From: Ignavibacteriota bacterium
GTDB lineage: Bacteria > Bacteroidota > Ignavibacteria > UBA10030 > SZUA-254
DNA length: 64,000 nucleotides
Reading direction: 5' to 3'
Assembly (NCBI GenBank): GCA_025358305.1
Contig: JANYJZ010000027.1
Coordinates: forward strand, 62,001 to 126,000
Within the stretch, counting starts at the first letter, position 1, and every line of letters begins with the position of its first letter. This document shows positions 1-64,000 of this stretch, in pieces. The notes under the pieces were generated by a model, which saw only the letters and a list, made by a program, of their open reading frames with translations, had not been told where the DNA came from and searched no databases. The position numbers and the translations under genes are program-made.

Positions 1-81
1 GTCCGCGCCGAATGGCGCGAGGTCGGCACGGTGGACGAGACTGAGCGCGGCGCAGGCGGATTCGGGCACACGGGGCGATGA
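1..81 (+). CDS. dut: dUTP diphosphatase, C-terminal end (partial)
   Basis: The first frame is open from base 1 and ends at TGA 79-81, giving 26 residues. They include the sequence ETERGAGGFGHTG, which matches motif V, the glycine-rich C-terminal arm that closes over the nucleotide in trimeric dUTPases. The enzyme hydrolyses dUTP to dUMP and pyrophosphate, keeping uracil out of DNA and feeding dTMP synthesis. Everything upstream is outside the window, so catalytic motifs I-IV cannot be checked. The rsmI-type gene follows after 49 bp on the same strand. The assignment rests on the short C-terminal motif alone, but that motif is distinctive. Confidence 0.8.
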   Translation, partial: VRAEWREVGTVDETERGAGGFGHTGR

Positions 82-130
82 GACGCCAACTCCGCCCCAA
101 GCACACGTCTGAACGGCACGGGTCCCCACC

Positions 131-832
131 ATGAGTGGGACGCTCTATCTCGTCGCGACGCCAATCGGGAACTACGACGATATCACGTTCCGGGCGATCA
201 ACGTACTGAAACTTGCCGACGTCGTCGTGTACGAGGAGAGGAAGGAGGGCCAGCGCCTCCTCGCGCACTATGGCATTCCGGAGAAGCTCGTCGAGAGCCT
301 GAACGAGCACAACGAGGCCGCGGCGTCATTCCATATCCTGGAGCATCTGAAGCAAGGAAAGAACGTCGCGCTCATCTCCGACGCCGGAACGCCGGTGTTC
401 TCCGATCCGGGGCAGATCATCGTCAGGAAAGCGATCGATCTGCAGATCCCCGTCGTGCCTATCCCGGGTGCGTCGTCGCTCATGCCGGCGCTCACCGTCT
501 GCGGATTTTCCATCGAGCAATTTTTGTTCTACGGTTTTCTTTCGCCGAAGACCCCCCGACGCATCTCCGAACTGCGGCAGCTTCGCACTGAGAAACGGAC
601 GATGGTGTTCATGGAGGCACCGTATCGTCTCGTGCCGCTGCTCCGGGACCTTGCCGAAGTGTTCGCGAATGACCGGCGCGTCTGCATCGCGTTCAACTTG
701 ACGATGCCCGACGAGCAGATCTTCCGCGGCACATCCCTTGAACTCTACCGCAGCTTCGAGAAGAAGGGGACGAAAGGGGAGTTTGTCGTTGTTGTCGAAG
801 GTACCGTGACGGCGAAGCGCGAACGTCAGTAG
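131..832 (+). CDS. rsmI: RsmI-type tetrapyrrole-methylase-fold SAM methyltransferase, short form
   Basis: This is a 233-residue protein of the RsmI/YraL family. RsmI uses S-adenosylmethionine to 2'-O-methylate C1402 of 16S rRNA at the ribosomal P site. Visible motifs are LVATPIGN at residues 7-14, SDAGTP at 83-88 with SDPG just after, and PGAS at 112-115, all typical of the SAM-binding fold. Classical RsmI is about 280 residues with a C-terminal extension. This copy ends soon after the methylase fold and has EERK where classical RsmI usually reads EDTR. It therefore belongs to a shorter sub-branch, and its exact target is less certain than its fold. No promoter was seen upstream, so it may be cotranscribed with dut. 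Confidence 0.8.
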   Translation: MSGTLYLVATPIGNYDDITFRAINVLKLADVVVYEERKEGQRLLAHYGIPEKLVESLNEHNEAAASFHILEHLKQGKNVALISDAGTPVFSDPGQIIVRKAIDLQIPVVPIPGASSLMPALTVCGFSIEQFLFYGFLSPKTPRRISELRQLRTEKRTMVFMEAPYRLVPLLRDLAEVFANDRRVCIAFNLTMPDEQIFRGTSLELYRSFEKKGTKGEFVVVVEGTVTAKRERQ

Positions 833-958
833 GCTCTCCCAGCTCTCTGTCGCTCCGCGTTCCTCGGCGTCCCGCCCCAGGCGTTTCTCCTCACCAAACA
901 GAGTCATCCCGCGCGCGACGTGCGCGCCGCGACGACGTGCGCCCCGAGACCCCATCAG

Positions 959-987
959 TTGCATCTCCTACCGCTTTTTTCTATATT
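959..987 (+). promoter_or_regulatory. Promoter for the thioredoxin-like gene
   Basis: TTGCAT at 959-964 and TATATT at 982-987 are separated by exactly 17 nt. Transcription would start near 994, giving a leader of about 27 nt before the ATG at 1021. The promoter lies downstream of an in-frame GTG at 937, which argues against that codon as the start. Confidence 0.6.
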
Positions 988-1020
988 TTTAAAGAAGTCT
1001 TTCAAAAACGGGCCTATTCG

Positions 1021-2040
1021 ATGGAAATACTGCCACAACAGTTTCGTTCGCCGGAGTTGTACGGCGACTACTGGTTCAATTCGGATCCGCTCCCGATCAG
1101 CGCGCTGCGTGGCTACACGATCCTGATCGATTTCTGGGATTACGCCTGCCAGCCGTGCCTGCACACCCTCCCATACATCAAGGAATGGCATAAACGCTAT
1201 TCGGAAAAGGGTCTCGTGACCGTCGGCGTGCACACGCCGGAGTTTCCGTTCGGACGCGATCCGATGAACGTCCGCGCTGCCATTGAAAAGCTCGGGATAC
1301 GCTATCCCGTCCTGATGGACAACGACTTCCTTGTCTGGGGAGCCTTCCGGAATCAGGTGTGGCCCACGAAGTACCTCATTGACCGGCACGGATACATCCG
1401 GTATCTCCACAGCGGCGAAGGATCGTATCAGAACTTCGAACACGCGATCCAATCCCTCCTGAGCGAAGGGGGATACCGTGACGATTTTCCGCTTGTCATG
1501 GAGCCGGTCCACGATTTCGATCGTCCAGGTGCCATCTGCTTCCGCGCAACGCCACAGATCTTCGCGGGTTGGCAGCGCGGGACGGTGGGCAGCGTCGAAG
1601 GTTACTCGCCCGAATCGACGATCCATTATGTCGATCCCGGCATCCATCTTCAGGACCGCCTCTACCTCAACGGCAATTGGTTCAATGACCGGAATTTCCT
1701 GAAACTCGACGAGTCGGACGGAGCGGAGGGATATCTCATCGTCGCCTATCAGGCCAAGGACGTGAACGCAGTCATCAAGCCGGAAGGTGAGAAGAATTTC
1801 CAGGTGTTCGTCCACCAGGACGGTGCGTACCTGACGGCGATGAACAAGGGGGAGGACGTCACGATCGACGACCAGGGCCGGAGCTACATCCTCGTGAACG
1901 ATGCGAAACTCTTCAGCCTCATTCGGGACACCGAATTCGGCGAACATACATTGAAATTGAGCACCCGTTCGAACGGCTTCGCGCTCTACGCGCTGGCCTT
2001 CGTCTCAAGCATCATGCCGGAGATGGTATCGAACAACTGA
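1021..2040 (+). CDS. Thioredoxin-domain protein with DipZ-like C-terminal domain
   Basis: This 339-residue protein has no signal peptide or membrane segment, so it is probably cytoplasmic. Residues 30-160 form a TlpA/peroxiredoxin-like thioredoxin fold with a CQPC redox pair at 43-46. A second domain from about residue 175, with the phrase ATPQIFAGWQRG followed by a beta-rich region containing GNW, resembles the C-terminal domain of DipZ-type thioredoxins. The likely role is thiol-disulfide exchange or peroxide reduction. The substrate is unknown. The ATG at 1021 was chosen over an upstream in-frame GTG at 937 because a good promoter lies between them. It is flanked by rsmI and metH and appears to be a single transcription unit. 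Confidence 0.75.
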   Translation: MEILPQQFRSPELYGDYWFNSDPLPISALRGYTILIDFWDYACQPCLHTLPYIKEWHKRYSEKGLVTVGVHTPEFPFGRDPMNVRAAIEKLGIRYPVLMDNDFLVWGAFRNQVWPTKYLIDRHGYIRYLHSGEGSYQNFEHAIQSLLSEGGYRDDFPLVMEPVHDFDRPGAICFRATPQIFAGWQRGTVGSVEGYSPESTIHYVDPGIHLQDRLYLNGNWFNDRNFLKLDESDGAEGYLIVAYQAKDVNAVIKPEGEKNFQVFVHQDGAYLTAMNKGEDVTIDDQGRSYILVNDAKLFSLIRDTEFGEHTLKLSTRSNGFALYALAFVSSIMPEMVSNN

Positions 2041-2137
2041 TCCATGGCGTGCTTTCGGAGCTGGTTCAGCGGCGATCTCGGGCATCTTCGAAATCGCCGT
2101 TTGTTATTAACGAATTCCACGACAACTCTCAACGTGA

Positions 2138-5100
2138 ATGACTGTGAAGTCCTTTCTTGACGTACTGCGTGATAAGACGATTGTTTTCGACGGCGCCATG
2201 GGCACGAACATCCAGGTCCAGAATCTTTCCGCCGACGATTTCGGCGGGGAGGACTTCAACGGATGCAACGAACGCCTCGTCGTCACGAAGCCTTCCGCCG
2301 TCGAAAAGGTCCACGCGGACTTTCTCGAGGTGGGATGCGACGTCATCGAAACGGACAGCTTCGGTTCGACATCGATCGTGCTCACGGAGTACGGCATCGC
2401 CGATCAGGCGTACGACCTGAACGTTCGCGCCGCAGCGCTGGCGAAGAAGGTCGCGAAGGACTTTTCCACCGCAGCCCACCCACGGTTCGTCGCCGGGTCG
2501 ATGGGGCCGACGACGAAGCTCCCGTCGCTCGGCCATATCTCCTTCAAGGATATGGAAAAGTCGTACTATGTCCAAGCGAAGGGGCTCGTCGAGGGCGGGG
2601 TGGACCTGTTGGTCGTGGAGACATGCCAGGATGTCCTTCAAAGCAAGGCCGCGCTCGCCGGGGTCTTTTCGTATTTTAGGGACGCGCGCGTGAAGGTGCC
2701 CGTCATCGCATCGGTCACCATCGAGACGATGGGAACGATGCTCCTCGGAACGGAGATCGCGGCGGCCTTGACCGCTCTTGAGCCGTTCGACATCGACCTC
2801 CTCGGAATGAACTGTGCCACAGGCCCGAAGGAGATGTCGGAAAATGTCCGCTACCTCTGTCAGAACAGCCCCAAGCCCGTCTTCGTCATGCCGAACGCCG
2901 GGATACCGGAGAACGTCGGCGGGCATGCGCATTACACGCTCTCGCCGGAGGAACTGACACAGTTCCTGTCGCACTTCGTCAAGGACCTTGGCGTCGCCGC
3001 CGTGGGCGGCTGTTGCGGCACCACGCCTGCACACCTCGCGAAACTCGTACAGGCGGTCGGGGCTTACGCCCCGATAGCGCGGAAATGGGAGTTCACGCCG
3101 AGCTGTTCAAGCCTCTACCAAAGCGTGCCGTTCCATGTCGATCCCGCCCCTGTCATCGTGGGGGAGCGGTCGAACGCGAACGGGAGCAAGCTCTTCCGCG
3201 AATACCTCGCCGCCGAGGATATGGAGGGGATGACGGCGATGGGCAAGGACCAGGCGCGCGAAGGCGCGCACATCGTGGACGTCTGTGTCGCGTATGTCGG
3301 GCGGGATGAAGGGAAGGATATGCGGGAACTTATCTTTCGGTACAACACGCAGGTCACCGCCCCCCTCATGATCGACTCGACCGAAACCCCCGTCATTGAG
3401 GACGCCCTGGAACGGATCGGTGGCAAGGCCATTGTGAACTCCATCAACCTCGAGGACGGAGAGGAACGGATGGGGCACGTCCTCCCGCTGTGCCGGAAGT
3501 TCGGCGCCGCCGTCGTCGCTCTCACCATCGACGAGCGAGGGATGGCGAAGACCGTCGAACGGAAGGTCGAGATCGCGAAGCGCATCCATGATCTCGCGAC
3601 GCGCAAATTCGGGATGAAGGAAGAGAACATCATCTTTGACACGCTCACCTTCACGCTCGGCTCCGGGGGCGAGGAATTCCGGAAGGCGGGCGTTGAGACG
3701 ATCGAGGCGATCCGTGAGATCAAGAAGCTCTTTCCGGGGGTCCACACAAGCCTCGGCGTCAGTAATATCTCCTTCGGGCTCTCAGCGCATTCACGGCACG
3801 TGCTCAACAGCGTTTTTCTCCACTACGCCATCGAATACGGCCTCGACATGGCGATCGTCCATGCGTCGAAAATTATGCCGCTCTACAAGATCACCGAGCG
3901 CGAACGGGAGATCTGCCGGAAGCTCATCTTCGACGAGCGGACCGACGCGTACGATCCTCTCGAGGACTTCCTCGCCTTCTTCTCCACCCACAAGGGGGAG
4001 GGGAAGAAGAAGGTGGAGCGCGCCGGGACGATCGAGGAGCAGCTCAAGAACAGGATCATCAACGGGGACAAAGTGGGTCTTCCGCAAGATCTCGATGAGG
4101 GCTTGAAGAAATACCCCGCCCTTGAGATCATCAACACGATCCTCTTGGGGGGAATGAAGGTCGTCGGCGAGCTCTTCGGAAGCGGTCAGATGCAGTTACC
4201 ATTCGTCCTGCAGTCGGCGGAGGTCATGAAGTCCTCCGTCGCATATCTCGAACAGTTCATGGACAAAGCGGATTCGACGTCGAAGGGGACCATGGTCATC
4301 GCGACGGTGAAGGGAGACGTCCACGACATCGGGAAGAATCTCGTGGACATCATCCTGACGAACAACGGCTACAAGGTCATCAACCTCGGCATACAGTGTC
4401 CCCTCGAGAAGATGCTTACGGCGGCGGCGGAGCATTCCGCCAACGCGATCGGCATGTCCGGCCTACTCGTGAAGTCAACGCTCATCATGAAAGAGAACCT
4501 TGCCGTCATGACCGAGCGGGGGATGCTGACCCCCGTCATCCTGGGCGGCGCCGCGCTCACCCGCCGGTACGTCGAGAATGATCTTCGGGCGGTGTACAGC
4601 GGCACGCTCTTTTACGCGAACGACGCCTTCGACGGCCTCCATTTCATGGAACAGATCGCCTCCTCAGCGGGCGCGACCGTCGTGCGCAAGGAGACCGCCG
4701 TCCCCGCCGCCTCGGCCGAAGGGGAAGAGGCGGAACTCTCCGGGCTCGAGGCAAAGATCGCGCTCTCGCCCCGCGAATCCGAGGCCACCACTCCCCGTGC
4801 GCGGCTCGCCCCGGCGGAGATACCGAAGGCCCCGTTCTTCGGGTCCCGGGTCGTCGAACATCCGAACCTCGACGAGATCTATCATTACATCAACGAGCGC
4901 GCGCTCATCCGCGGCCAATGGCAGGTGAAGAAGGGCAAGCTCTCCGAGGCCGAGTACGAAGTGATGTTGAAGGAGAAGATCTATCCCGACCTCGCGCGGT
5001 TGAAGAAGAAGTCGAAACAGGAGGGATTCCTCGCGCCGAAGGCGGTCTACGGATACTTCCCCTGCCAGTCGGACGGGGACGACTTGATCATCTACCGGCT

Positions 5101-5665
5101 GCGTTCTGCAAAGCGCCCTTCGGAGATCTGGAATGTCGTCGGACTTCCCGCGCCCGAGGATATGGAGGAATTTCTGCGCTTCACCTTCCCTCGACAGACG
5201 AAAGGGAAGGGCTTGTGCATCGCAGATTTCTTCGCCGCACGAGAGTCGGGCCGCTTCGATGTCGTCGCGTTCCACCTCGTGACAATGGGAAGCGCAGCCT
5301 CGGACCACGCGGCGAAACTCTTCCAGGCGAACAACTACAAGGACTATCTCTATTTCCACGGCTTAAGCGTGGAGTCCGCTGAGGCCTTGGCGGAACTATG
5401 GCACAAGAAGATCCGCGAAGAACTCGGCATTGACAAGAAGGATGATACCGATACGAAGAAGCTCTTCAGTCAGCATTACCAGGGATCGCGGTACAGTTTC
5501 GGGTATCCCGCGTGTCCGAGCCTCGAAGATCAGGAAAAGCTCTTCCTGCTCCTGGATCCCGAGCGCATCGGCGTGAAGCTCACGGAGGAATTCCAGCTCG
5601 TGCCGGAACAGTCCACATCGGCGATCATCGTCCACCATCCAGAGGCGAGATACTTCAATATCTGA
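2138..5665 (+). CDS. metH: Cobalamin-dependent methionine synthase
   Basis: This 1175-residue protein transfers a methyl group from 5-methyltetrahydrofolate to homocysteine through cobalamin. The full MetH domain order is present: homocysteine-binding barrel (about 1-320) with zinc cysteines C226, C292 and C293; pterin-binding barrel (about 330-600); cobalamin cap (about 640-720); B12-binding domain (about 725-860) with the DxHxxG loop, whose His729 is the lower cobalt ligand; and the AdoMet-dependent reactivation domain to the C-terminus. Length and order match canonical MetH. The 97 bp upstream are too short for a cobalamin riboswitch and show no such structure. QueG and an acyl-CoA mutase in the same window also belong to cobalamin-using families. 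Confidence 0.97.
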   Translation: MTVKSFLDVLRDKTIVFDGAMGTNIQVQNLSADDFGGEDFNGCNERLVVTKPSAVEKVHADFLEVGCDVIETDSFGSTSIVLTEYGIADQAYDLNVRAAALAKKVAKDFSTAAHPRFVAGSMGPTTKLPSLGHISFKDMEKSYYVQAKGLVEGGVDLLVVETCQDVLQSKAALAGVFSYFRDARVKVPVIASVTIETMGTMLLGTEIAAALTALEPFDIDLLGMNCATGPKEMSENVRYLCQNSPKPVFVMPNAGIPENVGGHAHYTLSPEELTQFLSHFVKDLGVAAVGGCCGTTPAHLAKLVQAVGAYAPIARKWEFTPSCSSLYQSVPFHVDPAPVIVGERSNANGSKLFREYLAAEDMEGMTAMGKDQAREGAHIVDVCVAYVGRDEGKDMRELIFRYNTQVTAPLMIDSTETPVIEDALERIGGKAIVNSINLEDGEERMGHVLPLCRKFGAAVVALTIDERGMAKTVERKVEIAKRIHDLATRKFGMKEENIIFDTLTFTLGSGGEEFRKAGVETIEAIREIKKLFPGVHTSLGVSNISFGLSAHSRHVLNSVFLHYAIEYGLDMAIVHASKIMPLYKITEREREICRKLIFDERTDAYDPLEDFLAFFSTHKGEGKKKVERAGTIEEQLKNRIINGDKVGLPQDLDEGLKKYPALEIINTILLGGMKVVGELFGSGQMQLPFVLQSAEVMKSSVAYLEQFMDKADSTSKGTMVIATVKGDVHDIGKNLVDIILTNNGYKVINLGIQCPLEKMLTAAAEHSANAIGMSGLLVKSTLIMKENLAVMTERGMLTPVILGGAALTRRYVENDLRAVYSGTLFYANDAFDGLHFMEQIASSAGATVVRKETAVPAASAEGEEAELSGLEAKIALSPRESEATTPRARLAPAEIPKAPFFGSRVVEHPNLDEIYHYINERALIRGQWQVKKGKLSEAEYEVMLKEKIYPDLARLKKKSKQEGFLAPKAVYGYFPCQSDGDDLIIYRLRSAKRPSEIWNVVGLPAPEDMEEFLRFTFPRQTKGKGLCIADFFAARESGRFDVVAFHLVTMGSAASDHAAKLFQANNYKDYLYFHGLSVESAEALAELWHKKIREELGIDKKDDTDTKKLFSQHYQGSRYSFGYPACPSLEDQEKLFLLLDPERIGVKLTEEFQLVPEQSTSAIIVHHPEARYFNI

Positions 5666-5694
5666 GCCGCGAGCCACTTTTTTTGGAAGCGACC

Positions 5695-5723
5695 TTGAAT
5701 TTCCGATGATTTTTTCTTATACT
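5695..5723 (+). promoter_or_regulatory. Promoter predicting a leaderless DUF309 mRNA
   Basis: TTGAAT at 5695-5700, a 17-nt spacer, and TATACT at 5718-5723. Only 8 nt separate the -10 hexamer from the ATG at 5732, so the normal start distance puts transcription at or within a base or two of the start codon. No ribosome-binding site fits in that space. Confidence 0.65.
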
Positions 5724-5731
5724 GTTTTCAG

Positions 5732-6109
5732 ATGACTGAAAATCCTCAGTTTCAGCAGGGCATCGCGGAATTCAATAGGGAATTGTTCTTCGAGTGCCAC
5801 GATACCCTGGAAGAACTCTGGATGGATACGAGCGGGAACGACCGGCTGTTCTTGCAAGGACTGATACAGGTGTCCGTCGGTTTTTATCACTTTTTTAACA
5901 GGAATTACAAGGGAGCGACCAGCCAGTTCACGAAAGGGCTGGGGAAGCTCGACCAGTATCGCCCCCGCCACGGCGGGATCGACCTGGATACGTTTACGCG
6001 TCAGATCGTGGCCTGGCTGGCGCTTGCAGAACAGGGTGTCACCGGTGGCAGCATCGGGTCAGAAGAATTCACTATTCCAAAGATTCACGTCGTACAGCAT
6101 CAACGTTGA
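5732..6109 (+). CDS. DUF309 domain protein
   Basis: This is a small helical protein of 125 residues with the DUF309 signature: an acidic N-terminal helix containing FECHDTLEELWM at about residues 22-33, then a second conserved helix with FLQGLIQVSVGFYHF. The family is widespread in bacteria and plastids. The conserved His, Asp and Glu cluster suggests metal or ligand binding, but no biochemical role is established that I can name. It is followed after 12 bp by a ferredoxin gene, so the two are probably cotranscribed from the promoter at 5695 and end at the terminator at 6483. The start codon is tightly constrained by that promoter. Confidence 0.8.
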   Translation: MTENPQFQQGIAEFNRELFFECHDTLEELWMDTSGNDRLFLQGLIQVSVGFYHFFNRNYKGATSQFTKGLGKLDQYRPRHGGIDLDTFTRQIVAWLALAEQGVTGGSIGSEEFTIPKIHVVQHQR

Positions 6110-6121
6110 AGGAGAAGACCA

Positions 6122-6463
6122 ATGGCAACAATGATTACCGAAGAGTGTATCAACTGCGGAGCATGCGAGCCCGAATGCCCAAACACCGCGATCTATGCCG
6201 GCGGCGTTAACTGGGAATTGAACGGCGAAAGCACTGCTGCGCTCTCCAACGATTTTTACTACATTGTCCCCCAGAAGTGCACTGAATGCGTCGGCCACTT
6301 CGACCAGGAGCAGTGTGCTGCAGTGTGTCCCGTTGACTGCTGTGTGCCGGATCCAAACAATGTCGAGAGTGAAGAGCTCCTGATGGGCAGGGCGAAACAG
6401 CTCCACCCGGGCAAGGAGTATGCGGAGCTGAGCGAAGCGACGTCGCACTTCCGCAAGGTATAG
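6122..6463 (+). CDS. Small dicluster-type 4Fe-4S ferredoxin (YfhL-like)
   Basis: This is a 113-residue electron carrier. The first cluster motif is C9-x2-C12-x2-C15-x3-C19-P. The second set is C53-x2-C56, then C65-x3-C69-P and C73, with an eight-residue insertion between Cys56 and Cys65 typical of YfhL/Fdx-type bacterial ferredoxins. It probably carries two low-potential [4Fe-4S] clusters in the cytoplasm. The redox partner is not evident. An AAGGAG ribosome site sits just before the ATG. It follows DUF309 closely and is ended by a strong intrinsic terminator. Confidence 0.9.
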
Positions 6464-6482
6464 CCTGAGGTCACAGATGTAC

Positions 6483-6526
6483 GAAAGGCCGGTTGATCTC
6501 GAATGTCAGCCGGCCTTTCTTTGTTG
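6483..6526 (+). terminator. Intrinsic terminator after the ferredoxin gene
   Basis: A 14-bp stem has arms at 6483-6496 and 6506-6519. It contains one G-U pair, a 9-nt loop and a T-rich tail. Confidence 0.9.
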
Positions 6527-6551
6527 TTGCGTTACGAGCGGACGATACTGA
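6524..6551 (+). promoter_or_regulatory. Candidate promoter for the MBL-Rieske-queG-trxB group
   Basis: TTGTTG at 6524-6529, a 16-nt spacer and TACTGA at 6546-6551, directly after the previous terminator and 18 nt before the ATG at 6570. It is weaker than the other promoters in the window, but the position is right. Confidence 0.4.
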
Positions 6552-6569
6552 AATGAAACGTGCTGACCC

Positions 6570-7436
6570 ATGAAGATTGGCAAATATGAATTGTACCCCG
6601 TCGAGACAGGCCGCTTCGCGCTCGACGGCGGGGCGATGTTCGGCATCATCCCGAAACCGCTCTGGCAAAAGGCCCATCCGACGGACGACAGGAACCGCAT
6701 CGAGCTCGCCGCGCGTTCACTTCTCCTGAAGGGGGACGGACGGGTCATTCTCGTCGACAATGGCAACGGCTCGAAGTTCACAGACAAGCAGATCGATATC
6801 TACCGCCTCGACACGAGTCGCAACGACCTGTTTCGCTCCCTCCGGAACCTCGGCGTTTCGCCGGAAGAGGTCACCGATGTCCTTCTGACCCATCTCCATT
6901 TCGATCACGCAGGCGGTTCCACCGTTCGCGCGGGAAAGGAACTCGTGCCGGCCTTTCCGAAAGCCCGGTACTGCGTCCAGAAAGCCCATTGGGATCAGGC
7001 GATGCATCCGACGGAGAAGGACCGAGGAAGCTTCATGCCGGATGATTTCATGCCGCTGTTTCACGCAGGTGTTCTCGACTTCATCGACGGGCCGTGTGAA
7101 CTCTTTCCGGGGATCTCGCTGGAACTCGTGAACGGCCATACCGCAGCCCAGCAGCTCCCGAAGATCTCCGACGGCACGCAGACGGTGCTCTTCGTCTGCG
7201 ATCTCTTCCCGACGACCTCCCATATCCCTCTGCCGTACATCATGGCGTACGACATTCGGCCCCTGACGACGCTCGAGGACAAGAAGCGGATCCTCACGAG
7301 CGCGGTCGAGGAGGACTGGACGCTCTTTTTTGAGCACGATCCCGGCACGGTTGCCGGCAAGGTCGCCCGGACGGAGAAGGGGTTCGCATTTCGTGAGGCG
7401 ATCCCGTTCGGTCATTCCAACGCTCATCCCTCGTAG
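6570..7436 (+). CDS. MBL-fold metallohydrolase
   Basis: This is a 288-residue zinc hydrolase of the metallo-beta-lactamase superfamily. The metal motif HLHFDH reads H108-x-H110-x-D112-H113. A later NGHT near residue 190 and an Asp in VCDLF near 210 supply the remaining ligands. The closest style is the AttM/AiiA-like lactonase group, but the substrate cannot be read from sequence. The gene is separated by 3 bp from a Rieske ferredoxin gene, and that gene overlaps queG, so the group is probably one operon ending with trxB. No signal peptide is present. Confidence 0.85.
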   Translation: MKIGKYELYPVETGRFALDGGAMFGIIPKPLWQKAHPTDDRNRIELAARSLLLKGDGRVILVDNGNGSKFTDKQIDIYRLDTSRNDLFRSLRNLGVSPEEVTDVLLTHLHFDHAGGSTVRAGKELVPAFPKARYCVQKAHWDQAMHPTEKDRGSFMPDDFMPLFHAGVLDFIDGPCELFPGISLELVNGHTAAQQLPKISDGTQTVLFVCDLFPTTSHIPLPYIMAYDIRPLTTLEDKKRILTSAVEEDWTLFFEHDPGTVAGKVARTEKGFAFREAIPFGHSNAHPS

Positions 7437-7439
7437 GAG

Positions 7440-7757
7440 ATGTCGATGCGTCTGAAGATCTGCCCGGCAAGCGATATCCATGAGGAACGAGGAACCCGGT
7501 TCACGGCGGAAGGCCGTGAGTTCGCGCTCTTCCGCCGGCAGGGTGCCGTCTACGCGATCAACAATGTGTGCGCACACCAGCACTTCGCCGTCCTCCACCA
7601 GGGGCATCTCGAGGGACTCACCGTTACCTGCCCTATGCACGGCTGGACCTATGATCTCCGGACGGGGAAAGCGACGACGGGCCAGGGAGCCGTCCCATGC
7701 TATGAGACGAGCGTCGACCGAGGTATCGTCTACCTCGAGCTCCCGGACGAAGCATGA
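7440..7757 (+). CDS. Rieske-type [2Fe-2S] ferredoxin
   Basis: This 105-residue protein consists almost entirely of one Rieske domain. The cluster ligands are C44-A-H46 and C64-P-M-H67, the second followed by GWTYDL. It resembles the small NirD/bphF-type Rieske ferredoxins that pass electrons in the cytoplasm. An in-frame ATG two codons downstream could be the true start. Its stop overlaps the queG start by 4 bp, implying translational coupling. QueG needs an external electron donor, so supplying QueG is an attractive but unproven role. The nearby thioredoxin reductase makes a general redox operon equally possible. Confidence 0.88.
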   Translation: MSMRLKICPASDIHEERGTRFTAEGREFALFRRQGAVYAINNVCAHQHFAVLHQGHLEGLTVTCPMHGWTYDLRTGKATTGQGAVPCYETSVDRGIVYLELPDEA

Positions 7758-8722
7758 CCGCTCCCAAGACCGTCCAGGGCGATCTTACTCGCCGCATCAA
7801 AGCGGAGGCGCTCCGCCTGGGCTTCCACAAGATCGGCATCGCCGACGCCGAGCCGCTTCACGACGACGGTGCGCGCCTCAACGAATGGCTTTCCCGCGGC
7901 TACCACGGCTCGATGGAATGGATGGCGCGGACCGCGACAAAACGCGCCGACCCGAGCGCGGTCCTCGCCGGGGTCCGATCGATCATCTCGGTCGCTCTGA
8001 ACTATTACACGGGTTCGCCCCATTCTGAGGATCCCTCCTACGGTAAGGTCTCGCGTTACGCTTGGGGGGATGATTATCATGAGGTCGTCACGGCGCGCCT
8101 GGAACGGCTTCTGACGTTCATTCGTGAAGCGTGCCCGGAGGCCCAAGCCAAACTGTATGCCGATACGGGTCCAGTCATGGAGAAGGCGTGGGCAGAACGT
8201 GCGGGGATCGGGTGGCGCGGCAAGCATACGAATCTCATCACGCAGGAATTCGGGTCGTGGGTGTTCCTCGGCGAGATCCTTTTGACGGTCGGGCTCGACG
8301 CGGACGCTCCTGCGCTTGACCACTGCGGTTCGTGCACGCTCTGCATCGAAGCATGCCCCACTACAGCGATCGTGGAGCCGTATCTCGTCGATTCGAACCG
8401 CTGCATCTCCTACCTGACGATCGAGCACCGGGGAGAGATCGCCGAAGAGCTTGGTGAACATTTTGACCGATGGATCTACGGGTGCGATATTTGCCAGGAT
8501 GTCTGTCCCTGGAACGAGCGCTTCTCGCGTGAATCGCCCCTCGAGGAATTCCAGCCGCGCGAGGTCAACCGCCTCCCCGCGCTCGATGCGATCTCCGCGA
8601 TGACGGATGTGGAATTCGCAGAGCGCTACAGACGCAGCCCCATGAAACGGACAAAGCGTTCTGGACTCGCCCGCAATGCGGACATCGTTCGCGCATCGCG
8701 TACACCTCAATCACCGACATAG
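7754..8722 (+). CDS. queG: Epoxyqueuosine reductase
   Basis: This 322-residue cobalamin- and 4Fe-4S-dependent enzyme carries out the last step of queuosine synthesis, reducing epoxyqueuosine to queuosine in tRNA. Cluster cysteines are visible as C191-x2-C194-x2-C197-x3-C201-P, C217 and C244-x2-C247-x3-C251-P. D137 in the ADTGP motif corresponds to the catalytic aspartate of the family. The C-terminus is short, without HEAT repeats. It overlaps the Rieske ferredoxin gene by 4 bp. The earlier queuosine enzyme Tgt is encoded at 23.9 kb in this window. Confidence 0.95.
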   Translation: MTAPKTVQGDLTRRIKAEALRLGFHKIGIADAEPLHDDGARLNEWLSRGYHGSMEWMARTATKRADPSAVLAGVRSIISVALNYYTGSPHSEDPSYGKVSRYAWGDDYHEVVTARLERLLTFIREACPEAQAKLYADTGPVMEKAWAERAGIGWRGKHTNLITQEFGSWVFLGEILLTVGLDADAPALDHCGSCTLCIEACPTTAIVEPYLVDSNRCISYLTIEHRGEIAEELGEHFDRWIYGCDICQDVCPWNERFSRESPLEEFQPREVNRLPALDAISAMTDVEFAERYRRSPMKRTKRSGLARNADIVRASRTPQSPT

Positions 8723-8731
8723 AAAAAAGCC

Positions 8732-9676
8732 ATGGACAATCATTTTAAAGTCATCATCATCGGATCGGGACCCGCAGGCCTCACTTCCGCCATCTACACC
8801 GGGCGCGCGAACCTTAGGCCGCTGGTCTTCGAAGGCATTCAGCCGGGGGGACAATTGACGATCACGACGGATGTGGAGAACTATCCCGGATTTCCGGACG
8901 GGGTGCTCGGCCCGGAGCTCATGGACCTGTTCCGGAAGCAGGCGCACCGGTTCCAGGCGCAGACGGTCTTCCAGGATGTCACGAAGGTCGATTTTTCACG
9001 ACGCCCGTTCCGGCTTTGGTCCCAGGAGCAGGAATACACGGCCGATGCGGTCATTATTTCCACCGGTGCTACCGCAAAATGGCTCGGCCTCAGTTCAGAA
9101 CGGATGTACATGGGGCACGGCGTGTCCGCATGTGCGACGTGCGACGGATTCTTCTTTAAGGGGCTCGAGGTCGTTGTCGTCGGCGGCGGGGATACGGCGA
9201 TGGAGGAGGCGACATTTCTGACGAAGTTCGCCACCAAAGTGACCGTGATCCACCGCAGGGAGAAGCTGCGCGCATCGAAAATCATGCAGGACCGCGCCCT
9301 CAAGAACCCAAAGCTCGCCTTCATCTGGGACTCGGAAGTCCTGGAGATCCTTGGTAAGGACGAAGAGGGGAAGAAGAGCGTGACGGGCCTCCGGTTGAAA
9401 AATCTCAAGACAGGGGACTCGTCTGTCTATCGGACCGACGGCTTCTTCGTCGGGATCGGCCACCAGCCCAACACGGAGATCTTTCAGGGCCAGATCGACA
9501 CCGATGCGAACGGATACGTTCGCGTGAAACCGGGGACGACGCAGACGAACGTCGCCGGGGTGTTCGCCGCGGGGGACGTCGCGGATTCGGTCTTCCGACA
9601 GGCGGTAACGGCGGCCGGCACAGGTTGTATGGCTGCCATCGAGGCCGAGCGGTATCTCGAAAGCCAGCATTCCTGA
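8732..9676 (+). CDS. trxB: Thioredoxin-disulfide reductase
   Basis: This is a 314-residue flavoenzyme that uses NADPH to reduce thioredoxin. The FAD-binding GSGPAG motif is at residues 11-16, the redox pair C134-A-T-C137 sits in the usual SACATCDG context, the NADPH-binding GGGDTAMEEA follows, and a C-terminal AAGDV motif contacts FAD. Length and motif order are standard. It begins 9 bp after queG and is the last gene before a strong terminator. A candidate substrate, the thioredoxin-domain protein at 1.0 kb, is encoded nearby but in another transcription unit. Confidence 0.97.
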   Translation: MDNHFKVIIIGSGPAGLTSAIYTGRANLRPLVFEGIQPGGQLTITTDVENYPGFPDGVLGPELMDLFRKQAHRFQAQTVFQDVTKVDFSRRPFRLWSQEQEYTADAVIISTGATAKWLGLSSERMYMGHGVSACATCDGFFFKGLEVVVVGGGDTAMEEATFLTKFATKVTVIHRREKLRASKIMQDRALKNPKLAFIWDSEVLEILGKDEEGKKSVTGLRLKNLKTGDSSVYRTDGFFVGIGHQPNTEIFQGQIDTDANGYVRVKPGTTQTNVAGVFAAGDVADSVFRQAVTAAGTGCMAAIEAERYLESQHS

Positions 9677-9710
9677 GCTCTCTGCCAAAGCTGTCAGATT
9701 CGTACGTACA

Positions 9711-9746
9711 CCGTGTCAGACGTTTGCCAGCCTGACACGGTTTTTT
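9711..9746 (+). terminator. Intrinsic terminator after trxB
   Basis: A perfect 9-bp stem (arms 9711-9719 and 9732-9740) with a 12-nt loop and six T residues. Confidence 0.92.
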
Positions 9747-9841
9747 CTGACGGCGGCAGATGCCGTCTGTCATTTCGACAAACTCTCCTTTTCCTCCCTC
9801 CGAATTTCTGCCGCATCATGCGGATGTCCTCCTTCCTCGGA

Positions 9842-9858
9842 TTGGCACGCTGTTTGAA
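9842..9858 (+). promoter_or_regulatory. Sigma-54-like promoter before hsp20
   Basis: TTGGCACG begins at 9842 and TTTGAA covers 9853-9858. GG at 9844-9845 and the -12 dinucleotide at 9856-9857 are ten nt apart, as sigma-54 requires. The -24 element is essentially consensus; the -12 reads GA instead of GC. A start near 9869 would leave a leader of about 50 nt. No TTG-N20-TA promoter competes in this gap. Confidence 0.45.
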
Positions 9859-9918
9859 TCTTATGAGAGAGAAACCAGCAGCGCCATCACAATCACTGAT
9901 CAAGAAACGAACACCATC

Positions 9919-10398
9919 ATGACACTCATTCGTTGGAACCCCATCCGGGACGTCGTCGTACGGCATCCCGTCACCGATATCGCTTCGGAATTCGTCAGCA
10001 TGCAGAAGGAGATCGACCGTATGTTCGGCCTCTTCCGCGGCGGGTCACGTGATGAAGGCACGTCGACCGGCGTGCTTCCGGCCGTGGACGTCGTCGAACG
10101 CGATTCCGATTTCGTCGTGAACCTCGAGATCCCCGGCGTGGCGAAAGAGGATGTGAAGATCACCGTACAGGAGAACGTCCTCACGGTGAAAGGGGAGAAG
10201 AAGTTCGAGACCGAGAAAGAGGGCGAAACGTACCACCGTGTCGAACGTTCCTACGGCGCGTTTCAAAGATCATTCACGCTTCCCGCTACGGTCAAGAGTG
10301 ACTTGATCGAAGCTTCGCATACGAACGGCATCCTGCACATCGTCCTGCCGAAGCAGGAGAAGGCGAAACCAAAGGAAATCGAGGTCAAACTGAAGTAA
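9919..10398 (+). CDS. Small heat-shock protein, Hsp20 family
   Basis: This is a 159-residue holdase chaperone that binds unfolding proteins until ATP-dependent chaperones act. Residues about 45-150 form the alpha-crystallin domain, with VNLEIPGVAKEDVKI and the closing GILHIVLPK motif whose I-x-V lies near the C-terminus. The ATG at 9919 is preferred over open frame further upstream because the protein then begins with the usual MTLIRWNP-type N-terminus and the upstream region contains promoter and terminator signals. It is a monocistronic unit between two terminators, with a sigma-54-like site upstream suggesting stress-activated transcription. Confidence 0.93.
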   Translation: MTLIRWNPIRDVVVRHPVTDIASEFVSMQKEIDRMFGLFRGGSRDEGTSTGVLPAVDVVERDSDFVVNLEIPGVAKEDVKITVQENVLTVKGEKKFETEKEGETYHRVERSYGAFQRSFTLPATVKSDLIEASHTNGILHIVLPKQEKAKPKEIEVKLK

Positions 10399-10454
10399 GA
10401 AGCGGCATTCAGCTCATGCCGGTGGGGGAGACCCCATCCGGCGGGATTTCGAAG

Positions 10455-10490
10455 AGGCGCCCGGACACCATCGTCCGGGCGCCTTTATTT
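10455..10490 (+). terminator. Intrinsic terminator after hsp20
   Basis: A perfect 12-bp GC-rich stem (10455-10466 with 10473-10484), a 6-nt loop and a TTATTT tail. A weaker GC hairpin around 10422-10445 precedes it. Confidence 0.9.
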
Positions 10491-10521
10491 GAAAGCCGAG
10501 ATTATTTTACCCTTCATGGGA

Positions 10522-10550
10522 TTGACTTTTGCCTGCAAGTTTCGTATAAT
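10522..10550 (+). promoter_or_regulatory. Near-consensus promoter for sppA
   Basis: TTGACT at 10522-10527, a 17-nt spacer and a perfect TATAAT at 10545-10550. The predicted start near 10557 gives a leader of about 58 nt and excludes the in-frame ATG at 10516. Confidence 0.85.
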
Positions 10551-10614
10551 AGGCAGTAAAATCAACAGGTTATGGCCGTTTTCTCATCTTGTGCGAAATA
10601 GTTCTGGCGTAATT

Positions 10615-11529
10615 ATGAGCAATTCCACTAAGTGGTTCCTGATCATCGCCGGATTGCTCCTCTTCTTCGGGCTTCTCGCGCTGGGGTTTATTTCCCTCAT
10701 CGTCGTGGGGATGTCCGACCGTGAAGCGGACGTGACCACGGGGTCCGGTCAAAAGATCGCCGTCGTCGAGCTCCAGGGCGAGATTACGGCCTCCGAAGAC
10801 ATCGTTCGCCAGTTCCGCAAGTACAGGGAAAACCACTCCGTCAAGGCGATCCTCTTCCGGGTCGATTCACCGGGCGGGGGCGTCGTCGCGAGCCAGGAGA
10901 TCTACGAAGAGGTGCGTAAGACACGCGCCAGCGGCAAGCCTGTCATCGTTTCCATGGGTTCGCTCGCGGCAAGCGGCGGGTATTACGTGTCGTGCGGTGC
11001 GAACAGAATCGTTGCGAACCCCGGGACGCTCACCGGAAGCATCGGTGTGATCTCCCAGTTCATGAACTACGACACCCTGATGCGGAAGGTGGGGGTCGGC
11101 GTCACCACCATCAAGAGCGGCAAGTTTAAGGATGCCGGCAATCCGTTCCGTTCGATGACGAAGGATGATGCCGCATATTTTCAGACGTTGATGGACGGTG
11201 TCCACCGGCAGTTCATCGCCGCGGTCGAACATGAACGCAAGATCGACCATGATTCGCTCGTGTCGTATGCCGATGGGCGAGTCTTCACCGGCGAGCAAGC
11301 GTATGCCATGAAACTCGTCGACACCCTTGGGACCTATGAGGATGCGATCAAGATCGCAGCCCGGATCGCGGGCATTTCGGACGACCCGGCGATCGTGAAA
11401 GAGCGTAAGCGCGGACTGACACTGTTCGAGCGTTTGTTCGGAGAAGTACTGGCCGGTAATCTTGACGGTCTCAAAGAGGAATTGTTCCACCGGCCGATAC
11501 TGCAATATCGCATGATGCAGGGGCTGTAA
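10615..11529 (+). CDS. sppA: Signal peptide peptidase SppA
   Basis: This is a 304-residue membrane-anchored serine protease of the single-domain type that degrades cleaved signal peptides. One N-terminal membrane segment covers residues about 7-33. The nucleophile Ser120 lies in SLAASGGYYVS, and the general-base lysine is in KSGK at 167-170 (Lys167 or Lys170). An SPGGGV motif near 85-90 forms part of the oxyanion site. The ATG at 10615 is the first in-frame start after a near-perfect promoter. The HU gene follows after 58 bp without a terminator, so the two may share a transcript. Confidence 0.93.
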   Translation: MSNSTKWFLIIAGLLLFFGLLALGFISLIVVGMSDREADVTTGSGQKIAVVELQGEITASEDIVRQFRKYRENHSVKAILFRVDSPGGGVVASQEIYEEVRKTRASGKPVIVSMGSLAASGGYYVSCGANRIVANPGTLTGSIGVISQFMNYDTLMRKVGVGVTTIKSGKFKDAGNPFRSMTKDDAAYFQTLMDGVHRQFIAAVEHERKIDHDSLVSYADGRVFTGEQAYAMKLVDTLGTYEDAIKIAARIAGISDDPAIVKERKRGLTLFERLFGEVLAGNLDGLKEELFHRPILQYRMMQGL

Positions 11530-11587
11530 CATCACATCACCCGCAGCACCAGCGCGGGCGTTCGACAACCATACAAGGAGACATGCT

Positions 11588-11893
11588 TTGACGAAAGCGG
11601 ATATCGTTGATCATATCGCATCGGGAACCGGCCTGACGAAGGTGGAGACCGAGGCAGTCGTCGATGGCTTTATCCAGACGGTGATCGAGGCTCTCAAGGA
11701 GGGCCGGAACATCGAGATTCGCGGCTTCGGCAGCTTCAAGACGAAGAAGCGAAAGGGTCGGATCGCACGAAACCCCCGTACGGGCGCGCAGGTGAAGGTA
11801 GACGAACACTTCGTACCGTTCTTCAAGGTCTCAAAGGAGCTGAAGATGCTCGTGAATGAGAACCTGAAGAAACTTCAGCCGTTCACGTCGTAA
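11588..11893 (+). CDS. HU-family DNA-binding protein, TTG start
   Basis: This is a 101-residue histone-like protein that bends and compacts DNA as a dimer. It begins MTKADIVDHIA and carries the family signature GFGSFKTKKRKGRIARNPRTG in the DNA-embracing arm. The start is a TTG at 11588: an AAGGAG site at 11575-11580 is ideally placed, and the only nearby ATG (11583) runs into a stop after one further codon. The C-terminus is about ten residues longer than E. coli HU. A zinc-ribbon protein gene follows after 17 bp. Confidence 0.93.
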   Translation: MTKADIVDHIASGTGLTKVETEAVVDGFIQTVIEALKEGRNIEIRGFGSFKTKKRKGRIARNPRTGAQVKVDEHFVPFFKVSKELKMLVNENLKKLQPFTS

Positions 11894-11910
11894 CACCCGA
11901 ACGCGAGCGT

Positions 11911-12783
11911 ATGGCGGCCAACGATCAGAGTGTGTGCAAGAAGTGCGGGAATGCCCTTGCGCCGGCGGATAAGTTCTGCGCGTCCTGCGGGACGGCGGCT
12001 GCGGCGGCGCCGGAGTCTCCCCGGAAGAAAGAACAGCCCAGCGTAACGGGACCCGTACGGTGCAGTCTCTGCGGACACCAGAACAAGGCTGGAGCCGCCG
12101 CATGCACGAGTTGCGGCAATTCCCTCGGTCCTGCGGGTGCAGCCGCTCCGCAGCGCCGCAAGCAGCAGCCCGGCAAGCCGAAATCGGTTCACGCTACTCC
12201 GCTGACGTTCTTCCAAAGCTGGAAGTTCACCGCATCGTTCGCCGCGATACTCATCGTCGGCATCATCCTGTATAAGAACTATAAGCCCGCCGACACGCAG
12301 GCACCTGTACAAGCGATGTCCCCGAATGCCGCCGCTGCCGTTGAACAGATCGAAACGCTCCAGAAGCTCGTCGACGCCAACCCCAAGGATGCGGACCAGA
12401 CGTTGCGTCTCGCGAACATGCTCCATGACGTACGGATGTACCCGCGTGCCGCAGCGATGTACACGAGATACCTTCAGCTCATCCCCACGAACCCCGACGC
12501 GCGCGTCGATCTCGGCACGACCTATTTCGAACTCTCGATGACCGATTCGACCCGCCGAGTTGAATACCTAGCGTCTGCGAAGACGGAAATGGAGAAAGCG
12601 CTCACGTACGCGCCGCGGCACCAGTTGGCCCATTTCAACCTCGGCATCATCAGCCTCCACGACGGGAACATGGAGGACGCCAACAGCTGGTTCTCAAAGT
12701 GTGCAGCGATAGATTCAACGACAGAGGCCGGCAAGCGGGCCTCCCAACTTCTTCATCAACATTCATTCACAAACCCCCAATAA
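11911..12783 (+). CDS. Double zinc-ribbon, membrane-anchored TPR protein
   Basis: This 290-residue protein has three parts. Two zinc ribbons are at the N-terminus, with cysteine pairs C9/C12 and C23/C26, then C51/C54 and C65/C68. One membrane helix covers residues about 106-121. A TPR-containing domain follows (about 150-285) with alternating Ala/Tyr helix pairs. The predicted topology is zinc ribbons on one side of the inner membrane and TPR scaffold on the other. No enzyme motif is visible and I do not recognise a named orthologue. It sits 17 bp after HU and 15 bp before a tiny basic ribosome-like protein, so it is likely cotranscribed with both. Confidence 0.8.
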   Translation: MAANDQSVCKKCGNALAPADKFCASCGTAAAAAPESPRKKEQPSVTGPVRCSLCGHQNKAGAAACTSCGNSLGPAGAAAPQRRKQQPGKPKSVHATPLTFFQSWKFTASFAAILIVGIILYKNYKPADTQAPVQAMSPNAAAAVEQIETLQKLVDANPKDADQTLRLANMLHDVRMYPRAAAMYTRYLQLIPTNPDARVDLGTTYFELSMTDSTRRVEYLASAKTEMEKALTYAPRHQLAHFNLGIISLHDGNMEDANSWFSKCAAIDSTTEAGKRASQLLHQHSFTNPQ

Positions 12784-12798
12784 CGTTAGGAGATTCGT

Positions 12799-12894
12799 AT
12801 GCCAAGCGGTAAGAAAAGACTTCGCCGGAAGATGGCGACGCACAAGCGCAAGAAGCGCTTGAGGAAAATGAGACACAAGAAGAAGAACAGGTAA
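12799..12894 (+). CDS. AURKAIP1/COX24-type small basic protein (putative ribosomal)
   Basis: This 31-codon gene encodes an extremely basic peptide made almost entirely of Lys, Arg, His and Met, starting MPSGKKRLRRK and ending HKKKNR. A TAGGAG ribosome site lies 6 nt before the ATG. The composition and the MATHKRKKRLRK-like core match the AURKAIP1/COX24 domain proteins of Bacteroidota, which are related to the mitochondrial small-subunit protein mS38 and mycobacterial bS22. Ribosome association is inferred from that family. It closes the sppA-HU-TPR run. Confidence 0.8.
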   Translation: MPSGKKRLRRKMATHKRKKRLRKMRHKKKNR

Positions 12895-12902
12895 GTTGTC
12901 GG

Positions 12903-12932
12903 ATTGCCACGCGCGATGTCGTGCGTGGCAAT
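12903..12932 (+). other. Perfect stem-loop after the tiny basic gene
   Basis: A perfect 10-bp stem (12903-12912 with 12923-12932) and a 10-nt loop, 8 nt after the stop codon. It has no T tract, so it may be a Rho-dependent or RNA-stabilising 3' end. Confidence 0.5.
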
Positions 12933-12996
12933 CGCCGACAGTGCCCTCTCCCACGAACGTGTGCAATCACCACCTTTCATGATCGGAACCCACTCC

Positions 12997-14514
12997 ATGC
13001 GTGCTCAGCGATGGTGCAGTCTCTGCGTTGTCCTAATTTTAGCGTTCGGCGTCCCCTCGTGCGCGTCGTCGCAGCCGAAGTCCATCACGATCATCCATAC
13101 GAATGATGTCCATGCAGCTTTCGTGCCGCATGAGGCCGGATGGATCCAGTCCGACCCGAAACCGCTTGTCGGAGGCTACCTGGCGTTGTCGCATCTCATC
13201 GACAGCCTGCGCGGAGTCAAACCGGTGACGCTCCTCTTAGACGGCGGGGACGTCATGACGGGCACGCCGATCTCCGAGTACGAATACGCAGGGACGAAGG
13301 GCGGCGCCTTGTTCACGATGATGAATGTCATTGGATACGATGCGTGGACGATCGGCAATCATGACCTTGACATTTCGCAAGAGAATCTTAAACAGCTGAC
13401 ATCCATCGCGCATTTCCCTACGCTCAGCGCGAACCTCGTCGACTCCCTCGGAAGCTTCCCGTTCCACAACAAGGAGTACATCATCGTCGAGCGTGGAGGC
13501 CTGAAGATCGGTCTCTTCGGCCTCATGTCGAAGGACCTCTTCCGGTTGACGAACACGAATAATCTCGTCGGCCTGAAGGTCCTCCCGCCGGTCTCCACGG
13601 CGCAGAAGATCATCGACATTCTTGATCCCCAAACGGATCTTATCATCGCCATCACCCACGAAGGGGTGGATGAGGATTCGACGCTTGCCGCGCAGACGCA
13701 CGGTCTCGACGTCATCATCGGCGGGCACAGCCACACGCGACTGAAGCGGCCGAAACTCATCCACGGAGTGATCATCTGTCAGGCAGGATCAAGCGCCGAG
13801 AACCTCGGTCAGCTCGATCTCACGGTGGACCATGATAGCGTCACGTCCTTCGACGGCAAGCTCATCACGCCGTGGGCGGTCCCGAACACCGGTCAAACGG
13901 AGCTTGCGAAGCTCGTCCGCGAGTTCACAGACAAGGTCGATGCAGAGTACGGAGAGGTCGTCGGAACGCTTGCGGGGGACTGGAAGCGGAACGGGTCGAG
14001 TGAGAGCGCCATCGGTTCCTTCGTTGCCGATGCCATCCGCGAAGGGACGTCGGCCGATCTGGCCGTGACCAACAGCAGCGGCATACGCAAGGACATGCAT
14101 GCCGGACCGGTGAAGAAGCTCGATCTCTTTGAGATCTCTCCCTTTAGGAATTATCTCTCGACATTTCCCATCAAGGGGAGCTCTCTCAGGGAGCTTCTCC
14201 AACGCCATGTCGCGTCTCTCGCCGAGGGGAAAAGCCCCATTCAATTCTCGGGAGTGACCTGCACTTGGAAGCGTCTGGAGGGCCGCGGCGTCCTCCAAAG
14301 CGTCCTCGTTGGACGCGAACCGCTTGATGATGCGAAATCATACACGTTTGGAACGAGCGATTTTGTCATCGACCAGGGGGACAAGTATCTCGGGATCGTT
14401 CCGACCGGTGTGGCATCGAGCCGTACCACCATCTTTGAGGCGCTCGTCACCAAGTCGAAGAAGCAAAAGGACCTCAGGGATCCAGCGGACCATCACTTTC
14501 TCGAAGTTCCATAA
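12997..14514 (+). CDS. Lipoprotein 5'-nucleotidase / UshA family phosphoesterase
   Basis: This 505-residue exported enzyme removes phosphate from nucleotides. A lipoprotein signal ends in VPSC with Cys22 as the lipidated residue, so it is probably anchored in the envelope. The metallophosphatase domain shows HTNDVH (34-39), GGDVMTG, GNHD and GGHSHT, which bind two metals. The C-terminal 5'-nucleotidase domain (from about 310) carries the substrate-binding N-S-S-G and the ISPFRN loop. The ATG at 12997 gives the best signal peptide; another in-frame ATG lies at 12979. A P-loop kinase gene follows after 20 bp. Confidence 0.9.
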   Translation: MRAQRWCSLCVVLILAFGVPSCASSQPKSITIIHTNDVHAAFVPHEAGWIQSDPKPLVGGYLALSHLIDSLRGVKPVTLLLDGGDVMTGTPISEYEYAGTKGGALFTMMNVIGYDAWTIGNHDLDISQENLKQLTSIAHFPTLSANLVDSLGSFPFHNKEYIIVERGGLKIGLFGLMSKDLFRLTNTNNLVGLKVLPPVSTAQKIIDILDPQTDLIIAITHEGVDEDSTLAAQTHGLDVIIGGHSHTRLKRPKLIHGVIICQAGSSAENLGQLDLTVDHDSVTSFDGKLITPWAVPNTGQTELAKLVREFTDKVDAEYGEVVGTLAGDWKRNGSSESAIGSFVADAIREGTSADLAVTNSSGIRKDMHAGPVKKLDLFEISPFRNYLSTFPIKGSSLRELLQRHVASLAEGKSPIQFSGVTCTWKRLEGRGVLQSVLVGREPLDDAKSYTFGTSDFVIDQGDKYLGIVPTGVASSRTTIFEALVTKSKKQKDLRDPADHHFLEVP

Positions 14515-14534
14515 CACCAAGGATGTGCTGAAAC

Positions 14535-15251
14535 ATGAACACAACGCATTTTGACATTATTCTCCTCATCGGCCGCCCGGCCGCCGGGAAGTCCGAGGTC
14601 ATCGATTTTCTCAAGAAGACGCCGTCGCAGGAACGAAAGAGCAGGTTCCACATCGCCGATTTTGAAGAGATCGACGATTTCGTGTATGTCTGGGAGACGT
14701 TCGAGGTAGATGACATCCTGACACGCCACGGCAAGAAGCGTGTCTGGTCCGATGAAAAGTACTGGTTCAACGATCCGTTCATCTGGAACCTCTATATCGA
14801 GCGGATCAATCTCGCGTACCGGAAAAAGATGGCTGCGGATCCTCGGTACCACGAGAAGATGACCGCTATCGTGGAATTCGCCCGCGGTGGAGAGAACGGG
14901 TTCGGCGAGGCGTTCTCGTATCTGCATGAGGACATCCTGAAGCGCGCCGGGATCGTATATATCAACGTCCCCTACGAGGAGTCGGTGAGGAAAAATCGAC
15001 GACGCGCCCGCCCGGGAATGGAGGATTCCATCCTCTATCATTCGCTGCCCGATGAGAAGATGGAGTTCTATTACAAAACGAATGACTGGGAGAAATTGAC
15101 CGGGAAGGACGCGCGGTATATTACGGTGAAGGGGATCAACGTGCCGTACGCGGTGTTCGAGAACATGCCGGAGAAGACCGATGAGCCCGGAAGACTCGGC
15201 GCCGAGCTCGAGCGGGCCACATCAAAGCTGTGGGGCATCCGCCAACCGTAA
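14535..15251 (+). CDS. P-loop kinase-like protein of unknown substrate
   Basis: This 238-residue cytoplasmic protein has a clear Walker A motif, GRPAAGKS, at residues 13-20. Downstream features resemble a nucleoside or small-molecule kinase: a lid-like RRRARPG around residue 153-160, a run of acidic and aromatic residues, and an invariant-looking EFARGGENGF. It does not match adenylate, guanylate or cytidylate kinase signatures that I can recognise. It starts 20 bp after a 5'-nucleotidase gene, so nucleotide or sugar phosphorylation is plausible but unproven. It converges on the minus-strand membrane gene with an 11-bp gap. Confidence 0.65.
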   Translation: MNTTHFDIILLIGRPAAGKSEVIDFLKKTPSQERKSRFHIADFEEIDDFVYVWETFEVDDILTRHGKKRVWSDEKYWFNDPFIWNLYIERINLAYRKKMAADPRYHEKMTAIVEFARGGENGFGEAFSYLHEDILKRAGIVYINVPYEESVRKNRRRARPGMEDSILYHSLPDEKMEFYYKTNDWEKLTGKDARYITVKGINVPYAVFENMPEKTDEPGRLGAELERATSKLWGIRQP

Positions 15252-15262
15252 ACCTCGACCCG

Positions 15263-16351
15263 TCAGAGCTCCTTGTTCGCCGCGAGTTCTGCCGACCGTT
15301 TGCGTTCCGCGATGCTCAGGAACGCGACGGAGACGAGGATGAAGAAGAGTGAAAGCCAATCCTGCATTTTCGGATACTTTGCCCCGAGCAGAAATGCAGA
15401 GATTATCGTTGCCACCGTTCCCGCGGTGAGGGAGGTCAGCCTGTTCACTAATCCAGCGAACGTTGCCGTGCGTCCCTTGAACATGAAGAGAAATACGGAG
15501 AAGAACGCCACGATCCCGAATGCCGTGCCGCTGACGACCGCCCATCCCCACATCGGCGAGATGTTCGTGATCGACGCCCTGAACAGCGTGATCTGAGGGA
15601 CCTCCCAGCCGAACCAGTCTGGCGCGTTGAAGAAGAACATGGCCATGAGAATGACGAAGAACGACGCGCAGATCTGTTCGAGCCCAAAGTACCCGTTGTT
15701 GTCGAGCGGGACGCCCTTCGCCCGGGTGTTCTTGAAATAGTTCATGATGTAGATCCTGATGGCGTACGCCGTGATGTACGTCAGGAGAATGACAACGGCC
15801 GCCGTGTTGTGCAGAAAGTCAAAGTCCCCCGCCTGTACCCAGATGAGGTTGATGCCCGCCGCGACAAGAGCGAAGACGACGGCGAAATTCTCTTCCCGAT
15901 AGACCTTTTTGTGAAGGATCCCCTGCGAGATCTGAACGGAATCGACCACGCGGCTGATGACGATCACGCTCGCGCGCATGATGACCATGGCGACCATGAC
16001 CGACATTCCCTGGAACGTGTACATGAGCGTCGTCGACGGAATGATGATCGCGGTCATAAACCCGGCGGGAAAGATGTAGCGGATCTCACTGGGGAGGGTT
16101 ACACCGGCGATCGTCACCAAACTGTTCGTCTTGAGTCGGTACCATCCCATCGCAAGCACGATCCCGAGCGCCGTGAACATGCCGCCAACGGTGTTGTAGG
16201 CCATGTACGACATCTGCTCCATGTTGAGCGTGATACTGGCACCACTCGGAGTGAAATACTTCGCGCTCACTCCCGTGATCACGTAGAACACGAAGTAGCC
16301 GATACACAACTGTATCAAGCGCCCTGTGCTTCCTTCCGCTGTTTTCCACAT
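15263..16351 (-). CDS. Multi-spanning membrane protein, DMT/EamA-like
   Basis: This 362-residue hydrophobic protein with about ten predicted membrane helices is the only minus-strand gene in the window. A mid-protein stretch near residues 145-165, with QGILHKKVYREENFAVVFAL, resembles the loop-helix junction of drug/metabolite transporter (EamA) proteins. The overall match is loose and no substrate can be named. The ATG at 16351 (MWKTAEG) is chosen because a good promoter at 16428-16456 overlaps and excludes further upstream starts. The predicted leader is about 70 nt. Confidence 0.7.
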   Translation of the reverse strand: MWKTAEGSTGRLIQLCIGYFVFYVITGVSAKYFTPSGASITLNMEQMSYMAYNTVGGMFTALGIVLAMGWYRLKTNSLVTIAGVTLPSEIRYIFPAGFMTAIIIPSTTLMYTFQGMSVMVAMVIMRASVIVISRVVDSVQISQGILHKKVYREENFAVVFALVAAGINLIWVQAGDFDFLHNTAAVVILLTYITAYAIRIYIMNYFKNTRAKGVPLDNNGYFGLEQICASFFVILMAMFFFNAPDWFGWEVPQITLFRASITNISPMWGWAVVSGTAFGIVAFFSVFLFMFKGRTATFAGLVNRLTSLTAGTVATIISAFLLGAKYPKMQDWLSLFFILVSVAFLSIAERKRSAELAANKEL

Positions 16352-16427
16352 TGCGCGTACACCCACTCGTAAGTGAACTATGACTGCGACAATCTTCCGG
16401 CCGTGAGCAGTATGGTAAAGCAGGCCT

Positions 16428-16456
16428 AAAGTAGCTGTTCTCGAGTAGAATTGCAA
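16428..16456 (-). promoter_or_regulatory. Minus-strand promoter for the DMT-like gene
   Basis: On the minus strand TTGCAA (16456-16451), a 17-nt spacer and TACTTT (16433-16428). It is divergent from the YtxH promoter about 150 bp away. The 321-bp gap between the two genes holds only these two promoters as far as I can see. Confidence 0.65.
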
Positions 16457-16598
16457 CCCGAGACGTGCGCCGCTGCCGTCATTTTGCGGGGCGGGTGTGC
16501 CGAACGTCGTGCCGGCAAACAGGATGGAAGGAAGGAGCGTCCACAGGCATCCGCGTTGTCGTGAAGAGGCAAATCCCTCGAAAACACATCGGAATTAC

Positions 16599-16627
16599 TT
16601 GATTATGATGATGTTTATCCGTACTTT
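16599..16627 (+). promoter_or_regulatory. Promoter for the YtxH-DUF948 pair
   Basis: TTGATT at 16599-16604, a 17-nt spacer and TACTTT at 16622-16627. The -10 context ATCCGTACTTT is identical to that of the nuoN promoter at 20385-20395. Confidence 0.65.
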
Positions 16628-16673
16628 GCGGATGTAGAAGCATGCAATGTACGGCTTTGCACATGGAGGGATT

Positions 16674-17075
16674 ATGGCGATCGAGAAGAGTGGATTCACC
16701 AAAGGGCTGGTCATCGGACTGCTTGCAGGAGGTGTGGTTGGCGCAATCACCGCCTTGCTGTACGCCCCGAAGAGCGGCAAGGAATTACGGACTGATCTCA
16801 AGCAGAAAGCGAACGACCTTGCGGATGGAGCATCCGAGTATGTGAAGATCGCCCGGACGAAGGCCACTGATTCGCTTCACAAGACGAAGAACCATGCGGA
16901 TGAACTCGCCTCCGAGGTGAAGGAACAGGCCGACCACATCCTAGATGACGCCGAAAAGGTACTGACCGGGATCCGGGAACGGGCCAATTCGGAAACAGGG
17001 AAAGTGAAATCAGCCTTCCGTTCCGGCGTTGACACGTACCGAGCCGAGAAGGACCGCGACCGGAACTCGGCATAG
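16674..17075 (+). CDS. YtxH domain membrane protein
   Basis: This 133-residue protein has a glycine-rich N-terminal membrane helix (residues about 10-30) followed by the YtxH hallmark LLYAPKSGKELR and a long amphipathic helical tail rich in Lys, Asp and Ala. YtxH proteins are general-stress envelope proteins in other bacteria; their molecular role is not settled. The ATG at 16674 is chosen because GGAGGG lies 5 nt upstream, rather than an in-frame ATG at 16647. A DUF948 gene follows after 22 bp, a pairing that recurs in many bacteria. Confidence 0.85.
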   Translation: MAIEKSGFTKGLVIGLLAGGVVGAITALLYAPKSGKELRTDLKQKANDLADGASEYVKIARTKATDSLHKTKNHADELASEVKEQADHILDDAEKVLTGIRERANSETGKVKSAFRSGVDTYRAEKDRDRNSA

Positions 17076-17097
17076 CATCAGAAAAGGATAACCCCTC

Positions 17098-17484
17098 ATG
17101 GATGCAATCCTCGTCGTCATGCAGGTGATCGCCCTTGCTGCGCTCACCGTCCTATCGATCTACGTCATCGCAGTGCTCATACGTGTCCGAAGCATTCTCA
17201 TCGTCATGGAGAGGGACCTTAAGGAGCTCAGCGCCCGCGCCATCCCCGTCCTTGAGAATATCGAAGCGATCACCGAAAAGGTGAAGAATGTAACGGAAAG
17301 CATCGATGAGCAGGTCGAAACGTTCAAGTACTCGATCAATTCCATCAAGGAAATAGCTGAAAACATCGCATCATTTGAACGGCGTATTCAGGACAGGATC
17401 GAAGAGCCGGTCCTCGATACCGTCGGTACCATCGCAGCGCTTTTCAAGGGAGTACAGGCGTTCGTCAGCCGCCTCCGGGCATAA
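17098..17484 (+). CDS. DUF948 domain membrane protein
   Basis: This 128-residue protein has one N-terminal membrane helix (residues about 5-30) followed by a long heptad-patterned helix. The helix is rich in Ile, Val, Glu and Lys, in the style of methyl-accepting coiled coils, and is typical of DUF948. It probably forms an anchored coiled coil at the membrane with the upstream YtxH protein. No enzymatic function is expected. It shares the promoter at 16599. Confidence 0.82.
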   Translation: MDAILVVMQVIALAALTVLSIYVIAVLIRVRSILIVMERDLKELSARAIPVLENIEAITEKVKNVTESIDEQVETFKYSINSIKEIAENIASFERRIQDRIEEPVLDTVGTIAALFKGVQAFVSRLRA

Positions 17485-17525
17485 CCTCTACGCTCTCCCA
17501 TCGCTGCCCCGAATGCAACAACCAT

Positions 17526-17551
17526 CGCGGGGTCTCGATCTTCCCCCCGCG
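17526..17551 (+). other. GC stem-loop between DUF948 and the EF-G gene
   Basis: A 7-bp stem (17526-17532 with 17545-17551) without a T tract. It may help end the upstream transcript. No clear promoter for the EF-G gene was found in the remainder of this gap. Confidence 0.35.
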
Positions 17552-17649
17552 CTCAATCCGACATCGGGATACTCCTGGCAGTTGTTTCCACAGCACGCCT
17601 CACGGTGTTTTCGATGCCAACCTCACGACGGTAAGGAGAGACTTCGCCT

Positions 17650-19758
17650 ATGAAAGAATATACGACCGACCAGATCAGGAACATATCCCTTGTGGGCCAC
17701 GGAGGGTCCGGGAAAACGACGTTCGCTGAAGCATGTCTTTACGCGAGCGGCGCCATCACGCGCTTCGGCAATGTTGCCGAGGGCAACACGGTCTCCGACT
17801 ATCATCCCGACGAGATCGAGCGCCAGATCTCGATCAACGCCTCGCTCATGGTCTTGGACTGGAAAGGGACCAAGATCAACCTTATCGACACTCCTGGCTA
17901 CACGGATTTTACAGGTGAAGTGAAAAGCAGTCTGCGCGTCACCGACACTGCGGTCGTCTTCCTCAAAGCGGTCGAGGGCATAGAGGTGGGGACGGAGATC
18001 ACGTGGCAATACACGAAACAGCAGAAGAACGCGGCAATCTTCATCGTCAACAAGACCGACAATGAGAATGCCGACGTTGACCCTGTCGTGAAGTCCGCCC
18101 GCGAGCGATTCTCGCACGACATCGTCGCAGTGCAGTTCCCCGTCAATCAGGGTCCGAACTTTGACTCCGTCGTTGACGTGTTGAAGATGAAGTTGCTCAC
18201 CGGTACGAAGGACGGCAAGGGAAAGTATGCCGAGTCGGAGATCCCTGCGGACTTGAAGGAAAAAGCGTCTGAGATCCGCGAGCATCTCATCGAGCAGATC
18301 GCTGAGACCGATGAAAACCTCTTGAACACCTTCTTTGAGAAAGGCACCTTGACGAACGAGGAGATCACCAAGGGCCTCCGTCTGGGCATCCGGCAGCGGA
18401 AGATATTCCCTCTGTTCTATACATCGGCGCAGCGAATCGTCGGCATCGGTCCGGTGCTCGATTTCATCGCAGAATATTGTCCGAATCCGGCGGACGTCGG
18501 ACACGCCGTCGGCATCGCTCCGGGCTCCGGCGAGAACAATCATAAAGAGATCACCGTGAAGTGTGAGGCCTCCGGACAGCCGACGCTCTTCGCGTTCAAA
18601 ACGGTCTCGGAACCCCACGTCGGCGAGCTCTCGTTCTTCCGGGTCTATTCTGGGGTCATCGCTCCGGGCATGGACCTTGTGAACGATGCGAACAACAAGA
18701 TCGAACGCATCACGCAGCTCTTTGTCATGAACGGCAAGGAGAGGAAGGATGTCAGCAAGCTCTACGCGGGGGATATCGGCGCCGTGGTGAAGCTCAAAGA
18801 CACACATACGAACAACACCTTAAGCAGCAAGACATTCCCGGTCATTCTGCCGGCCATTCCGTTCCCCGAACCGGTCATCACCATGGCGATCATTGCCAAG
18901 AGCAAAGGCGATGAGGACAAGATCGCGACCGGTCTCCATGCGCTCCACGAAGAAGACCCCACGTTCGTCATGAAGGTTGATCCAGAGATCCATCAGACGG
19001 TGATCAGCGGTCAAGGCGAGCTCCACCTCGGCATCATCACGCGCAGGTTGAAGGCGAAATACGGCGTGGAGGTCGACATGGTCGAACCGAAGATCGCCTA
19101 CCGGGAAACGATCAAGGGACGCGTCAACGAGGTTGAATACAAGCATAAGAAACAAAGCGGCGGGAGGGGACAGTACGGCCACGTGTGGGTGAAGCTCGAG
19201 CCGTTGCCGCACGGCGCAGGGTTCGAGTTCGAGGATGCGGTCGTCGGAGGCGTGGTACCGGGCCGATTCGTCCCCGCGGTCGAGAAAGGCGTCATCGAGG
19301 CGATGCTGACGGGCGTCATTGCCGGCTACAAGGTGGTGGACGTCAAGGTGACCCTGTTCGACGGATCGTACCACGACGTCGATTCCGACGAGCACTCATT
19401 CAAGATCGCCGGCCGGATGGCCTTCAAGAAAGGGTTCAAGGATGCGAAGCCGATCCTTCTCGAGCCCATCTATGAGATCGAAGTGACAGTTCCGGACGAA
19501 TACATGGGAGATATCATGGGCGACATCTCCAGCCGCCGCGGAAAGATCCTCGGGATGGACTCCGACGGTTCGCACCAGGTGATCAAGGCCCTCGTCCCCT
19601 TGAAGGAGCTCTTCCGTTATTCCACGAACCTCCGATCGATGAGCCAGGGACGGGGGATCCATAAACAGAAGTTCGACCACTACGAGGAAATGCCCCGTGA
19701 GATCGCCGAGAAGATTGTTGCGGAACATGCGAAACAGAAGGTCGAAGAAGAGGCCTGA
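17650..19758 (+). CDS. fusA: Elongation factor G paralogue (EF-G2-like)
   Basis: This 702-residue translational GTPase has the full EF-G domain set. The G domain carries a P loop GHGGSGKT at residues 16-23, DTPG at 80-83 and NKTD at 134-137, and domains II-V follow to the end. Classical EF-G has AHIDAGKT and NKMD in these places, so this is the divergent EF-G2-type branch, and it does not sit beside ribosomal protein genes. A housekeeping EF-G probably exists elsewhere in the genome, so the symbol fusA is family-level only. Translocation or ribosome recycling under special conditions are the main possibilities. AAGGAG lies upstream of the ATG. Confidence 0.9.
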   Translation: MKEYTTDQIRNISLVGHGGSGKTTFAEACLYASGAITRFGNVAEGNTVSDYHPDEIERQISINASLMVLDWKGTKINLIDTPGYTDFTGEVKSSLRVTDTAVVFLKAVEGIEVGTEITWQYTKQQKNAAIFIVNKTDNENADVDPVVKSARERFSHDIVAVQFPVNQGPNFDSVVDVLKMKLLTGTKDGKGKYAESEIPADLKEKASEIREHLIEQIAETDENLLNTFFEKGTLTNEEITKGLRLGIRQRKIFPLFYTSAQRIVGIGPVLDFIAEYCPNPADVGHAVGIAPGSGENNHKEITVKCEASGQPTLFAFKTVSEPHVGELSFFRVYSGVIAPGMDLVNDANNKIERITQLFVMNGKERKDVSKLYAGDIGAVVKLKDTHTNNTLSSKTFPVILPAIPFPEPVITMAIIAKSKGDEDKIATGLHALHEEDPTFVMKVDPEIHQTVISGQGELHLGIITRRLKAKYGVEVDMVEPKIAYRETIKGRVNEVEYKHKKQSGGRGQYGHVWVKLEPLPHGAGFEFEDAVVGGVVPGRFVPAVEKGVIEAMLTGVIAGYKVVDVKVTLFDGSYHDVDSDEHSFKIAGRMAFKKGFKDAKPILLEPIYEIEVTVPDEYMGDIMGDISSRRGKILGMDSDGSHQVIKALVPLKELFRYSTNLRSMSQGRGIHKQKFDHYEEMPREIAEKIVAEHAKQKVEEEA

Positions 19759-19824
19759 CGTCCCGGGGTCGCTCCCAGCCCTCATCTGGTCATCGATGCA
19801 TCACTCCATCCTCCGGACAGAGTG

Positions 19825-20322
19825 ATGCGCAGGTTGTTTTCGCCCTGGAGATCGAAGTATATTGAGTCCTTTCATGAGTCCTCCGCAGAGGACCAACCCT
19901 GCGTTCTCTGCGCCGCCCACGCGGACCCAGTCGACGAGCATCATCTTGTCGTGCTCCGTGCAGGCTCCTGCTACGCGCTCCTCAACAAGTACCCCTACAA
20001 CAGCGGTCATCTCATGGTGGTGCCGTACCGCCACACCGGGGATTTTTCCGCCCTGACCCAGACAGAAATGGGGGATGCGATGCTCGTTCTTCAGCGGCTA
20101 TCTGTGGGACTTACCGAGGTCCTCCACCCGGACGGCTTCAACATCGGATCGAACCTCGGGAGGTCCGCAGGCGCCGGCATCGATCAGCATCTCCATTTCC
20201 ACATCGTCCCCCGCTGGAACGGCGACACGAACTTCATGCCCGTTCTCGATGACACGAAGCTCATCTCGGACGACATGCAGGAGACCTGGAGGAAGCTCAA
20301 GTCGCAACTCTCGAAGACATAA
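19825..20322 (+). CDS. HIT-family nucleotide hydrolase/phosphorylase
   Basis: This 165-residue protein carries the histidine-triad motif HLHFHIVPRW near residues 133-142, preceded by the nucleotide-binding region NIGSNLGRSAGAGIDQ. An N-terminal C26-x2-C29 may bind zinc, as in the Fhit/Ap4A-phosphorylase-like bacterial branch. It likely cleaves dinucleoside polyphosphates or nucleotide-protein adducts. The ATG at 19825 directly follows an in-frame GTG and is the more probable start. No promoter was recognised, so it may be read from the EF-G gene 66 bp upstream. Confidence 0.88.
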   Translation: MRRLFSPWRSKYIESFHESSAEDQPCVLCAAHADPVDEHHLVVLRAGSCYALLNKYPYNSGHLMVVPYRHTGDFSALTQTEMGDAMLVLQRLSVGLTEVLHPDGFNIGSNLGRSAGAGIDQHLHFHIVPRWNGDTNFMPVLDDTKLISDDMQETWRKLKSQLSKT

Positions 20323-20366
20323 GACCGCGCCGAAGCGCAGGGGAGGTGGATCAGCGCTCAGAAGGA

Positions 20367-20395
20367 TTGTTTCTTTCACGAATAATCCGTACTTT
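20367..20395 (+). promoter_or_regulatory. Promoter for nuoN
   Basis: TTGTTT at 20367-20372, a 17-nt spacer and TACTTT at 20390-20395. The predicted leader is about 32 nt before the ATG at 20434. Confidence 0.65.
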
Positions 20396-20433
20396 AGAGC
20401 GTCAATTTTGCACTTACTGAGACTGATTGCACC

Positions 20434-21855
20434 ATGGACCTATTGACCCCGCATCTCCTCTCTATCGGCCCGCTCCTCACTCTCGTTGCTGTCGCGCTGT
20501 TGGTCTTGTTGCTTGAATCCATCATCACAAAGAGTGAACCCGTCTCGTTCTGGACCTCGGTTGCGGGGCTTCTTGTCTCTATCGGCATCGCGGTTCCTGG
20601 CATTGCCGTACACGGGTCGGCGTTCGGCGGCATGCTGCGGACGGGGGGATCTGCAAATTATTTCTCGATCATCTTCTTCATTTGCGCTCTTCTCACGATC
20701 GTCTTTTCTCGGGATTACCTCAAGAAACGGGATTCCGTTTTCGGGGAGTTCTATCTTCTCATCCTCTTTGCGACGGTAGGCATGGTGCTCATGGCGGCCG
20801 CGGCCGACCTCATCATCGTATTCCTCGGCATCGAGCTCATGTCCATTTGCCTCTATGTCCTCGCTGGGTTCATCCGGGGAAGCGTCCTTTCCAACGAATC
20901 GTCGTTGAAGTATTTTCTCCTGGGCGCATTCGCGACGGGGTTTCTGCTCTACGGCATCGCACTTCTCTACGGATCCACCGGCAGCACGAGCATAACGTTC
21001 CTGACTGAGCATTTTGAGACATATGCGAGTTCACGCCTCTTTCTCGCCGGCATAGGCCTTCTCATCGTCGGGTTGGCCTTCAAGATCGGCGCGGTTCCCT
21101 TCCATATGTGGGTTCCCGATGTCTACCAAGGGGCCCCGACCCCCGTTTCCGGTTTCATGGCGACGGGCGCAAAGGCCGCCGCATTCTCCATTATCATCGG
21201 CTTGTTTGCACAGCGATTTGTCCATGGCGTTCAGATCGGAACACTCCTTGCCATTCTGGCCGCCGCATCGATGATCCTGGGTAACGTCGTGGCGATCGCC
21301 CAGACGAACGTGAAGCGTATGCTTGCGTATTCGAGCATTGCGCACGCCGGGTACATGCTGACCGGATTGGCTGCCGGGAACGCGTACGGCAGGGACGGCA
21401 TCCTCTTTTACCTCCTCGCGTACGCCTTCATGAACCTGGGGGCGTTCGGTCTCATCTCCTTCATGGAACAAGAAGGGGAGAAGCACCTCACCTTCGACGA
21501 CTACGCAGGACTCGGTACGACGAAACCGTTCCTCGCGGTCCTCATGTCCGTATTCATGTTCTCGCTCGCTGGCATCCCGCCATTCGCCGGATTCTTCGGG
21601 AAGTATTACATCTTTGTGGGGGCAGTTCAGGCGGATATGACGTGGCTCGCGATCGTCGGCGTGCTCATGAGTGTCGTCTCCGTCTTCTACTATCTTCGCC
21701 TCGTCATGGTCATGTATTTCCAGGATACGTTGATCGGGCAGACGGCATCGTATTCAGCATCGAGCGCCGCCTTCGTCGTACTCGCCGCGCTCATTCTACT
21801 CGGGCTTGGCGTGTTTCCTTCCTCTCTCCTGGCCATCATCACGACGCTGTACTGA
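20434..21855 (+). CDS. nuoN: NADH-quinone oxidoreductase subunit N
   Basis: This is a 473-residue proton-pumping antiporter-like subunit of respiratory complex I with about 14 membrane helices. The proton-antiporter signature region includes a helix with GAVPFHMWVPDVYQGAPTP (about 220-238), and conserved buried lysines are visible in the VGLAFKIG and ATGAKAAAF helices. It normally ends a nuoA-N operon. Here no other nuo gene is adjacent: it has its own promoter and is flanked by a HIT gene and nnr. The remaining subunits must lie outside the window. Confidence 0.95.
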   Translation: MDLLTPHLLSIGPLLTLVAVALLVLLLESIITKSEPVSFWTSVAGLLVSIGIAVPGIAVHGSAFGGMLRTGGSANYFSIIFFICALLTIVFSRDYLKKRDSVFGEFYLLILFATVGMVLMAAAADLIIVFLGIELMSICLYVLAGFIRGSVLSNESSLKYFLLGAFATGFLLYGIALLYGSTGSTSITFLTEHFETYASSRLFLAGIGLLIVGLAFKIGAVPFHMWVPDVYQGAPTPVSGFMATGAKAAAFSIIIGLFAQRFVHGVQIGTLLAILAAASMILGNVVAIAQTNVKRMLAYSSIAHAGYMLTGLAAGNAYGRDGILFYLLAYAFMNLGAFGLISFMEQEGEKHLTFDDYAGLGTTKPFLAVLMSVFMFSLAGIPPFAGFFGKYYIFVGAVQADMTWLAIVGVLMSVVSVFYYLRLVMVMYFQDTLIGQTASYSASSAAFVVLAALILLGLGVFPSSLLAIITTLY

Positions 21856-21859
21856 TCCC

Positions 21860-23449
21860 GTGGCATTTGTTGTCACATCGAACGAGATGCGGAAGTGTGA
21901 GCGGGCCGCAACGCGCGACCTCGGGATTCCCGTGTCCCTTCTCATGGAACATGCGGGATTTGCAGTGGTCAGGGCGATGGAACGCCGGTATGGTACGATT
22001 CGGGGCAAGTCGGTCATCGTCGTTTGCGGGAAGGGAAATAACGGCGGGGACGGACTAGTTGCGGCGCGGGGACTTCTCTCCCTTGGGGCCCGCGTCATTG
22101 TCCTCCTCTGCGCACCGTTCAGCGAGTTGCGCCCTCTTCCCAAGATGCAGGCGATGCGGTTTCGGCGCCTTGTCGATGCGTCCGGTCCTGGGAGCACTGG
22201 CTCGATCCTTGAACTATCCTCAACGCGCAACCTTTCCGTGCTCCCGAAACCAGATTTTATCATTGACGCACTTTTTGGGACGGGGTTCTCGGCCAAGCCA
22301 CGTGGGCTCCCTGCGCGGGCGATCAAGTGGATGAATACGACCGGCGCCACCACCATTGCCGTAGACGTTCCTTCCGGCCTCGACGCTGATTCCGGAGAAG
22401 CGCGGGGAGACGTCGTCCAGGCAGAACATACCGTAACGTTCCAGGCGATAAAGCCCGGCCTATTGATATGTGAAGGAAGAACTTATGCCGGTTATATTGA
22501 AGCGGTAGATATCGGTATCGCCGAACCTCTCGTCCGCCACTATGCGAGAACGATACGGCTGGCTGACAGCACCGGCGTGTGCGACTCACTCCCGAAGCGC
22601 TCACGGACCGCGCATAAGCACAGCGTCGGCAAGGTGCTGATGATCGCCGGCTCCGTGGGGTTCGCTGGGGCGGCCGCGATGGCCGCTCAAGCCGCTATGC
22701 GGTCGGGAGCAGGTTCGGTCATACTTATCTCGCCAAAGTCCCTCTACACGGTCCTCTCCCGGAAGCTGACGGAGGTCATGGTAGTGCCGGCCGATGAGAC
22801 GAACTTGGGGACGCTCTCTGATACCTCATGGAACGTCATCGAACGCCACCTTGAATGGGCGGACGTCGTAGGGGTAGGTCCGGGACTCTCCCGGAACAAC
22901 CAGACCGTCGGGATCATCCACTCGATCATCCGGCGAACACCTTCAAAACTCCTCCTCGATGCGGACGGCATAAACGCTTTTTCCGGTTCAATGGACCTGC
23001 TCCGATTGCGCAAACGGGGAGATCTCATCCTTACGCCGCATGTTGGAGAGTTCGCCCGCCTTACAGGCGAGACCGCCGGCGCGATCGAGCGCAATCGGCT
23101 GGTACTCGCCCGCGCACATGCGAAACGGCTTCGGGCAGTGATCGTCCTCAAAGGCGCCCCGACGGTGAGCGCAGCACCTTCCGGCATGCTCACCCTCAAC
23201 GATACAGGTAACCCTGGCATGGCGACCGCCGGTGCGGGCGATATCCTGACCGGACTCCTCGCCGGCCTCTGGGCCCAGGGTATGGGGGCCGAGGACGCCG
23301 CATCAGCCTCCGTGTACCTCCACGGCCTTGCCGGCGACTTCGCGCGGGATCGCCTCGGTGAACGAAGCCTCCTTGCGCTCGACATTCTGGAAGAGCTGCC
23401 TGCCGCATTTCTGGCGGTCGGAAGGGGGGAGCAGCCACATGACCAATAG
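21860..23449 (+). CDS. nnr: Bifunctional NAD(P)H-hydrate epimerase/dehydratase
   Basis: This 529-residue fusion repairs hydrated NAD(P)H. The N-terminal epimerase domain shows GKGNNGGDG at residues 57-65 and VDVPSGLDAD. The C-terminal ADP/ATP-dependent dehydratase domain shows the ribokinase-like NPGMATAGAGDILTG motif near residue 450. The start is a GTG at 21860, four bp after the nuoN stop; the protein then begins in the usual family register. It overlaps the vanZ-like gene by 11 bp. Coupling a NADH-repair enzyme to a complex I subunit is metabolically sensible. Confidence 0.95.
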   Translation: MAFVVTSNEMRKCERAATRDLGIPVSLLMEHAGFAVVRAMERRYGTIRGKSVIVVCGKGNNGGDGLVAARGLLSLGARVIVLLCAPFSELRPLPKMQAMRFRRLVDASGPGSTGSILELSSTRNLSVLPKPDFIIDALFGTGFSAKPRGLPARAIKWMNTTGATTIAVDVPSGLDADSGEARGDVVQAEHTVTFQAIKPGLLICEGRTYAGYIEAVDIGIAEPLVRHYARTIRLADSTGVCDSLPKRSRTAHKHSVGKVLMIAGSVGFAGAAAMAAQAAMRSGAGSVILISPKSLYTVLSRKLTEVMVVPADETNLGTLSDTSWNVIERHLEWADVVGVGPGLSRNNQTVGIIHSIIRRTPSKLLLDADGINAFSGSMDLLRLRKRGDLILTPHVGEFARLTGETAGAIERNRLVLARAHAKRLRAVIVLKGAPTVSAAPSGMLTLNDTGNPGMATAGAGDILTGLLAGLWAQGMGAEDAASASVYLHGLAGDFARDRLGERSLLALDILEELPAAFLAVGRGEQPHDQ

Positions 23450-23849
23450 GCTGAGGGAGTTTTGGCGGTATCAGTCCCCGGCCATTGGTTGGGGTATGCT
23501 CATTTTCATCGCCTCCTCGGTTCCCTCGTCGAAGATACCGTCGCTGTTTATATTGTCCTACGACAAGGTCATCCACGGGATCATCTTCTTCGTCCTTGGC
23601 GTTCTCGTTTACCGCGCGATCGCGCCGAGAGTGACACCCATGGTCTTTGTCGGCGGCCGCGTCCTTGCTTCCATCGGCGGCGTCGTCTTCTACGGTATGC
23701 TCGACGAATTCCATCAGAGCTTCGTTCCCGGAAGGACGATGGACGTCAAGGATCTCTGTGCCGATGCAGTCGGGGGGTTGCTTGCCGCGCTCTACATCTA
23801 CCTGTATTCCCGAAGACAGAAGCCCCTCGGAAGTCGCCGGAGATCGTGA
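23439..23849 (+). CDS. VanZ-like membrane protein
   Basis: This 136-residue protein has four predicted membrane helices and the VanZ-family pattern: SYDKVIHGIIFFVLG in helix 2 and a conserved DEFHQSFVPGRTMDVKDLCAD segment before the last helix. VanZ proteins are linked to teicoplanin resistance in some Gram-positive clusters, but most chromosomal homologues have unknown roles in the envelope. The ATG at 23439 lies inside the end of nnr, so translation is probably coupled. Confidence 0.85.
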   Translation: MTNRLREFWRYQSPAIGWGMLIFIASSVPSSKIPSLFILSYDKVIHGIIFFVLGVLVYRAIAPRVTPMVFVGGRVLASIGGVVFYGMLDEFHQSFVPGRTMDVKDLCADAVGGLLAALYIYLYSRRQKPLGSRRRS

Positions 23850-23855
23850 GAATTA

Positions 23856-23884
23856 TTGCTTTTTGGGCGGATTTTCAGTATTTT
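23856..23884 (+). promoter_or_regulatory. Promoter predicting a leaderless tgt mRNA
   Basis: TTGCTT at 23856-23861, a 17-nt spacer and TATTTT at 23879-23884. Only 7 nt separate the -10 from the ATG at 23892. It begins 7 nt after the vanZ-like stop. Confidence 0.6.
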
Positions 23885-23891
23885 CAATGAG

Positions 23892-25025
23892 ATGAAGTTC
23901 ACCCTCAAGCATACAGACGGCACGGCGCGCACCGGGGCCGTCACGACCGACCACGGCTCGTTCCAGACCCCCGCATTCATGCCTGTCGGTACACAGGGCA
24001 CGGTAAAGGCCGTTTCGCCCGCATCGCTCGAGGCGACCGGTGCCGAGATCATGCTCTCGAATACATACCATCTGTATCTCCGGCCGGGAAGCCGGATCCT
24101 CGAGAATGCCGGAGGGTTGCACAAATTCATCTCGTGGCCGCATCCGATACTGACGGACAGCGGGGGATACCAGGTGTTCAGTTTGTCGGATCTGAGGAAG
24201 ATCGATGAGTCCGGCGTGACATTCCGGTCGCACCTTGACGGCTCCTCGCACGCCTTCACGCCCGAATCCGTCGTCGACATCCAACGTTCGATCGGATCGG
24301 ACATTACGATGGTCCTCGACGAATGCGCTCCGTTCCCGTGCGAGCGGGAGTATGCCGCCACCTCGAACGACCTCACGATCCGGTGGGCGCGACGAGCGCA
24401 GGTCCGGTTCGCTTCGACGGAGCCCCGATACGGCCACCATCAGGCGCTCTTTGCGATCGTTCAGGGGAGCACGTATCATGATATCCGAAGGGAGTCCGCG
24501 ACGGCGCTGACGGACCTTAACTTCGAGGGCTACGCGATCGGCGGACTCGCCGTCGGCGAGCCGGCGCCTGAGATGTACGATATCGTCGCCTTATGCTGCG
24601 AGATCCTGCCGGAGGAGAAGCCGAGGTATCTCATGGGAGTCGGGACACCGGAAAACCTCCTCGAGGCTATCGACAGAGGGGTGGATATGTTCGACTGCGT
24701 CATGCCGACCCGGAACGGACGGAACGCAATGTTCTTCACGAAACACGGCTCCCTTGCGATCACGAATGCGCGGTTCAAGGAAGATTTTACCCCCGTCGAC
24801 GAGAGCTGCGGGTGCTATGCGTGCACGCATTTTTCGCGTGCGTACCTTCGCCACCTCTTCCAGGCGAGGGAAATCCTGGGCTTGGAGCTCGCTTCGGTCC
24901 ACAACATTTTCTTTTATCAATGGCTCATGCAGTCTGCGCGCGAGGCGATCGGCCGGGACATGTACGCGTCCTGGAAGTGCGAGATGATCGCGTCGCTGCG
25001 TCAGCAAGTGCCAGTTCTTTCCTAA
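23892..25025 (+). CDS. tgt: tRNA-guanine transglycosylase
   Basis: This 377-residue enzyme exchanges guanine for preQ1 at the wobble position of Asp, Asn, His and Tyr tRNAs. D89 in LTDSGGYQVFS is the general-acid aspartate, and the nucleophile Asp lies in GVDMFDCVMPTRNGRN near 257-272. The zinc site is CGCYAC with a later Cys/His in the C-terminal region. The ATG at 23892 is favoured by the promoter immediately upstream; an in-frame TTG at 23856 coincides with the -35 hexamer. QueG at 7.8 kb acts later in the same pathway. Confidence 0.96.
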   Translation: MKFTLKHTDGTARTGAVTTDHGSFQTPAFMPVGTQGTVKAVSPASLEATGAEIMLSNTYHLYLRPGSRILENAGGLHKFISWPHPILTDSGGYQVFSLSDLRKIDESGVTFRSHLDGSSHAFTPESVVDIQRSIGSDITMVLDECAPFPCEREYAATSNDLTIRWARRAQVRFASTEPRYGHHQALFAIVQGSTYHDIRRESATALTDLNFEGYAIGGLAVGEPAPEMYDIVALCCEILPEEKPRYLMGVGTPENLLEAIDRGVDMFDCVMPTRNGRNAMFFTKHGSLAITNARFKEDFTPVDESCGCYACTHFSRAYLRHLFQAREILGLELASVHNIFFYQWLMQSAREAIGRDMYASWKCEMIASLRQQVPVLS

Positions 25026-25052
25026 TCACTCATTCTTTCATTGGAGGGTTTC

Positions 25053-25382
25053 TTGAATATTGTTGATCTCATCGCGATGGCCCAGCAGGGCGGCGGGGGC
25101 GGAAGCATGCTCAGTACGGTCGTCATGTTCGCTCTTATCATCCTCATCTTCTACTTTATGATCTTGCGTCCGCAGCAGAAGCGCCAGAAGGAGCGGGAGA
25201 CCCTCCTGAGCAGCATGAAGAAGGGAGATAAGGTGATCACGCTCGGCGGCGTACACGGCATGATCGTCGGCATGGAAGAAAAGACGGTACTTGTCCAGAT
25301 CGCGGAGAACGTGAAGGTGAAGTATGAAAAATCAGCAATCGCATCGATCACACGCTCGAGCGACGGGGAAGAAAAGGCCTAG
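25053..25382 (+). CDS. yajC: YajC, accessory subunit of the Sec translocon, TTG start
   Basis: This protein of about 109 residues has one membrane helix (residues about 25-42, [18 protein letters not shown]) followed by [10 protein letters not shown] and the soluble YajC domain with [12 protein letters not shown]. It associates with SecDF in protein export. A GGAGGG site at 25043-25048 points to the TTG at 25053 as start; an in-frame ATG at 25077 is possible. It sits between tgt and ribBA. The tgt-yajC order is conserved in many bacteria, usually followed by secDF, which is absent here. Confidence 0.92.
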
Positions 25383-25408
25383 ACGAACACATTATCAAAG
25401 ATGCGCAT

Positions 25409-26635
25409 ATGAGCAAGAACGAAGTGGCGTTTAGCACGATCGACGAGGCGGTCCCGGATATCGCCTCCGGAAAGGTCGTCATCGTCATCGACGATGAGGA
25501 CCGCGAGAACGAGGGGGACTTCGTCATTTCGGCGGAAGGATGCACGCCGGAGACGATCAACTTCATGGCGAAGTACGGCCGTGGCCTCATCTGCGTTGCG
25601 CTGACGTCCCAGCGTGCCAAGGAGCTCTCTCTGGACCTCATGGTCGACAGCAACACGTCCCTTCATGAAACGTCGTTTACGGTGTCCGTCGACTACGTGC
25701 ACGGCACTACGACTGGTGTCTCTGCGTTTGACCGCGCAGCGACGGTCCGTGCACTCATCGATCCTGCGACGAAGGCGAGCGATCTTGCACGCCCGGGTCA
25801 CATCTTCCCGTTGCGCGCGATGGAGGGGGGAGTGCTCCGCCGCGCCGGCCACACAGAGGCCATCGTCGACCTATGCCGCCTTGCAGGTGTCGCCCCGGCA
25901 GGCGTCATCTGCGAGATCCTGAACGAGGATGGGTCGATGGCCCGCGTTTCCGACCTCCTTCTCATCGCCCGGGAATTCGGCCTCAAGGTCATCACGGTCA
26001 AGGACCTCATCGAATACCGGATGCACCGCGAAAAACTCGTTCAGCGCGTCGTAACGACCACGCTCCCGACCGCTGCAGGCGTCTTCGAGATCCACGTCTA
26101 TCGAAGTGACACCGACAGCAAGGAACACGTCGCGCTCGTCAAAGGCGTGATCAACCCCGATCAGCCCGTGCTCGTCCGCGTGCACTCTGAATGCCTGACC
26201 GGAGACGTCTTCGGCTCGCTCCGGTGCGACTGCAACTCTCAACTCAGCGCCGCGATGATGCTCGTGGAGAAGGAGCAGCGCGGCATCGTCCTGTATATGC
26301 GTCAGGAGGGGAGAGGCATAGGGCTTTCCAACAAACTCAAGGCGTATAAGCTCCAGGACGAAGGACTTGATACCGTCGAGGCGAATGAAAAACTCGGCTT
26401 TCGGCCAGATCTGCGCGATTATGGCATCGGCGCCCAGATTCTCCGGGACCTCGGTGTCCGAAAGATCCGCCTGATGACCAATAATCCGAAGAAAGTCGTC
26501 GGATTGCACGGCTACGGGCTCGAAATTGTGGAACGCATCCCTCTCGAAGTGGAGTCCCACGCTCTCAACGAGAAATACCTTGAAACAAAACGGGATAAGC
26601 TCGGCCACTTGATCCTTGTTAACCGAAAAAAATAA
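25409..26635 (+). CDS. ribBA: Bifunctional DHBP synthase / GTP cyclohydrolase II
   Basis: This 408-residue enzyme supplies both precursors of riboflavin. The N-terminal half (about 1-205) is 3,4-dihydroxy-2-butanone-4-phosphate synthase with the acidic [11 protein letters not shown] metal loop. The C-terminal half (about 206-405) is GTP cyclohydrolase II with zinc ligands in [16 protein letters not shown] and the catalytic RQEGRGIG. Only 26 bp separate it from yajC, so there is no room for an FMN riboswitch. A terminator follows at 26699. Confidence 0.97.
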
Positions 26636-26698
26636 TTCCATATTCTCCTTGCTTTTGTACCACCTGAGTTGTAGATTTACAAGAGAAATAAGTCATAC

Positions 26699-26733
26699 AG
26701 CCACCACCTCGCCAGGTGATGGCTTTTCTTTTT
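26699..26733 (+). terminator. Intrinsic terminator after ribBA
   Basis: An 11-bp stem with one G-U pair (26699-26709 with 26714-26724), a 4-nt loop and a T-rich tail. Confidence 0.9.
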
Positions 26734-26791
26734 GATTCTTCAGCTTTTCCACGGAGGATTGGCTGGTTTTCATGATCGCGCAGAGGTTTGT

Positions 26792-27280
26792 ATGAGTGAT
26801 GATAAGGGTAATGGCATAGTATATCTGACCCGCGAGCGCCTCGTGGAGCTGGAACACCAGCTGCACGACCTGAAACTTAATGGCCGCGCAGACATGGCTC
26901 AGAAGATCGGCGAGGCAAGGAGCCACGGCGATCTCTCAGAAAATGCCGAGTATGACGCCGCGAAGGAAGCGCAGCAGCATCTGGAGTTGCGCATCGCAAA
27001 GCTCGAGCATACGCTGTCGCGCGCACGCATCATCGACAGCAAAGAACTTCCGAACGACAAGGTATACATCCTGTCAAAAGTGAAGCTCCGGGACCTCAAG
27101 TCGAAGGAAACGGTCGACTATATCCTGGTGTCGCCCGAAGAAGCTGATTTTGAGAAGAACAAGATCTCGGTGACCTCCCCGCTCGGTCGCGGACTCATGG
27201 GCAAGACCGAGGGCGAATCAGTGAAGATCCCTGTTCCCGCGGGCACGCTGGAATATAAGATCCTCGAGATCGCCCGGTAG
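26792..27280 (+). CDS. greA: Transcription elongation factor GreA
   Basis: This 162-residue factor rescues backtracked RNA polymerase by stimulating transcript cleavage. The N-terminal coiled coil carries the acidic tip DLSENAEYDAAKEAQ (about residues 48-62), whose Asp and Glu reach the polymerase active site. The C-terminal FKBP-like domain ends with the usual PAGTLEYKILEI. The ATG at 26792 is chosen because it gives the standard N-terminus; an upstream in-frame TTG at 26732 lies in the tail of the ribBA terminator. No strong promoter was identified in the 155-bp gap. Confidence 0.96.
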   Translation: MSDDKGNGIVYLTRERLVELEHQLHDLKLNGRADMAQKIGEARSHGDLSENAEYDAAKEAQQHLELRIAKLEHTLSRARIIDSKELPNDKVYILSKVKLRDLKSKETVDYILVSPEEADFEKNKISVTSPLGRGLMGKTEGESVKIPVPAGTLEYKILEIAR

Positions 27281-27350
27281 GGATCTCCGGTCGGCCTCCC
27301 ACAACCTACCCGCGACCTCGTTCCTCCCCGTCTTCCGTACCCCCTCGCGC

Positions 27351-27860
27351 ATGGCATCAAATCTCGAAATCAAGGCATCGCTTACCGGGAAGGAAGTCGC
27401 AGTCGCTCAAGCGCTCCGGATGGGTGCGGTGCACGCCGGATCGATTCACCACGTCGACGTCTATTTCAAAACGACCACCGGCAGATTGAAGCTCCGGACG
27501 ATCGACGGGGTGCATTCTGAGCTGATCTTCTACGAGCGTGGCGAGGGCTCCGACCAACGGCTCAGCCAGTTCGAACGGTATCCGGTCGAGCATCCTGGCC
27601 AATTGCGTCGCATGCTCGAACGGGCGTACGCCGTCAGGGGCGTGATCGAGAAGGAGAGGAACCTGTGGATGTACGGCCAGACGAGAATCCACATTGACGA
27701 GGTGCTGAATCTCGGATCTTTCCTGGAAATTGAGGTTCCCGTCCCTTGCAGTTCCGGCGATCCGGAAGAGATCATGCAGACGCTTCTCGACGGGTTCCAA
27801 CTCGCGCCAGAGGCCTATATCCGGTCCTCATACATCGACCTCATCGCTCCCTGCATCTAG
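27351..27860 (+). CDS. CYTH-domain protein (class IV adenylate cyclase / ThTPase-like)
   Basis: This 169-residue protein has the CYTH tunnel fold. It starts with the NLEIKA version of the ExExK metal-binding motif, and charged strands such as RLKLRTID, ELIFYERG and LGSFLEIEV line the triphosphate tunnel. CYTH proteins hydrolyse or cyclise organic or inorganic triphosphates; which substrate applies here cannot be told from sequence. It lies alone after greA and is followed by a perfect hairpin. Confidence 0.82.
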   Translation: MASNLEIKASLTGKEVAVAQALRMGAVHAGSIHHVDVYFKTTTGRLKLRTIDGVHSELIFYERGEGSDQRLSQFERYPVEHPGQLRRMLERAYAVRGVIEKERNLWMYGQTRIHIDEVLNLGSFLEIEVPVPCSSGDPEEIMQTLLDGFQLAPEAYIRSSYIDLIAPCI

Positions 27861-27865
27861 AGAAC

Positions 27866-27891
27866 CGGCACGAAAGGCTCCTTTCGTGCCG
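27866..27891 (+). terminator. Perfect hairpin after the CYTH gene, no T tract
   Basis: A perfect 11-bp stem (27866-27876 with 27881-27891) and a 4-nt loop, 5 nt after the stop codon. It is followed by C residues instead of T, so it is at best a partial or Rho-assisted terminator. Confidence 0.6.
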
Positions 27892-27977
27892 ATTCCCCCC
27901 TATAGATTGCCCGAATGGCGTGTTCCGGGCCTCCTAAGGGGGTTTTGAGGCGAATATCGCCCGGACGCGAAAAGCAT

Positions 27978-28006
27978 TTGCGGAAACAAAAATAAATTAC
28001 TATATT
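27978..28006 (+). promoter_or_regulatory. Promoter for tRNA-Gly
   Basis: TTGCGG at 27978-27983, a 17-nt A/T-rich spacer and TATATT at 28001-28006, placing the start about 8 nt before the tRNA. Confidence 0.75.
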
Positions 28007-28018
28007 TACTGCCGTTCA

Positions 28019-28093
<75 letters not shown>

Positions 28094-28117
28094 CGAGGTT
28101 GTCCGTCAGGGGTGACC

Positions 28118-28141
28118 TTGACCCCTTGAAATGGGGGTCAA
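28118..28141 (+). other. Inverted repeat after tRNA-Gly
   Basis: TTGACCCC at 28118-28125 pairs perfectly with GGGGTCAA at 28134-28141 across an 8-nt loop. There is no T tract. It may assist 3' processing or be an operator. Confidence 0.4.
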
Positions 28142-28163
28142 CTGTCAGTGTGTCGAGTACATT

Positions 28164-28209
28164 GCTCCGTCACGCCTCATCCCACTGTTGGTGACGGGGC
28201 TTTATTTTT
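28164..28209 (+). terminator. Intrinsic terminator between tRNA-Gly and tRNA-Cys
   Basis: A 10-bp stem with one G-U pair (28164-28173 with 28191-28200) followed by TTTATTTTT. It separates tRNA-Gly from the other three tRNAs, for which no clear separate promoter was found. Confidence 0.75.
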
Positions 28210-28219
28210 GATTTGACAG

Positions 28220-28291
28220 GGCGCCGTACCCAAGTGGTAAGGGAGAGGTCTGCAAAACCTTTATGCGGCGGTTCGAATCCGTCCGGCGCCT
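28220..28291 (+). tRNA. tRNA-Cys (GCA)
   Basis: 72 nt. Acceptor stem GGCGCCG pairs with CGGCGCC, discriminator base U, anticodon GCA in the loop CTGCAAA, T arm GGTTCGAATCC. CCA is not encoded. Confidence 0.96.
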
Positions 28292-28345
28292 CTGAACAAA
28301 TCTCGCGGCGAGAGGTACATCGCGGGCTTGCTGGTTCGTTCGTCA

Positions 28346-28431
28346 GCCGGGGTGGCGAAACTGGTAGACGCACAGGACTTAAAATCCTGTTCTTCGCAAG
28401 GAGAGTACCGGTTCGATTCCGGTTCCCGGCA
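28346..28431 (+). tRNA. tRNA-Leu (TAA)
   Basis: 86 nt with the long variable arm of class II tRNAs. The acceptor begins GCCGGGG and ends TCCCGGC plus discriminator A. The anticodon is TAA in the loop CTTAAAA. Confidence 0.96.
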
Positions 28432-28447
28432 CATGCCGTTCTTGTTC

Positions 28448-28521
<74 letters not shown>

Positions 28522-28536
28522 CTTGAGGTCGCAGGC

Positions 28537-28588
28537 AACCGGATGAGTTATGTCGTTTCAAAATCGGATGCTCTCCGGTTTTTTTTTG
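28537..28588 (+). terminator. Intrinsic terminator between the tRNAs and thrS
   Basis: AACCGGA at 28537-28543 pairs with TCCGGTT at 28574-28580 across a 30-nt loop, followed by a long T run to 28588. It ends only 13 nt before the thrS ATG, so any thrS transcript must read through it or start within it. Confidence 0.75.
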
Positions 28589-28601
28589 TTTCTCCAAACC
28601 T

Positions 28602-30524
28602 ATGCCAACATTGAAACTGACATCTCCTGACGGCACTGTTCGCGAATACGAGCAGGGCGTAACTGGGCTGGAGGTTGCGAAAGCGATCAGTAACAGCCTG
28701 GCAAGGGAAGCACTTGCCGTCGAGATCAATGGCGAGGTCTGGGACCTCTCTCGGCCGATCCCCGCGGATGCCACGATGAAGATCCTGAAGTGGCAGGATG
28801 CGGGTGGAAAGTACGCCTACTGGCACAGCTCCGCGCATCTCATGGCGGAAGCGGTGGAAGCGATCTTCCCCGGAACGAAGTTCGGCATAGGCCCCCCGAT
28901 CGAACGGGGCTACTATTACGATATCGACATGGGGGACCATACGCTCTCTCCTGACGATCTTCTGAAGATCGAGGAGAAGATGTACGAGCTCGCCAAGCGC
29001 GATGTGCCGTACCTCCGCGAGGAACGATCGTGGGATGAAGCCGCAGCGTACTTTCGGAAGAAGAACGACCCGTACAAGCTCGAGCTCCTCGAAGGGCTGA
29101 AGAACGAGAAGATCACGTTCTATCAGCAGGGCAACTTTACCGATCTCTGTTACGGTCCGCACATACCGTCGACCGGCAGGATCAAGGCGATAAAGCTCCT
29201 GAGCGTTGCAGGCGCGTATTGGCGCGGCGACGAGAAGAACAAGATGCTCCAGCGCATCTACGGGATCACATTTCCCACGAAGCAGGAGCTCGACGAGTAT
29301 CTTTTTCGGCTGGAAGAGGCGAAGCGCCGCGATCACCGGAAGCTTGGCCGCGAACTTGAACTCTTTGTGTTCCATGATATCGCCCCGGGCGCCCCGTTCT
29401 GGCTGCCGAAGGGGATGGTCATCTTTCGACAACTCGAGCAGTTCCTGAGGAGCGAGCTCGACCAACGCGGCTACCAGGAGATCAGCACGCCGATCCTCGT
29501 GAAGAAGGACCTCTGGGAGCAGTCGGGACACTGGGCTCATTACAAGGAGAACATGTTCATCCTTGAAAATGATGAGACGGTGTACAGCATGAAGCCGATG
29601 AACTGTCCGGAAAGCACATACGTCTACCGGCAACGCATACGGAGCTACAAGGATTTGCCGCTGCGTTTTTCCGAGATCGGCAGACTCCACCGGAACGAAC
29701 TCTCCGGCGCTCTGGGCGGGATGTTTCGGGTCCGGCAGATCACGATGGACGACGCCCATATCTACTGTCTCCCGGGCCAGATCCTCTCGGAGATCAACGG
29801 GCTCATCGAGCTCGTCACACATTTCTACGCTATCTTCGGGCTGAAGCCGTCATTCAATCTTTCGACGAAGCCCGACGAAGCGATGGGTGATGCCGCACTT
29901 TGGCAACAGGCGGAAGCGAGTTTAAAGCAGGCGCTTGAGGTGAACGGCCTCCCGTACCAGATCAAGGAAAAGGACGGCGCGTTCTACGGGCCGAAGATCG
30001 ACATACAGATCGAAGATGCGATCGGACGCGAGTGGCAGGTCGCGACGATCCAGCTTGATTTTGCAATGCTCCCCGAGCGGTTCGCTCTCGAATATATCGC
30101 CGAAGACGGAAGCCGGCAGCGTCCGGTCGCGATCCATCGAGCCATTTTCGGATCATTCGAACGGTTCATCGGCATCATCACCGAGCATTTTGCAGGAGCG
30201 TTCCCGGTCTGGCTTGCCCCCGTCCAGGTCGCGGTCCTGCCCATCACTGACGGCTTGCACGCGTACGCTCGTGAAGTGAACGACGCGTTGAAGGCTGCGG
30301 GGGTCCGGGTAGAGCTTGACGACCGTAGCGAGAAGATCGGATACAAGATACGCGAATGGGAGCTCCAGAAGGTACCGTACATGCTTGTCGTCGGTGAGAA
30401 GGAGAAGGCTTCGAACGCCGTCTCCGTCCGGCAGCACAAGAAGGGCGACCTCGGAGCCGTTCCGCTCGCCGAATTCACGGCAGGAATCGTCAAGGAAATA
30501 GCTGAAAAGCGACTCACACTTTAG
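28602..30524 (+). CDS. thrS: Threonyl-tRNA synthetase
   Basis: This 640-residue class II synthetase has an N-terminal TGS domain (about 1-62). The editing domain follows with HSSAHLMAEA and the YGPHIPSTG zinc-like motif, then the catalytic core with the zinc cysteine in MKPMNCPE, FSEIGRLHRNE (motif 2) and DDAHIYC, and finally the C-terminal anticodon-binding domain. It is complete and standard. It leads the translation operon thrS-infC-rpmI-rplT-pheS-pheT. A terminator immediately upstream raises the possibility of transcriptional attenuation. Confidence 0.98.
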   Translation: MPTLKLTSPDGTVREYEQGVTGLEVAKAISNSLAREALAVEINGEVWDLSRPIPADATMKILKWQDAGGKYAYWHSSAHLMAEAVEAIFPGTKFGIGPPIERGYYYDIDMGDHTLSPDDLLKIEEKMYELAKRDVPYLREERSWDEAAAYFRKKNDPYKLELLEGLKNEKITFYQQGNFTDLCYGPHIPSTGRIKAIKLLSVAGAYWRGDEKNKMLQRIYGITFPTKQELDEYLFRLEEAKRRDHRKLGRELELFVFHDIAPGAPFWLPKGMVIFRQLEQFLRSELDQRGYQEISTPILVKKDLWEQSGHWAHYKENMFILENDETVYSMKPMNCPESTYVYRQRIRSYKDLPLRFSEIGRLHRNELSGALGGMFRVRQITMDDAHIYCLPGQILSEINGLIELVTHFYAIFGLKPSFNLSTKPDEAMGDAALWQQAEASLKQALEVNGLPYQIKEKDGAFYGPKIDIQIEDAIGREWQVATIQLDFAMLPERFALEYIAEDGSRQRPVAIHRAIFGSFERFIGIITEHFAGAFPVWLAPVQVAVLPITDGLHAYAREVNDALKAAGVRVELDDRSEKIGYKIREWELQKVPYMLVVGEKEKASNAVSVRQHKKGDLGAVPLAEFTAGIVKEIAEKRLTL

Positions 30525-30534
30525 GAGAACGACC

Positions 30535-31095
30535 ATCAAGGGCACAGAGCGCGTACGTGTAAACGAAGAAATCCGAGCACCGAAGATCCGGGTGATCGAT
30601 GACAAAGGCCAGCTCGGCGTTCTGACGCCGCAGGAGGCCATTAAACTCGCGCAGGCGCGCGGACTCGACCTCATTGAGATCGTGCCGAATGCGGCGCCGC
30701 CGGTCTGCAAGATCATGGACTTCGGAAAGTTCAAGTACGAGCAGACCAAGAAGGACAAGCTCCAGCGGAAACACCAGCATGTGACCCAGCTGAAGGAGCT
30801 CCGATTCCACCCCAACACCGACGTGCATGATTTTGAGTTCAAGGTCCGGCATGCGAAGAACTTCCTCGAAGAGGGGCACAAGGTCAAGGCGACGGTCGTG
30901 TTCAAGGGGCGGGAGATCACGTACAAGGAGCACGGCGAGGATGTTCTGAAGCGCCTCGCAGAGCAACTCGTGGAATTCGCGAAAGTGGACCAGGTCGCCA
31001 AGCTCGAAGGGCGCAGTATGGCGATGATTTTTGCTCCGGACAAGTCCGGAAAGAAGAAGCCAGAGACTAAATCAACAACAGACGAAGCATCATAA
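30535..31095 (+). CDS. infC: Translation initiation factor IF-3, AUC start codon
   Basis: This 186-residue factor monitors start-codon choice and keeps the 30S subunit free. It carries the expected N-domain [36 protein letters not shown], and the C-domain ending in [11 protein letters not shown]. There is no ATG, GTG or TTG at the conserved N-terminus. An AGGAG at 30523-30527 precedes ATC at 30535 by 7 nt, giving the normal family start (M)[13 protein letters not shown]. The first in-frame conventional codon is a GTG at 30592, which would remove part of the conserved N-domain. A non-standard start fits known IF-3 autoregulation, where IF-3 rejects its own initiation codon. Confidence 0.9.
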
Positions 31096-31108
31096 ACCAG
31101 GGATCCAT

Positions 31109-31300
31109 ATGCCAAAGATGAAATCCACTTCGGGCGCGAAAAAGCGTTTCAGGAAGACCGCCTCCGGGAAATTCAAGCGCATGAAGGCGTTCCGGAGTCA
31201 CATGCTCTCCTCGAAGTCATCGAAGCGGAAGCGCCATCTCCGCAAGTCGACTCTTGTCTCCGAGCAGGAGAACAAGAAGATCGTCATGATGATCCAGTAG
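31109..31300 (+). CDS. rpmI: Ribosomal protein bL35
   Basis: This is a 63-residue basic protein of the large subunit. It begins [20 protein letters not shown] and contains the [18 protein letters not shown] core, both diagnostic of bL35. The ATG at 31109 lies 13 bp after infC. It sits in the conserved infC-rpmI-rplT order. Confidence 0.96.
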
Positions 31301-31373
31301 GACGCGCGGCAGCGCACACATTGTAATTCACCGATCTATTCACTCATACCACTGAGAGGAGACAAGAGCAACT

Positions 31374-31721
31374 ATGCCACGTTCTCAGAACAAAGTTGCC
31401 TCCCACCGCCGTCGGAAGCGCATTCTTGCGCGAGCGAAAGGCTACTGGGGTTCCAGAAGTAAAGTCCTCACGGTCGCAAAGCATCACCTCGATAAGGCGG
31501 GACAACACGCCTATCGCGACCGTCGCTTGAAAAAGCGAGAATTCCGCCAGCTCTGGATTGCGCGCATCAACGCGGCAGCCAGACTCCACGGCACCACGTA
31601 CTCCCGGCTCATTGCCGCTCTGAACAAGAAGGAAGTCGGCATCAACCGGAGAGTGCTCGCGGACCTTGCGGCCCGGAGCCCTGAAGCCTTCGCGGAAGTT
31701 GTTAAGTACGCGACGGCCTGA
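31374..31721 (+). CDS. rplT: Ribosomal protein bL20
   Basis: This 115-residue large-subunit assembly protein binds 23S rRNA early. The N-terminal basic helix with [18 protein letters not shown] and the globular core [14 protein letters not shown] are typical. An AGGAG site precedes the ATG. In other bacteria bL20 represses this operon by binding the leader; no obvious mimic structure was found in the 73-bp gap before it. Confidence 0.97.
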
Positions 31722-31809
31722 GTACTACCCTGTGTAGACATGTCTCGAGAGGGCGGCCGATGCGCCGCCCTCCGGGTCATGACATCACCTCCCCACATCG
31801 TTCGCCGGT

Positions 31810-32820
31810 ATGAATCACGAGATAGATGATATCAGGCAGAAAGCCGCCGCTGACCTCCAGCAGGTGTCGACTGCGGAAGCTCTCGATGCTTTCCGGATAA
31901 CATACCTTTCTCGGAAGGGGCGTATCGCCGAACTCTTCGAACGTCTCAAGGACGTTCCTCCCGCTTTGCGTCCAGAGACGGGAAAGGCGCTCAACGCACT
32001 CCGTAACGATATTCAATCCCTCTTTGAAGCGCAGCAGCGCGGTCTGGCGGGCCCTCCAAAGGCCGGTGCATCCGCCGTCGATCTCACCATGCCCGGGAGA
32101 AGAAGGTGGGTCGGGTCGGAGCATCCGATCACCCAGACGCTCCAGGAGATCCAACGGATCTTCTTCAAGATGGGCTTTGATGAGGCCTCTGGGCCGGAGA
32201 TCGAGGATGACTACCACAATTTTGAAGCCCTCAACTTCCCGCCGGACCACCCGGCCCGGGACATGCAGGACACGTTCTTCATTTCCGACAAGGTCCTCCT
32301 CAGGACCCATACGACCCCCGTGCAGATCCGCGTCATGGAACACCAACAGCCACCGGTACGGGTCATCATGCCGGGCAGGGTCTACCGTAACGAGGCGGTG
32401 AGCGCCCGAAGCTACTGCCTGTTCCACCAGGTCGACGGGCTCTACGTCGATACCGGCGTGACCTTTAGCGAGCTCAAGGGCACGATGGTGACATTCGCGA
32501 AGCAGTTCTACGGGAGCAGCATCAAGTACCGGTTCCGGCCGAGCTATTTTCCCTTTACCGAGCCTTCAGCCGAGATGGATATCACCTGCTTCCTGTGTGC
32601 GGGGAAGGGGTGCCGGATGTGCAAAAAGACCGGATGGCTGGAGATCCTCGGCTGCGGCATGGTCGACCCGAACGTCTTCGCTTCGGTGAAGTACGACCCG
32701 GAAAAATATTCCGGTTACGCGTTCGGCATGGGCATTGAACGGATCACGATCCTTCGCCACGGCCTCGATGATATTCGGACCCTGTTCGACAATGATATTC
32801 GATTTCTGAAACAATTCTAA
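31810..32820 (+). CDS. pheS: Phenylalanyl-tRNA synthetase alpha subunit
   Basis: This 336-residue catalytic subunit of the alpha2-beta2 enzyme has an N-terminal coiled-coil arm (about 1-90) that grips tRNA. The class II core follows, with HPITQTLQEI, the motif 2 region RVYRNEAVSARSYCLFHQ, and the C-terminal GMGIERITILRHG of motif 3. A four-cysteine insertion (CFLCAGKGCRMCKKTG) near residue 260-275 is seen in many bacterial PheS proteins and may bind zinc. pheT follows after 14 bp. Confidence 0.97.
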   Translation: MNHEIDDIRQKAAADLQQVSTAEALDAFRITYLSRKGRIAELFERLKDVPPALRPETGKALNALRNDIQSLFEAQQRGLAGPPKAGASAVDLTMPGRRRWVGSEHPITQTLQEIQRIFFKMGFDEASGPEIEDDYHNFEALNFPPDHPARDMQDTFFISDKVLLRTHTTPVQIRVMEHQQPPVRVIMPGRVYRNEAVSARSYCLFHQVDGLYVDTGVTFSELKGTMVTFAKQFYGSSIKYRFRPSYFPFTEPSAEMDITCFLCAGKGCRMCKKTGWLEILGCGMVDPNVFASVKYDPEKYSGYAFGMGIERITILRHGLDDIRTLFDNDIRFLKQF

Positions 32821-32834
32821 TAAGTCCTTCTGTC

Positions 32835-35273
32835 ATGCGCGTTTCATTAAACTGGCTCAATGACTACATAGCACCGCGGCGAACCCCCGAGGAACTCGCG
32901 CACGAGCTCACGATGGTAGGGCTCGAGGTCGAATCTATCGACAAACCGGGTGAACGATATGCCGGGTTCGTTGTAGGTTCAGTGGCGCTCGTTTCGAAGC
33001 ACCCCAATGCCGACAAGCTTTCGGTCTGCCGCGTTGATGTTGGCGGCGAAACGCTCCAGATCGTCTGCGGAGCTCCGAATGTCGCTCCGGGCCAAAAAGT
33101 AGCTGTCGGACTCCAAGGAGCGGTGGTTCCCAAGAATCAGCACGACCCTGCCGGAAAGCCGTTCACGCTCTCGCAAGTGAAGGTACGGGGGGAGGATTCC
33201 TACGGGATGATCTGCTCCGCCTATGAACTGGGACTCGGTGACGATCGCCAGGGTATTATGCTCCTTGACCCTGGGGCAAAGGTCGGCATGGCCCTTGCCG
33301 CGTATCTCGGCCTGGACGACAGCGTCATGGAGGTGGGGATCACGCCCAACCGTCCTGATGCGATGAGCCACATCGGCGTGGCGCGGGAAGTCTCGGCGAT
33401 CGTTTCACGTGCAATGAAGCTTCCAAAGCCCGTTCTTCGGGAATCCTCCCGGCCGGTCAAGAAGGCGCTCGCTGTCCGCATCCAAGACCCGAGTGACTGC
33501 CCTCGGTACTCGGCGAGGGTAATCCTCGGTGTCCGATTGGAGAGTTCCCCGACGTGGCTGAAGGATCGTCTTACGGCGATGGGGGTTCGACCGATCAATG
33601 CAGTCGTTGATGTAACGAATTATGTCCTTATGGAGATAGGACATCCACTTCACGCGTTCGATTATGACAAGATCTCCGGCCATGAGATCGTTGTGCGTCG
33701 TTTAGGAACTCCCGGACCGTTCACAACGCTCGACGGGAAAGAACGGGTTCTCCGTCCTGACGCGCTCATGATCTGCGACGGGATGAAGCCTCTCGCCGTG
33801 GCTGGCGTCATGGGGGGGATGAATTCAGAGATCTCCGATACGACCAGGAATATCGTTATCGAAAGCGCCTATTTTCACCCACAAGGGATACGCCGGACAT
33901 CCAAGCACCTCTCTCTGAGCACCGACGCCTCCCAGCGATTCGAACGGGGAGCAGACCCGAACATCACGCTCTGGGCGCTCGATCGCGCGGCCGGCCTCAT
34001 CCAGGAGCTCGCTGGAGGGGAGATCCTTAAGGGCGTTATCGACGTGTATCCGCGAAAGGTAAAACCGAAGAAAGTGACACTTCGTATCAAGAAAGTAAAT
34101 GAGATACTAGGCCTATCGCTTGACAGAAAAGCAGTTTCAGCACTTTTGCGAAAGATAGATCTCAATTCAATAGCCGGTGATTCAACTGCCCGAGGAAAGG
34201 AATCCCTTCAGATCTCCGTGCCCACGTTCCGGCCTGATATTGAACGGGAGATCGACCTCATTGAGGAGGTCGCACGTCTTTACGGGTATAATAATATTGA
34301 AACGACCGTCAAATCGTTCTCCGGCGCGCAGCGCGGCATTCGATCCGGCCGTTCGCTAGATCTCGTGAGGAAATGGCTACTCGGGTCGGGTTATAACGAG
34401 GTCGTAGCGAACAGCATGGCTGAGACCTCGGTCGCGAATCTTGCCACTGACCGATTCGTGAAGATCGCCAATCCTATCAGTAAAGAGATGGGTGCCCTCC
34501 GGACAAGCCTTATCCCAGGAATGTTGGCGATCATGGGGAGCAATATCGCCCGGGGCAACAAAGATCTCCGGCTCTACGAATTCGGAAGATCCTACCTTCT
34601 TGCAGACGAGCGATCGAAAGGGGAGTACCTGCCTGAGTTCATTGAGCGGGAAGAGCTTCTTTTAGCCTTTTCGGGAGCAGCGCTGCCGCATGCATGGGAC
34701 GTAAAACAGAGGGAAATCGATCTTTTCGATGTTCGAGGGGAGTTAGAGACGCTCTTTCAAAAAATATTTCTTGACAAAATTCAATTTATTCCTTATAGTA
34801 ATGGTAATACTTTAACTCAGGCAGGCCTAACCATTGAAATTCAAGGAGAGTCTGCCGGGTTACTTGGTGTGGTTCGGAAGGAGATCCGGGAAGAGTTTGA
34901 CGTGAGTAACGATGTCCTCGTCGCACTGCTTGACCTGAATGTCATTCGGAAGCATCTAAGCGAGGAACGACGGTATGTCCCGCTTGCACGTTTTCCTTCC
35001 GTTCATAGAGATGTTGCGTTTGTCGTTGATCAGAGCCACGCCGTCGGTAGCATTGAGGCGTGTATCCGCGATGGCGTAAGGAACCTGGAATTGACCGTGG
35101 CGCTCTTTGACGTCTACATCGGCGATCAGATCCCGGCAGGAAAGAAAAGTTGCGCATTCGCTCTTGAGTTCTTATCGCGAGACCATACATTAACTCAAAG
35201 CGAAATTGATCAGGTCATGCAATCAGTTATCGGGAACGTCTCAAAAGTATTTCAGGCATCCATCAGGGCATAG
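32835..35273 (+). CDS. pheT: Phenylalanyl-tRNA synthetase beta subunit
   Basis: This 812-residue subunit carries an N-terminal tRNA-binding EMAP domain (about 40-150), the B3/4 editing domain (about 210-380), the B5 domain with helix-turn-helix-like fold, the catalytically inactive class II core and the C-terminal FDX anticodon-binding domain. Length and order are normal. The last third is noticeably more A/T-rich than neighbouring genes, and codons near residue 645-655 spell out a near-perfect promoter at 34771-34799. The coiled-coil gene begins 12 bp after the stop. Confidence 0.97.
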   Translation: MRVSLNWLNDYIAPRRTPEELAHELTMVGLEVESIDKPGERYAGFVVGSVALVSKHPNADKLSVCRVDVGGETLQIVCGAPNVAPGQKVAVGLQGAVVPKNQHDPAGKPFTLSQVKVRGEDSYGMICSAYELGLGDDRQGIMLLDPGAKVGMALAAYLGLDDSVMEVGITPNRPDAMSHIGVAREVSAIVSRAMKLPKPVLRESSRPVKKALAVRIQDPSDCPRYSARVILGVRLESSPTWLKDRLTAMGVRPINAVVDVTNYVLMEIGHPLHAFDYDKISGHEIVVRRLGTPGPFTTLDGKERVLRPDALMICDGMKPLAVAGVMGGMNSEISDTTRNIVIESAYFHPQGIRRTSKHLSLSTDASQRFERGADPNITLWALDRAAGLIQELAGGEILKGVIDVYPRKVKPKKVTLRIKKVNEILGLSLDRKAVSALLRKIDLNSIAGDSTARGKESLQISVPTFRPDIEREIDLIEEVARLYGYNNIETTVKSFSGAQRGIRSGRSLDLVRKWLLGSGYNEVVANSMAETSVANLATDRFVKIANPISKEMGALRTSLIPGMLAIMGSNIARGNKDLRLYEFGRSYLLADERSKGEYLPEFIEREELLLAFSGAALPHAWDVKQREIDLFDVRGELETLFQKIFLDKIQFIPYSNGNTLTQAGLTIEIQGESAGLLGVVRKEIREEFDVSNDVLVALLDLNVIRKHLSEERRYVPLARFPSVHRDVAFVVDQSHAVGSIEACIRDGVRNLELTVALFDVYIGDQIPAGKKSCAFALEFLSRDHTLTQSEIDQVMQSVIGNVSKVFQASIRA
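34771..34799 (+). promoter_or_regulatory. Internal promoter inside pheT
   Basis: TTGACA (perfect -35) at 34771-34776, a 17-nt spacer and TATAGT at 34794-34799, on the coding strand. Initiation near 34806 would produce an mRNA for the coiled-coil protein, ZapA and downstream RNA independent of thrS-pheT. The local codons are unusually A/T-rich for this genome. Confidence 0.6.
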
Positions 35274-35285
35274 GAGAATCATCCG

Positions 35286-35630
35286 TTGAATCAGGTTCAA
35301 TCTGATATTGAAGGTCCGGTCGTCAAGGACCTCGGCTCATTGGAAGTCGCGCTGAAGACGATGTGGGAGAAGGCGAGGGCCGCCGGAGATATGATCGCCC
35401 GGCTCCAGTCCGAAAAGACGGAGCTCCATGCAAACGTCCGTGACCTCGAAAAGGGCATCGCCACCTTGCGCTCCGAGATGTCATCGAAGGAGCAGGACCT
35501 GAAACGCCTCCGTGCGGAGCACGCACAGCTCTCGAGTCTCGATTCGAAGAATGTCTTCTCCGAGGAGGAGAAGGAAATGATCCGGGTCCGGATCAAGGAC
35601 CTGATCTCGCGGATCAATTCGCACCTGTAG
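35286..35630 (+). CDS. Coiled-coil protein upstream of zapA, TTG start
   Basis: This 114-residue protein is predicted to be nearly all helix. Residues 20-90 form a strong coiled coil with regular Leu/Met/Ile heptads (RLQSEKTELHANVRDLEKG and onward). The start is a TTG at 35286, 9 nt after an AGGAG site. Size, coiled-coil structure and position directly before zapA suggest a ZapB-like partner of the division ring. I see no specific ZapB signature, so this is context-based. Confidence 0.72.
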   Translation: MNQVQSDIEGPVVKDLGSLEVALKTMWEKARAAGDMIARLQSEKTELHANVRDLEKGIATLRSEMSSKEQDLKRLRAEHAQLSSLDSKNVFSEEEKEMIRVRIKDLISRINSHL

Positions 35631-35715
35631 GGCGGGGGCGAACGAACGACCAAGTATATGTTTGACCAGAACAGAACACTACTTCACACCATGCTCACGA
35701 ACGGATCATCTGGCT

Positions 35716-36015
35716 ATGGCCGCTGACGGAAAAAGCATCAAAGTAAAGATCTTCGGTTCTGAATATCCACTTCGCGGTGAAAGCGAGGAACTTACGAAGA
35801 AGGTCGCGGGGTACGTGGATCAGATGATCAGCACGATCCACGACAAGATCCCCGAGCAGCCGCCGCTCACCGTTGCGGTCCTCTCCGCGCTGAATATCAC
35901 GGAGGATCTCTTTAAGGAGCGGGAGCGCGCGAAGGCGCTTACCTCCCTTCTGGAAAGCGAAGTGACGAAGATTGGCGAGTATCTTGACCGGAGCATGAAC
36001 CCGGAAGCAGAGTAG
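35716..36015 (+). CDS. zapA: Cell division protein ZapA
   Basis: This 99-residue protein bundles FtsZ filaments at midcell. The N-terminal beta strands SIKVKIFGSEYPLRGE and the helical tail with QPPLTVAVLSALNITEDLF are characteristic. The ATG at 35716 gives the standard N-terminus; a further upstream in-frame TTG at 35662 would add unrelated residues. It is followed by the 6S-like RNA and then rny. Confidence 0.92.
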   Translation: MAADGKSIKVKIFGSEYPLRGESEELTKKVAGYVDQMISTIHDKIPEQPPLTVAVLSALNITEDLFKERERAKALTSLLESEVTKIGEYLDRSMNPEAE

Positions 36016-36078
36016 CGTTTCTTTTCTGTTCTTATACATACATGTGCGGCCAGCGATGTATCGATTATAACCGCACCG

Positions 36079-36330
36079 TCAGCCTGCGCCGGTTTAACCG
36101 CCGGCGAAGAGTCAAACATATTAAAGAATCTGACAAGTAACTTTAATAGGGAACTCGACTCATGGGCGTCATATTACGGGCCTCATCCCGCCTCGGCGGG
36201 ATTTGACGGCCAAGCCTCCGGGCCTGGCCGCCAGACAGTGGAAGTAAGAAACGTTCAGGGGAGTACCCACCGTGTCTTGAAAAGAGATTCTTCAATACAC
36301 TAGACTCAACAGGCTGCGGGCGGTTTTTTA
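36079..36330 (+). ncRNA. ssrS: Likely 6S RNA (ssrS), 6S-Flavo-like
   Basis: The 376-bp gap between zapA and rny folds as a long rod. AACCGCC (36096-36102) pairs with GGCGGTT (36319-36325), GAGTC (36109-36113) with GACTC (36303-36307), and AAGAATCT (36124-36131) with AGATTCTT (36285-36292). The last two stems flank a symmetric 10/10 internal loop. Inside lie a large asymmetric bubble and GC hairpins, including a perfect 8-bp stem, ATCCCGCC with GGCGGGAT, at 36184-36201. A T run at 36324-36329 ends it. 6S RNA mimics an open promoter and sequesters RNA polymerase; zapA-adjacent position is typical. Exact ends are uncertain: CAGCCTG (36080) could alternatively pair with CAGGCTG (36310). Confidence 0.65.
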
Positions 36331-36391
36331 TTTATACCCGGGAGTGCGGTTGCTCCAGGGTGGTCTTCTTGGGTTCTTTGGAGAGAGAGCA

Positions 36392-37957
36392 ATGCCTGAA
36401 CTATCTACGTTTCTTCCCGCTATTATCGTCTGTGCCGGCATATCGTTTGCGCTGGGTTGGTACCTCAACGTCCGCAGGAGCAAACAGAAGATCGACAATG
36501 CTGAGGAACGGGCGAAGAGCATCCTCGCGGACGCCGAGAAGGACGCTCTCAATCTCAAAAAGGAAAAGCTTCTTGAGGTGAAGGACGAGTGGTACAAGAA
36601 GAAGCAGGAGTTCGAGCAGGACGCCGCTGCCAAACGCAGCAAGCACCAGACGTTCGAGAAGCAGCTGCAGGGCCGGGAAGACAACCTCGAGCGGCGCGTT
36701 GACCTTCTCAACCACAAGGAAAAAGACCTGGAGACGAGCAAGCGGACGCTCGACGATAAACTTCGCCAGGCCGACGAGAAGAACACCCACATGGCGAAGC
36801 TGATCCAGGAAGAGAACGTCAAACTGGAGCGCATCGCGAGCACGTCGCGCGAGGAAGCGAAACGAATACTCCTCGAAAACCTCACCAATGAGACGAAGTC
36901 CGAAGCGGCCCAGATGCTGAAGGACCTCCGGGACGTGGCCCGCGCCGACGCGAAGAAGGAAGCCCAGAAGATCATCATCCAGGCGATCCAACGCACGGCC
37001 GCCGATCACTGCGTCGAGACGACCGTGAGCGTGCTCCACATTCAGAACGACGAAATGAAGGGGCGCATCATCGGCAAGGAGGGACGGAACATCCGCGCGT
37101 TCGAGGCGGCCACGGGAGTGGACGTCATCGTCGACGATACGCCTGAAGCCGTCATCCTTTCCGGATTCGATCCGCTGCGCCGAGAGGTCGCGCGCATCTC
37201 GCTTGAACGCCTCATCGCCGACGGCAGGATCCACCCGGCCCGGATCGAGGAGGTCGTCGAAAAGGTCAGACTAGAACTCGACGAGGAACTCATCCACACG
37301 GGCGAGAACGCACTCCTCGAGGCGGGTCTGCACGGCGGGCATCTCGAACTCATCAAACACATCGGCAAGATGAAGTACCGTTCGAGCTACGGCCAAAACC
37401 TCCTGGCACACAGCCTCGAAGTGGCCCACCTCGCCGGGCTCATGGCCGCCGAACTCGGCCTCGACGTGTCTTTGGCGAAGCGCGGCGCGCTCCTCCATGA
37501 CATCGGTAAGACGGTCGACAAGAGCGTCGAAGGGCCCCACGCGCTTCTCGGCTTCGACCTCACCAAACGCTTCGGCGAACATCAGATCGTTGTGAATGCC
37601 GTCGGCGCCCACCATGATGACATCCCGATGGAGCATCCCATCGCTGCCCTCGTCCAAGCGGCTGATGCGATCAGCGGCGCGAGACCCGGGGCGCGGCGCG
37701 AATCCGTGGAAGGATACGCAAAACGGCTGGAACGCCTTGAGAACCTCGCGAAGTCCTTCGAAGGCGTTGCCAATACGTACGCCATTCAGGCGGGCCGGGA
37801 GATCCGCGTGATCGTCGAGCACGACAAGGTCGACGATGCGATGGCAGACCAGCTTGCGCACGACATCGCGAAAAAGATCCAATCGGAAATGGGCTACCCA
37901 GGTCAGATCAAAGTGACGGTCATTCGGGAGACGAGATCTGTCGCGTACGCAAAATAA
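36392..37957 (+). CDS. rny: Ribonuclease Y
   Basis: This 521-residue membrane-anchored endoribonuclease starts mRNA decay. Domains in order are an N-terminal membrane helix (about 5-25), a long coiled coil (about 30-190), a KH domain with GRIIGKEGRNIRAFE (about 213-227), and an HD domain with HSLEVAHLAG and LLHDIGKTVD supplying the metal-binding His-Asp pair. The ATG at 36392 gives the usual short periplasmic start and is preceded by GGAGAGAGAG. It follows the 6S-like RNA and ends at a strong terminator. Confidence 0.96.
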   Translation: MPELSTFLPAIIVCAGISFALGWYLNVRRSKQKIDNAEERAKSILADAEKDALNLKKEKLLEVKDEWYKKKQEFEQDAAAKRSKHQTFEKQLQGREDNLERRVDLLNHKEKDLETSKRTLDDKLRQADEKNTHMAKLIQEENVKLERIASTSREEAKRILLENLTNETKSEAAQMLKDLRDVARADAKKEAQKIIIQAIQRTAADHCVETTVSVLHIQNDEMKGRIIGKEGRNIRAFEAATGVDVIVDDTPEAVILSGFDPLRREVARISLERLIADGRIHPARIEEVVEKVRLELDEELIHTGENALLEAGLHGGHLELIKHIGKMKYRSSYGQNLLAHSLEVAHLAGLMAAELGLDVSLAKRGALLHDIGKTVDKSVEGPHALLGFDLTKRFGEHQIVVNAVGAHHDDIPMEHPIAALVQAADAISGARPGARRESVEGYAKRLERLENLAKSFEGVANTYAIQAGREIRVIVEHDKVDDAMADQLAHDIAKKIQSEMGYPGQIKVTVIRETRSVAYAK

Positions 37958-37980
37958 CAAGCATGGACTTTAACGATGCG

Positions 37981-38018
37981 GCCCGCACGCGGACAATCCG
38001 CGAGCGGGCTCTTTTTTT
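37981..38018 (+). terminator. Intrinsic terminator after rny
   Basis: GCCCGC/GCGGGC plus GCGGA/TCCGC stems (37981-38009) with a 2/2 internal loop, then TCTTTTTTT. Confidence 0.92.
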
Positions 38019-38026
38019 GAACGCAT

Positions 38027-38686
38027 ATGCAGCATCCTGACGCATCCTTTTCTCTCGCCGTTGGCGTGACCGGAGGCATCGGCAGCGGGAAGTCGCAGGT
38101 CTGCCGGTACTTCGCTGACTCCGGTGCCACGACGATCTCCGCCGACCTCATCGCCCGGAATCTCCTCGACACACATTTACCTCTGAAGCAGAAGGTCCGA
38201 AAGGCGTTCGGCGATGCCTCGTACCGGCCCGACGGTACGCTCGACCGCAAACAGATGGCGAAGCTCATCTTCCAGGACCCAACTCGGCGCGAAACGCTCG
38301 AAGGCCTTGTCCATCCGGAGACCCTCATCGCCATCGCCAACGAGATCGGCCGGATCCGGCGTGACGCGCCCGTCCCGGTGATCGCCGTCGAAGCGGCGCT
38401 CATCTTCGAAGCCAGGGCAGAGGAAATGTTCGACTACGTCATCGTCGTCGACGCCCCCGAGGAAGAGCGGGTCGCCCGGATCATTGAGCGCGACACTGTC
38501 AGCCGTATGGACGTTCTGGAGCGCATGGGAGCACAGATGAGTGTCGAAGAAAAACTCCGGAAGGCTGATTTTGTCATCAAGAATTCGACCGGACTCGCCG
38601 CGCTGGAACAGAACACGAAGTTTCTCTACACTCTCCTTGTCAGAATCTCACAAACGACCAATGCCGGCGACGAATCACCAGAGTGA
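38027..38686 (+). CDS. coaE: Dephospho-CoA kinase
   Basis: This 219-residue enzyme performs the last step of coenzyme A synthesis, phosphorylating the ribose of dephospho-CoA. The P loop GGIGSGKS spans residues 16-23 and is followed by the CoA-binding ADLIAR region. [10 protein letters not shown] segment near 126-134 and a lid rich in Arg complete the fold. It begins 9 nt after the rny terminator tail, and no separate promoter is visible. The last 26 bp overlap nadB in another frame. Confidence 0.95.
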
Positions 38687-40277
38687 CTACCTCATCATCG
38701 GCAGCGGGATCGCTGGACTCTCCTTCGCGCTGAAGGCGGCGGAGACCGGCTCGGTCTCCATCATTACGAAGAAGGAACGCGCTGAATCGAACACGAACTA
38801 CGCTCAGGGGGGGATCGCGGCGGTCACCTCTTCGCTTGACACGTTCGAATCGCACATCCGCGATACCCTCAATGCGGGCGTGGGTCTTTGTCACCGCGAT
38901 GCGGTCGAAGCCCTCGTCAGAGAGGGTCCCCAGCGCCTGAACGAACTCATCTCGATCGGTGTGGCGTTCACGCGGAAAAAGGGAGGGCTCGATCTCGGAA
39001 GGGAAGGGGGGCATTCGCAGAACCGTATCGTTCACGCCCGCGACAGGAGCGGCTGGGAGATCGAACGTGCGCTCCTCGCCGCGCTCGCAAGCCATCCGAA
39101 CATCACCGTGTATGAGGACCATCTCGCCATCGACCTCATCACGGAGCACCACCTCGGCATCCCGGTCTCGGAAGCGACCGCGACCCACTGCTGGGGTGCA
39201 TACGCGCTCGACGTCCGGAAGAACGCCGTCAAGGCGTTCCTCGCCCGGACCACCGTGCTGTGCAGCGGCGGACTCGGCCAGGTCTATCTCCACACGACGA
39301 ACCCGCCGATCGCAACGGGGGACGGCGTCGCCATGGCATACCGGGCCGGCGCCGCGATCGCAAACATGGAATTCATTCAGTTTCATCCGACGACCCTCTA
39401 CAACTCCGGCTCCCCCGCGTTCCTCATCTCGGAGGCGGTCAGGGGATTCGGAGGCATCCTCAAGACCAAGGACGGCCAGCCGTTCATGGAGCGCTACGAC
39501 GAACGCGCATCGCTCGCCCCGAGAGACATTGTCGCCCGGGCGATCGACACCGAATTGAAGAAGCGGGGGGACGACTTCGTGTATCTCGACGTCAGGCATC
39601 TGCCCGCAGAAAGCGTGCGGGAGCAGTTTCCCCACATCTACCAAACGTGTCTGGAACGGTACAAACTCGACGTGACGAAGGAACTCATACCGGTCGTGCC
39701 CGCCGCCCACTATTCCTGCGGCGGCGTCGAAACAGACCTCTGGGGAAGGACCTCCATCGAAAATCTCTACGCGTGCGGAGAGGTCGCGATGACGGGCGTC
39801 CATGGCGCGAACCGACTGGCGAGCAATTCTTTGTTGGAGGCGCTCGTCTTCTCGCACCGCGCCTTCGAACACGTTCGGCACTCGCCGGCGGGCCGCGGCG
39901 TCGCATTCCCAACGATCCCGCCCTGGGATGAGAGTGGCACCTTCGACATGGAGGAGTGGGTCCTCATCTCCCACGATCGCAAGGAGATCCAGCAGATCAT
40001 GTGGGACTACGTGGGCATCGTCCGGTCCGACCTTCGATTGGACCGCGCCGGACGCCGGCTCCAGCTCATCGCTGATGAGATCGAGAACTTTTACAAGAAG
40101 ACGAAGGTCGTGGAAGGCGTCATCGAGCTGCGAAATCTCGCCACGGTCGCCGTGCTCATCATCAGGAGCGCCCTCCTCCGGAAGGAAAGCAGGGGGCTTC
40201 ACTTCACGACCGATTACCCGGAGCAAGACGACATCCGCTGCGCGCACGACACGGTCGTCTCCCTCTGGAAGGGTTGA
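38661..40277 (+). CDS. nadB: L-aspartate oxidase
   Basis: This 538-residue flavoenzyme oxidises L-aspartate to iminoaspartate, the first step of de novo NAD synthesis. The FAD-binding GSGIAGL motif is at residues 14-20. The succinate-dehydrogenase-like [11 protein letters not shown], the active-site region with HPTTLYNSG, and ARDIV/ALAS-like Arg-rich catalytic segments follow, then the helical C-terminal domain. The ATG at 38661 overlaps coaE by 26 bp; the further upstream frame has no family similarity. nadA and nadC are not in the window. Confidence 0.95.
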
Positions 40278-40302
40278 GTTCCGTCTGATTTATTTGTACC
40301 TT
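40274..40302 (+). promoter_or_regulatory. Promoter predicting a leaderless purF mRNA
   Basis: TTGAGT at 40274-40279, a 17-nt spacer and TACCTT at 40297-40302. The ATG at 40304 is too close to the -10 to be transcribed. The ATG at 40310, 7 nt after the -10, matches the expected start point. Confidence 0.65.
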
Positions 40303-40309
40303 CATGCAC

Positions 40310-41824
40310 ATGACACACACACCAGAACAGGACCCTGACGGGCAGTCGGAAGGCAAACCCCGCGACCACTGCGGGGTCTTCGGCATTTTTGGCCATCCAC
40401 AGGCAGCGCTCCTGACCTACTACGGCCTCCTTGCACTGCAGCACCGAGGCCAGGAGGCGGCCGGTATCGTCACTTCCGAGCATGACCCGGTGAAGACGAG
40501 GGCCCGGCTGCACCTCTACAAGGGCTTTGGACTCGTCAATGACGTCTTCAGCGACGACTCGATCCTCGTCGAGGAACTCAAAGGCGACATGGCGATCGGC
40601 CACAACCGGTACTCCACGACCGGCTCCGCCGACAACCAACTCAACATCCAGCCCCTCACGGTCAATTACCGCAACGGCAACGTCGCGATCGCCCACAACG
40701 GCAACCTGACGAACTTCCAGGAGATCCGGACCCAGCTCCAGGAGGACGGGACGATCTTCCAAACGACGTCCGATACCGAGGTCATCCTCCATCTCATGGC
40801 GCGGAGCAAGGAACGCGACGTCGTCCATCAGGTCATCGAGGCGCTCAACCAGGTGGATGGGGCTTTCTCGCTCACCATCCTTACCGACGACCTCCTCATC
40901 GCGGCGCGCGACCCGTACGGTTTCCGGCCCCTCGCGGTCGGCCGTCTGGGAGACGCCTATGTCGTCGCATCGGAAACGTGCGCCTTTGACATCATCAACG
41001 CACAATATCTCTGCGACGTCGAACCGGGAGAGGTCCTTGTCTTCGACCGCGAAGCCCTGCGCACTGGCGAGACGAAGTCCTTTCACCTCCAGAAGAAGGT
41101 GCATGAGACGCGGCACTGCATCTTCGAGTATATCTACTTTTCGCGCCCCGACAGCACCGTATTCGGAGAGAGCGTCGACCGCGTACGCCGGAAACTCGGG
41201 AAAGCGCTCGCCATCGAGCAACCCGCGCGCACTTCCTCCTCGGACGACCGCATCGTCGTCATCAACGTGCCCGACTCCAGCAATACGGCGACGCTCGGCT
41301 ACGTGAGCGAGAACAACAAGCTCGGCAATGACAGCAAGTATGAGATCGGCCTCATCCGGAGCCATTATGTCGGCCGTACGTTCATTCAGCCGGTGCAGGG
41401 CGTTCGGGAGATGAAGGTCCGGGCGAAGTTCAATACGGTCAAGAGCGCATTGAAGGATAAGATCGTCGTCATCGTCGACGATTCCATCGTCCGCGGCACG
41501 ACGTCGAAACAGCTCATCCGGCTCATCCGCGAGGCTGGCGCGAAGGAGATCCATTTCCGAGTGACTTCGCCTCCCGTGCGCCATCCCTGTCATTACGGTA
41601 TGGACTTCCCGAGCCCGGAAGAGCTCATTGCGAACCGGTTCCAGGGTGACATCGATGCGATCCGCAAGGAACTTGGCGTCGACAGCCTCGGGTATCTTTC
41701 GCTCGACAAATTGCTCGCCTCGGTCCCGCACGACAGGGGGCAATCATACTGCACGGCCTGCTTCAGCGGGGTCTATCCGACAGAGGTGTCCCGACAAGGC
41801 GCCAAGAACGATAATGACGAGTAA
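40310..41824 (+). CDS. purF: Amidophosphoribosyltransferase
   Basis: This 504-residue enzyme starts purine synthesis, replacing the pyrophosphate of PRPP with glutamine-derived ammonia. Residues 1-20 form a propeptide removed to expose the nucleophile Cys21 (HCGVFGIFG). The glutaminase half runs to about 250. The phosphoribosyltransferase half holds the PRPP loop VIVDDSIVRGTTSKQ. Cysteines in HCIFEY, PCHYGMDF and YCTACFSG match the [4Fe-4S] ligands of the Bacillus-type enzyme, implying oxygen-sensitive maturation. The start at 40310 is preferred over 40304 because of promoter position. Confidence 0.95.
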   Translation: MTHTPEQDPDGQSEGKPRDHCGVFGIFGHPQAALLTYYGLLALQHRGQEAAGIVTSEHDPVKTRARLHLYKGFGLVNDVFSDDSILVEELKGDMAIGHNRYSTTGSADNQLNIQPLTVNYRNGNVAIAHNGNLTNFQEIRTQLQEDGTIFQTTSDTEVILHLMARSKERDVVHQVIEALNQVDGAFSLTILTDDLLIAARDPYGFRPLAVGRLGDAYVVASETCAFDIINAQYLCDVEPGEVLVFDREALRTGETKSFHLQKKVHETRHCIFEYIYFSRPDSTVFGESVDRVRRKLGKALAIEQPARTSSSDDRIVVINVPDSSNTATLGYVSENNKLGNDSKYEIGLIRSHYVGRTFIQPVQGVREMKVRAKFNTVKSALKDKIVVIVDDSIVRGTTSKQLIRLIREAGAKEIHFRVTSPPVRHPCHYGMDFPSPEELIANRFQGDIDAIRKELGVDSLGYLSLDKLLASVPHDRGQSYCTACFSGVYPTEVSRQGAKNDNDE

Positions 41825-41830
41825 CGGGTC

Positions 41831-42376
41831 ATGCACGGTCGCATCTGGACGGTCTCGAACGGTCTGAGTGTTCTTCGCATCTTGCTGGTGTACCCCATTA
41901 TCGCGCTGCTGTCATCCGGAGCACCGACCGACAGGTACGCCGCGGCGGGACTCATCGTATTTGCAGCGTGCACGGATTTTCTGGACGGGCTCCTCGCCCG
42001 ATCCTTGAACCAGGTGTCGGACATCGGGAAGGTGATCGATCCGATCGCCGACAAGCTCGGCATCGGCGCGGTCGCGGTGGCCCTCGCGCTCAAGGGCGCG
42101 CTCCCGGTCTGGTTCCTCCTCCTTCTCCTGGCGCGAGATGTCGCCATCTTTTTCGGTGGCCTCTATGTCCAGCGGACGAAGGGGGTGATCCTCCAGTCCA
42201 CGATGGTGGGGAAGTGGGCGGCCGGATCCCTCGCCGTCCTGATCCTTGGCATCGTTCTCGACCTTCCGTCATTCGCACCCGTCGTGCGAGCGCTTCTCAT
42301 CGTGAGCGTCTGCCTGTTGGTGATCTCCTTCGGCGTCTATGCCCGCCGTTTCGTTACGCTCGTACGTCGACACTAG
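41831..42376 (+). CDS. CDP-alcohol phosphatidyltransferase (PgsA-like)
   Basis: This 181-residue inner-membrane enzyme has about four to six helices. The complete family motif is present: D49-x2-D52-G-x2-A-R57-x8-G66-x3-D70-x3-D74, which binds CDP-diacylglycerol and two metals. Length and motif fit phosphatidylglycerophosphate synthase best, although cardiolipin- and inositol-type relatives share the motif. It lies 6 bp after purF and 33 bp before ftsY, so it is probably cotranscribed. Confidence 0.88.
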   Translation: MHGRIWTVSNGLSVLRILLVYPIIALLSSGAPTDRYAAAGLIVFAACTDFLDGLLARSLNQVSDIGKVIDPIADKLGIGAVAVALALKGALPVWFLLLLLARDVAIFFGGLYVQRTKGVILQSTMVGKWAAGSLAVLILGIVLDLPSFAPVVRALLIVSVCLLVISFGVYARRFVTLVRRH

Positions 42377-42409
42377 GCATTCTCACACGTCCACAACGCT
42401 TAGGACCAC

Positions 42410-43351
42410 ATGGGTTTTTTTGACAAGATATCCTTCAGCAAGCTGAAGGAAGGCCTCGCGAAAACGCGGGAGACGCTCTTTGGAAAGGTCCAGAAGATGC
42501 TCCTGGGCCGTTCCAAGATCGACGCCGAGCTTCTTGACGAGCTCGAAGCGATCCTCATCGGGGGGGACGTGGGCGTCGCAACGACCGGCGTGATCATCGA
42601 GAACATTCGCCTCCGCGTCAAGAAGGAAAAGTACGAGGACCCGGCCGAACTCGACACGTTGCTCCGGGAGGAGATCCAGAAGGTCCTCGCTTCCGGTCCG
42701 GAAGAATCTTCACCGTTCGCTATTCCGGCGGACCACCGGCCGCACGTCATCATGGTCGTGGGCGTCAACGGGGTGGGGAAGACGACGACGATCGGCAAAC
42801 TCGCCCACAACTACCGGAGCGCGGGGAAGAATGTCATGATCGCGGCTGCGGACACGTTTCGCGCAGCGGCGAACGAACAGCTTGAGATCTGGGCGTCTCG
42901 GGCAGGCGTGGAGATCGTGCAGCAGGCGCATGGCGCCGACCCTGCAGCGGTCGCCTATGACGCGCTCAACGCCGCTGTGGCCCGGCACACCGACGTGATG
43001 ATCATCGATACCGCCGGGCGACTCCACACGAAGGTGAACCTCATGGAGGAGCTGAAGAAGATCAAGCGCGTGCTCCAGAAATTGATGCCGGATGCGCCGC
43101 ACGATGTCTTTCTCGTGCTTGACGCGTCCACGGGCCAGAACGGGATACAGCAGGCCCAGCAGTTCTCGGCGTCCGTCGGCGTCACGGGGATCGTCCTGAC
43201 GAAACTCGACGGCACGGCGAAAGGCGGTGTGGTGCTGGCGATCAATAACGTCCTGCAAATCCCGGTGAAGTTCATCGGTGTGGGGGAGAAGATCGACGAC
43301 CTCCAGCCGTTCGACAGGAAAGAATTCGTAGAAGCCCTTTTCGCAAAATAA
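42410..43351 (+). CDS. ftsY: Signal recognition particle receptor FtsY
   Basis: This is a 313-residue SRP GTPase that docks ribosome-nascent chain complexes at the membrane. The N domain (about 1-100) includes the amphipathic start MGFFDKISFSKLKEGL. The NG core shows VVGVNGVGKTTTIGKLA (P loop), AADTFRAAANEQL, DTAGRLHTK and TKLDGTAKGG, all SRP-GTPase signatures. The acidic A domain of E. coli FtsY is absent, as in most bacteria outside the Proteobacteria. An epimerase gene follows after 15 bp. Confidence 0.97.
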   Translation: MGFFDKISFSKLKEGLAKTRETLFGKVQKMLLGRSKIDAELLDELEAILIGGDVGVATTGVIIENIRLRVKKEKYEDPAELDTLLREEIQKVLASGPEESSPFAIPADHRPHVIMVVGVNGVGKTTTIGKLAHNYRSAGKNVMIAAADTFRAAANEQLEIWASRAGVEIVQQAHGADPAAVAYDALNAAVARHTDVMIIDTAGRLHTKVNLMEELKKIKRVLQKLMPDAPHDVFLVLDASTGQNGIQQAQQFSASVGVTGIVLTKLDGTAKGGVVLAINNVLQIPVKFIGVGEKIDDLQPFDRKEFVEALFAK

Positions 43352-43366
43352 GGATCCCTCTCCGCC

Positions 43367-44380
43367 ATGAATATCACCGCCACGCCCTTTGACCTCCGGC
43401 TCCGCCACACGTTCACGATCTCGCGCGGCTCGCGGGACATCGAACCTTGCATCCTGACGGAGTTCGAGCACGAGGGGATCGTCGGGTATGGCGAGGCGGC
43501 ACCGTCGGCGCGGTACGGAGAGACGACCGACACGGTCATTGCCTTCCTCCGCAGGGTCGATCTCCGGCGCTTCAATGACCCGTTCGATCTCGACACGATC
43601 CTCGCATACGTCGGCGGACTCGCCCCCGGGAATACCGCCGCGAAGGCCTCGGTCGACCTCGCGCTGCATGACTGGATCGGACGCCGGCTTGGGCAGCCGC
43701 TCTGGCGCCTGTGGGGTTTCGACGGCACGAAGCGCCTGCAGACGTCGTTCACCATCGGCATCGATTCGCTTCCTCTCATCGAGAAGAAGGTCCGGGAAGC
43801 AGAGCCCTACAACATCCTCAAGGTCAAGGTTGGCGTCCCGAACGATGAAGAGATCATCCGGACCATCAGAAAAGTGACGGACAAGCTCATCCGGGTCGAC
43901 GCCAATGAAGGCTGGTCCACGAAGGAGGCCGCCCGCGATAAGATCCTTTGGCTCGAGGAGCAGGGGGTGGAATTTGTGGAGCAGCCTCTCCCTGCTGCGA
44001 TGAACCGCGACATGCCGTGGCTCAGGGCACAGGTGCATATCCCGCTCATCGCCGATGAGAGCGTCATGGTGCTTTCCGATATCCCGGGGCTCCGGGACGC
44101 CTTCGACGGCATCAATATCAAGCTCATGAAATCGACGGGACTCCGCGAGGGTCTACGGATGGTCCACGCCGCTCAGGCGATGGGGATGAAAGTGATGCTC
44201 GGGTGCATGATCGAGAGTTCCATTGCGATCTCCGCCGCCGCGCAGCTCTCACCCGTCGCAGATTACGCCGATCTCGACGGCAACATCCTTACCACGAACG
44301 ACCCTTTCAGCGGGGTCCGGGTCGAAGAGGGAGCGCTCGTTCTGAACTACGCGCCGGGTCTCGGCGTGGAGCGCCGGTAG
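43367..44380 (+). CDS. Enolase-superfamily dipeptide epimerase (L-Ala-D/L-Glu type)
   Basis: This 337-residue enzyme has the muconate-lactonising barrel: catalytic lysine in LKVKVG (about 145-150), metal ligands in VDANEGW, VEQPLP and IADES, and the second catalytic lysine in INIKLMKSTG. The pattern and a C-terminal DLDGNILTTNDPF segment fit L-Ala-D/L-Glu epimerases that recycle murein peptides. Related dipeptide specificities cannot be excluded. It sits between ftsY and mutL with 4 bp to mutL. Confidence 0.88.
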   Translation: MNITATPFDLRLRHTFTISRGSRDIEPCILTEFEHEGIVGYGEAAPSARYGETTDTVIAFLRRVDLRRFNDPFDLDTILAYVGGLAPGNTAAKASVDLALHDWIGRRLGQPLWRLWGFDGTKRLQTSFTIGIDSLPLIEKKVREAEPYNILKVKVGVPNDEEIIRTIRKVTDKLIRVDANEGWSTKEAARDKILWLEEQGVEFVEQPLPAAMNRDMPWLRAQVHIPLIADESVMVLSDIPGLRDAFDGINIKLMKSTGLREGLRMVHAAQAMGMKVMLGCMIESSIAISAAAQLSPVADYADLDGNILTTNDPFSGVRVEEGALVLNYAPGLGVERR

Positions 44381-44384
44381 GCGC

Positions 44385-46223
44385 ATGGCCGACCGCATCT
44401 CCATACTTTCCCCGACCCTCGCGAACAAGATCGCGGCGGGCGAGGTCATCCAGCGTCCGGCATCGGCCGTCAAGGAACTCCTTGAGAATGCGATCGATGC
44501 GCACGCATCGGCCCTCTCCGTCATCGTCAAGGATGCGGGCAACACGCTTCTCCAGGTCATCGACGACGGAGATGGTATGACGCCGGGGGATGCCCTGCTC
44601 GCCTTTGAACGGCACGCGACGAGCAAGATCTCCACGTACGACGATCTCCTGAACATCCGGACGCTCGGGTTCCGCGGTGAGGCGCTCGCCTCTATCGCCG
44701 CGGTGGCGCAGGTGGAACTGCGCACCCGGCGAGCCGAAACGGAGACGGGGACGAAGGTCCGCATCAACGGAGGGGATGTCGCGGAGAACGAACCCTGTGC
44801 CGCGCCCAAAGGGACGTCGGTCACCATCAAGAATCTCTTCTACAACACCCCGGCACGGCGGAAGTTCCTGAAGAGTGCCGCGACGGAATTTAAGCATATC
44901 TACGACGTCGTTCAGCGCGTGGCGCTCGCGCACCCCGATCTGGCCGTTTCCATTCGGAGCAACGACGAGCTGATCCTCGATCTGCGGCCTGCGGACCCCG
45001 GGCGCCGCGTCGCGGACCTCTTCGGCGAGAAGCTCTCTTCGGGCGTCTTCTCCTTCAACGACGAGGCCGGCGGCATCAGCGTCTCAGGATTTCTGGGGAA
45101 GCCTGATTTTGCGCGGAAGTCGCGGACCGAACAATACCTCTTTCTCAATGCACGCCCTGTCGTCAGCCGCAGCATCCAGCACGCGGTGTTCCAGGCGTAC
45201 GAACATCTCCTCGAAAAGGGGAGCTTCCCGTTCTTCGTCCTCTTTCTCACGATCGACCCGCGCAAAGTCGATGTGAACGTCCATCCGGCCAAGATGGAGG
45301 TGAAGTTCGAAGATGACTCGGCCGTCTACCGGTTCGTCCTGTCGGCCGTACGCTCGGCGCTTTCCGCTCATAATCTTGTTCCCGCTCTCGGCCTCCGGGA
45401 CCAGAGCGCTCACTCCGGTGACGCTTCTCTTCGGTTCCGCGCCCCGGGCGGCGTCGAGCGGGGAGACCGAGGTTCCGGATGGGATGCCCTCTTCCGCCCC
45501 ATGCCAGGCCCGGGGGAAGCGCCCTCAGTCCCCGGGATGACCACCGCGTCGCTGCCGTTTACGCCTGCGGGCCAAGTCCGGGAACCCGCACGTTCCTCGG
45601 CAGAAGGAGGAGTACGCGGCGGGAGCATGCCGTTGAGCGAGGAGGAACGCCGGTCCGCCCCGATCTGGCAGGTCCATAATAAATATATTCTTTTTGCAAC
45701 CGGACAAGGGCTCTTGCTTATCGACCAGCATGCCGCCCACGAGCGTGTCCTCTATGAGCGGGCCGTTGGGACCTTTGCCCAGACGCAGAATAAGAGTCAG
45801 CAGCTTCTCTTTCCCCATTCGATCGAATGTTCCGCGGGCGATGCGGCGCTTATACAGCAACTCATTCCGGACCTGGAGAGCATCGGCTTTTCCGTCCGGG
45901 TCTTCGGCAAGAACGCCGTCATCGTAGACGGTGTGCCGCTCGATGTCAAGCCGGGGGAGGAAGGGAGCATCCTCCCGAGGATACTCGATCTCTACAAGGA
46001 GGATGACCAGAGTCTCCAGCTCCAGCCTCGGGAAAAACTCGCAAAATCCTATTCCTGCCGGGCTGCCGTCAAGGCCGGGGATCCCCTGAGCGAAGCGGAG
46101 ATGCGCGCCCTGATCGGCCATCTTTTCGAAACAGAGATCCCCTTCGTCTGTCCTCACGGAAGACCCGTCATGATAACGCTTTCCCTCTCCGATCTCGACA
46201 GGAGGTTCGGAAGGACCTCCTGA
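44385..46223 (+). CDS. mutL: DNA mismatch repair protein MutL
   Basis: This 612-residue protein carries the GHKL ATPase N-terminus with the family signatures IAAGEVIQRPASAVKELLEN, DDGDGM and GFRGEALASI, a flexible linker (about 350-420), and a C-terminal dimerisation domain. The endonuclease motif DQHAAHERVLYE is present, together with the supporting C-R-A-A-V-K and CPHGRP motifs, so this is a nicking MutL as in bacteria without MutH. The start ATG lies 4 bp after the epimerase stop. Confidence 0.97.
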   Translation: MADRISILSPTLANKIAAGEVIQRPASAVKELLENAIDAHASALSVIVKDAGNTLLQVIDDGDGMTPGDALLAFERHATSKISTYDDLLNIRTLGFRGEALASIAAVAQVELRTRRAETETGTKVRINGGDVAENEPCAAPKGTSVTIKNLFYNTPARRKFLKSAATEFKHIYDVVQRVALAHPDLAVSIRSNDELILDLRPADPGRRVADLFGEKLSSGVFSFNDEAGGISVSGFLGKPDFARKSRTEQYLFLNARPVVSRSIQHAVFQAYEHLLEKGSFPFFVLFLTIDPRKVDVNVHPAKMEVKFEDDSAVYRFVLSAVRSALSAHNLVPALGLRDQSAHSGDASLRFRAPGGVERGDRGSGWDALFRPMPGPGEAPSVPGMTTASLPFTPAGQVREPARSSAEGGVRGGSMPLSEEERRSAPIWQVHNKYILFATGQGLLLIDQHAAHERVLYERAVGTFAQTQNKSQQLLFPHSIECSAGDAALIQQLIPDLESIGFSVRVFGKNAVIVDGVPLDVKPGEEGSILPRILDLYKEDDQSLQLQPREKLAKSYSCRAAVKAGDPLSEAEMRALIGHLFETEIPFVCPHGRPVMITLSLSDLDRRFGRTS

Positions 46224-46353
46224 GCCGCCGGATTGCATCGCACCGCGCCACGATGCTGACGAAGACCATCGTCGCACGAATGTCGATGAAACATTCTGCG
46301 CTCATTGCCGAATACGTACTATCATCCACCAAACCATGTACGGAGGTTCCGCC

Positions 46354-47259
46354 ATGAAGTACGTTGCCGTCCTTTGCCTCACCTTGTGCCTCTCGTTGGG
46401 GCTGTTTTCCCAAGAATCTGATTTTGGAGGCAAGGTGCTCGTTTCGACGAGCTGGCTTGCCGAACACATGAATGACCCCCATGTGGTTGTCGTGCACGTG
46501 GCGGGCCTCCGCAGAGACTATCTTTCGGGACACATCCCCGGCGCTCGGTTCTTATGGCCTGGCGATGTTGCCTTGTCCAACGCCGATCTTTCGTATCAAC
46601 TCCTCTCCGTAACTCATTTAGATTCCATAGTAGAATGCCTTGGCATCTCCAATGACACTCGAGTGGTCCTCTGCGGCATTAATGGAAACGTGAGTCCCAC
46701 CGCGAGGGTCTTTCTGACGCTCGAATATCTCGGCCTCACGGGTCGGGTCGCCATCCTTGACGGCGGATTCGACATCTGGAAGAGTGAGAACCGCCCGACC
46801 TCCACCGAGACGCCGAAAGTGAGCCGCGCCTCCTTCACGCCAAAGCTGAAATCGAGCGTATTCGTCGAAGCGGAGGGCGTTCAGGCGAACATCCGGAAGG
46901 AGGGTGTCTCGATCATTGATGCCCGGGCCCCCGGGTTCTACGAAGGGACGACGCCGAACGGCATGCCTCGGTCTGGGCACATCCCGGGAGCACGGAACAT
47001 CTACTTCGCCACACTCGTCGATTCCACGAACAAGATGCTCGGAACGCAGACCATCGGAGAGATGTTCGCAAAGGCGGGGGTGAGGCCGGATGACCGGGTC
47101 ATCGCCTACTGCCATATCGGCCAGACGGCAAGCCTCGTCTACTTTGCCGCGCGGCTTCTGGGCCACGAAGCGAGCCTCTACGACGGATCGTTCGAGGACT
47201 GGAGCGGACGGTCCGACTTGCCGGTCGAACTGCCCCCGAAAAAGGATGGTTCAAAATAG
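46354..47259 (+). CDS. Exported two-domain rhodanese/sulfurtransferase
   Basis: This 301-residue protein has an N-terminal signal peptide (about 1-20, ending near LFSQE) and two rhodanese domains (about 30-145 and 160-295), like thiosulfate or mercaptopyruvate sulfurtransferases. The catalytic cysteine of the C-terminal domain lies in AYCHIGQTAS. The first domain also has a Cys in VLCGINGN, which is often lost in tandem rhodaneses. A periplasmic sulfur-transfer role follows from this. The ATG at 46354 has GGAGG upstream. A weak TTCTGC-17-TACTAT promoter is at 46294-46322. Confidence 0.87.
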   Translation: MKYVAVLCLTLCLSLGLFSQESDFGGKVLVSTSWLAEHMNDPHVVVVHVAGLRRDYLSGHIPGARFLWPGDVALSNADLSYQLLSVTHLDSIVECLGISNDTRVVLCGINGNVSPTARVFLTLEYLGLTGRVAILDGGFDIWKSENRPTSTETPKVSRASFTPKLKSSVFVEAEGVQANIRKEGVSIIDARAPGFYEGTTPNGMPRSGHIPGARNIYFATLVDSTNKMLGTQTIGEMFAKAGVRPDDRVIAYCHIGQTASLVYFAARLLGHEASLYDGSFEDWSGRSDLPVELPPKKDGSK

Positions 47260-47329
47260 CATAAGAGCTTGGAACTGCATGCGAAGGTGTCCGTTGCTTC
47301 GCGTGAAATGATGGTGTGAGTAAGACCGC

Positions 47330-47360
47330 GGGGCAGACGATCAGTCTGCCTCGTCAGTTT
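47330..47360 (+). terminator. Weak terminator after the rhodanese gene
   Basis: A GGCAGAC/GTCTGCC 7-bp stem (47332-47338 with 47344-47350) with a 5-nt loop. The tail contains only a short TTTT. Confidence 0.5.
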
Positions 47361-47375
47361 TGGCCCGGCATCACT

Positions 47376-47430
47376 TTGAAAAGTAGGATGGAATTTGTAT
47401 CTTGAAATGATATGAATTCGACCTTTTATA
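47376..47430 (+). promoter_or_regulatory. Two tandem candidate promoters for the acyl-CoA mutase operon
   Basis: TTGAAA (47376) with a 16-nt spacer and TATCTT (47398-47403), and TTGAAA (47402) with a 17-nt spacer and TTTATA (47425-47430). The downstream one would start about 13 nt before the ATG at 47450. Confidence 0.5.
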
Positions 47431-47449
47431 CATTGGACGGGAACTGTCG

Positions 47450-49114
47450 ATGAGCCTGAATGAGATGGATGAGATCCGCTCGGGGAAGAAGCAATGGGCC
47501 TCCAAATCCGGGAGCATGAAGACGCTTCCCGTGAAGTTCACCACCGTATCCGGGGAACCCATAGGGATGCTCTATACCCCCGACGATATCGCGCATCTGA
47601 ATTACATGAGCGACATCGGCTTTCCCGGAGAGTACCCCTATACGAGGGGCATCCACCATAATATGTACCGGGGCAAACTCTGGACCATGCGCCAGTTCGC
47701 CGGGTTCGGCACGCCGGAGGACACGAACGAGAGGTACCGCTACCTCTTGAGCCACGGGCAGACCGGCCTCAGCGTCGCATTCGACCTTCCGACGCTCATG
47801 GGAAGGGACTCGGACGATGCGCTCTCCGAAGGCGAAGTCGGCATTTGCGGCGTCTCCGTGAGTTCCCTGGCGGACATGGAGGTCCTGTTCAAGGATATCC
47901 GGCTCTCCGACATCTCCACATCGATGACGATCAACGCGCCGTCCGCGATGATGCTCGCATTCTACATCGTCGTGGCGCAGAAGCAGGGAGCACTGCCTAG
48001 AGAGCTCCGCGGCACGCTCCAGGCGGATATTCTCAAGGAGTATATCGCCCAAAAGGAATGGATCTACCCCCCGCATCCGTCCATGCGGATCATCACCGAC
48101 ATGTTCGAGTATTGCACGAAGGAGATGCCGCAGTGGAACCCCATCTCCGTCAGCGGTTACCACATCCGCGAGGCAGGCTCAACGGCCGTGCAGGAGCTCG
48201 CGTTCACGCTCGCCGACGGTTTTGCGTACGTCGAGGCGGGGATCAAGAAGGGCCTCGACGTCGACGAATTCGCCCCGCGGCTCTCGTTCTTCTTCAATTC
48301 CCATCTCGACTTCTTCGAGGAGATCGCGAAGTTCAGGGCGGCCCGCAGGATCTACGCGCGTCGGATGAAGGACAAGTACGGCGCCAAGAATCCGCGTTCG
48401 TGGATGCTCCGGTTCCACACCCAGACTGCCGGATGCACGCTTACCGCCCAGCAGCCGGAGAACAATATCATCCGCACAGCCTTCGAAGCGCTCGCCGGGG
48501 TCCTCGGGGGGACACAGTCGCTCCATACGAACTCCATGGACGAGACCCTCGCCCTGCCTTCGGAAAAGGCGGTGAAGATCGCCCTGAGGACGCAACAGAT
48601 CATCGCGCAGGAGATCGGCGTGACCAACACGATCGACCCCTTGGCCGGGAGCTATTTCGTCGAGTCACTCACCGACAAGATGGAAAAGGACGCGGAAGCG
48701 TATTTCGAGAAGATCGACTCGCTCGGCGGGGTCATCCCGGCGATCGAGGCGGGATTCTTCCAGCGGGAGATCGCCGAGGCGGCATACCGCTACCAGCAGG
48801 AACTGGACCGGAAGGAGAAGATCATCGTCGGCGTGAACGATCATGTCGAATCGAACGAGCAGATCTCGATCCCCATACTCCTCATTTCGCCGGAGGTGGA
48901 GGTGAAGCAGCGCAAACGTCTTGCGGAGGTCCGGGCCAGCCGCGATCAGGTCCGTGTCCTCGAAACGCTCGGCGCACTGCGCGCCGCGGCGGAGGACGGC
49001 TCGAACCTCATGCCGAAGCTCATCGACTGCACGCGCGAATACGTCACCCTTGGCGAGATGTGCGGTGCGCTCGCAGAAGTGTTCGGCATCTATGAGGAAC
49101 CGGCTGCCTTCTGA
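47450..49114 (+). CDS. Acyl-CoA mutase large subunit (methylmalonyl-CoA mutase family)
   Basis: This 554-residue subunit forms the substrate-binding TIM barrel of cobalamin-dependent acyl-CoA mutases. Diagnostic segments are [20 protein letters not shown], the [11 protein letters not shown] region, [21 protein letters not shown] and [20 protein letters not shown]. It ends without the C-terminal B12-binding domain, so a separate small cobalamin-binding subunit must exist; none is in the window. Methylmalonyl-, isobutyryl- or ethylmalonyl-CoA are possible substrates. It leads a run with a UbiA prenyltransferase, DUF362 and a DMT transporter. Confidence 0.92.
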
Positions 49115-49118
49115 GCTG

Positions 49119-50000
49119 ATGGAAAAACCGCTCAAACATATCCTGGTCTCGATGAGGCCGCAGCAGTGGATCAAGAACTTCTTCGTCTTCGCTGCCCTCG
49201 TCTTCGCCGGCCACTTGCGCATCGCGCACGACGTCATCACGACGTGCTTCGGGTTCGCGTTCTTTTGCCTCGTCGCAAGCAGCGTCTACATCTTCAACGA
49301 TATCATCGACCTGGAGAAGGACAAGCTCCATCCCGCGAAGTCGCACCGCCCGCTCCCGTCGGGGGCGATAGCGGTCTCGACCGCCGCCGGTGCCGCGGTC
49401 ATCCTTGCCCTCGTCGGGCTCGCCGGGGGCTTCATCCTCAAGGTGGAATTCGGGACGATCCTCCTGCTCTACGTCATCATCAATATCCTCTATTCCCTGA
49501 AGCTCAAGGAGACGGTGATCCTTGACGTCATGACGATCTCCGCCGGATTCGTCCTGCGCGTCGTCGGAGGGGCGTTCCTCATCAGCGTCCCGACCTCGGA
49601 ATGGCTCATCATCTGCACGGTGCTCCTCTCGCTGTTCCTCGGGTTCAGCAAGCGGAGGCATGAGCTCACGATCCTCGAAGCGCACGCGAACACGCACCGG
49701 GCGGTCCTCCAGCATTACAGCCCGTATTTCCTCGACCAGATGATCGGCATCGTCACCGCATCGACGGTGATGTCGTACACGCTCTACACGATCAGCGAGG
49801 ACACGGTGCTCAAGTTCGGCACGAACCACCTCATTTACACCGTGCCGTTCGTTCTGTACGGGATCTTTCGCTATTTGTATCTGGTGCACAAGAAGGAAGA
49901 GGGAGGGGACCCAACGCGGATCGCGCTGTCCGACCGCCCTCTTCTCATCAACCTCGTGCTCTGGATCGTCACCGCAAGCCTGATCATATACGGACGATAG
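49119..50000 (+). CDS. UbiA-family prenyltransferase (decaprenyl-phosphate phosphoribosyltransferase-like)
   Basis: This is a 293-residue integral membrane enzyme with about eight or nine helices. The first aspartate-rich motif is N60-D-x2-D64-x3-D68, followed by HRPLPSG. The LKETVILDVMTISAGFVLRVVGG segment holds the second motif. These features and the MRPQQWIKN start fit the DPPR-synthase-like UbiA branch, which attaches phosphoribose to polyprenyl phosphate. Attachment to an aromatic acceptor is the alternative. It begins 4 bp after the mutase stop. Confidence 0.86.
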   Translation: MEKPLKHILVSMRPQQWIKNFFVFAALVFAGHLRIAHDVITTCFGFAFFCLVASSVYIFNDIIDLEKDKLHPAKSHRPLPSGAIAVSTAAGAAVILALVGLAGGFILKVEFGTILLLYVIINILYSLKLKETVILDVMTISAGFVLRVVGGAFLISVPTSEWLIICTVLLSLFLGFSKRRHELTILEAHANTHRAVLQHYSPYFLDQMIGIVTASTVMSYTLYTISEDTVLKFGTNHLIYTVPFVLYGIFRYLYLVHKKEEGGDPTRIALSDRPLLINLVLWIVTASLIIYGR

Positions 50001-50005
50001 AAACC

Positions 50006-51133
50006 ATGGCAAAATCGAAAGTCGCAGTCATTAAAACCACCCCCGGCACCGTCCTCCAGGACGTCGACCGGCTCATGGAACTCGCCGGCGTCTCGACCGC
50101 GCTGCAAAAAGGCGCGACGACAATCCTCAAGGATAACATCTCCTGGCATTTTCCGTTCCCCGCGGCCAACACGACGCCGTGGCAGATGGAAGGGACCGTC
50201 CTCGCCCTCCAGAAGGCGGGATTCACCGACCAAGTCTGCGTCCAGAACAAGACCGTCGTGACGAACGCATTCAAAGGGGAGGACCTCAATAATTACGTCC
50301 CGATCTTTCGGCGGTACGAGATCCCCGTCCTCTACAACTTTCGGGAGACGGACATCCGCTGGATCGATTACAAGCCCAAGGCGAAGATGCACGTCCTGGA
50401 CCACATCTATCCCGAGGGGATCACGATCCCTGAGTACTTCCTTGGGAAGAACATCGTCCATCTTCCGACGGTGAAATGCCACATCTATACCACGACGACC
50501 GGAGCGATGAAAAACGCGTTCGGCGGCCTCCTGAACACGAAACGGCATTATACGCACAGCTGGATTCATCGTACGCTCGTCGATTTGCTCGCGATCCAGA
50601 AGGAGATCCATGCCGGCATCTTCGCCGTTATGGATGGCACGACGGCCGGGAACGGCCCCGGACCCCGGACCATGTTCCCCGTGGTCAAGGATTACATGCT
50701 CGCCAGCGCCGACCAGGTCGCCATCGATGCCGTCGCCGCGAAGATGATGGGCTTCGACCCCCTGAGCATCGAATATATCAACGTCGCGCATCAGGACAAG
50801 CTCGGCGTCGGCGACGTCCGTGATATCGAGATCGTGGGTGCCGACATCTCAAAGGAGTCATGGGGATTCCACGTGGGGGATAACGGCGCGAGCATGATCG
50901 GCGACCTCATGTGGTTCGGGCCGCTCAAAAGCATGCAGAAGCTCTTCTTCCACACCCCGCTCGTCAACTTCTTCATCTTCGGCTCAGAAGCGTACCACGA
51001 TTATTACCGCTGGCCGCTCAAAGATCGGAAGATCTTTGAACAGTGGCGGACGGAAACACACTGGGGCCAGCTCTTTCAGCGGTACGAGAGCGGGGAAGTG
51101 TGGAAGCAGGACCAAGTCTCCGTTGGTCGCTGA
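50006..51133 (+). CDS. DUF362 domain protein
   Basis: This 375-residue protein is recognised by the DUF362 core VHLPTVKCHIYTTTTGAMKNAFGGL and the later MDGTTAGNGPGPR and SADQVAIDAVAAKMMGFDP segments. Many DUF362 proteins carry ferredoxin-type Cys motifs; this one does not, so it is the cluster-free form. The conserved His, Lys and Asp suggest metal or nucleotide binding, but the function is unknown. It follows the UbiA gene by 5 bp and precedes the DMT transporter. Confidence 0.83.
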   Translation: MAKSKVAVIKTTPGTVLQDVDRLMELAGVSTALQKGATTILKDNISWHFPFPAANTTPWQMEGTVLALQKAGFTDQVCVQNKTVVTNAFKGEDLNNYVPIFRRYEIPVLYNFRETDIRWIDYKPKAKMHVLDHIYPEGITIPEYFLGKNIVHLPTVKCHIYTTTTGAMKNAFGGLLNTKRHYTHSWIHRTLVDLLAIQKEIHAGIFAVMDGTTAGNGPGPRTMFPVVKDYMLASADQVAIDAVAAKMMGFDPLSIEYINVAHQDKLGVGDVRDIEIVGADISKESWGFHVGDNGASMIGDLMWFGPLKSMQKLFFHTPLVNFFIFGSEAYHDYYRWPLKDRKIFEQWRTETHWGQLFQRYESGEVWKQDQVSVGR

Positions 51134-51176
51134 CGGCCGTTCCAGCCTGAGCTAGGCACAACGGGAACCCGCCACC

Positions 51177-52100
51177 GTGTCGCCCTCACGCCGCGCCGAA
51201 CTTCTCCTTCTCGCGATCACGATCGTGTGGGGAAGCACGTTCGTCGTCACGAAAGAGCTCATCGTCACGAACTCGCCGTTCTTCTACACTGCGTTCCGCT
51301 TCCTCCTCTCCGCTGCCATGCTCTTCATCCCCTTTTCGCGGCGTTGCCTGGCCCTCCCGCGGGCGACCTGGAAACACGGCGCGATCCTCGGCGCGTTCCT
51401 GTTCGCAGGCTTCGTGCTCCAGACCGTGGGCATCGCCTATACCACGGCCTCGAAAGCCGCCTTCTTCACCGGCATGCTCGTCCCGTTCACGCCGATCGTG
51501 CACTTCATCGCTCAGCGCGTGTTCGGCCTGAAGCGGCGCATCCTGCGCGCCGGGAACATCATCGGGGTCGTGTTCGCCGCACTCGGACTCTATCTCCTCA
51601 CTTCGCCCAGCGGTTCCTCGTTCAACCTCGGCGACGGGCTGAACCTCGCCTGCGCGCTGTTCTTCGCGTGCTTCATCGTCTACCTCGACACGGTCCCGGA
51701 AGAGACCGACAAACTGGGGATGACCTTCGTGCAGTTCGTCGTCTGCGGGGGACTCGGGGCCGTCGCAGCGCTGGCGTTCGAGGAGGTGCGGGTCTCGTTC
51801 ACCTCCGGGACCCTCGCGGGATTTCTCTACCTCACGATCTTCGCCACGGTGATCACCATGTGGGTTCAGAACCGGTACCAGGGGGATACGACCCCGACCA
51901 GAGCGGCCGTCATCTTCGCTGTGGAACCGGTCGTTGCGGCCATTCTGGCGTTCATCGTACTGAACGAACTCATTGGGACGGCGGGCATCGTCGGCGCCGG
52001 GATCATCTTTTGCGGCCTCGTCCTGTCGGAGTTCTCTGACGAGATCCCTCTTCTGCGCTTCGCGCTCGGGGGGATCGACCAGGCCGGGGAAGACCGATAG
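51177..52100 (+). CDS. DMT-superfamily (EamA) transporter, GTG start
   Basis: This 307-residue protein has ten predicted membrane helices in two EamA repeats (about 8-140 and 150-290). Signatures such as VWGSTFVVTKE, NRYQGDTTPTRAAVIFAVEPVVAA and the closing LGIVLxEF-like helix are typical of DMT metabolite exporters. The substrate cannot be predicted. The start is a GTG at 51177, 43 bp after DUF362. It may belong to the mutase operon. Confidence 0.87.
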   Translation: MSPSRRAELLLLAITIVWGSTFVVTKELIVTNSPFFYTAFRFLLSAAMLFIPFSRRCLALPRATWKHGAILGAFLFAGFVLQTVGIAYTTASKAAFFTGMLVPFTPIVHFIAQRVFGLKRRILRAGNIIGVVFAALGLYLLTSPSGSSFNLGDGLNLACALFFACFIVYLDTVPEETDKLGMTFVQFVVCGGLGAVAALAFEEVRVSFTSGTLAGFLYLTIFATVITMWVQNRYQGDTTPTRAAVIFAVEPVVAAILAFIVLNELIGTAGIVGAGIIFCGLVLSEFSDEIPLLRFALGGIDQAGEDR

Positions 52101-52236
52101 CACCCGCGCGCGAAATGGGGGGGCGCTCGAAGAACGGGAACGCTCCTTGACGTGCCTTGCCGGGAAAACGGACTGGCCGATGACACTTCCCGCACGCGCA
52201 TGGACCCCGGTATTTCCCATCGTTTCGCCCCACGGT

Positions 52237-52265
52237 TTGACTCTTTTTTGAATTTGTTGCATACT
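52237..52265 (+). promoter_or_regulatory. Promoter for acs
   Basis: TTGACT at 52237-52242, a 17-nt spacer and CATACT at 52260-52265. The predicted start near 52272 leaves about 65 nt before the acs ATG at 52338. Confidence 0.65.
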
Positions 52266-52275
52266 TACCCCGAAG

Positions 52276-52337
52276 ATGGAGCGCCGCTTGCGTCCTTGCT
52301 CCGTCGGTGCATGGAGCACACGGCAGAAATTGACCAC

Positions 52338-52341
<4 letters not shown>
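52276..52341 (+). CDS. Possible leader peptide coupled to acs
   Basis: A 21-codon open reading frame starts 10 nt after the -10 hexamer and ends with TGA at 52339-52341. Its stop overlaps the acs ATG as ATGA. It could be chance, but the exact overlap would allow translational coupling. No amino-acid run typical of attenuation is present. Confidence 0.3.
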
Positions 52342-54353
<2,012 letters not shown>

Positions 54354-54356
54354 CCC

Positions 54357-54932
54357 ATGACGACAGCGCTTTCCATCGATCGATCAAGAACGGCATTGGT
54401 CGTCATCGATCTTCAAAAAGGAATTGTGGCTCGGCAGACCGCTCCGTATCCGTCCGACGCCGTCGTTCGAAACGCTGCGGCGCTTGCCGATGCTTTCAGA
54501 AAGCACGCGATCCCCATCTTTCTCGTGCGCGTGACCCCGTCTCCCGACCGGAAGGACGCCTTGCGCCCCATCGCCGACACGCCAGTGCCGGCCCAAGTAC
54601 CGCCAGCGGATTGGGCTGAGATCGTCCACGAGTTGGGGCCGATGGAGAATGATTTCGTGATCACGAAGCATCAATGGGGCGCATTCTACGGCACCGACCT
54701 TGATCTGCAATGCAGACGGCGCGGAATAACAACGATGGTGCTCTGCGGCATCTCCACGAATATCGGCGTCGAAAGCACCGCCCGGTTCGCGTATGAATAC
54801 GGGTACCAGCAGGTCTTTGCCGAGGATGCGATGTCCGCCCTGTCGGCGGAGGAACATCTTCATACGGTGACGAAGATCTTTCCCCGTATCGGTCTCGTGA
54901 GGAAGACGGAAGAGATCCTGGCGGGTCTTTAA
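54357..54932 (+). CDS. Isochorismatase-fold cysteine hydrolase
   Basis: This 191-residue enzyme has the catalytic triad of the family: Asp in VVIDLQKG (about residue 18), Lys in ITKHQWGAF (about 101) and the nucleophilic Cys in LCGISTNIGVESTAR (about 124). The family hydrolyses isochorismate, nicotinamide and other small amides; the substrate is not defined. It is coupled to acs by a 3-bp gap and followed by a terminator. The YcaC/nicotinamidase-like group is the closest in style. Confidence 0.87.
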   Translation: MTTALSIDRSRTALVVIDLQKGIVARQTAPYPSDAVVRNAAALADAFRKHAIPIFLVRVTPSPDRKDALRPIADTPVPAQVPPADWAEIVHELGPMENDFVITKHQWGAFYGTDLDLQCRRRGITTMVLCGISTNIGVESTARFAYEYGYQQVFAEDAMSALSAEEHLHTVTKIFPRIGLVRKTEEILAGL

Positions 54933-54980
54933 CATTTTCGGACGCAAACGATCAGATTCAGGCTCTCCGTCGTTGTCGCT

Positions 54981-55010
54981 CGCGGGCGAGCCCACCCGCG
55001 CTCCTTTTTC
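54981..55010 (+). terminator. Terminator after the acs-hydrolase pair
   Basis: A perfect 6-bp GC stem (54981-54986 with 54995-55000) followed by CTCCTTTTTC. Confidence 0.7.
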
Positions 55011-55036
55011 TCCTCATCGTGCCTCCATTCCCATTC

Positions 55037-55065
55037 TTGAATCTGAACCAAATATTCCATACCTT
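55037..55065 (+). promoter_or_regulatory. Promoter for htpX
   Basis: TTGAAT at 55037-55042, a 17-nt spacer and TACCTT at 55060-55065. The predicted leader is about 32 nt. Confidence 0.6.
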
Positions 55066-55103
55066 ATAAGCAGTAAACAAGTTTAGATTAGGAATAAGAT
55101 GAT

Positions 55104-55958
55104 ATGAACACGCTAAAAACGGTATTTTTAATGACACTAATGATGGTCATCCTCATTCTTGTCGGATCGTTTCTTGGCGGAGAGCGCGGAATGATGATGG
55201 CGTTCGCCTTCTCGCTCCTGATGAATGCTGGGTCCTACTGGTTCTCGGACAAGCTCGTCCTCATGATGTACCGCGCAAAGGAGGTCACCGAGGCGGAGTC
55301 CCCAAGGCTCTTCTCGATCGCCCGGCGCGTTTCCACCGAAGCTCAACTTCCCATGCCCCGCGTCTACATCATCCCCGGGGAGACCCCCAACGCTTTTGCC
55401 ACCGGCAGGAGCCCCGACCACGCGGCGGTCGCCGCGACCGAAGGGATCCTCGCGCTCTTGAGCGACGATGAACTGGAAGGCGTCCTCGCCCATGAATTCG
55501 CCCACATCAAGCACAGAGACATCCTCACGGGAACCATCGCGGCGACCTTCGTCGGCGCGATCACCTTCGTCGCCCGGATGGCGGGCTGGTCGATGATGTT
55601 CGGCGGCGGAAGCCGGGACGACCGCCGGGATTCAAACGGCATCAGCGAAATTGCGATGCTGATCCTCGCCCCGATCGCAGCGGTCCTCGTGCAGCTCGCG
55701 ATCTCGCGCTCACGGGAGTTCGCCGCGGATGCCGGCGCCGCGCAGTTCACCGGACGCCCGCTGTCGCTTGCGAGCGCGCTCGAGAAGCTTGAACGCGGAG
55801 TCGAGCGGATCCCGATGGCGAACCCCTCGCCCGCCTCGGCCCATATGTTCATCGTCAACCCGCTGCGCGGCGGCGGGGTCATGAAATTGTTTTCGACACA
55901 CCCGCCCATCCAGGAACGCGTCGACCGCCTCCAACAGATCGCGATGGGAAACGCCTAA
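55104..55958 (+). CDS. htpX: Zinc metalloprotease HtpX
   Basis: This is a 284-residue inner-membrane protease that clears damaged membrane proteins. Two N-terminal helices (about 5-25 and 30-50) are followed by the zinc motif HEFAH at residues 130-134. The third ligand is Glu in SREFAADAGAA near 206, and two more hydrophobic segments follow. It is complete. The promoter upstream is ordinary, with no visible heat-shock element. Glutamate dehydrogenase begins 69 bp later. Confidence 0.95.
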   Translation: MNTLKTVFLMTLMMVILILVGSFLGGERGMMMAFAFSLLMNAGSYWFSDKLVLMMYRAKEVTEAESPRLFSIARRVSTEAQLPMPRVYIIPGETPNAFATGRSPDHAAVAATEGILALLSDDELEGVLAHEFAHIKHRDILTGTIAATFVGAITFVARMAGWSMMFGGGSRDDRRDSNGISEIAMLILAPIAAVLVQLAISRSREFAADAGAAQFTGRPLSLASALEKLERGVERIPMANPSPASAHMFIVNPLRGGGVMKLFSTHPPIQERVDRLQQIAMGNA

Positions 55959-56027
55959 TTGACGCCCATCTGCTCTCAACGAGAGCGGACGGACACTGAT
56001 TCTCACGGAAAGGAGACACGACACTGC

Positions 56028-57317
56028 ATGTTTGATCAACCGATCCTCCATCATGAACCAACGCCGATTACGGACAAGGAAAATCCGCTCGAATCCATGA
56101 TGCGGCGATTTGACATCGCTGCGGAGATACTGGGTCTTGAGAAGGGTCTGTACGAGTATTTGAAGACGCCTGCCAAACAGGTGATCGTATCCATTCCCAT
56201 CCAGATGGACGACGGAAGGATCGAGATCTTCGAAGGTTACCGCGTCATCCACAACGACATCCTTGGACCGTCGAAGGGGGGCATCCGGTACGCTCCTGAC
56301 GTCACGCTTGACGAGGTGAAGGCGCTCGCGGCGTGGATGACGTGGAAGTGCGCGATCATGAACATCCCGTTCGGCGGCGCGAAGGGCGCGGTCCGTTGCG
56401 ACGTGAACACCCTCACGAAGGTGGAACTGGAAAAGATCACCCGGCGGTACACGTCGAATCTGCTCGACGTGTTCGGCCCGGACCGGGACATCCCCGCTCC
56501 CGACATGAATACGAACGAGCAGGTCATGGCCTGGATCATGGATACGTATAGCATGCACATGCGCAGGACCGAGACCGCCGTGGTCACGGGAAAACCGCTC
56601 ATCCTCGGCGGATCGCTCGGCCGGCGAGAGGCGACCGGCAGGGGCTGCATGATCGTCACGCTCGGCGCGCTCGAAAAGAAGGGGATCAAGGCGAAAGGCG
56701 CGACGATCGCCGTGCAGGGATTCGGCAACGTCGGGTCGACGACCGCCCAGCTCTTGGCTGAGCAGGGATGCACCATTGTCGGCATCTCCGACGTCACGGG
56801 TGCGTATTACAACAAGAAGGGGATCGACATCGCGAAAGCGCTTGCCTGGGCCTCGACGCACAGAACGCTCGACGGTTTCACTGGAGGGGACAAGATCACC
56901 CAAGAGGAACTCCTCGAACTCGAATGCGACGTCCTCGTCCCGGCAGCCAAGGAAGAACAGATCACCGCGGCCAACGCTCCGCGCATCCGCGCAAAGATCA
57001 TTTGCGAAGGCGCGAACGGCCCGACCGATGCGAGCGCCGACCCGATCCTGCAGGAGAAGGGGATCCTCGTCATTCCGGATATCCTGGCAAATGCCGGCGG
57101 TGTGACCGTCTCGTATTTCGAGTGGGCACAGGACCGCGCGGGGTATTTCTGGACGCTCGACAGGGTGAACCGCCGTTTGGAGCGCCTGATGCGTGCGTCG
57201 TTCGACGCCGTCTACCAGTCAGCGGAAAAGTACAGCGTTTCGCTCCGCATCGGCGCGTACATCCTCGCGATCGACAAGGTGGCGAAGACGTTGAAGGTCC
57301 GGGGCATCTATGCGTAG
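56028..57317 (+). CDS. gdhA: Glutamate dehydrogenase
   Basis: This 429-residue enzyme interconverts glutamate and 2-oxoglutarate plus ammonia. The catalytic region shows GPSKGGIRYAPDVTLDEVKALA and a lysine in WMTWKCAIMNIPFGGAKGAV. The Rossmann domain shows GFGNVGSTTAQLL. Length matches the hexameric 420-450 residue class. Leucine- or phenylalanine-dehydrogenase specificity is less likely given size and motif spacing. The ATG at 56028 follows AAGGAG by 12 nt. A hypothetical gene and bamD follow closely. Confidence 0.94.
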   Translation: MFDQPILHHEPTPITDKENPLESMMRRFDIAAEILGLEKGLYEYLKTPAKQVIVSIPIQMDDGRIEIFEGYRVIHNDILGPSKGGIRYAPDVTLDEVKALAAWMTWKCAIMNIPFGGAKGAVRCDVNTLTKVELEKITRRYTSNLLDVFGPDRDIPAPDMNTNEQVMAWIMDTYSMHMRRTETAVVTGKPLILGGSLGRREATGRGCMIVTLGALEKKGIKAKGATIAVQGFGNVGSTTAQLLAEQGCTIVGISDVTGAYYNKKGIDIAKALAWASTHRTLDGFTGGDKITQEELLELECDVLVPAAKEEQITAANAPRIRAKIICEGANGPTDASADPILQEKGILVIPDILANAGGVTVSYFEWAQDRAGYFWTLDRVNRRLERLMRASFDAVYQSAEKYSVSLRIGAYILAIDKVAKTLKVRGIYA

Positions 57318-57335
57318 GAAGGACCGAGTCCCGGC

Positions 57336-57980
57336 GTGAACCGATCGCACCTGCCGGTCGTCTTCGCCCTGGGTCTGCTCGCTGCCTCGATGGTGAGCGC
57401 GGCTGCGGCTTTTGGGCAAGAGGACTCGCTGAAAAGCAATCTCACTCTCGCACAGGAAGCCGTCCGGGCGGCGGCGGGGGAGGTGCTGACCCGCTCCGGC
57501 ATCACCGCCGGTGAGCATGTCGCGTTGCGCGTCGAGCAGGGCGCCGAGAGTTGGATCACCGAACAGGCGTTCGCCGCCGAGCTCAAGGCGGCGGGTCACG
57601 ATGTCGTCCTTGGAGGCACCGTGATGCCCGCTGACGGTGCCGTGATCGAGATCCGGCATCCGACGATCTCGGTGCGATACACCGATCCGTCGGAGGACGG
57701 CTTGTTCGGCACACGAAGGGTCCGGCGGACAGTCGCTGCCGAGTTCTCGTGCATGGTCGCGTCCGCCCCCGGGGCGAATGTCCGCATGAGTGAGTCGCTT
57801 TCGCGCGCCCTCTCCGACACGGTCCGCGTCGACGCCGTTCCGGGGATCGAGCCCGCCGGCCTCAACAGTACGCGCGGGGAACTCCCGCAGGAACGGTTCA
57901 TCGATCGGATCGTCGAACCGTTCGTCATCGTCGGGACAACCGGCGTCGTCGTTTACTTGTTATTCAATATTCGCAGCTGA
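57336..57980 (+). CDS. Exported protein of unknown function upstream of bamD
   Basis: This 214-residue protein starts at GTG 57336. It has an N-terminal signal peptide (about 1-27, ending near AFGQE), a soluble alpha/beta domain and a final hydrophobic helix (about 195-210) that could anchor it. No catalytic motif or named family is evident to me. It ends 2 bp before bamD, so translation is coupled and a role in envelope assembly is plausible. It is composed like its neighbours, with no sign of recent transfer. Confidence 0.75.
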   Translation: MNRSHLPVVFALGLLAASMVSAAAAFGQEDSLKSNLTLAQEAVRAAAGEVLTRSGITAGEHVALRVEQGAESWITEQAFAAELKAAGHDVVLGGTVMPADGAVIEIRHPTISVRYTDPSEDGLFGTRRVRRTVAAEFSCMVASAPGANVRMSESLSRALSDTVRVDAVPGIEPAGLNSTRGELPQERFIDRIVEPFVIVGTTGVVVYLLFNIRS

Positions 57981-57982
57981 CC

Positions 57983-58810
57983 ATGACCTTATCAATGTTT
58001 CGCGGATTCGTTCTCTGTCTTCTGTCGCTCATCTTCGCGATGCTCATCTCCTCATGCGGGTCCTCGAACGTCGTCCAGAACCTTTCCGCCGAGGAACGCT
58101 TTGACCTGGGGAAGAAGAAGTACCTCAATGGCGACTACCTCGAAGCGATCAATGACTTTCAGCTCATCAAGCTTCAATACCCGGCCAGCAGTGTCGCCGA
58201 CGACGCCCAGTACTACCTCGCGGAATGTCGTTATGCGCGGGAGGAATTCCTCCTCGCAAGCGAAGAGTATCAGTCGCTGAAACGGCTCATGGCCTCGAGC
58301 CCGTTCGTGCCCCAGGCGCAGTACAAGATCGGGATGTGCTACTACAGCCTTGCGCCGCGTTCATCGCTTGACCAGACCTATTCGCGCAAGGCCATCGAGG
58401 AGTTCCAGGCGTTCGTGGAGGAGTACCGGGCGGACACGCTCGTTGCCTCCGCTGAGTCCAAGATACGCGAGCTCAATACCCGCTTGGCGCAAAAGCTCTA
58501 CGAGACAGCGGACGTCTATGAGAAGCTCGACTACAACAAGTCGGCGACGCTCTATTACGACATGATCGTCGAACAGTATCATGACACCGAATATGCCGAG
58601 CCGGCGCTCCTCAAGAAGGCGAAGATGCTCGTGAAGCGGAAGAAATTCGATGAGGCGCGTACCGAGATCGATAAATTCCTTACGCGCTACCCGTCGAGCC
58701 GACTCCGCCAGGACGCCGAGAGCCTGCGTTCGTCCATCGAGGCGCTCGGATCCCCCAGCTCCGCCGCCGGTGGATCGCAGACCGGCAGCGCACCCGCTGA
58801 CCGGCACTAA
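57983..58810 (+). CDS. bamD: Outer-membrane assembly lipoprotein BamD
   Basis: This 275-residue lipoprotein works with BamA to insert beta-barrel proteins in the outer membrane. The lipoprotein signal ends in LISSC (Cys25). Tetratricopeptide repeats follow, including KYLNGDYLEAINDFQLIKLQYP at the start and a clear TPR pair near residues 180-240, matching the YfiO/BamD architecture. The Ser/Ala/Gly-rich tail (about 255-275) is disordered. A thioesterase gene follows after 17 bp. Confidence 0.92.
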   Translation: MTLSMFRGFVLCLLSLIFAMLISSCGSSNVVQNLSAEERFDLGKKKYLNGDYLEAINDFQLIKLQYPASSVADDAQYYLAECRYAREEFLLASEEYQSLKRLMASSPFVPQAQYKIGMCYYSLAPRSSLDQTYSRKAIEEFQAFVEEYRADTLVASAESKIRELNTRLAQKLYETADVYEKLDYNKSATLYYDMIVEQYHDTEYAEPALLKKAKMLVKRKKFDEARTEIDKFLTRYPSSRLRQDAESLRSSIEALGSPSSAAGGSQTGSAPADRH

Positions 58811-58827
58811 ACCGATACGCCATCGAT

Positions 58828-59328
58828 ATGACCAAGAAGACACGACCCATTCGCACAAAGCGCCGCACCGTCCGGGATTCCCAGGTGGAGATGACGCAAC
58901 TCGTCCTCCCGAACGACACGAACCAGCTCGGCAACCTCCTCGGCGGCCGGCTCATGGAGTGGATGGACATCGCCGCTGCGATCTCCGCACAGCGTCACTC
59001 GAATCGCGTCTGCGTCACGGCGGCGGTCGATGGACTCGTGTTTCACCAACCGATCCGCCTCGGCGAGGTCGTGACTCTGCGCGCATCGGTGAACCGCGCG
59101 TTCGGCACCTCCATGGAGGTCGGAGTCTCCGTCATCGCAGAAAATCAGCTGACCGGGGCTCGCAAGACGGCCAACACGGCATATCTGACCTTTGTCGCGG
59201 TCGACGACCATCTCCTTCCCGTGGCGGTGGATCCGATCATTCCGCTCACCCCTGAACAGAAGCGCCGTTTCGGTGAGGCCCTCCGTCGACGTACGCTCCG
59301 GCTCCGACCACTTCGCCGTGAAAAATGA
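58828..59328 (+). CDS. Hotdog-fold acyl-CoA thioesterase (YciA/BFIT type)
   Basis: This 166-residue enzyme cleaves acyl-CoA thioesters. The hotdog signature is visible as NDTNQLGNLLGGRLMEWMD with the catalytic Asn/Asp region, then HQPIRLGEVVTLRASVNRAFGTSMEVGV. It begins with a basic Lys/Arg-rich stretch and ends in a basic tail. It likely acts on medium- or long-chain CoAs in the cytoplasm. The FG-GAP gene starts 31 bp later. Confidence 0.9.
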   Translation: MTKKTRPIRTKRRTVRDSQVEMTQLVLPNDTNQLGNLLGGRLMEWMDIAAAISAQRHSNRVCVTAAVDGLVFHQPIRLGEVVTLRASVNRAFGTSMEVGVSVIAENQLTGARKTANTAYLTFVAVDDHLLPVAVDPIIPLTPEQKRRFGEALRRRTLRLRPLRREK

Positions 59329-59359
59329 CCATTTGTTTCCCCGTCGGGCCGCAGGAACG

Positions 59360-61567
59360 ATGATCGCGCACCTCAGCTCTCCAACGCGCATCGCGTTTCT
59401 CTGTTTAACGCTCCACTTCATGGCCTACGACAGGCTCTCCGCGCAGCGCTACCTCACAACATTCGGCCCCGTCCAGGAGCTCACGACGAACAAGGCCATC
59501 CACGGGCTCCTCTCCGGCGATTTTAACGGAGACGGCCTTCAGGACCTCGCCGCGTACGGCGGCACGAGCATCGTCGTCTACTACCAACAACTCCCGCCAC
59601 ACTCGTGGCAGTCAGTGACGCTCAAGGTGGACCGTCCCATCCGGACTGCAACTGTGGCACGGTGCAACGACGACCGTATCGACGACATTGTCATCGCGAC
59701 CGATCCCCCCGGGAGTATCGAGGTTCTGCTCGGGCGCCCGCGCAAAGGGCTCGTCGTCGCCTGGAAGAAGGACGTTCCCGAACCGTTCAGCAGCCTGGCC
59801 GTGGCGAACGTCAACAACGACCGCAAGGCGGACATCCTGTTATGGGGCGAAAAGCAGCTCGGCGTCCAGGTGTTCCTCGGGAATGGCAACGGGACATTTC
59901 GCGTCTCGCCTGTTCTGTTCGGCGAATATTCCATCAGCGCGCTCGCCGTGGACGACATGAACGATGACGGCATCGCGGACATCATCGTAGGGAACTGGAT
60001 CTCCAACGAACTGCTTCTCTACACTGGATTCGGCAATATGAAGTTCTCCGACCCGGCGGTCATCTCGCTCACGTCCGAACCCTCATTCGTGACGACGTCC
60101 TACTTCGATGGCGATCCCATGAAGGATATCATCGTCGTGTCCGGCTCGAACCGGTCCATCCAGGTCTTCTCGGGGGACGGGCTGGGCGGATTCAAACCCT
60201 CAGCGCCCGTGTTCGTAGGAGCGCCGCCATCGGTGATGATGCTCGCGGATGTGAACGGGGATGGCAGGCCGGACATCGGCATTCTCTGCGCCCAGGGACG
60301 CTATCTCGCCGTGGGATTGAACGATGGCAAGGGTGTCGTCGAGGAACTCATGAAATTCGCTGGCGGGAAGACCCCATCGGGGTTCACGTTCTTCACCCAC
60401 GCCAGGACAGGCAGGACGAACGCAGCCATCGTCGACAGCTCGTCCCACAAGATCCGAATCGCCTTCAACGCATCCGTCACGGACTCGTCAATAGGCCGAA
60501 CCGAGTATATGACCGGACTCGGCCCGTCTGGGGTCGCAACGTCGCGCGTCTCGCGCGACGGCAGGGAGGACGCGTTCGTTGGGAATGCCGCCTCCGGGAC
60601 TGTCTCGTATTTTCACCAGCTGGCGGACGGGAGCTACGACGGACAAATGTCGTTCTCGACCCTCACGAAGCCGACCGAGATCAGTTACGTCTGGGGGAAC
60701 GACACGATGGCAGTGCTGCTCCTGACGGATCCTTCCGAACATCTTTCATCCATTGCGGAGATCCAGACGAGCGATTTCTCGCACCGATCGTTTGCGCTTC
60801 CGTTGCGGGAGGAGAGCGACCTCGTTTCCGTGGACGCGGACCCCGCCACGGGGACCCTGCAGATCTATGCCCTGGAACAGGAGTCGCGGCATCACAGCTT
60901 ATCCCTCATTGAATTCGAACAGATCGCACCGTCGAGGTTCATCGAGCGTACGTGCACGCCGGCATTGCCGGTATCGCTCAGCGCGTGCGTCATGACGCGC
61001 AGAAGCCCGCATGCGCTCCAGGGCCTCTGCTACGTCCGCTATAACGCAAAGACGAAGAGCGAGGACGTGTATGAGATGGCCCAAGAGAAGCCGCGCCAGT
61101 TTACCGCGCCCGTCCTTGCGTTTTCCGTGAGCGTCCCGGAGAGCTGCGGCGTGCTCGCGTGGAGCACCGACCTCAACGCAGACGGCGTGGATGATCTCAT
61201 CCTGAACCTTCGGGAGCCCGCCAATGTACTTCTCTGCTCGTTTCGGCAAAAGGACTCGACGGTCTCTGCCCCGACCGTTCGGATGAAGGACATCTCCATC
61301 CGGTCGGAGAAGTATCTGCAGGTCGGGGATGCGACAGGGGACGGTATCGCCGACATCATCTTTGAGAATAACATCACGAAGAGCCTCTATTACCTTCCCG
61401 GTCCGGTGACAAGTTCGGCCCTCCCACGGGTCAGACTCATCAGTACCGAGGGCTTGGGGGGATTTGCCCTCGGACACGCCCCCGGCGACTCCTCCGTCCA
61501 ATTGCTCGTGACGGAACAGCTTCAGGGTCTCTTCAAGGTCGTCATCTTCAGCGGAGGAGGGAACTGA
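59360..61567 (+). CDS. Secreted FG-GAP/VCBS repeat protein
   Basis: This is a 735-residue exported protein with a signal peptide (about 1-28, ending LSAQ). Calcium-binding FG-GAP repeats recur through the chain, for instance GDFNGDGLQDLA, NVNNDRKADIL, DMNDDGIADIIVG, DVNGDGRPDIGI, DLNADGVDDLIL and GDATGDGIADII. The aspartate-rich loops predict a beta-propeller. No catalytic site is visible; adhesion or substrate binding at the cell surface is likely. Its stop is 1 bp before the metalloprotease start. Confidence 0.87.
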   Translation: MIAHLSSPTRIAFLCLTLHFMAYDRLSAQRYLTTFGPVQELTTNKAIHGLLSGDFNGDGLQDLAAYGGTSIVVYYQQLPPHSWQSVTLKVDRPIRTATVARCNDDRIDDIVIATDPPGSIEVLLGRPRKGLVVAWKKDVPEPFSSLAVANVNNDRKADILLWGEKQLGVQVFLGNGNGTFRVSPVLFGEYSISALAVDDMNDDGIADIIVGNWISNELLLYTGFGNMKFSDPAVISLTSEPSFVTTSYFDGDPMKDIIVVSGSNRSIQVFSGDGLGGFKPSAPVFVGAPPSVMMLADVNGDGRPDIGILCAQGRYLAVGLNDGKGVVEELMKFAGGKTPSGFTFFTHARTGRTNAAIVDSSSHKIRIAFNASVTDSSIGRTEYMTGLGPSGVATSRVSRDGREDAFVGNAASGTVSYFHQLADGSYDGQMSFSTLTKPTEISYVWGNDTMAVLLLTDPSEHLSSIAEIQTSDFSHRSFALPLREESDLVSVDADPATGTLQIYALEQESRHHSLSLIEFEQIAPSRFIERTCTPALPVSLSACVMTRRSPHALQGLCYVRYNAKTKSEDVYEMAQEKPRQFTAPVLAFSVSVPESCGVLAWSTDLNADGVDDLILNLREPANVLLCSFRQKDSTVSAPTVRMKDISIRSEKYLQVGDATGDGIADIIFENNITKSLYYLPGPVTSSALPRVRLISTEGLGGFALGHAPGDSSVQLLVTEQLQGLFKVVIFSGGGN

Positions 61568-61568
61568 C

Positions 61569-63239
61569 GTGAGATCCATCGTGTTCCTGGCCGCCTTCGT
61601 CTTGATCGTTCGCGCCTCCGGATTCGCGCAGGAGACAGATCCGCGGAGCGTCAACGTCGAGTCGATCCTCGCTGCGGCCCGCCAGGTCCGGGTGCCGCAC
61701 GCGCGGACCATATCCTCGCTCCCGGCGGAAGGGGAGAAGTGCGGGCTCTGGATATCACTCGCGATCCTCAGAAATTGGGACAAATTCTCCCAGGCGGATC
61801 GTGCCGAACTGACCTCGTTCCTCGCTGCGCCGCAAACGCAGACACAACGGGTCATCGGGCATTTCCTGGTGCACTACGACACGACCGGGCCGGATGCCGC
61901 CGCAATGCTCGACGTCAACAACCTTCCGATCCCCAATTCTTCCGAGCAGTACGTCGACTCGGTCGGCAAGTTCTTCAATGACGTCTTCACCCGTGAGATC
62001 GATTCCCTGGGGTACGACTCGCCCCTGCAGGCCGGCCAGACCACCTATGACATCTACGTCGCGGACATCACGTACTACGGCCTCACCCGGTCGGAGAGCG
62101 CCATCGCAGGATTCGTCCCTCCGAGGTATGTGACAAGCATTCAGATCGACAATGATTACCGGGAGTTCTATAGCCGGGGCATGGCAGGCCTTAAAGTGAC
62201 CGCCGCGCATGAGTTCCACCATGCGATCCAGCTCGGATCCTACGGCCTCTGGGCGAGCGACGCGTACTTTCTCGAGATCACGTCCACTTGGATGGAGGAC
62301 GTCATGTACACCGACGTTAACGACTATTACCAGTACGTCAAGGACCCGCTCTCGTTCCCCGTCACGCCGCGCGGGCAGTTTGCGACGCCGGAGGTGACGT
62401 TCACGCAAAGCAACGGTCTCATCGAGTACAGCAGGTCGGTATGGGGGAAGTTTCTGGAACAGCGCTATTCGGCGGACGTCATGCGCCGGACGTGGGAGGA
62501 GATACGCCAGGTTCCCGCTCTCACGGCTCTCGACCGGGCACTTGGCGAGCGTCAAAGCTCGCTCCGGCAGGCGTTCTTCGAGTGGACGGTCTGGAATTCC
62601 CGTACGGGACCGCTCGCCGACACGGTGACGGGCTATCATGAGGCGAACAATTACCCTCTCATGCGGACCCGTCCAGTGGCGGGATACGTGTCGCCGGGAA
62701 GAACGCTCTCCGACAGCATACAATCGTTCAGTTCCGTCTACCGGCCGGTGGTCGTCGGCGGAAACCAGATGCTGGCGATGATATCGAACGTGAATGCTAG
62801 CCTGCCCGCCGGGTGGCTGCGGTTCTCCTACGTCATGCAGGACGGCGAAAACGCAACCTTCAAGCATCTCGCCAACGGGATCTCGGTGAAGGTCGAGGTC
62901 CAAGATCCGGAGAACTGGACGTCGCAGGAGAACGTTCCTTCGCTCGTGAGCGATGCGCTCGTCTATCCGAACCCTTTCGTCCGAGGCAAGAGTCCGATGC
63001 TCGTCGTGCGCCTTCCGTACGTCACGGACAAGACGGCCACGTTCTTTGTGATGAGCGCGGGGATGGAGCGGATCTTTTCCGGAGAGCTCCCCGTCGTCGA
63101 ACGCCGTCCGCTCGAGCAGTCCATCGAGTGGAACGTGAGGACCAACGCCGGTGAGAACGTCCCCTCGGGGATCTATATTTTTATCGCAACGATTGACGGC
63201 AGAGAGTACAAAGGAAAATTCACCGTGATCGGAGGATAG
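61569..63239 (+). CDS. Secreted zinc metalloprotease with type IX-like sorting domain, GTG start
   Basis: This 556-residue protein has a signal peptide (about 1-20). It carries the zinc motif HEFHH at residues 214-218, followed by a downstream acidic helix ending ITSTWMED that can supply the third ligand, as in MXAN_6640-like gluzincins. The last 85 residues form a beta-sandwich starting VYPNPF and ending with GKFTVIGG, very like the type A C-terminal sorting domain of type IX secretion. It is therefore probably secreted or surface-attached. The start is GTG at 61569. The ATP-binding gene follows with no gap. Confidence 0.85.
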   Translation: MRSIVFLAAFVLIVRASGFAQETDPRSVNVESILAAARQVRVPHARTISSLPAEGEKCGLWISLAILRNWDKFSQADRAELTSFLAAPQTQTQRVIGHFLVHYDTTGPDAAAMLDVNNLPIPNSSEQYVDSVGKFFNDVFTREIDSLGYDSPLQAGQTTYDIYVADITYYGLTRSESAIAGFVPPRYVTSIQIDNDYREFYSRGMAGLKVTAAHEFHHAIQLGSYGLWASDAYFLEITSTWMEDVMYTDVNDYYQYVKDPLSFPVTPRGQFATPEVTFTQSNGLIEYSRSVWGKFLEQRYSADVMRRTWEEIRQVPALTALDRALGERQSSLRQAFFEWTVWNSRTGPLADTVTGYHEANNYPLMRTRPVAGYVSPGRTLSDSIQSFSSVYRPVVVGGNQMLAMISNVNASLPAGWLRFSYVMQDGENATFKHLANGISVKVEVQDPENWTSQENVPSLVSDALVYPNPFVRGKSPMLVVRLPYVTDKTATFFVMSAGMERIFSGELPVVERRPLEQSIEWNVRTNAGENVPSGIYIFIATIDGREYKGKFTVIGG

Positions 63240-63854
63240 ATGACGCTGGTACTGCTCCAGGCGGAGAAGATCGCCAAGACCTTCAATCGCCGCAAGATCT
63301 TCTCCGAGATCGGCCTTTCGGCCCAGTTGAACGATGCGGTCTCGATCACCGGCCGGAACGGATCGGGGAAGTCGACGCTCATGAAGATCATCGCAGGCGT
63401 GCTCGCTCCGACCTCAGGCACGATCGCCCTCCAGGTCGGCGATGAGGCGATCCCGGCGGCCGACCGGCACCGGTACATCGGGTTCGTGTCTCCGTACCTC
63501 CAGCTCTACGACGAGTTCAGCGGCGTCGAGAACCTTGAACTCTTCTGCAAGGTCCGCGGCATCGAGGCGGACATCCATGCACTCCTGGCGAGGGTCAATC
63601 TTTCCGAGCGAAAACATGACTTCGTCCGGACCTATTCCTCCGGCATGCGCCAGCGGCTGAAGTACGCGTTCGCGCTCATCCACAGGCCGCCGCTCCTCCT
63701 CCTCGATGAACCGACATCCAACCTCGACGCGGAAGGGAAGGAGACGGTGCACCGGATCATCGACGAACAGCGCCGCACCGGCATCGTCATCATCGCGACG
63801 AACGATGAGGAAGATCGGGCGCTTTGCAATAAAGAGGTACATCTCGATGCATAA
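63240..63854 (+). CDS. ccmA: ABC transporter ATP-binding protein, CcmA-like
   Basis: This 204-residue ATPase has Walker A GRNGSGKST at residues 38-46, the signature YSSGMRQRL near 140-148 and Walker B LLLLDEPTSNLD. The short length and the next gene, whose product resembles CcmB, point to CcmA, which with CcmB exports heme or heme-related material for cytochrome c maturation. A general ABC ATPase cannot be excluded from this domain alone. It starts directly after the protease stop. Confidence 0.85.
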   Translation: MTLVLLQAEKIAKTFNRRKIFSEIGLSAQLNDAVSITGRNGSGKSTLMKIIAGVLAPTSGTIALQVGDEAIPAADRHRYIGFVSPYLQLYDEFSGVENLELFCKVRGIEADIHALLARVNLSERKHDFVRTYSSGMRQRLKYAFALIHRPPLLLLDEPTSNLDAEGKETVHRIIDEQRRTGIVIIATNDEEDRALCNKEVHLDA

Positions 63855-63872
63855 CCCGCAGAAGGCCCACGC

Positions 63873-64000
63873 GTGAAGACCCGGACGCGCACATTCTCCG
63901 CGGCGATGTCGATCTTCCGGAAGGACCTCCGATCCGAGATCCGCACCCGCTACGCGCTCAACGCGCTTCTGATGTTCGTCGTCACGACCCTGTCGGTCGT
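63873..64000 (+). CDS. ccmB: Heme exporter membrane protein CcmB, N-terminus (partial)
   Basis: A frame open to the window edge begins at GTG 63873 (or ATG 63906). It reads MSIFRKDLRSEIRTRYALN followed by the first membrane helix, LLMFVVTTLSV. This matches the CcmB start, in which a basic R-K-D-L-R-E-R pattern precedes the first helix. It lies 18 bp after ccmA. Only 42 residues are visible, so the call leans on context. Confidence 0.75.
   Translation, partial: MKTRTRTFSAAMSIFRKDLRSEIRTRYALNALLMFVVTTLSV

Follow-up and report, generated by a model that had tools for sequence, protein, structure and literature searches.

A conserved promoter abutting the DUF309 start codon points to a leaderless or near-leaderless DUF309–ferredoxin mRNA in Ignavibacteria

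A promoter lies directly before the DUF309 start codon

We analysed a 64,000-nucleotide stretch of the Ignavibacteriota bacterium assembly GCA_025358305.1 (the window), which carries two adjacent plus-strand genes. The first, at 5732–6109, starts with ATG, stops at TGA (6107–6109) and encodes a 125-amino-acid DUF309 protein (PF03745). The second, at 6122–6463, encodes a 113-amino-acid YfhL-family 4Fe-4S dicluster ferredoxin (NF033683, above cut-off). It is preceded by a Shine–Dalgarno (SD) sequence, AAGGAG (6109–6114, plus strand), whose first base is the last base of the DUF309 stop codon. An earlier note on this DNA had written of 'DUF309-ferredoxin'; the two genes are indeed neighbours, but they are not fused. 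Behind them, a hairpin resembling an intrinsic terminator (6483–6519, plus strand; a 15-bp stem and then a T-rich tail, z = −6.4) is the likely end of a two-gene unit. Upstream lies metH (2138–5665, plus strand), separated from DUF309 by a gap of 66 nt. Within this gap the window sequence reads, on the plus strand, a −35 hexamer TTGAAT (5695–5700) and a −10 hexamer TATACT (5718–5723) with a spacer of 17 nt. As the earlier note had claimed, only 8 nt, GTTTTCAG (5724–5731), stand between TATACT and the ATG at 5732, and the DUF309 gene has no SD sequence.

This ATG is the only sensible start for DUF309, because the nearest in-frame stop codon on its 5′ side, TGA 5696, closes the frame and the next in-frame start, TTG 5783, lies inside the DUF309 domain. 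The promoter is of the sigma-A (sigma-70) type: it agrees with the consensus at 9 of 12 hexamer positions, its spacer is 17 nt and its hexamers recur between families. Transcription usually starts 6–7 nt after the −10 hexamer, which places the first base at A5730 or G5731 and gives a leader of 1–2 nt. With A5732 included, the position of the −10 hexamer predicts a plus-strand start at 5730–5732 and a leader of 0–2 nt. An inverted repeat, TTTTCAG-ATGA-CTGAAAA, flanks the start codon (window 5725–5742) in this genome and not in its relatives. We rejected the corresponding RNA hairpin, UUUUCAG-AUGA-CUGAAAA, as a conserved switch, since relatives do not keep the pairing.

The word 'strong', which the earlier note had applied to this promoter, was generous. 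Sites of the 9/12 type are frequent: on both strands of 12 kb we found 8, compared with 3.6 (sd 2.0) in shuffled sequences, so a lone match proves little. The whole window holds 28, and overall there is one per 1.5 to 2.3 kb with both strands counted. Two of the 28 have an NTG 5–10 nt downstream that opens a reading frame of at least 100 codons, namely the DUF309 site and one on the minus strand at 2547, antisense to metH.

Among proteins of known structure, 2cwy/2cxd (TTHA0068) and 2ijq are DUF309 members and weak sequence relatives of the window protein (E = 0.003 and 0.0002, respectively). They were deposited as hypothetical proteins and are uninformative on the mRNA.

The promoter position is shared by orthologues in the order

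A search of the order with a threshold of E ≤ 1e-15 found the protein in 34 of 98 genomes, covering 23 of 55 genera. The 34 loci that we used came from 33 of these genomes and from one (G057/L023) that missed the cut-off and was retrieved by another search; G045/L010 was omitted, as the contig begins within the gene. A contig scan gave a single relative, L032, whose coordinates denote the same place as L003. The closest relative found, on contig JACOSX010000061.1 ('Ignavibacteria bacterium'), has 66% protein identity and was placed in the same family. The start codon is ATG in the window and in 32 of the 34 loci. L009 and L021 have a similar promoter and lack an ATG at the expected place, which may reflect a real loss, an unusual start or an assembly error. 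These two were left out of the promoter tests, leaving n = 32.

We scored the 120 nt before each ATG against TTGACA/TATAAT with spacers of 16–18 nt, a spacer of 17 nt receiving a bonus of 0.3. In 24 of the 32 loci a unique best promoter was found 5–10 nt upstream of the ATG, with 8 nt the commonest distance. In 60 rounds of dinucleotide shuffling the mean was 1.0 locus and the maximum 3, a comparison that ignores relatedness, several loci being close kin. As controls, the same test picked out 12 of 277 genes, DUF309 among them, when applied to a sample of 432 kb from the bacterium's own genome, and none of 27 starts of the neighbouring ferredoxin gene in these loci. Compared across orthologues, the position of the promoter is far from chance. 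Of the eight loci with no unique best site at 5–10 nt, two (L064 and L018) have ties in that range, three (L057, L015 and L016) have a site there that is weaker than the best one elsewhere, and two (L008 and L014) lack a good one; in L011 the site lies 17 nt from the downstream ATG and 2 nt from another ATG.

When the best site at 4–10 nt was taken in each locus (n = 32), the distance was 8 nt in 18 loci, 9 nt in 6, 7 nt in 4, 10 nt in 2, and 5 and 6 nt in one each. The spacer was 17 nt in 30 of these 32, with a score that slightly favours 17. We also compared families f1, f4 (a single row), f5 and f6 column by column. Between-family identity was 1.0, 0.93 and 0.83 for the TTG of the −35 hexamer and 0.93, 0.95 and 0.88 for the T, A and last T of the −10 hexamer, values that are raised by anchoring the rows on the best-scoring site. 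In the 21 columns 5′ of the −35 hexamer it was 0.21–0.38, and this dissimilarity of the flanks between families argues against a recent common copy.

The two genes differ in their SD sequences

Before DUF309, the longest SD-like word was at most 4 nt in all 32 loci, and the window gene has none. An SD sequence of at least 5 nt precedes the ferredoxin gene in 27 of 29 loci, compared with 0 of 32 for DUF309; the ferredoxin gene was recognised in 29 of the 34 loci and not in the other 5. The 3′ end of the 16S rRNA reads GGATCACCTCCTTT, and its anti-SD is intact. These results support the coexistence of two initiation modes, as the earlier note had proposed, and the two are predicted to operate within one operon. 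Its broader remark on good AGGAG sites at other genes applies to the neighbouring ferredoxin gene but less well to the genome sample, in which an SD-like word was present at 104 of 278 chosen starts (from simple gene calls, with a start choice that favours SD words). Because genes without an SD sequence are common in this genome, DUF309 is marked out by its promoter and not by the absence of an SD sequence alone.

A sister family keeps the operon and a similar layout

In the sister family f7, which belongs to the same class, matches came from 40 of 76 genomes. We compared the best 30 loci from these 40 genomes, which are AT-rich, taking the NTG closest upstream of the conserved region as the start. 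Among these best 30, the unique best promoter lay 9–11 nt before the start in 17, at exactly 10 nt in 15 of them, compared with 1.2 loci on average and at most 5 in shuffles; it lay elsewhere in 8, and sites tied in 5. A ferredoxin gene follows DUF309 in all of the best 30, and one of them has an SD-like word of at least 5 nt. The 17 loci with the layout, again from the best 30 of 40, start with TTG (14), GTG (2) or ATG (1). In the f7 locus L179 a stop codon lies immediately 5′ of the TTG. The recurrence of the spacing in related genomes, which the earlier note had suggested as a check, is therefore seen in the order and, at a slightly greater distance, in f7.

A phylum-wide search matched 33 of 296 genomes and yielded 23 new loci, 13 of them outside f7; three matched genomes gave no locus. 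The layout was found in 0 of the 13 homologues outside the order and f7. The ferredoxin gene is absent next door in 12 of the 13, L079 alone having one within reach. The layout therefore goes with the operon.

The layout is not enriched across the genome sample

The own-genome sample covers 432 kb of 3.2 Mb, with simple gene calls and start choices. Its 12 genes with the layout compare with about 14 expected from position alone, and of the strong sites counted over 60 nt (n = 35), 3 fall at 5–10 nt, where 3.5 are expected. A genome-wide leaderless mode is thus not supported in this sample, as the layout is not enriched before starts. Across the order, the pattern TTG-N20-TATACT-N6-10-ATG matched in 88 of 98 genomes among the matches listed, and at the 71 loci inspected 16 of 72 matches, again among those listed, open a frame of at least 100 codons. 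We did not use these counts as evidence because few of the matches open long frames and some are duplicates or lie inside longer frames.

Individual sites of this kind were also noted. In the own genome, TTGATT-17-TATATT lies 9 nt before an internal candidate ATG on the plus strand of contig C4 (L039, near 8978), a candidate second leaderless gene whose product carries an MRM3-like substrate-binding domain (rRNA-methylase-like). On the minus strand of contig C1 (L053, 3415–3452), TTGCGT-17-TATACT lies 6 nt before the ATG of a MarR-family gene, and its −10 hexamer forms part of a perfect palindrome of 20 bp, ATAGTTAGTATACTAACTAT, which may serve as an operator for self-repression. Elsewhere in the order, promoters 6–9 nt before an ATG were seen for TsaD (L119/L141), RuvB (L154), a response regulator (L130 and L132) and L124 and L137, whose products we take to be HIT-like (the Pfam match of L124 is CwfJ_C_1).

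Several short open reading frames also follow such promoters. In L129, L133 and L148, Trp-rich frames (WAWRWPWRQF, SWWWRWR) begin 7–9 nt after a TTG-N20-TATACT promoter. Visual inspection shows an inverted repeat with a run of T behind them and then a similar gene, the start of which in L133 matches TrpB-like models (a fragment, below cut-off). In L158 and L159, on the minus strand, Tyr/Phe-rich frames (YYYFYFF; PRFYY) start 6 nt downstream of a promoter of this type. Next comes, on visual inspection, a G+C-rich repeat with a run of T, and after it a gene, which in L159 matches DAHP synthase. The former are apparently leaderless attenuator peptides, of which Sinorhizobium trpL is a known example (PMC7298713), and the latter apparently leaderless aromatic attenuators. 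A recurring mini-ORF starting MKLGFTN, MKPCFTN or MKPSFSN stands directly after TTGACATT...TATACT in L123, L127, L135 and L153. The gene some hundred nucleotides further on looks, on visual inspection, like one for an outer-membrane protein that has a carboxypeptidase-like repeat.

Other readings of the conserved block

A leaderless mRNA could be made and serve mainly the ferredoxin, with DUF309 protein coming mostly from metH read-through on an mRNA with a long leader that lacks an SD sequence. Our search between metH and the promoter found no terminator-like site, so read-through could occur, and initiation without an SD sequence is described for neighbouring Bacteroidetes (PMC3155529, PMC6847099). 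We nevertheless regard this division of labour as unlikely: on visual inspection, only some of the loci have a metH-like tail in front, whereas the promoter–ATG distance is kept, and in read-through RNA of this genome UUUUCAG could pair with CUGAAAA around the AUG, a pairing that is not conserved. It is very improbable that the block is no promoter at all and instead, as an A/U-rich element of the S1 or Kozak-like type, enhances translation from within a longer leader. The spacer is T-rich, some of its columns are conserved up to 0.93, and AT-rich signals near −20 to −10 are debated as Pribnow boxes or S1 sites (PMC5397173); however, conservation of TTG and TA...T at a nearly constant spacing of 17 nt is the pattern of sigma-A and not of a loose U-rich tract. 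That the match arose by chance, the true promoter lying far upstream, is scarcely credible, since the frequency of single 9/12 sites is set against an orthologue comparison (24 of 32 loci, with the shuffle, own-genome and ferredoxin controls above) that rejects it.

Discussion

Our analysis makes it very probable that the promoter abutting the DUF309 start gives rise to a leaderless or near-leaderless (0–2 nt) two-gene mRNA. The prediction that DUF309 mRNA is leaderless or nearly so, with a leader of 0–4 nt, is well supported, and the retention of the layout in many distant relatives suggests that it matters. The spacing in orthologues thus favours the view of the earlier note that the mRNA begins at the start codon, although the usual distance from the −10 hexamer would give a leader of 1–2 nt rather than exactly zero.

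We propose that RNA polymerase would use the sigma-A-type promoter TTGAAT-17-TATACT to start at 5730–5732, and that the transcript would span DUF309 and then the YfhL-type ferredoxin gene before terminating at the hairpin at 6483–6519. The terminal or nearly terminal AUG of the first cistron may be bound directly, without an SD sequence, by 70S ribosomes or by 30S subunits loaded with initiator tRNA, the routes described for leaderless translation (PMC10783764, PMC4611024, PMC5397173). The second cistron would be initiated through its own AAGGAG. The layout may have been retained because one promoter could then provide much ferredoxin and little, or ribosome-state-dependent, DUF309. We tentatively extend this to a selected leaderless initiation module on the DUF309–ferredoxin operon of the class Ignavibacteria, a possibility that we would not yet put at even chances. 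In such a module the AUG would lie mostly 7–9 nt after the −10 hexamer in the order, and in the sister family mostly a UUG at 10 nt, with an expected leader of 3–4 nt and no SD sequence; DUF309 would be held low or made dependent on ribosome state, and ferredoxin would be translated normally.

In the leaderless genes described for bacteria, a −10 box (TANNNT) stands some 12 bp before the start, counted from the first T of the box (PMC3160421), and DUF309 resembles them in having its −10 hexamer just before the start codon and no SD sequence. In contrast to the 6 nt implied for those genes, the −35/−10 pair here mostly keeps 7–10 nt from the start, and it does so at one operon of a genome whose sample shows no enrichment of the layout. 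As the 8 nt of the window exceed 6 nt, a leader of 1–2 nt is as likely as none. Among 37 Bacteroidetes/Chlorobi genomes, the same survey reports leaderless genes in one (PMC3160421), and a 2017 comparison suggests leaderless and/or S1-dependent starts for Chlorobi and Bacteroidetes (PMC5397173). In mycobacteria, leaderless starts are reported as a major feature, the state is common to 71 of 97 orthologues between two species, and AUG or GUG serves as the start, whereas TTG fails; E. coli work cited there finds ATG optimal in the leaderless position (PMC4633059). Orthologues share the layout here too, as predicted from sequence, but unlike in mycobacteria the sample has few leaderless starts, and f7 seems to use UUG. 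Transcript maps from the same wider group as Ignavibacteria include short-leader mRNAs: about 3.7% of 5′ UTRs are shorter than 10 nt in Bacteroides thetaiotaomicron (PMC7366714), and 5.5% of mRNAs are leaderless in Flavobacterium psychrophilum (PMC9723704). Those are mapped transcripts from SD-poor lineages, whereas in our case the operon's second gene carries an SD sequence and conservation was tested over many genera. The titles and abstract openings in our literature search mentioned no leaderless DUF309 gene and no conserved leaderless gene in Ignavibacteria, and a search for Melioribacter transcription start sites found nothing. Leaderless mRNAs themselves are known; the novelty lies in how deeply one operon of Ignavibacteria conserves the layout, in a genome otherwise without enrichment of it.

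The layout as yet tells nothing about the function of DUF309. Leaderless mRNAs have mostly been studied where they are common in a lineage. Because this operon keeps the layout over many genera and its second cistron uses an SD sequence, selection for leaderlessness becomes testable on a single gene. The sister family offers a natural test case for UUG starts on mRNAs with ultra-short leaders, and start-site annotation in Ignavibacteria would benefit.

Follow-up and report, generated by a model that had tools for sequence, protein, structure and literature searches.

A predicted divergent 6S RNA in the zapA-rny gap of an Ignavibacteria-type bacterium, and a boxA-like motif preceding it in related genomes

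In a 64,000-nucleotide stretch of an Ignavibacteriota genome (the window), the intergenic gap between zapA and rny almost certainly encodes the 6S RNA (ssrS) of an Ignavibacteria-type bacterium, a divergent form whose homology is reached by a bridge through related loci. 6S RNA itself is already known, and the RNA of the window is a new, divergent representative; 6S RNA binds the housekeeping RNA polymerase holoenzyme, and synthesis of pRNA sets it free. The 6S-type identity, which an earlier note on this DNA had put forward, is supported because several lines of evidence agree: positional orthology, the order of sequence motifs, the rod-with-bubble architecture, covariation, and the recovery by R1, a covariance model trained solely on the window's relatives, of all 24 loci that are matched by the Rfam 6S model RF00013. 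The known spread of 6S RNA is extended as a result. Among the same 198 sampled genomes of the phylum, R1 finds the RNA in 106 and RF00013 in 24, which suggests that 6S RNA recorded as absent in many Bacteroidota annotations has likely been missed.

Extent, structure and conservation of the RNA

The zapA-rny gap of the window spans 376 nt and has a predicted folding energy of -144.4 kcal/mol (z -5.5), a stability attained by none of 100 dinucleotide shuffles. Its outer closing stem (AACCGC/GCGGTT) sets the ends of the RNA, which is therefore the 261-nt segment given in Table 1 rather than the entire gap. The RNA is single-copy, with one R1 match in its own genome, and lies on the plus strand; reverse-strand matches, where present, score far lower (about 24-41 bits).

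Table 1. Features of the zapA-rny region, in window coordinates
Feature	Position	Strand	Basis or remark
zapA	35719..36015	+	upstream neighbour; named by homology and context
boxA-like TGTTCTTA, followed by ATA and TGTGC (36043-36047)	36027..36034	+	one base off the GTTCTTT of the order
6S RNA gene (predicted), 261 nt, outer closing stem to U tract	36069..36329	+	R1 match of 199.6 bits; 89/98 genomes of the order
Outer closing stem, 5' strand AACCGC	36069..36074	+	pairs with 36320-36325; helix 1: pairing 96.9%, both-side changes at 3 pairs
Extra hairpin arm, family-specific	36087..36106	+	strands 36087-36093/36100-36106
GAGTC	36109..36113	+	pairs with 36303-36307; alternative partner 36157-36161
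Inner closing stem, 5' strand AAGAATCT	36124..36131	+	pairs with 36285-36292; helix 2: pairing 99.4%, both-side changes at 4 pairs
Central bubble, 5' strand; by analogy the predicted template side for pRNA	36132..36148	+	left unpaired by the consensus; aligned through L111 with the RF00013 bubble
Upper stem, 5' strand (GGGAACTCGAC...GGGCGT...TTA...CC)	36149..36182	+	helices 3-6, 96-100% paired
Variable apical hairpins	36183..36239	+	sequence and length unconserved
Upper stem, 3' strand (GG...TAA...ACGTTCA...GAGTACCC)	36240..36268	+	helices 3-6
Central bubble, 3' strand	36269..36284	+	same basis as the bubble 5' strand
Inner closing stem, 3' strand AGATTCTT	36285..36292	+	pairs with 36124-36131
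GACTC, 3' partner of 36109-36113	36303..36307	+	full pairing in 11/13 family members
Outer closing stem, 3' strand GCGGTT	36320..36325	+	runs into the U tract 36324-36329
rny	36392..37958	+	downstream neighbour

Much of the architecture sketched in the earlier note was recovered. The nested perfect stems of 8 and 5 bp lie where they had been placed, separated by a symmetric 10/10 internal loop (36114-36123/36293-36302); above them opens a large central bubble of 17/16 nt, and the terminator-like 3' end is a U tract that closes the RNA. The description of the fold as a long rod holds for the stems, bubble and upper stem but not for the whole RNA, since in the family of the window an extra hairpin arm is inserted between the closing stems and makes the 6S RNA branched, unlike the textbook rod. 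This arm folds in 13/13 family members (-8.2 to -17.1 kcal/mol) from unrelated sequences, and is absent in the other families of the order. Likewise, both closing stems named at the outset are present, but the outermost stem had been overlooked. The GAGTC strand of the 5-bp stem can pair fully with the 3' GACTC in 11/13 family members and with the mid GACTC in 11/13 as well, a choice of closing stem that the earlier note offered as a possible release switch; two members support the 3' partner only.

About 100 Ignavibacteria-type loci keep the order zapA-gap-rny, and none of these gaps is shorter than 224 nt. When the gap was used as a nucleotide query, 31 of 40 relatives gave a match, strongest at gap positions 94-318. 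Within the order, R1 finds the RNA in 89 of 98 genomes; among the good genomes the figure is 72 of 75. Comparison of the zapA-rny gap among relatives, a test that the earlier note had proposed, revealed compensatory changes throughout the core. In a MAFFT alignment of the sequences of 48 relatives with a 33-pair consensus, 97.3% of cells were paired and 22 of the 33 pairs were altered on both sides, as against 39-49% paired and 2-8 such pairs in slid controls. Cells changed on both sides numbered 192, compared with 58.5 in shuffles, and 0/500 shuffles reached the observed value; the shuffles leave relatedness in, and the MAFFT alignment was not fitted to structure, which makes it a fair test of covariation. 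The stems are thus kept by compensatory change and constitute an evolutionarily real structure.

Identity of the RNA and its predicted activity

The direct model searches suggested in the earlier note returned nothing for the gap: the Rfam 6S model RF00013 had no match there, nor did the 6S-Flavo model RF01685 up to an E value of 10. In Rfam as a whole, no family matched at gathering scores, and the matches obtained up to E 10 were at chance level and were rejected. RF00013 was likewise without a match up to E 10 in the window's own genome, where tmRNA and RNase P were detected. The earlier note would have given up its reading had both a model match and covariation been lacking; no Rfam match was found, but the covariation is overwhelming.

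A bridge to RF00013 is provided by related loci. RF00013 has 24 matches in the 198 phylum genomes, all of them located between zapA and rny, and one (L111) exceeds the cut-off (47.1 versus 46.4 bits). The alignment of L111 to RF00013 places its motifs in the same order as in the window RNA, namely GAAC / GGGAGCCCG-CUC / CAGGCCUC / GUGGAAG / ACCCACCGUGU / GGUUCU. R1, in turn, matches 59/59 test loci, comprising the 24 RF00013 loci, at the same coordinates and with scores of 58-119 bits, and the other 35. When 29 of the new loci that R1 finds in the phylum were checked, 26 proved to be flanked by zapA and rny; of the remaining three, one lies near a contig end. The position directly after zapA, which had been taken as a hallmark of 6S RNA loci, holds in the window, in about 100 relatives and at every RF00013 locus.

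The gap could also be read as something other than a 6S RNA gene. A cis-acting leader or riboswitch controlling rny would account for the fact that in most genomes the RNA immediately precedes rny, and for the U tract at its end. Its closing stem and U tract, however, form only once the entire RNA has been made, and its homology to 6S RNA, visible in the L111 alignment and the R1 matches, argues against such a role. Moreover, two loci (L027 and L028) carry the RNA after zapA with scores of 98-103 bits, and no rny was found in the stretches examined; at L027 (1447-1868) zapA and the RNA are followed by coaE. Since the RNA is kept where no rny was found nearby, we rejected the leader or riboswitch, to which we assign a very small probability. 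Equally remote is the idea that an unnamed RNA of another kind, polymerase-binding or structural, came to occupy the 6S locus and to resemble 6S RNA by convergence. The failure of RF00013 to match the window RNA directly and the extra arm in its family would fit such an origin, but it is sequence motifs, and not shape alone, that are common to the window RNA and the RF00013 matches in the same order, both groups are captured by a single model (58-119 bits), and searches of the window's own genome with RF00013 and R1 yielded no second 6S candidate. A divergent 6S RNA is thus the identity that we favor. The two loci without a neighboring rny belong to genomes G016 and G021 of family f3, in which no rny was found beside zapA and the 6S RNA.

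By analogy with studied 6S RNAs, the RNA of the window would bind polymerase and be released through pRNA synthesis, and the anatomy required for this, a 17/16-nt bubble atop the inner closing stem, is present. The RNA of about 261 nt folds as a rod with two closing stems, a central bubble resembling an open promoter, a long upper stem and variable apical hairpins. Within the bubble the housekeeping sigma-RNA polymerase holoenzyme would be held and blocked; the polymerase could then use the 5' side of the bubble as the template for a short pRNA, and this pRNA would in turn open the inner closing stem, leading to the release of 6S RNA.

A boxA-like motif upstream of the RNA

In 48 flanks of the 6S RNA in the order, no other 7-mer comes close to GTTCTTT in frequency (32 versus 0.44 expected); it lies 27-50 nt ahead of the RNA. 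In a wider set of 81 genomes of the order, 52 have it upstream of the RNA, with 0.7 expected. By family, it was found in 11/13 (f1), 3/3 (f2), 14/17 (f5) and 24/26 (f6) genomes and was absent in f4 (0/21) and f3 (0/1), as well as in the f3 genomes G016 and G021. The copy in the window, GTTCTTA, departs from it by one base. Of 30 16S leaders in the order, all carry the same 7-mer, 106-153 nt ahead of the 16S gene, and it occurs in 0/30 tmRNA leaders and 0/30 rnpB leaders; the start of a 16S gene was not found in the window's own assembly, which leaves the boxA of its rRNA out of this comparison. At the 6S locus the motif, which four families of the order carry and two are without, is often followed by CATA and sometimes by GTGC. 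The boxC-like GTGC is enriched after boxA (9/33 versus 1.9 expected) yet occurs in a minority of loci, and we do not rely on it. The 7-mer of boxA is also found, perhaps by chance, inside the 6S RNA at many loci of the order, at GGTTCTTT on the 3' side of the inner closing stem.

We hypothesize that a longer transcript that includes zapA is processed to yield the 6S RNA, and that polymerase may be carried through this untranslated stretch by Nus-factor antitermination of the rRNA type, a proposal to which we give even chances at best. Its extension to the order, that in most families a single boxA/Nus-factor antitermination acts on both 6S RNA and rRNA, is tentative and falls slightly short of even. 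The boxA reading rests on a motif of 7 bases, of which the window has a copy one base off and which two families are without. At several loci of the Melioribacter/Ignavibacterium type (L063, L072, L080 and similar), the closing stem of 6S RNA starts a few to about 20 nt past the zapA stop codon, a proximity that suggests processing from the zapA transcript. Should the link to boxA prove true, one elongation control would act on rRNA and on a polymerase inhibitor alike, and the amount of the inhibitor, 6S RNA, would be tied to the machinery that makes rRNA.

The main rival to antitermination, which we consider unlikely, is that GTTCTTT is a strand that pairs with AAAGAAY, the 5' strand of the inner closing stem, in an alternative fold of the precursor. 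GTTCTTT is the reverse complement of AAAGAAC, and the predicted duplex has an energy of about -6.3 kcal/mol, but leader and strand do not co-vary: leaders paired with their own strands gave -6.30, as against -6.25 for swapped pairs (P 0.36), a C-to-U change in the strand is followed in 0/13 leaders, and L104 and L071 alter the strand with an unchanged leader. The true 3' partner of the strand does co-vary (-10.6 versus -8.2; 0/5000 permutations as low), and the motif is identical to that of rRNA leaders. Pairing of the leader with the 6S 5' strand was rejected on the absence of co-variation. A promoter element of the 6S gene, which we hold to be no more probable, would suit the distance of 27-50 nt in that this range overlaps the distance of a -35 box. 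Against it, the spacing varies by more than 20 nt, and in 16S leaders the motif is located downstream of a TTGACN-spacer-TATATT promoter, which was found in 15/30 of these leaders (within the 100 nt that precede the motif) and in 19/30 tmRNA flanks. A promoter of this rRNA/tmRNA type close to the 6S RNA was rejected as well, its occurrence in 1/48 flanks being at chance level; rnpB flanks are also without this promoter, so that its absence at 6S alone proves little. Antitermination at a boxA-like element thus continues to be the reading that we prefer for GTTCTTT.

Comparison with known systems

Among the papers searched, none links 6S RNA with Ignavibacteria, although an earlier prediction is possible in Wehner 2014, which, as cited in PMC7366714, predicted pRNAs in Bacteroidetes. 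The search likewise found nothing combining 6S RNA, ribonuclease Y and zapA, and no title or abstract joining boxA with 6S; two papers contain both words in passing.

The RNA of the window resembles 6S RNA/SsrS (RF00013) in the order of its motifs, in its rod of closing stem, bubble and upper stem, in its locus after zapA and in being captured by one shared covariance model. It differs in its length of about 261 nt, compared with about 187, in lying below the reach of RF00013, and in the extra arm of its family. A locus after zapA is the usual context of 6S RNA in beta- and gamma-proteobacteria (PMC7641849), but the downstream gene is rny at the window RNA and ygfA/FAU1 at known 6S RNA. In the same phylum, the 6S RNA of Bacteroides thetaiotaomicron and two classes of pRNA (pRNA and pRNA*) were identified by dRNA-seq (PMC7366714), so that this RNA is expressed and templates pRNAs. 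6S-Flavo (RF01685, PMC2864571) is a diverged 6S-like RNA of Bacteroidetes, whose model, as described above, does not match the window gap.

With regard to the upstream motif, Rho-dependent termination of Escherichia coli ssrS and its processing from a dicistronic transcript, both cited in PMC7641849, make a boxA before 6S RNA plausible. GTTCTTT fits the core GYTCTTT of the boxA found in rRNA leaders and at suhB, whose consensus, GYTCTTTAANA, is gamma-proteobacterial (PMC5725501). Unlike those elements, the motif described here precedes a 6S RNA, and non-coding RNAs were left unconsidered in that study.
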